DNA from: Alphaproteobacteria bacterium
GTDB lineage: Bacteria; Pseudomonadota; Alphaproteobacteria; GCA-2731375
Direction: 5' to 3'
NCBI GenBank assembly: GCA_030746295.1
Contig: JASLMY010000100.1
Span: 1-16,788 of the forward strand
DNA length: 16,788 nt
Each line of letters begins with the position of its first letter. The stretch's first letter is position 1. Positions 1 to 16,788 of this stretch are shown in pieces. The notes under the pieces are model-generated. The model ran no database searches, was not told the origin of the DNA, and saw nothing but the letters and a program-made list of their open reading frames with translations. Made by a program: the position numbers and the translations under genes.

Positions 1-12
1 TCGGATTGTCAT
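1..12 (-). CDS. Start of a divergent leftward gene, cut by the window edge (first four codons, MTIR)
   Basis: An ATG on the minus strand (complement of 10-12) is preceded, after 6 nt, by a strong Shine-Dalgarno-like CGAGGGAGGG (complement of 19-28). The frame stays open to the left edge, but only four codons (MTIR) are visible, so no product can be named. A gene divergent from a catabolic CoA-transferase is often its regulator, but that is only a guess from position. The call rests on the ribosome binding site alone. Confidence 0.45.
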
Positions 13-37
13 GGCATTCCCTCCCTCGCCATAAGTT

Positions 38-66
38 CGATATTCGTTTCCGAACCGATATTCGTT
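38..66. repeat. 11-bp direct repeat (CGATATTCGTT twice, 18-bp period) in the divergent control region
   Basis: CGATATTCGTT occurs exactly at 38-48 and again at 56-66, separated by TCCGAAC. The area also holds a small inverted element, GTTCG (35-39) with CGAAC (51-55). The repeats lie between the leftward start codon at 12 and the rightward CoA-transferase at 189, where a regulator would bind. A weak rightward promoter, TTGTCA (6-11), 18 nt, CATAAG (30-35), would place the transcription start at about 42, inside the repeats, so repression is plausible. The regulator type is not identifiable. Confidence 0.5.
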
Positions 67-170
67 AGCCGGGCGCCATGCTGTCAAGCGTTCTCGCCCT
101 ACCGCAGCGGCGGCGGGGCACACGGGTGCTTGTGCGGCGACGGCTTCTTTGCTTCTTTCATTGCGGTGAG

Positions 171-180
171 AGAAGAAGGA
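171..180 (+). promoter_or_regulatory. Ribosome binding site that fixes the start of CoA-transferase copy 1
   Basis: AGAAGAAGGA ends 8 nt before the ATG at 189. The open frame extends upstream to an ATG at 78, but that ATG has no comparable ribosome binding site. The paralogous protein encoded at 8477 also begins exactly where the 189 start would. I therefore use 189. Confidence 0.7.
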
Positions 181-188
181 TTTCCGAA

Positions 189-1394
189 ATGGCAAAGGCA
201 TTCGACGGCGTGCGGGTGATCGACTTCAGCCAGGTGCTGGCCGGTCCGGTGGCGACCGCGCAACTCGCGCTTCTGGGCGCCGACATCGTCAAGATCGAGC
301 AGCCGGAAGTCGGCGATCAGGGCCGGCTGATGCTGGCCGAGGACGAGCTGCTGCGGAAACGGATGTCGCCGCTCTTCCTCTCCGCCAACGCCGGCAAGCG
401 CTCGCTCAGCCTGGACCTCAAGCACCCGGAGGCACAGGAGGTGCTGCGCCGCCTCATCGAGGGCGCCGACGTCGTGGTGCAGAACTTCAAGGCCGGCACC
501 ATGGAGCGCCTGGGCTTCGGCTACGAGGCGGTCAAGGCCTTCAACCCCGGCATCGTCTATTGCTCGGTCTCGGGCTACGGACAGCAGGGGCCGAACGCCG
601 GCATGGCGGCCTACGACGGCGCCATCCAGGCCGCCTCGGGCATCATGTCGGTGACGGGGCACCCCGAGACCGGCCCGGTCCGGGCCGGCTTCATGGTGGT
701 CGACCTCTCGACCGCGCTGACCGCCGCCTTCGCCATCGCCAGCGCCCTCTTCCGCCGGGCCCAGACCGGCCAGGGACAGCATATCGACGTGTCGATGTAC
801 GACACCGCGCTGGCGATCATGGCGCCGATCGTCTGCAAGTATCTGAACACCGGCGTCGAGCCCGAGCTGCAGGGCAACCTAACGCCGGCTCTGGTGCCGA
901 CCGGCGACGTCTTTCCGGCGGCCGAGGGCCACGTCCAAACCTCGGTGCTGACTGATACGCACTTCCAGGTCATGGCCCAGGTGCTGGGACATCCGGAGTG
1001 GGCCGAGGACGAGCGCTTCTCCAGCCACGAGCAGCGGATCGCCAATGCCGACGCCATGCGGGCCTGCCTTCGCGAGGCCTTCAAGGCCCGAACGGCGTTG
1101 GAATGGGAGCGCCGCTTCAGCGCCGCCAAAATCTCTTGCGCGGCGCTGCGTTCGGTGCCGGAGGCGCTGGCCCATCCCCAGCTGGCGCACCGCAACCTGC
1201 TGATGGAGATCGACCCGCCCGAGGGCCTGGCAGACGAGATCACGCTTCTGAACGCATCCTATCTCACCTCCGAGGATGGCCCCGAGACCGATCGGCCACC
1301 GCCCGCGATCGGTCAGCATAGCGACGCCATCCTGGCCGAGGTCGGCTATTCCGAGGCCGAGATCGCCGGGCTGAGGGCCGTGGGCGCGATCTGA
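189..1394 (+). CDS. Class III (CaiB/BaiF family) acyl-CoA transferase, copy 1
   Basis: Class III CoA-transferases move CoA from one acyl-CoA to a free carboxylate through an aspartyl-CoA anhydride; they are soluble intertwined homodimers. The 401-residue product has the usual family length. It opens with VRVIDFSQVLAGP (8-20) and KIEQP (35-39), and has a SVSGYGQ motif (126-132) and AYDG (141-144). The likely nucleophile is Asp172 in the VVDLSTAL segment, equivalent to Asp169 of formyl-CoA transferase. The gene stands alone, with no same-strand partner immediately downstream. Copy 2 at 8477-9682 has the same length, and about 120 of the first 180 residues are identical by hand alignment, while the C-terminal halves differ much more. 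That points to duplication followed by a change in substrate. The substrate pair is unknown. The family call is firm. Confidence 0.93.
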   Translation: MAKAFDGVRVIDFSQVLAGPVATAQLALLGADIVKIEQPEVGDQGRLMLAEDELLRKRMSPLFLSANAGKRSLSLDLKHPEAQEVLRRLIEGADVVVQNFKAGTMERLGFGYEAVKAFNPGIVYCSVSGYGQQGPNAGMAAYDGAIQAASGIMSVTGHPETGPVRAGFMVVDLSTALTAAFAIASALFRRAQTGQGQHIDVSMYDTALAIMAPIVCKYLNTGVEPELQGNLTPALVPTGDVFPAAEGHVQTSVLTDTHFQVMAQVLGHPEWAEDERFSSHEQRIANADAMRACLREAFKARTALEWERRFSAAKISCAALRSVPEALAHPQLAHRNLLMEIDPPEGLADEITLLNASYLTSEDGPETDRPPPAIGQHSDAILAEVGYSEAEIAGLRAVGAI

Positions 1395-1437
1395 ATCAAT
1401 CTCCCACCAAGACACCTTAACCATTTGATAACCATAA

Positions 1438-1460
1438 TTGTTTCGAGAATTTCGAAACAA
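1438..1460. repeat. Perfect 9-bp inverted repeat (TTGTTTCGA-GAATT-TCGAAACAA)
   Basis: The arms at 1438-1446 and 1452-1460 are exact reverse complements around a 5-nt centre, in an AT-rich patch that stands out from the G+C-rich surroundings. Neither side has a T-run, so an intrinsic terminator for the upstream gene is unlikely. It ends 19 bp before the -35 element at 1480, a natural place for an operator or activator site. Function is inferred only from position. Confidence 0.5.
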
Positions 1461-1479
1461 AGAAAACGAGTCATTGCGG

Positions 1480-1508
1480 TTGAAAAGCCCGCTCGCCGAC
1501 CATATTTT
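1480..1508 (+). promoter_or_regulatory. Sigma70-type promoter for the riboswitch transcript
   Basis: TTGAAA (1480-1485) is followed by 17 nt and TATTTT (1503-1508), close to the TTGACA-17-TATAAT consensus. This predicts a start near 1515 and a 5' leader of about 340 nt that contains the GEMM-I aptamer and ends at the coiled-coil gene. Confidence 0.6.
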
Positions 1509-1515
1509 TCGAGGT

Positions 1516-1536
1516 GAAGCCATGTAGCGTGGCTTC
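1516..1536 (+). other. Hairpin at the start of the leader (GAAGCCA / TGGCTTC)
   Basis: A perfect 7-bp stem (1516-1522 with 1530-1536) closes a 7-nt loop, right at the predicted 5' end of the leader transcript. It may protect the 5' end of the RNA. No terminator T-run follows. Confidence 0.4.
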
Positions 1537-1583
1537 TGTGGGTCGAATTTCCTCGGGCGGGCGCGTCGGCGTCCAAGGGCCGA

Positions 1584-1676
1584 GGCCCCACGAAAGGGCA
1601 AACCGTCGGTAACGGCGGGACGCAAAGCCACCGGCCGTCATTCCCCAACGGAAAACGGTAGCGGGGCCGCCGAATG
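1584..1676 (+). ncRNA. Cyclic di-GMP-I riboswitch (GEMM-I aptamer)
   Basis: The sequence follows the GEMM-I pattern closely: CACGAAAGGGCAAACC (1589-1604), GGGACGCAAAGCCACCGG (1617-1634) and GGTAGCGGGG (1657-1666), then a 3' end GCCGAATGG, all as in the Vibrio cholerae Vc2 aptamer. A closing stem GGCCCC/GGGGCC pairs 1584-1589 with 1663-1668. One arm is CCGUCG-GUAA-CGGCGG (1603-1618), six pairs capped by a GNRA loop. The second arm pairs CCG with CGG (1631-1633, 1656-1658) and CCGU with ACGG (1635-1638, 1648-1651). Aligned to Vc2, the specificity base G20 falls on G1597 and A47 on A1624, with identical spacing of 27. A G at that place is expected for c-di-GMP rather than the cGAMP variant. It lies in the leader of the coiled-coil gene. 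Confidence 0.93.
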
Positions 1677-1853
1677 GAGACCCGAGATGAGGAATGCTGC
1701 AAGAACAACGTCGGCGTCGTTCCACCCCTCCCCACTCGAACTCTCCGCCTCGGTGATTACCGAAATCGGACGGGCATTGCCGTGCCCCAATGTCGCCCCG
1801 CCGGGCGGCCGGGCCACGTCATGCCCAGCGTTCTGACAACGGGAGATCCGGAC
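1677..1853 (+). promoter_or_regulatory. Leader between riboswitch aptamer and start codon (probable expression platform)
   Basis: There is no convincing gene in this stretch. It can fold into a stem CATTG/CAATG (1775-1779, 1788-1792) extended by GGG/CCC after a 3-nt bulge, followed by a very G+C-rich self-complementary stretch to about 1815. No U-run follows these stems, so intrinsic termination is not obvious. UCUCC (1742-1746) could pair with GGAGA (1842-1846) in the ribosome binding site, which would allow translational control. This pairing is short and only suggestive. Confidence 0.3.
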
Positions 1854-2441
1854 ATGGAACATGTGAACGAACTACAAGCCAGGGTTCAGGCGGCAACTGA
1901 GTCCCTGGCAGACCGCAAGGAACAACACAAGGAGCTGCGTGAGACCCTGCAGCAGCTGCAGGCCGAGAACACCCGGCTCGCCGAGGAGAACCAGGGTTTT
2001 CGCGGCGAGATCGACGGCATTCGCCTGGAAGGCGAAAAGGCCGAGAGCGAGTGCGAGCAGCTGAGGACCGAAAACAAGCGGCTGATCGCCGACAACCAGC
2101 GCCATCGCGACGAGCTCGACCGTTTCGATACCGAGAGGCGGGTTCTCAACGAAGACCGCGATCAGTTGAACGCGCTCCTGGAATCGCTGGTCCGTGCCGT
2201 CGAGATCGACGCTTCGGCGGACGACGAGGTCGAAGAGCCGTGCGTGGTCGAGATGGCGGAGGTCGTCGCCAACGGGACCACCGGCTTGGCGATCATGCCG
2301 CCGGCCTCGGTACCTCAGCCCTCGGCGGTTGTTTCCGCCATGCGCGACAAATATCATATGCCCGAGGTCGAGGACGTCCCGAACGGCAACGCGCGCAAGC
2401 TGATGGACAAGATCAAGGAACGGATCGAAGCGCAGCGTTGA
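1854..2441 (+). CDS. Unrecognised coiled-coil protein under a c-di-GMP riboswitch
   Basis: I do not recognise this 195-residue protein. Residues 1 to about 115 form an almost unbroken, highly charged heptad-like coiled coil (repeated LQAEN, LRTEN and LNEDRDQL segments). Then comes an acidic patch near 120-130, a Pro/Ala/Val-rich linker around 145-160, and a short amphipathic helix at the C-terminus (ARKLMDKIKERIEAQR). No signal peptide or membrane segment is visible, so it is probably a cytoplasmic scaffold or adaptor. The ATG at 1854 is chosen because GGGAGA (1841-1846) precedes it by 7 nt. In-frame ATGs at 1674 and 1821 lack a ribosome site, and the first lies inside the aptamer. A c-di-GMP-controlled gene would be expected to act in surface behaviour, motility or the cell envelope, but that is inference. 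Confidence 0.8.
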   Translation: MEHVNELQARVQAATESLADRKEQHKELRETLQQLQAENTRLAEENQGFRGEIDGIRLEGEKAESECEQLRTENKRLIADNQRHRDELDRFDTERRVLNEDRDQLNALLESLVRAVEIDASADDEVEEPCVVEMAEVVANGTTGLAIMPPASVPQPSAVVSAMRDKYHMPEVEDVPNGNARKLMDKIKERIEAQR

Positions 2442-2500
2442 CCCTGTCGGGCCAACGGTAGCGTCGCCGCCTCGGACGACGCGCCAATCGAAAGAGGCGG

Positions 2501-3208
2501 ATGTTAGACATTGCTGGCGACGCGTCTCGCGCGTTCGAGGTTCTAGTCGAGGGTGGAATCGCCATCCTGCCGATGGATATCGGCTATTCGGCGATCGGCG
2601 GCTCGGAAGCGGCACTAGCGCGGATATTTCAGGCCAAGCGGCGCGCGGCGAACAAGCGCAACGCGATGGTGGGCGACGACGAGATCCATCGCGAGGTTCA
2701 CATCTTGGACCAGCGCGGTCGCGACATCGTACGCGCGCTCACGGTCGACAACGATCTGCCGCTGGGCGCGATCGCGCCCTGCCGGATGGGCCACCCCCTG
2801 ATCGCCAAGCTGACGCCCGCGACACGGGCCGGCAGCCTGGTATCGGATACGGTGGCGATGCTTCTGAACGCCGGGCCGTTTCACGCCGAGATCAGCCGCC
2901 TCAGCCGCGAGCGGGAACATCCGCTGTTCGGCTCGTCGGCCAACCTGTCGTTGTCGGGCACCAAGTTCCGGGTCGAGGACATCGAGCCCGAGATCCGCGG
3001 CATCGCCGACATTTGCATCGATTACGGCCTCAGGAAGTACCACCTCTACCGCGCTTCATCGACGCTTCTGGACGTCGCGACGCTGGAGGTCGTGCGCTAT
3101 GGCGCCTGCTTCGAGCTGATCGCCGAGGTCTTGCGCCGAGACTTCGACGTCGAGCTGCCACGGCCCGGACCGGGACATCTGACCGATCTCTTGAGCGATG
3201 TGCTCTGA
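2501..3208 (+). CDS. Divergent YrdC/Sua5/YciO-domain protein
   Basis: The YrdC domain binds ATP and, in TsaC/Sua5, makes threonylcarbamoyl-adenylate for tRNA t6A. The 235-residue product keeps several family marks: a lysine/arginine patch AKRRAANKRN (45-54), SSANLSLSG (145-153, the SAN-x-SG motif) and SSTLLDV followed by VVRYG (186-201). The usual N-terminal PTDT-x-YGLG motif is changed to PMDIGYSAIGG (24-34), losing its threonines. It is therefore more likely a specialised paralogue than the housekeeping t6A enzyme; its substrate is unknown. The ATG at 2501 follows AAAGAGG after only 3 nt, a tight spacing. It lies 59 bp after the coiled-coil gene, so the two may share the riboswitch transcript. 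A 6-bp inverted repeat (2461-2466, 2477-2482) in the gap has no T-run. Confidence 0.8.
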   Translation: MLDIAGDASRAFEVLVEGGIAILPMDIGYSAIGGSEAALARIFQAKRRAANKRNAMVGDDEIHREVHILDQRGRDIVRALTVDNDLPLGAIAPCRMGHPLIAKLTPATRAGSLVSDTVAMLLNAGPFHAEISRLSREREHPLFGSSANLSLSGTKFRVEDIEPEIRGIADICIDYGLRKYHLYRASSTLLDVATLEVVRYGACFELIAEVLRRDFDVELPRPGPGHLTDLLSDVL

Positions 3209-3211
3209 CGG

Positions 3212-3241
3212 TTGAGGCCCGGCGGTCCGATCCGCCATACT
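3212..3241 (+). promoter_or_regulatory. Candidate promoter for the catabolic operon
   Basis: TTGAGG (3212-3217) is followed by 18 nt and CATACT (3236-3241). It lies in the 74-bp gap before the first SDR gene and predicts a start near 3248. It is a reasonable but not perfect match to a sigma70-type promoter. Confidence 0.4.
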
Positions 3242-3282
3242 CCGCCCACTCGAACGGTCGCGGCAGGGAGGGAGGGCCGAAG

Positions 3283-4068
3283 ATGCAGGCGCGAATGGAC
3301 GGACGGGCAGCGTTGATCACCGGCGGCAGCGCCGGGCTCGGCAAGGGAATGGGATTGGCCTTCGCGAAGGCAGGCGCCGAGGTGGCGCTTCTGGCGCGCC
3401 GGGAAGACGTCCTCGAAGCGGCGCGCGAGGAGATCGCGGCGGCCGGCGGCAAGGCGCTGGCCTACGCCTGCGACGTCACCGACGCCGCCGCACTGGCCGA
3501 CACCTTCGCCCGGGCCGAGGCCGATCTCGGCAAGATCGACGTCCTGGTCAACAACGCCGGCACCTCGCAGACCGGCGCCTTCCTCGAGATCACGGACGAG
3601 GTCTGGAAGGCCGATTTCGACCTCAAGTTCTTTGCCGCGGTCCGGCTCTGCCGGCTCGCCTTCCCCGGCATGAAGGCCAGGCGCTGGGGCCGCATCCTCA
3701 ACGTTCTCAACATCGGCGCCAAGGCGCCCGGTGCCGGCAGCGCGCCGACCTCGGTGAGCCGCGCCGCCGGCATGGCGCTGATCAAGGTCCTGGCCGGCGA
3801 GGGTGCATCGCACAACATCCTCGTCAACGCGCTTCTGACCGGCTTCATCAAGAGCGAGCAGTGGACCCGTCGGCACGAGAGGGAAGCTCCGGACAAGAGC
3901 TACGACGCCTTTCTCGACGACGTGGTGGTGGAGCGCGGCATCCCGCTCGGCCGCGTCGGCGAGACCGAGGAATTCGCCAACGTGGCCTGCTTCCTGGCCT
4001 CCGATGCCGGTTCCTACGTCACCGGCACCGCTATCAACATCGACGGCGGCCGCTCGCCTGTGGTCTGA
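3283..4068 (+). CDS. Atypical short-chain dehydrogenase/reductase-fold protein lacking the catalytic tetrad
   Basis: The 261-residue product has the classical SDR length and Rossmann signatures: TGGSAGLG (13-20), the dinucleotide glycine motif; CDVTD (63-67); NNAG (90-93); and a C-terminal GTAINIDGG. The SDR Asn-Ser-Tyr-Lys tetrad is absent. The VNL position reads FDL (Asp113), the catalytic Ser reads Asn143, and YxxxK reads TSVSR (Thr156, Arg160). The surrounding helix (SRAAGMALIKVLAGEG) is otherwise well kept, so this is a conserved variant rather than a decayed gene. I recall similar AP-T-x-V-SR sequences in other proteobacteria. It may bind NAD(P) without the usual redox chemistry, or act as a hydratase, isomerase or partner subunit. 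The ATG at 3283 has GGGAGGGAGGG upstream. It is the first gene of the operon-like block. Confidence 0.88.
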   Translation: MQARMDGRAALITGGSAGLGKGMGLAFAKAGAEVALLARREDVLEAAREEIAAAGGKALAYACDVTDAAALADTFARAEADLGKIDVLVNNAGTSQTGAFLEITDEVWKADFDLKFFAAVRLCRLAFPGMKARRWGRILNVLNIGAKAPGAGSAPTSVSRAAGMALIKVLAGEGASHNILVNALLTGFIKSEQWTRRHEREAPDKSYDAFLDDVVVERGIPLGRVGETEEFANVACFLASDAGSYVTGTAINIDGGRSPVV

Positions 4069-4100
4069 GGCATCCGAGGCTGTGAGGGCGGCGGCGAAGC

Positions 4101-4109
4101 TGCTATCTT
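4101..4109 (+). promoter_or_regulatory. Possible extended -10 element (TGCTATCTT) before the metallo-hydrolase gene
   Basis: TG-C-TATCTT at 4101-4109 matches an extended -10 box; there is no good -35 hexamer upstream. It lies in the 87-bp gap between the first SDR and the metallo-beta-lactamase-fold gene and could be an internal operon promoter. Confidence 0.3.
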
Positions 4110-4155
4110 GCCGCAGCACCCCCGTCGCCGCCCCCAAGTGTCGAGTGATTCTGTC

Positions 4156-4800
4156 ATGAAAGCGGTCATCGTCCCGGTCACGCCCTTCCAGCAGAACTGC
4201 ACCGTGCTCTGGTGCGAGGAGACGATGAAGGGCGCGGTGATCGATCCGGGCGGCGATATCGAGCGGATCATGGGCGCGGCCGACGAGAAAGAGGTCGAGC
4301 TGGAGAAGGTCTTCCTCACCCACGGCCACATCGACCACGCTGGCGGCACCGCCGAGCTCGCCAAGCGCCGCGGCTTGGTGATCGAGGGGCCGCACAAGGA
4401 CGACCTGTTCCTGATCGAGAAGCTGGCCAGGCAAGGCGAACGCTTCGGCTTTACCCATGCCCGGCCCTTCGAGCCCGACCGCTGGCTGGACGGCGGCGAC
4501 AGCGTCGCCGTCGGCAACGTGACGCTTCAGGTCAGGCATTGCCCCGGCCACACGCCTGGCCACATAGTCTTCTTCCACGCGGATTCGAACATCGCCTTCG
4601 TCGGCGACGTCCTCTTCCGCGGCTCGGTCGGTCGCACCGACCTCGAGCGCGGCGATCATGCGACATTGATCAACGCGATCCGCGAGCAGCTCTGGCCGCT
4701 CGGCGACGAGGTCACCTTCGTGCCGGGTCACGGCGATCTCTCGACCTTCGGCAACGAACGGCAGAGCAACCCGTACTGTTCCGACTTCGTCGAAGTCTGA
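4156..4800 (+). CDS. gloC: Metallo-beta-lactamase-fold hydrolase, YcbL/GloC (type II glyoxalase-like) family
   Basis: Proteins of this family hydrolyse thioesters such as S-lactoylglutathione with a di-metal centre in the cytoplasm. The 214-residue product matches the compact YcbL/GloC length of about 215, shorter than GloB. The N-terminus carries the subfamily marker PFQQNC (10-15). The metal site is complete: THGHIDH (55-61, His56, His58, Asp60, His61), His132 in CPGHTPGH, Asp151 in GDVLF and His192 in VPGHGD. GRTD (159-162) is also typical. The ATG at 4156 gives the canonical N-terminus, but no strong ribosome binding site precedes it; a GTG at 4138 in the same frame is an alternative. In this operon it may cleave a pathway acyl thioester rather than detoxify methylglyoxal, so the symbol marks the family only. 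Confidence 0.87.
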   Translation: MKAVIVPVTPFQQNCTVLWCEETMKGAVIDPGGDIERIMGAADEKEVELEKVFLTHGHIDHAGGTAELAKRRGLVIEGPHKDDLFLIEKLARQGERFGFTHARPFEPDRWLDGGDSVAVGNVTLQVRHCPGHTPGHIVFFHADSNIAFVGDVLFRGSVGRTDLERGDHATLINAIREQLWPLGDEVTFVPGHGDLSTFGNERQSNPYCSDFVEV

Positions 4801-4849
4801 GCCGGCGTAGCAACCAAAACGACGCGTTACCAGCGGAGGGCAGCCTCTC

Positions 4850-6094
4850 ATGAAGTTCGGTATCTTCTACGAACACCAAATCCCCAAGCCCTGGACCGAG
4901 ACCGGCGAGTACGAGCTCTTGCAGAACTCGCTCAGCCAGATCGAGCTGGCCGACCGGCTCGGCTACGACTACGCCTGGATGGTCGAGCACCACTTCCTGG
5001 AGGAATACTCGCACTGCTCGGCACCGGAGGTCTTTCTGGGTGCCGCCAGCCAGCGGACGGAGAATATCCGCCTCGGCCACGGCATCATCCAACTGACCAC
5101 CAACCAGCCGCACCGGGTCGCCGAGAAGGTCTCGACGCTGGACTTGCTGTCGGGCGGGCGAGTCGAGTTCGGCATGGGCGAAGGCGCCGGCCCGGCCGAG
5201 CTGCACCCCTTCTCGATCCGGGTCCGCGACAAGCGCGACCGCTGGGAGGAGGCGGTCAAGGCCATCATCCCGATGTTCACGAAAGACGCCTGGGAGTTTC
5301 ATGGGCAGTTCTACGACTTCCCGGCCCGCAACGTGATTCCAAAGCCCTTGCAGAAGCCGCACCCGCCGCTGTGGGTCGCATGCTCCAACATCGAGACCAT
5401 CGCCAACGCCGGCGAGTGGGGCCTGGGCGCGCTCGGCTTCACCTTCATCTCGCCAGAGGCGGCCCGGGCCTGGGTGCACCGCTACTACAACAACCTGCTG
5501 CACCGGCCAAACCGGCTGGCCGACTATCCGATCAATCCCAACATCGCCATGGTCAGCGGCTTCATGTGCGCCGAGACCGACGAGGAGGCGATCGAGAAGG
5601 CGGCCGGCTGGACCTTCTTCATCTTCGCCCTGTCGCACTACGGCCGCGAGGGCATCGACGCGCCCGGGACGAGCCAGCTCTGGGATGCCTATCAGGACTG
5701 GCGCCACGGCGAGAAGGCGCAGGAGGCGCTTCGGGCCGGCCTGATCGGCTCGCCGGCGACGATCCGCGAGAAGCTGCGCCAGTTCGAGGCCAGCCACGTC
5801 GACCAGGTGATCCTGTTGAACCAGGCCGGCAAGACCAGCCACCAGGACATCTGCGACAGCTTGCAGCTCTTTGCCAAGGAAGTGATGCCCGAGTTCCACG
5901 GCCGCCAGGCCGAGCACGAGGCCTGGAAGGCCGGCGTCCTCGACGGCAGCATCGGCCTCGACGAGCTGGACACGCAACCCTACGACATCTACAGCCACCA
6001 GAACGAGGACATCGTGCGCCTCTCGCCCGAGGAACTGAAGGCCATGATGGCGGCCAAGGAAGCAGCCCAAGCGGCGGCCGAGACGGGCGACTGA
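4850..6094 (+). CDS. LLM-class (bacterial luciferase-like) flavin-dependent monooxygenase
   Basis: These TIM-barrel enzymes use reduced FMN from a separate reductase, or F420 in some branches, to oxygenate aldehydes, ketones, lactams or organosulfur compounds. The 414-residue product begins MKFGIFYEHQ and has the luciferase-type VEHHF (45-49, His47/His48, corresponding to the active-site His region of LuxA). It also has LDLLSGGRVEFGMGEG (98-112), PLQKPHPPLWVA (166-177) and IGSPATIREKL (299-309), all regular family landmarks. After about residue 350 there is a charged, Ala-rich tail of some 60 residues beyond the usual barrel. GGAGGG-like GGAGGG at 4835-4840 supports the ATG at 4850. The next gene begins 12 bp after its stop. 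No flavin reductase is in the window. The substrate is unknown. Confidence 0.92.
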   Translation: MKFGIFYEHQIPKPWTETGEYELLQNSLSQIELADRLGYDYAWMVEHHFLEEYSHCSAPEVFLGAASQRTENIRLGHGIIQLTTNQPHRVAEKVSTLDLLSGGRVEFGMGEGAGPAELHPFSIRVRDKRDRWEEAVKAIIPMFTKDAWEFHGQFYDFPARNVIPKPLQKPHPPLWVACSNIETIANAGEWGLGALGFTFISPEAARAWVHRYYNNLLHRPNRLADYPINPNIAMVSGFMCAETDEEAIEKAAGWTFFIFALSHYGREGIDAPGTSQLWDAYQDWRHGEKAQEALRAGLIGSPATIREKLRQFEASHVDQVILLNQAGKTSHQDICDSLQLFAKEVMPEFHGRQAEHEAWKAGVLDGSIGLDELDTQPYDIYSHQNEDIVRLSPEELKAMMAAKEAAQAAAETGD

Positions 6095-6106
6095 GGGAGG
6101 CGGCCC

Positions 6107-6907
6107 ATGCGGCTCGAAGGCAAGGTAGCAATCATCGTCGGCGCCGGGCAGAGCCCCGGCGAGGGCGTCGGCAACGGCCGCGCCACCGCGGTCTTGTTTG
6201 CCCGCGAGGGCGCGCGCGTCCTGGCCGTCGACCGCGAGCTGGGGCTCGCCGAGGCGACCGTCGCCGTCATCGAAGCGGAGGGCGGCGTGGCCTCCGCGGC
6301 CGAAGCCGACGTCACCGACGAGGCGGCGATCGAAAAGGCGATCGCGGCCTGCATGACGCGCTACGGGCGGATCGACATCCTGCACAACAACGTCGGCATC
6401 TCGGTCGCCGGTGGCGATGCCCCGGCGGAGGCGATCACCGAGGCGGCCTTCGACCAGATCACGGCCGTCAACCTGCGCGGCATGGTGATCACCTGTAAGC
6501 ATGCGCTGCCGATCATGCGCGAGCAGCAGAGCGGCGCCATCGTCAACATCTCCTCCATGGCGGTCTCCACCACCTTCCCCAACGTCGCCTACAAGACCTC
6601 GAAGGCCGGCGTCGTCGCCTTCACCGAGCAGCTCGCCTATCAGAACGCCGAGCACGGCATCCGCGCCAACGTCATCCTGCCGGGCCTGATGGACACGCCC
6701 ATGGCGGTCGACACCCGGGCCCGCCTCTGGGACAAGCCGCGCGCCGAGATCGCGGCCGAGCGTGACGCCAAGGTGCCGCTCGGCGGCAAGATGGGGACCG
6801 GCTGGGACGTCGCCTACGCGGCGCTCTTCCTGGCCTCCGACGAGGCCAAGTTCATCACCGGCGTGGCGCTGCGCGTCGACGGCGGGGCCGGCGTCAAGAC
6901 CGGCTGA
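6107..6907 (+). CDS. Short-chain dehydrogenase/reductase (canonical active site, enlarged glycine loop)
   Basis: A cytoplasmic NAD(P)-dependent alcohol/ketone oxidoreductase of 266 residues. The catalytic tetrad is intact: Asn122 in AVNLRG, Ser149/150 in VNISS, and Tyr162 and Lys166 in YKTSK. NNVG (94-97) replaces the usual NNAG. The cofactor loop is longer than normal: VGAGQSPGEGVGNGRA (11-26) instead of TG-xxx-G-x-G, a form I recall from a distinct branch of SDRs in catabolic clusters. Asp42 (AVDRE) at the end of beta-2 favours NAD+ over NADP+. The start follows GGGAGG with good spacing and is 12 bp after the monooxygenase stop, so the two are almost certainly co-transcribed. It probably oxidises the monooxygenase product or a nearby alcohol intermediate. 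Confidence 0.93.
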   Translation: MRLEGKVAIIVGAGQSPGEGVGNGRATAVLFAREGARVLAVDRELGLAEATVAVIEAEGGVASAAEADVTDEAAIEKAIAACMTRYGRIDILHNNVGISVAGGDAPAEAITEAAFDQITAVNLRGMVITCKHALPIMREQQSGAIVNISSMAVSTTFPNVAYKTSKAGVVAFTEQLAYQNAEHGIRANVILPGLMDTPMAVDTRARLWDKPRAEIAAERDAKVPLGGKMGTGWDVAYAALFLASDEAKFITGVALRVDGGAGVKTG

Positions 6908-6929
6908 AGAGCGCGGGCCAAGGACGGGA

Positions 6930-8450
6930 ATGGCCTACGAGGACAAGATTGCCGAGCATCGCCGACGCCGAGATAAGGCACAGGCCATGGGCTCGCCCCG
7001 CAAGCTCGCCGAGAAGGCGGCAGCGGGCGAGCTCAACGCCCGCCAGCGCCTCGACCGCCTGGTCGAGCCCGAGAGTTTTCACGAGATCGGCCTCTTCGCC
7101 GCCTCGGCCCGGCCCGAGGACCGCGAGCGCACACCGACCGACGGCATGATCGTCGGCACCGGCCGGGTCGACGGCCGGTTGGTGGCGGTGGCGATCAGCG
7201 ACTTTTCCGTCGTCGGCTCGTCGACCGCGCCGACCAACAGCCGCAAGTTCTACCACGTCAACAAGCTGGCCCAGGAGCAGGGCCTGCCGCTCCTCATCCT
7301 GGGCGAATGCTCGGGCGCCCGCATGCCCGACATCATGGGCGCCGAGGGCATCGGCCAGACCGGCCTCGACTACATGCGCACGCGCGCCAACCCCTGGATC
7401 TCGGCGGTACTGGGGCAGAGCTATGGCGGCTCGACCTGGAAGGCGGCAATGTCGGACCTGGTGATCCAGCGCAAGGGCGCGATCATGGCGGTCTCCAGCG
7501 TCAAGGTGACCGAGGTCGCGATTTCGGAAGAGGTCGATCCGGAAGAGCTCGGCGGCTGGCACATGCGCTCGGCGGTCAGCGGCGAGACCGACCTGGTGGC
7601 GGAGGACGACGCGGACGCGATCGACCTCGTCAAGCGCTACCTCGGCTACCTGCCCGGCCACAATAGGGAGCGCCCGCCCCGGGCGGCGGTGCCGGCGGGC
7701 TCGGACGAGCAGGCCGACAGCCTTCTCGACCTCGTGCCCGAAGCCCGCTCCAAAGTCTACGACATGCGCAAGGTGATTGCGGCGATCGTCGACAAAGGCA
7801 GCTTCACGGCGGTCAAGGAGCGCTTTGCCAAGGTGGCGGTCACGGGCTTTGCCCGCATCGACGGTCACGTCGTCGGCATCCTCGCCTCCAACCCCTATTT
7901 CAAGGGCGGCGCGCTGGACCCGGATTCCTGCCGCAAGATGACGAGCTTCGTGGTCCTCTGCGATTCATTCAACATCCCCATGATCTTTTTCACCGACACG
8001 CCCGGCTTCCTGGTCGGCGTCGAGGGCGAGCGCCAGGGCCTGGCCGGCCGGATCATGAACTTCATCCAGGCGCTGGAGATGAGCACGGTGCCGAAGTTCG
8101 CCGTCATCCTGCGCAAGAGCTACGGCCAGGCCTATCTCAACATGGGCGGCAAGCACGACCAGCTGGCGGCTTGGTACACGGCGGACATCGGCTTCATGGA
8201 CCCCAACGTCGGCGTCAACGTGGTCCACGGCGTCCGCGTCGAAGACGAGCCCGAGCGCTTTGCCGAGCTGCGCGACGAGTTGGCCCGCAATACCACTGGC
8301 TACGACCTCGCCGCCGGCTTCTATGCCCAGAACGTGATCGACCCGCGGCAGACAAGGGACTATCTGAAGCATCTGCTGGCGGTCTACCAGCAGCGCCCCA
8401 CCGGCGGCATCGGCCGGCACCGGCTGCGCTACTGGCCGACCTCGATTTGA
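6930..8450 (+). CDS. Acyl-CoA carboxylase carboxyltransferase (beta) subunit, no biotin partner nearby
   Basis: The 506-residue protein has the double crotonase-type fold of propionyl-CoA/acetyl-CoA carboxylase beta subunits, which move CO2 between carboxybiotin and an acyl-CoA. N-half landmarks are GECSGARMPD (125-134) and GQSYGGSTWKAAMSD (162-176). C-half landmarks are GILASNPYFKGGALD (316-330), CDSFNIPMIFFTDTPGFLVG (344-363) and VPKFAVILRKSYGQAY (387-402). Several positions differ from PccB: DSGGAR reads ECSGAR, YGGAY reads YGQAY, and the end is RYWPTSI rather than the usual KHGNIPL. No biotin carboxylase or biotin carrier gene is in the window, so the partner is elsewhere or the protein works differently, for instance as a decarboxylase-type unit. 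The ATG at 6930 is chosen because the preceding in-frame stretch overlaps the SDR gene. It lies 22 bp from its neighbour. Confidence 0.9.
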   Translation: MAYEDKIAEHRRRRDKAQAMGSPRKLAEKAAAGELNARQRLDRLVEPESFHEIGLFAASARPEDRERTPTDGMIVGTGRVDGRLVAVAISDFSVVGSSTAPTNSRKFYHVNKLAQEQGLPLLILGECSGARMPDIMGAEGIGQTGLDYMRTRANPWISAVLGQSYGGSTWKAAMSDLVIQRKGAIMAVSSVKVTEVAISEEVDPEELGGWHMRSAVSGETDLVAEDDADAIDLVKRYLGYLPGHNRERPPRAAVPAGSDEQADSLLDLVPEARSKVYDMRKVIAAIVDKGSFTAVKERFAKVAVTGFARIDGHVVGILASNPYFKGGALDPDSCRKMTSFVVLCDSFNIPMIFFTDTPGFLVGVEGERQGLAGRIMNFIQALEMSTVPKFAVILRKSYGQAYLNMGGKHDQLAAWYTADIGFMDPNVGVNVVHGVRVEDEPERFAELRDELARNTTGYDLAAGFYAQNVIDPRQTRDYLKHLLAVYQQRPTGGIGRHRLRYWPTSI

Positions 8451-8476
8451 AAATCCCAACCTGAGAGCGACATGAA

Positions 8477-9682
8477 ATGAGCAAGGCCTTCGAGAATGTG
8501 CGGGTGATCGACTTCAGCCAGGTCCTGGCCGGCCCTTATGCCACGGCGCAGCTGGCGCTGCTGGGCGCCGACGTCATCAAGATCGAGCAGCCGGGCAATG
8601 GAGATATGATGCGCCGCCTGACGACGGACGGCGAATGGGCCGGGCGCGGCCTGGCGCCGGCCTTCCTCGGCGCCAACCAGGGCAAGCGGGCGATCACCCT
8701 CGACTTGAAGCACGAGCGGGCCCGCGAAATCGTTGGCCGCCTGGCCGAGAGCGCCGACGTGGTGGTCGAGAACTTCCGCCCCGGCGTCATGAAGCGCCTC
8801 GGTTTCGACTACGAGACAATTCGAGAGATCCGACCCGACATCGTCTACTGCTCAGTCTCCGGCTACGGCCAGGAGGGCCCGAAGGCGGGCCTGCCGGCCT
8901 ATGACGGCGCCGTGCAGGCCTCGTCCGGGATCATGTCGGTGACCGGTCACCCAGAGTCAGGACCGGTCCGGGTCGGCTTCATGGTCGTCGACATGTCGAC
9001 CGCCCTCCACGCCGCCTTCGCCATCGCCAGCGCCCTCTATCGCCGCCAGGTGACGGGCGAGGGCCAGTATCTCGACGTCGCCATGAACGACACCGCGATC
9101 CAGATGATGAACCCGCTCGTCAGCCGCTACCTGGTCGACGGCGAGGTGCCGGGCCTGGTCGGCAACCGCACGCAGGCCAAGCAGGGCACCGCCGACACCT
9201 GGCCGACCCGGGACGGCCACATCGCCATAGCGGTGATCACCGACCGCATGGTGCAAGGCCTCTGCCGGGCGTTGGAGCGACCGGACTGGGCCGAGACGGA
9301 GCGTTTCGGAAGCGTCGAGGGTCGGATCGCACACGCCGATGCTATAAACGGCGAGATTGCCGAGGTGCTGGCAGGCGGGACCACCGATACCTGGCTCGAG
9401 CGTCTGGGGGCGGAAGGCGTGCCGGCCTCGCCGGTGCACGACGTGCCGACGACGCTCGCCGACCCGCAGCTCGACCATCGCGACGTGCTGATGCGCTTCG
9501 AGGTGCCGGACTCGGCTGCCGGCGAGATCACGTTGCCGGGCGTCGGCTTCACCGCCTCGCCGGGTGCGCCGGCGGCCGAACGCCTGGCCCCGACGCTGGG
9601 CCAGCATACGGATGAGGTCCTGGCCGAGCTCGGCTACGACGCCGCCGAGATCCAGGTGCTGCGCGACGGCGGCGTGATCTGA
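8477..9682 (+). CDS. Class III (CaiB/BaiF family) acyl-CoA transferase, copy 2
   Basis: A 401-residue class III CoA-transferase, the paralogue of the gene at 189-1394. It has VRVIDFSQVLAGP (8-20), KIEQP (35-39), SVSGYGQ (126-132), AYDGAVQ (141-147) and the likely catalytic Asp172 in VVDMSTAL. A 26-bp stretch near the 5' end, beginning GTGCGGGTGATCGACTTCAG, is identical in both genes. It lies 26 bp downstream of the carboxyltransferase gene and 3 bp before the hydrolase, so it belongs to the operon. It would activate a pathway carboxylic acid to its CoA ester, which the carboxyltransferase could then use. The earlier ATG at 8472 is followed by a stop after two codons, so 8477 is the start; the ribosome binding site (GAGAG at 8463) is weak and far. 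Confidence 0.94.
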   Translation: MSKAFENVRVIDFSQVLAGPYATAQLALLGADVIKIEQPGNGDMMRRLTTDGEWAGRGLAPAFLGANQGKRAITLDLKHERAREIVGRLAESADVVVENFRPGVMKRLGFDYETIREIRPDIVYCSVSGYGQEGPKAGLPAYDGAVQASSGIMSVTGHPESGPVRVGFMVVDMSTALHAAFAIASALYRRQVTGEGQYLDVAMNDTAIQMMNPLVSRYLVDGEVPGLVGNRTQAKQGTADTWPTRDGHIAIAVITDRMVQGLCRALERPDWAETERFGSVEGRIAHADAINGEIAEVLAGGTTDTWLERLGAEGVPASPVHDVPTTLADPQLDHRDVLMRFEVPDSAAGEITLPGVGFTASPGAPAAERLAPTLGQHTDEVLAELGYDAAEIQVLRDGGVI

Positions 9683-9685
9683 GCG

Positions 9686-10630
9686 ATGCCGACGGCACCG
9701 GAAGACATTACAGACGACGAACGGCTTCGGGTCCGGGCGCCGGCACCGGATTGGTTTCGCTGGGCGATCGCCAAGCCGCTCCAATCCCGGCGCGTCGCCG
9801 TCGAGGGCTGCCCGATCCACTACCTCTTCTGGGAAGCCGACGAACCGGCGGCGCGGCAGCCGGGCATCCTCTTCGTCCATGGCGGCGGCGCGCATGCCAA
9901 CTGGTGGCGCTTCATCGCTCCCTTCTTCACCCGCGACTGCCGGGTCGCGGCGATGGACCTGTCGGGCATGGGCGACAGCGGCACGCGCGAGGCCTACGAC
10001 GCCGGCCTGCGGGCGCTGGAGCTGCGCGGCGTCCTGGCAGACGCCGGGCTGGGGCGGAAGCCCTTCGTCGTCGGCCATTCCTTCGGCGGCTACATGACGA
10101 TGCGTTTCGGCGCCAGTTACGGCGAGGAGATCGGCGGCGCCGTGATCGTCGATTCACCGATCCGGACGCCCGAGGCGGCGGCCGAGCACCGTCGCCGGCT
10201 GCCGCCGATGGACCGCAAGAACCACTACCCCACCTTCGAGGAAGCGCTCGCCCGCTTTCGCCTGCGCCCGGCGCAAGCGTGCGAGAACGACTTCATCGTC
10301 GAGCATATCGCGCGCCATTCCCTGGTCGAGGCCACCGAGGGCTGGACCTGGAAGTTCCACCCCCAGGCGATGGGGCGGCGCCGCTTCGGCGAGCCCTTCC
10401 ACGAGCACCTGCAGGCCCTGAAGTGCCGCGCCGCCCTCGTCTTCGGCGAGAAGAGCGCCCTCGTCAGCCGCGAGCGGGCCGCCTACATGTCCGAGCTGAT
10501 GGGGCCGGCGGCACCGATCGTCGAGATCCCCGAGGCCCGGCATCACGTCATGCTGGACCAGCCCTTGGCCTTCGTCGCCGCGCTCCGCGCCCTCCTCGAC
10601 GGCTGGCGCCGCACCGATGCCCAGAGCTAA
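9686..10630 (+). CDS. Alpha/beta-fold hydrolase
   Basis: A 314-residue cytoplasmic serine hydrolase with no signal peptide. The oxyanion-hole segment is FVHGGGAHANWW (63-74), the nucleophile elbow is GHSFGG (130-135, Ser132), and the catalytic His is likely His287 in ARHHVMLDQP (284-293). The acid after strand 6 is not obvious: GEKSALVS (254-261) lacks the usual Asp, leaving Glu255 or another residue. DLSGMGDSG (91-99) is typical of the epoxide hydrolase/haloperoxidase/lactonase-like group, and a cap domain would cover about 160-245. The start lies 3 bp after the CoA-transferase stop, indicating translational coupling. It is the last gene of the rightward block, and its stop codon overlaps that of the convergent cytochrome gene. 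An ester or lactone substrate is plausible but not shown. Confidence 0.9.
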   Translation: MPTAPEDITDDERLRVRAPAPDWFRWAIAKPLQSRRVAVEGCPIHYLFWEADEPAARQPGILFVHGGGAHANWWRFIAPFFTRDCRVAAMDLSGMGDSGTREAYDAGLRALELRGVLADAGLGRKPFVVGHSFGGYMTMRFGASYGEEIGGAVIVDSPIRTPEAAAEHRRRLPPMDRKNHYPTFEEALARFRLRPAQACENDFIVEHIARHSLVEATEGWTWKFHPQAMGRRRFGEPFHEHLQALKCRAALVFGEKSALVSRERAAYMSELMGPAAPIVEIPEARHHVMLDQPLAFVAALRALLDGWRRTDAQS

Positions 10631-11508
10631 CGCCCCACCTTGTTGCGGATCGGCGGCAGCGATTTGATGTAGACGGCGATGGCCGCCAGGTCGGCCGGGC
10701 TCAGATGGGCGAGGCCGTCCTCGATCGCCTCGGCCATGGTGCCCTGGACGTCGTCGTAATCGGGCTTTATGCCCTCGCTCAGCAGGGTCACGATCTCGTC
10801 CTCGTTCCAGTCGCCGATGCCGGTCTCGGCGTCGGGCGTGATGTTGGCCGCGATCTCGCCTTCCGGGCCGTCCTCGGTGCCGGCCATCCACATCTCGCGG
10901 TCCAGCGCCCCGGCGAGGTTCCTCGGGCTGTGGCACTCGGCACAATGGGCCAGCGCCTCGACCAGATAGGCGCCGCGGTTCCAGGTCTTGTCCCGCTTCG
11001 CATCGGCGCGCCAGCGGCCGGGCTCGAAATAGAGCCACTTCCAGGGCCCCATCGTCCAGCGCCAGTCGAAGGGCGGCCAGACGTCGTGCGCGCGGTTCTG
11101 GCGGCTGACCGGCTTTAGCGAAAACAAGTAAGCCTTGATGGCGAGCGCGTCGGCGTCCCGCATCCGGGTGTAGGTCGTATAGGGAAAGACCGGCAGGTAG
11201 TGGCTGCCGTCGGGACGAAGGCCCTGGCGCAGGGCATTTAGGAAGTCCTGGTCCGACCAGCCGCCGATGCCGGTTTCCTTATCGGGCGTGATGTTGGGCG
11301 TGTAATAGATGCCGAAGGGGGTCTTCAGCGCCCGGCCGCCGGCGAAGGCCGGCCCCTTGCCCTTGGCATCGGTATGACAGCCGACGCAGCCCGCGGCCCG
11401 CACCAGATAAGCGCCGCGGGTGACCGCGTCCTCCGCGGCTTCGGCCCGGACCGCCATGGCCAAGACGACGACGACCGCGGCCCGGCGGAGATACCGGGCC
11501 GCGCCCAA
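10627..11508 (-). CDS. Exported di-heme cytochrome c (alcohol/gluconate dehydrogenase cytochrome-like)
   Basis: A periplasmic electron-transfer protein of 293 residues. A signal peptide is clear: RYLRR, a hydrophobic AAVVVVLAMAV, then cleavage near AEA-A (residue 24). Two c-type heme sites follow, CVGCH (41-45) and CAECH (189-193). Each domain also carries an NITPD-x-ETGIG-x-W repeat (72-84 and 222-234), so the protein is an internal duplication. Met116 and Met258 are candidate sixth ligands. This resembles two of the three heme domains of dehydrogenase cytochrome subunits. No dehydrogenase large subunit is adjacent. No ATG fits the signal peptide; the best start is a TTG at 11508, with a weak ribosome site, 36 bp after the cytochrome c' stop. 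An upstream CTG (11535) is the other choice. Its stop overlaps the convergent hydrolase stop. Confidence 0.88.
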   Translation of the reverse strand: MGAARYLRRAAVVVVLAMAVRAEAAEDAVTRGAYLVRAAGCVGCHTDAKGKGPAFAGGRALKTPFGIYYTPNITPDKETGIGGWSDQDFLNALRQGLRPDGSHYLPVFPYTTYTRMRDADALAIKAYLFSLKPVSRQNRAHDVWPPFDWRWTMGPWKWLYFEPGRWRADAKRDKTWNRGAYLVEALAHCAECHSPRNLAGALDREMWMAGTEDGPEGEIAANITPDAETGIGDWNEDEIVTLLSEGIKPDYDDVQGTMAEAIEDGLAHLSPADLAAIAVYIKSLPPIRNKVGR

Positions 11509-11544
11509 GGCTCGGGCTGCCGTCGCGTGGGCCAGACTGATCGG

Positions 11545-11994
11545 CTACTTCTTCTTCGGCTTGCGATAGGGCTTGTGGCAACCGCCGCAGGTTTTGCCGA
11601 CGGCGCCGACGGCGGCGCCGATCTTGGCCTGATCGCCCGATTTCGCCGCCACGACCAGGCCGGGCGTCGCCGCCTCGAAGGCCGCTGCGGCCTTCTGGAA
11701 GCCGGCCCAATCGGACCAGATCTCGGGCTTGGCCCGGCTCTTGGAGTCGGCCGAGCCCTCGGGGAAGTGCGTCAGGATTCCCTTCGAGAGCTGCACCATC
11801 GCCTCGGCGTTGCCGACCAGCGCCATCGTATAAGGTGCCTTGCCCTTGGCCACCGCGCCCAACGGCTTGAAGTTCTGCACGATCAGCTTCATCGTCTTGA
11901 TGCGGTTTTCCTGCACCGACTCCGCCATGGCCCCCGTGGCGAAGGTTGTGATCGCGAGCACCGCGACCGCCAATAAGCTGAAGAACTTAGTCAT
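11545..11994 (-). CDS. Cytochrome c' (class II cytochrome c), periplasmic
   Basis: Cytochromes c' are four-helix-bundle heme proteins of the periplasm that bind NO and are linked to nitrosative stress or denitrification; their exact role is often unclear. The 149-residue precursor has a signal peptide (1-24, cleavage after GAMA). It carries a single heme motif CGGCH at 136-140, close to the C-terminus, followed by KPYRKPKKK, the diagnostic class II layout. The mature length of about 125 is normal. An N-terminal RIKTMK segment (31-36) sits where the distal-pocket residue of the family lies. The ATG at 11994 is preceded by AGGGGGACAGGA. It starts 13 bp after the stop of the small periplasmic protein gene and is followed by the di-heme cytochrome in the same frame, so the three form one transcription unit. 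Confidence 0.92.
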   Translation of the reverse strand: MTKFFSLLAVAVLAITTFATGAMAESVQENRIKTMKLIVQNFKPLGAVAKGKAPYTMALVGNAEAMVQLSKGILTHFPEGSADSKSRAKPEIWSDWAGFQKAAAAFEAATPGLVVAAKSGDQAKIGAAVGAVGKTCGGCHKPYRKPKKK

Positions 11995-12007
11995 CCGTCC
12001 TGTCCCC

Positions 12008-12394
12008 CTATTGCGGCAAGTCGACTTGGCGTTCCTTGCCGCCGTATTTGTGCACCAGATCGTGAGCCCGAATTGTAACGGCTCCGATTCCGGCCGGCAC
12101 CCGGACGCCAGATAACGATCTCGTGAACGGCTGCTCGTGGTCGTGGGGGTGCAAGAGCTCGCGCGTGCCCAGCACCTTGCCGTCGGGGGCGACGACGTCC
12201 CATTTGTTGGCGTAATGCTCCCAGCCTTTGTCGCCATGGCGGACGGTGACGTCGAAGCGGTATATACGCTCACCGTTCTTCGTCACCTTGACGGCGACGA
12301 CATCGGCCTCGCCCGCTTGGGCACCGGCAACGACGAGCATGGACAGGATCGAGACGGCAAGGGCGCGGCTGAGCGCGGAAAGAGGCAGGGTCAT
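12008..12394 (-). CDS. Small exported protein of unknown function, histidine-containing
   Basis: I recognise this only as a conserved hypothetical protein seen in proteobacteria. The 128-residue product has a signal peptide (1-27, hydrophobic core near AVSILSMLVVAG, cleavage after AGAQA). The mature part of about 100 residues is predicted mostly beta: alternating VVAVKVTKNGERIYRFDVTV, a WDVVAPDGKVLGTREL stretch, HPHDHEQPFTRS, and GVRVPAGIGAVTIRAHD. Seven or so histidines, including the HPHDH cluster, could bind a metal or heme. It leads the three-gene exported-cytochrome unit, so a periplasmic role beside cytochrome c' is plausible. The ATG at 12394 has a GAGGA ribosome site 10 nt upstream, and its codon overlaps the start codon of the LOG gene on the opposite strand. 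Confidence 0.82.
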   Translation of the reverse strand: MTLPLSALSRALAVSILSMLVVAGAQAGEADVVAVKVTKNGERIYRFDVTVRHGDKGWEHYANKWDVVAPDGKVLGTRELLHPHDHEQPFTRSLSGVRVPAGIGAVTIRAHDLVHKYGGKERQVDLPQ

Positions 12395-12409
12395 GGCGAA
12401 GGTTTCCTC
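12379..12409. promoter_or_regulatory. Overlapping divergent start codons with mutually embedded ribosome binding sites
   Basis: The palindrome CATG at 12392-12395 provides both start codons: ATG at 12393-12395 on the plus strand (LOG) and ATG as the complement of 12392-12394 on the minus strand. The plus-strand AAAGAGG (12379-12385) lies inside the minus gene, and the minus-strand GAGGA (complement of 12405-12409) lies inside the LOG gene. There is no intergenic space, so each promoter must lie within the other gene. Confidence 0.75.
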
Positions 12410-12977
12410 GGTTTGCGTCTATTGTGGGTCACGCCCGGGCGGCCGCCAAGCCTACGCCCAGGCCGCTCGCGAGCTCGGCCAGCGGTTGGCGAGAGAGCGG
12501 ATCCGGCTGGTCTACGGCGGCGGCCATGTGGGCCTCATGGGCATTGTCGCGGATGCCGCCCTGGCGGCGGGCGGCGAGGTCGTCGGCATCATACCGGAAC
12601 ACCTGAACGAAGCCGAGATCGCCCATGGCGGCCTCACTCGGCTGGTCGTCGTCGAGAACATGCACTTGCGCAAGCAAATGATGTTCGAGCTGTCGGAGGC
12701 GTTCGTCGTCCTGCCGGGCGGCCTCGGCACCCTCGAAGAAGCGTTCGAGATCATCACCTGGCGGCAGCTCAACTTGCACGACAAGCCGGTCTTCCTGGTC
12801 GACGTCGAGGGCTATTGGCAGCCCCTCCTCGGCCTCATCGACCACACGATCGCCGACGGCTTCGCCAGCGCCGCCAGCCGCCGCCTCTACCGCGCCGTCG
12901 CCGGCGTCGAGGCCCTGTTCGAGGCCCTGGAAACCGTCGGCGAGCCCGGCCTGGCGGCGCGGCCGGAGCGGCTTTAG
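12393..12977 (+). CDS. LOG-family protein (cytokinin riboside 5'-monophosphate phosphoribohydrolase type)
   Basis: LOG-family enzymes remove ribose 5-phosphate from nucleoside monophosphates such as AMP or cytokinin nucleotides; in non-plant-associated bacteria the natural role is uncertain. The 194-residue product has the standard short-LOG length. It begins with SVCVYCGSRPG (6-16), has YGGGHVGLMG (41-50), and carries the defining catalytic motif PGGLGTLEE (108-116) with the paired MHLRKQMM segment (90-97, Arg93). The ATG at 12393 gives the normal family N-terminus and follows AAAGAGG by 7 nt. The gene is divergent from the exported-cytochrome unit, with overlapping start codons, and is followed after 104 bp by icd. 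It looks like a housekeeping gene. The family call is strong; the substrate is not determined. Confidence 0.93.
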   Translation: MAKVSSVCVYCGSRPGGRQAYAQAARELGQRLARERIRLVYGGGHVGLMGIVADAALAAGGEVVGIIPEHLNEAEIAHGGLTRLVVVENMHLRKQMMFELSEAFVVLPGGLGTLEEAFEIITWRQLNLHDKPVFLVDVEGYWQPLLGLIDHTIADGFASAASRRLYRAVAGVEALFEALETVGEPGLAARPERL

Positions 12978-13010
12978 CCGGCCTCTTCGGACCGACCGTC
13001 GCCGGCCTTT
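12977..13010 (+). terminator. Weak terminator-like stem after the LOG gene
   Basis: GCCGGC at 12977-12982 can pair with GCCGGC at 13001-13006, which is followed by CTTT. The loop is long (18 nt) and the T-run is only three bases, so termination is uncertain. Confidence 0.22.
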
Positions 13011-13036
13011 GCAGGCGGCGGAGCGGGTGTTATGTT
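13009..13036 (+). promoter_or_regulatory. Candidate icd promoter with extended -10
   Basis: TTGCAG (13009-13014), 16 nt, then TATGTT (13031-13036), with TGT just before it making an extended -10 box. This predicts a start near 13043, about 40 nt ahead of the icd ATG. Confidence 0.45.
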
Positions 13037-13081
13037 GCGCCCGCCTTCCGGCCCCCATTCCGCATTTGACAGAGAGAGACG

Positions 13082-14299
13082 ATGAGCAAGATCAAGGTTG
13101 CAACCCCCCTTGTCGAACTCGACGGCGACGAGATGACCCGGATCATCTGGGCGATGATCAAGGAGCGCTTGATCGAGCCTTACCTCGACGTCGACCTGAA
13201 GTATTTCGATCTGTCGGTGGAAAAGCGCGACGAGACCGACGACCAGATCACGATCGATAGCGCCAACGCCATCAAGCAGTACGGCGTCGGCGTCAAATGC
13301 GCCACCATCACGCCGGACGAGGAACGCGTCGAGGAGTTCGGACTGAAGCAGATGTGGCGCTCGCCCAACGGCACCATCCGCAATATCCTCGGCGGCACGG
13401 TCTTCCGCGAGCCGATCATCTGTCAGAACATCCCGCGCCTGGTGCCGGGCTGGACCCAGCCGATCGTCATCGGCCGTCACGCCTTCGGCGACCAGTATCG
13501 GGCCACCGACTTCGTGGTCCCGGGCAAGGGCAAGCTGACGGTGCGCTTTGAGCCAGAGGGCGGCGGCGAGGCGATCGAGCGCGAGGTCTTCGATTTCCCC
13601 GGCGGCGGCGTGGCACTGGCGATGTACAACCTCGACGACTCGATCCGCGACTTCGCCCGTTCCTGCTTCAACTACGGCCTCGACCGCAAATGGCCGGTCT
13701 ACCTCTCGACCAAGAACACCATCCTCAAGGCCTATGACGGCCGCTTCAAGGACCTCTTCGAGGAGGTCTTCGAGGCCGAGTTCAAGCCCGCCTTCGACGA
13801 CGCCGGCATCACCTATGAACACCGCCTGATCGACGACATGGTGGCGCAGGCGCTGAAGTGGAGCGGCGGCATCGTCTGGGGCTGCAAGAACTACGACGGC
13901 GACGTCCAGTCCGACATCGTCGCCCAGGGCTTCGGCTCGCTGGGGCTGATGACCTCGGTTCTGATGTCGCCCGACGGCAAGACGGTCGAGGCCGAGGCGG
14001 CGCACGGCACGGTGACGCGCCACTACCGCTTGCACCAGCAGGGCCAGGAGACCTCGACCAACCCGATCGCCTCGATCTTCGCCTGGAGCCGCGGCCTCCT
14101 GCACCGGGCCCGCATCGACGAGACGCCCGAAGTCACGACCTTCGCCCAGACGCTGGAGCGGGTCTGCGTCGAGACCGTCGAGAGCGGCTTCATGACCAAG
14201 GACCTGGCGATCCTGGTCGGCCCCGACCAGGAATGGCTGACGACGCGCCAATTCATGGAGAAGCTGGACGAGAACCTGCAGGCGGCGATGGCGGGTTAG
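13082..14299 (+). CDS. icd: NADP-dependent isocitrate dehydrogenase (dimeric, eukaryotic-type)
   Basis: Converts isocitrate to 2-oxoglutarate and CO2, making NADPH, in the TCA cycle. The 405-residue sequence matches the eukaryotic-like homodimeric class common in alphaproteobacteria, and its numbering runs almost in step with human IDH1. Substrate residues are Arg100 and Arg109 ([14 protein letters not shown]), Arg132 ([14 protein letters not shown]) and Tyr139, with catalytic Lys212 (STKNT). Metal-binding aspartates are Asp252 (LIDDMV), Asp274 and Asp278 (YDGDVQSD). The cofactor segment [12 protein letters not shown] (305-316) is the NADP-type signature. GAGAGAG ends a few bases before the ATG at 13082. 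It is a stand-alone gene with a candidate promoter of its own, converging on alaS. Confidence 0.97.
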
Positions 14300-14322
14300 A
14301 ACGGCATTCGGCCCCCGGAATT

Positions 14323-14404
14323 GTCATCGCGAGAAGGCGAAGCCGACGAAGCGATCCAGCATCGCGGCTCCCAAACTGGATTGCTTCGCTCCGCACGCAA
14401 TGAC
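14323..14404. repeat. Imperfect palindromic interspersed repeat between icd and alaS
   Basis: An 82-bp imperfect palindrome. The outer ends are GTCATCGCG and GCAATGAC. The inner arms CGAAGCGATCCAG (14347-14359) and CTGGATTGCTTCG (14376-14388) differ at one position, which would be a G-U pair in RNA; the loop is 16 nt. The GGATTGCTTCG...GCAATGAC wording is one I recall as a widespread REP-like/MITE-like element in proteobacterial intergenic spaces. It sits between two convergent genes and could act as a bidirectional transcript end. No second copy was seen in the window. Confidence 0.7.
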
Positions 14405-14457
14405 GGCGGCGGGGTCAGCTGCACAAGTCGGCTTATCGGTTCACAAGCTAACTGAAA

Positions 14458-16788
14458 TCAAGCCGCCTGCTCGACGATCGCCTTCTCGATCGCGGCCAGG
14501 GCCTCGTCGGCCGCGGCGCCGTCGGGGCCGCCGGCCTGGGCCATGTCGGGGCGGCCGCCGCCGCCCTTGCCGCCGACCGCCTCGGCACCTGCCTTGACCA
14601 GGCTGACCGCGTCCAGGCGGCCGGTGAGGTCGGCGGTGACGCCGACCGAGAGCGCCGCCTTGCCCTCGTTCACCGCCACCAGCGCCACCACGCCCGAGCC
14701 AAGGTCGCGCTTTGCCGCGTCGATCATGGCGCGCAACTCCTTCGCCGGCACGCCGTCGAGGCGCTGGGCCCGAAAAGCGATGCCGTTGAGGTCGCGGACC
14801 TCGGCACCACCACCGCCGCCGGCGGCGAGCGCGGTCCGGGTCTGCTGCAGCTCCTGCTCCAGGCGGCGGCGCTCGGCCACCAGGCTCTCGATCCGCCCGC
14901 AGAGCTCGCCCGGCGTCGTCCTCAGCAACGCCGCCGCTTGCTTGAGCGCGCCCTCCTGCGTCGCCAGGTGAGCCAGCGCCGCCTCGCCGGTCAGCGCCTC
15001 GATGCGGCGCACGCCGGCCGCCACCGGACTTTCACCGGTGATCTTGAAGAGGCCGATGTCGCCGGTACGGGCGACGTGGGTACCGCCGCAGAGCTCGGTC
15101 GAAAAGGCCGCCGCCTCGGCAGCACCCATGGCGACGACGCGGACCTCCTCGCCGTACTTCTCGCCGAAGAGGGCCAGCGCGCCTGCCTCGATCGCCGCCT
15201 CCGGGTTCATCAGCCGGGTCGATACCGACGTATTGGCGCGAATCTGGCGATTGACCTCGGCCTCGACGGCCGCCAGCTCGGCCGGCGTCACCGGCTTGGG
15301 GTGGCTGATGTCGAAGCGCAGCCGATCGGGCGCGACCAGCGAGCCCTTCTGGGTCACGTGCGCGCCCAGGCTCCGGCGCAGCGCCGCGTGCAAGAGGTGG
15401 GTCGCCGAGTGATTGAGCCTGAGGCTTTGCCGGCGCGCGCCATCGACGATCCACTCGACGACGTCGCCCTTGGCGATGGCGCCCTCGGCGACGCTGCCGA
15501 CGTGGACATGCAGCTCGCCCGCCTGGCGCTCGGTCCCGACCACCTCGATAACGCCGCCCGACTGGGCCCGGAGCGTGCCGGTGTCGCCCATCTGGCCGCC
15601 GGCCTCGGCATAGAAGGGGGTTTGGTTGGTGATTACCCGGACGTCCGCACCGGCCTCGGCGATCTCGACCGCCTCGCCGCCGACGACGAGCCCCAGGACC
15701 TCGGCCTCGGCCCGCTCGGTCTCGTAGCCCAGGAACTCGGTGGCGCCCATTGCTTCGCGCAGCTCGAACCAGATCCGCTCGGTCGCCGTCTCGCCCGAGC
15801 CGACCCAGGCCGCCCGGGCCGCCTCGCGCTGGCGCTGCATTGCCGCCTCGAAGCCCGCCTGGTCGACGCCCCGGCCCTCGGCCCGAAGCACGTCTTGGGT
15901 GAGATCGATTGGAAAGCCGTAGGTGTCGTAGAGGCGGAAGGCGGCCTCGCCGGGCAGCGCCTGGCCGTCACCGAGCCGCGCCACCTCCTCGTTCAACAAG
16001 GCGAGGCCGCGGGCCACGGTCTTGCGGAAGCGCTCCTCCTCCAGCTTCAAGGTCTCGGTGATCAGGGCCTCGGCGCGGCCGAGCTCGGGAAAGGCCTGGC
16101 CCATCTGGTTGCGCAGCACCGGCACCAGGCGATAGAGCAGCAGGTCCTCGTAACCCATCTGGTGGACGTGGCGGACGGCGCGGCGGATGATCCGGCGCAG
16201 CACGTAGCCGCGGCCCTCGTTCGACGGCATGACGCCGTCGGCGACCAGGAAGCTGGCGGCGCGCAGATGGTCGGCGACGACTTTGTGGCTAGTCCGGTGC
16301 GCGCCGTCGGGCTCGGTACCGGTCAGCTCGGCCGAAGCCTCCAGAAGCGCACGCATCATGTCGCCGTCATAGTTGTCGTGCTTGCCCTGCAGCAGGGCCG
16401 CCAGCCGCTCCAGCCCCATGCCGGTGTCGATCGAGGGCTTGGGCAGCGCAACCCGCTCCTCCGGCGTCAGCTGCTCGAACTGCATGAAGACGAGGTTCCA
16501 GATCTCGATGAAGCGGTCGCCGTCCTCGTCCGGGCTTCCGGGCGGGCCGCCCGGGATCTCGGGACCGTGATCGTAGAAGATCTCCGAGCACGGCCCGCAA
16601 GGGCCGGTATCGCCCATGGCCCAGAAGTTGTCGGAGGTGGCGATGCGGATGACGCGTTCCTCCGGCAGGCCGGCGATCCGGCGCCAGAGGTCGAAGGCCT
16701 CGTCGTCCTCGTGATAGACCGTGATCAAGAGCCGATCGGCAGGCAGGCCGTACTCCTTGGTGACCAGGTTCCAGGCGAGCTCGATGGC
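14458..16788 (-). CDS. alaS: Alanine-tRNA ligase, 3' part (5' end beyond the window)
   Basis: Charges tRNA-Ala and edits mischarged Ser/Gly. The frame is open to the right edge, so 776 residues are visible and roughly the first 100 are missing. The visible part starts in the class II catalytic domain ([13 protein letters not shown], then [17 protein letters not shown] and DTGMGLERL). It continues with the tRNA-recognition helical region ([11 protein letters not shown]). The editing domain has HSATH (about 15397-15411) and CGGTH (about 15076-15090), the four zinc ligands matching His563, His567, Cys666 and His670 of the E. coli enzyme. A coiled coil and the Gly-rich C-terminal domain ([16 protein letters not shown]) complete it. 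No truncation or frameshift is apparent at the 3' end. It is a housekeeping gene convergent with icd. Confidence 0.98.

Follow-up and report, generated by a model that had tools for sequence, protein, structure and literature searches.

A c-di-GMP-I class aptamer ahead of a short open reading frame and a coiled-coil protein gene in an alphaproteobacterium

The window analysed here is the whole 16,788-nucleotide stretch of an alphaproteobacterial contig (JASLMY010000100.1, assembly GCA_030746295.1). On its + strand a sigma-70-like promoter (TTGAAA-17-TATTTT, 1480-1508), already proposed in the initial annotation and retained here as a consensus match only, precedes a predicted 9-bp leader hairpin (1516-1536; fold of 1515-1600, z -2.69, window only), a c-di-GMP-I (GEMM-I) aptamer (1588-1675), a Shine-Dalgarno GGAG (1676-1679), a 49-codon open reading frame (ORF) from ATG1687 (1687-1836) and an ORF for a 195-aa coiled-coil protein (1854-2441) with its own Shine-Dalgarno GGGAGA (1841-1846). 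A Sua5/YciO/YrdC-family gene (2501-3208) follows on the same strand, 59 nt downstream of the coiled-coil gene, and is possibly part of the same operon. A search of 1380-2560 gave two promoter-like sites, consensus matches only, which both lie on the + strand upstream of the aptamer, with 0.1 expected in shuffled sequences; from the aptamer to ATG1854 the + strand showed none, and it had no terminator-like site anywhere in the interval searched. The coiled-coil gene is probably co-transcribed with the aptamer. A 9-bp hairpin (TTGTTTCGA/TCGAAACAA, 1438-1460) located between a CoA-transferase gene and the promoter is terminator-like on the - strand. Antisense ORFs across the 1480-2441 region were discarded as mechanical.

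Among the Rfam covariance models, RF03167 matched positions 1588-1675 (+) with 63.1 bits (gathering score 59, E 4e-13); this is the best match of its clan, and two lower-scoring overlapping matches of the same clan, including the RF01051 score, are left out of the Rfam output for the window. A lineage model (R1), a covariance model constructed from 32 aptamers of related genomes with the window left out, recovered the same stretch with 88.6 bits (E 2.7e-23) as the sole match below E 0.08 in 240,401 bases, and in its alignment 7 of the 18 structure pairs had both sides changed yet the pair kept in some sequences. RF01051 was over its cut-off (35 bits) in 51 of the 52 matches of the 15 relatives described below. 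The covariance-model score, which the initial annotation had named as the test of its GEMM-I assignment, bears that assignment out through RF03167 and R1, with RF01051 seen for the relatives only, and the GNRA-capped arm (loop GUAA) and the 27-nt spacing between G20 (1597) and A47 (1624) were recovered as well. At the level of sequence the presence of a c-di-GMP-I class aptamer at 1588-1675 is confirmed. Sub-threshold Rfam matches to Actinomyces-1 and sR38 in the window were put down to chance.

In the Vc2 aptamer of Vibrio cholerae, G20, A47 and C92 are the contacts of c-di-GMP, according to the available text of PMC4744006. The window carries this canonical set (G1597, A1624 and C1670). Position 47 was A in all 72 parsed aptamers of the 74 examined, which comprised the window, the full set of 52 matches from the nearest order and 21 from elsewhere in the class (only part of the class matches was taken); L113, L114 and L121 were dropped from the set since the core pattern failed. 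The name c-di-GMP-I-GGC (RF03167) presumably denotes a variant pocket with G at the A47 position, and the consensus of the model (GCGAAGCC) has G where the window (GCAAAGCC) has A. Thus, although RF03167 is the top-scoring model and its cut-off is exceeded, the label is misleading for the window because the pocket reads G20/A47/C92. The literature found on c-di-GMP-I-GGC, available in part, contained nothing about the biology of the variant.

GEMM aptamers of the cGAMP type carry A at position 20, a change linked to cGAMP recognition. The window has G1597 at this position. A G20A mutant binds cGAMP (PMC7288161, as far as its available text goes). Within the set A20 was found in two aptamers (L064 and L116) and U92 in nine, and the window has neither; the core pattern also gave two C at position 20 and one A plus two unread letters at position 92, of which both C and the A were recognized by eye as pattern slips. 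The ligand of the window aptamer is read, from its pocket letters, as c-di-GMP. That the aptamer would be a variant with another ligand, of the c-di-GMP-I-GGC or the cGAMP kind, is highly improbable: its best clan match is RF03167, against which stand A47 and G20 in the window and the passing of RF01051 by nearly all matches of the relatives. The A20 aptamers are L064 1501-1591 (G015) and L116 1501-1627 (G233); L064 precedes a Sel1-repeat gene, and G015 also has G20 copies. Of the nine U92 aptamers (L057, L063, L068, L069, L088, L089, L093, L095 and L112; 9 of 74), which possibly represent a recurring lower-affinity version, six precede flagellin genes.

The GGAG at 1676-1679 abuts the aptamer 7 nt before ATG1687 and occupies the same place in relatives; both this Shine-Dalgarno and ATG1687, directly 3' of the aptamer, were overlooked in the earlier sequence reading. 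An ATG was found at 8-17 nt behind 67 of the 74 aptamers, versus 170 of 1168 control windows, and across relatives the P1 stem is directly followed by a purine-rich Shine-Dalgarno. The 5' strand of P1 with its outward extension, CCACG (1588-1592), is predicted to pair with CG(AA)UGG (1671-1677) and thus with the GG of the Shine-Dalgarno. When P1 was forced, the pairing probability between extension and Shine-Dalgarno was 1.00 in the window versus 0.69 for shuffled flank, and pairing of the Shine-Dalgarno GG with the 5' flank averaged 0.75 versus 0.51 for shuffled flanks over the set, exceeding 0.5 in 50 of 67 aptamers (7 of the 74 were dropped as unparsed); the Wilcoxon p of 1.7e-7 for this pairing overstates the difference because the rows are related. 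The main exception are the eight response-regulator loci, where pairing between Shine-Dalgarno and P1 flank is poor (0.00-0.49). P1 did not form in unconstrained folds of the window leader, so that concealment of the Shine-Dalgarno by a ligand-stabilized stem is seen as pairing above that of shuffled flanks yet is absent from free folds. The aptamers of the set would probably act as translational switches of the OFF type, a mode in which ligand-stabilized P1 hides the start and which is consistent with flagellin control; the off switch Cd1 precedes a flagellar operon (PMC4744006, in the part available). An upstream anti-P1 arm, suggested by pairing of 1537-1542 with 1587-1592 (0.49-0.76) in a short fold of 1515-1675, was dropped, as it was gone in longer folds and reached p <= 0.05 in 8 of 72 aptamers, with 0.95 for the window.

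The AlaRS of the window is closest to those of a single alphaproteobacterial order, at 67-70%, and the best four of 289 class genomes by AlaRS (G006, G013, G007 and G027; 68-70%) all belong to this order. Each of the 15 genomes of this nearest order carries 2-5 such aptamers (52 in total), 26 of which, in 13 genomes, are over the RF03167 cut-off; the survey thus documents for a single order c-di-GMP-I switches placed before flagellin, signaling and other genes. With stricter filters a match was detected in 25 of the 289 alphaproteobacterial genomes of the class sample, and 14 control genomes searched for the aptamer gave no match. The initial annotation had described these RNAs as much less common in alphaproteobacteria than in gamma- and deltaproteobacteria and Firmicutes; the counts obtained here refer to the alphaproteobacterial class alone. 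By sequence the window aptamer is nearest to L087 (6 differences), at a small hydrophobic protein locus. Next come L093 (8) and L081 (9), from the only two loci of the order where a short ORF precedes a ParA-type gene, and L110 (9), where a ParA-type gene follows without such an ORF. A literature search joining c-di-GMP riboswitch, Alphaproteobacteria and flagellin returned a biofilm roadmap alone, and one joining GEMM, riboswitch and Rhodospirillales returned only work on cobalamin. Pairs of aptamers ~0.5-2.7 kb apart occur at G018:C347, G023:C54, G007:C91, G012:C397, G218:C238 and G187:C3, and at the first four of these one switch precedes a flagellin gene and the other a Sel1-type gene.

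Grouping by eye of the first ORFs behind the 52 aptamers of the order gave flagellins (about 11), response regulators (8), Sel1-type proteins (7), one further locus (L083) whose ORF starts like the Sel1-type ones and closes within 30 codons, a 76-aa protein (8 instances), small hydrophobic proteins (10), a PilZ-like protein (1), ParA-like proteins preceded by a short ORF (2) and others (4); for a few of the small proteins the automatic choice of start had fallen on a different ATG. One representative per target group, in some cases from a genome beyond the order, was compared with Pfam: flagellin, Response_reg, Sel1, Peptidase_C93 (L115) and AAA_31/CbiA (the ParA-like protein of L110) were over their cut-offs, the PilZ match of L107 was under it (21.7 versus 22.5 bits), and no Pfam family was assigned to the representatives of the PilZ-like (L082), 76-aa and small hydrophobic proteins or to a 243-aa protein of G005. 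The expectation that GEMM-I RNAs are usually found at motility or surface genes agrees with these motility and signaling targets (flagellin, response regulator). The C93 peptidase family includes LapG; aptamers precede genes for C93 transglutaminase-like peptidases at L104, L115, L117 and L119, assigned by Pfam for L115 and by eye for the rest. At L046 and L048 (G005 and G008) they precede a protein of 243-248 aa with a signal-like start, L046 being without a Pfam family.

The conserved slot behind the switch is filled in the window by ATG1687 and not by ATG1854 of the coiled-coil gene. Control of the latter would therefore be indirect, because the switch's own ribosome-binding site drives the tiny ORF first. 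The idea advanced in the initial annotation, that the coiled-coil protein is an output of c-di-GMP, survives as plausible control at one remove, through the short ORF, and is not favored as a direct output. By placement alone the 49-codon ORF has the features of a relay upstream ORF, as it starts at the switch and ends at 1836, 17 nt ahead of ATG1854. Its composition is not coding-like (GC at codon positions 1-3 of 0.55/0.69/0.71 versus 0.72/0.35/0.81 in the coiled-coil gene) and an open frame of its length is unsurprising (1041 of 2000 shuffles); support for the relay reading thus comes from position and from the relatives, and the statistics of the window itself add none.

These properties also suit a different explanation, in which the switch governs the short ORF region alone, this region being a relic of a lost target or a stand-in for it (a ParA-like or a small membrane protein), and the coiled-coil gene simply comes next and is little affected. 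Besides the slot start at ATG1687 and the composition of the 49 codons, a locus in G018 points in this direction, where an aptamer that likewise ends in GAAT|GGAGAC precedes a 63-codon ORF whose next neighbor lies on the opposite strand. The lack of a promoter-like site between aptamer and ATG1854, the short distance from the stop of the ORF to the coiled-coil start and the fact that six relatives keep a ParA-like gene downstream of an ORF of this kind argue against it, and we regard it as possible though somewhat doubtful.

The six relatives show the order aptamer, short ORF, ParA-like gene, with short ORFs of 59 (G025), 24 (G026), 28 (G115), 26 (G224), 24 (G402) and 11 codons (G313); the stop of that in G115 overlaps the start of the next gene, and the ParA-like proteins of G402 and G313 were judged from their first residues. 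They belong to 13 ParA-like loci, of which four open directly behind the aptamer (G242, G328, G140 and G187) and three (G163, G260 and G030) leave a gap of ~85 nt from aptamer to gene and lack an ATG in the slot. Seven loci, the window among them, interpose a short ORF before the main gene, an arrangement that would give this riboswitch class a testable second mode of action. The literature joining c-di-GMP riboswitch and ParA included, judged by titles, none on this arrangement. At L126, L127, L130, L131, L133, L134 and L135 the gene after the ParA-like gene encodes a product with the conserved motif SLTAG(L/I)(L/M)ARKGEA, and antiporter-like membrane genes are also found downstream at several loci of this type, as judged by eye.

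The three loci with the ~85 nt gap are compatible with an aptamer that acts directly on the coiled-coil gene, by long-range pairing within the spacer or by transcription attenuation, with no part for the short ORF. Such a mechanism would agree with the 150-nt stretch that follows the aptamer (1677-1826), whose predicted fold is better than that of shuffled sequences (z -2.56). Neither form of it is favored by the rest of the data, since the + strand of 1380-2560 has no terminator-like site and the Shine-Dalgarno of the coiled-coil gene is as accessible as with shuffled spacers, 0.41 of which hide the window site as well; direct action is accordingly rated as quite unlikely. An anti-Shine-Dalgarno within the window's leader ORF is unsupported by the same figure. 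Across all seven loci with a short ORF, equal hiding of the site occurred in a fraction of 0.00 of the shuffles for G402 (of 150), 0.04 for G025 and 0.15-0.70 for the remaining five, to which the window belongs. At three loci of one order (L142, L127 and L146, in G402, G224 and G313) the short ORF contains CACC/CUC stretches complementary to the ribosome-binding site of the ParA-like gene, and among these hiding exceeds shuffles only in G402.

Taking these observations together, the reading preferred here, with a probability of roughly one half, is that a canonical c-di-GMP-I riboswitch controls translation from ATG1687 and that the 49-codon leader ORF relays this control to the coiled-coil gene. 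Transcription of the riboswitch mRNA would start at about position 1515. With c-di-GMP bound, P1 would form, its outward extension would pair with the GG of GGAG (1676-1679) and initiation at ATG1687 would be turned off; at low c-di-GMP the Shine-Dalgarno would be free. Ribosomes translating the 49-codon ORF would end at 1836, 17 nt before ATG1854, and the coiled-coil protein would be made from the same mRNA mainly during translation of the leader, by re-initiation or by protection of the mRNA from Rho. A comparable arrangement of riboswitch, short ORF and main gene is that of ppe2 in Mycobacterium tuberculosis, a gene for which translation of the upstream ORF that follows a B12 riboswitch is essential (PMC11260477, in its available part); that system differs in its ligand and in that its leader is translated, whereas the ORF of the window is known by placement only. 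A literature search joining riboswitch, c-di-GMP, leader peptide and translational coupling found nothing.

The window switch resembles RF01051 and V. cholerae Vc2 in its core, GNRA-capped P2, pocket and placement before a ribosome-binding site, and departs from them in that the Shine-Dalgarno directly abuts P1 and the switch is separated from the main gene by a short ORF. With the GEMM-I switches of the same order it shares aptamer sequence and the spacing of Shine-Dalgarno and start codon; those mostly open a longer target gene directly, whereas the second gene of the window encodes the coiled-coil protein.

This 195-aa protein belongs to a rare uncharacterized family. The AlphaFold model (pTM 0.39) consists of one long helix (residues 2-122, 121 residues), which resembles any coiled coil, a low-confidence linker and a conserved C-terminal tail with predicted short helices at 156-167 and 178-194. 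A search of Pfam and NCBIfam gave no family over its cut-off, in line with the description of this gene as one of no known family; the nearest curated family is ZapB (PF06005), likewise a short coiled coil, with 30.4 bits versus a cut-off of 31.5, a match whose best stretch covers residues 2-52 and leaves the conserved tail outside. Five homologous protein clusters, on contigs of 1.1-2.0 kb, were identified among 5.8 billion proteins by a cluster search that requires shared 5-residue words and of which one run scored the best 7995 candidates. No full-length relative was present in the 15, 385 and 26 genomes searched (overlapping sets), and pattern scans of genome and viral contigs found no aptamer before another member of the family; the initial annotation had proposed to check whether the family recurs downstream of related aptamers, and no second such locus was seen among the aptamers of relatives.

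The locus places a protein family that lacks annotation in a likely c-di-GMP regulon. From its shape alone the protein may be an envelope or surface scaffold, and only by analogy with what other loci carry in this slot it may take part in cell-pole or flagellar positioning. A broader proposal would hold that in Alphaproteobacteria the c-di-GMP-I switch repeatedly acts via a relay ORF of unselected sequence and that the coiled-coil scaffold fills the slot of a ParA-like positioning ATPase as a new c-di-GMP-repressed organizer of cell poles or flagella; we consider it rather unlikely. Weak matches of the coiled-coil protein in genomes (17.8-23.8 bits in G013, G188, G209, G270, G329 and G388, and 36.6 bits in G010) were treated as composition because only coiled parts were covered, and an M protein chain (9mmx_C, 22.2 bits) was dismissed likewise. 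A short coiled-coil ORF cut by a contig end (L141 4808-5113, G025) lies beside a leuB-like gene on a piece with no aptamer; it matches the first 52 positions of the window protein with 24.5 bits and is possibly a remote relative.
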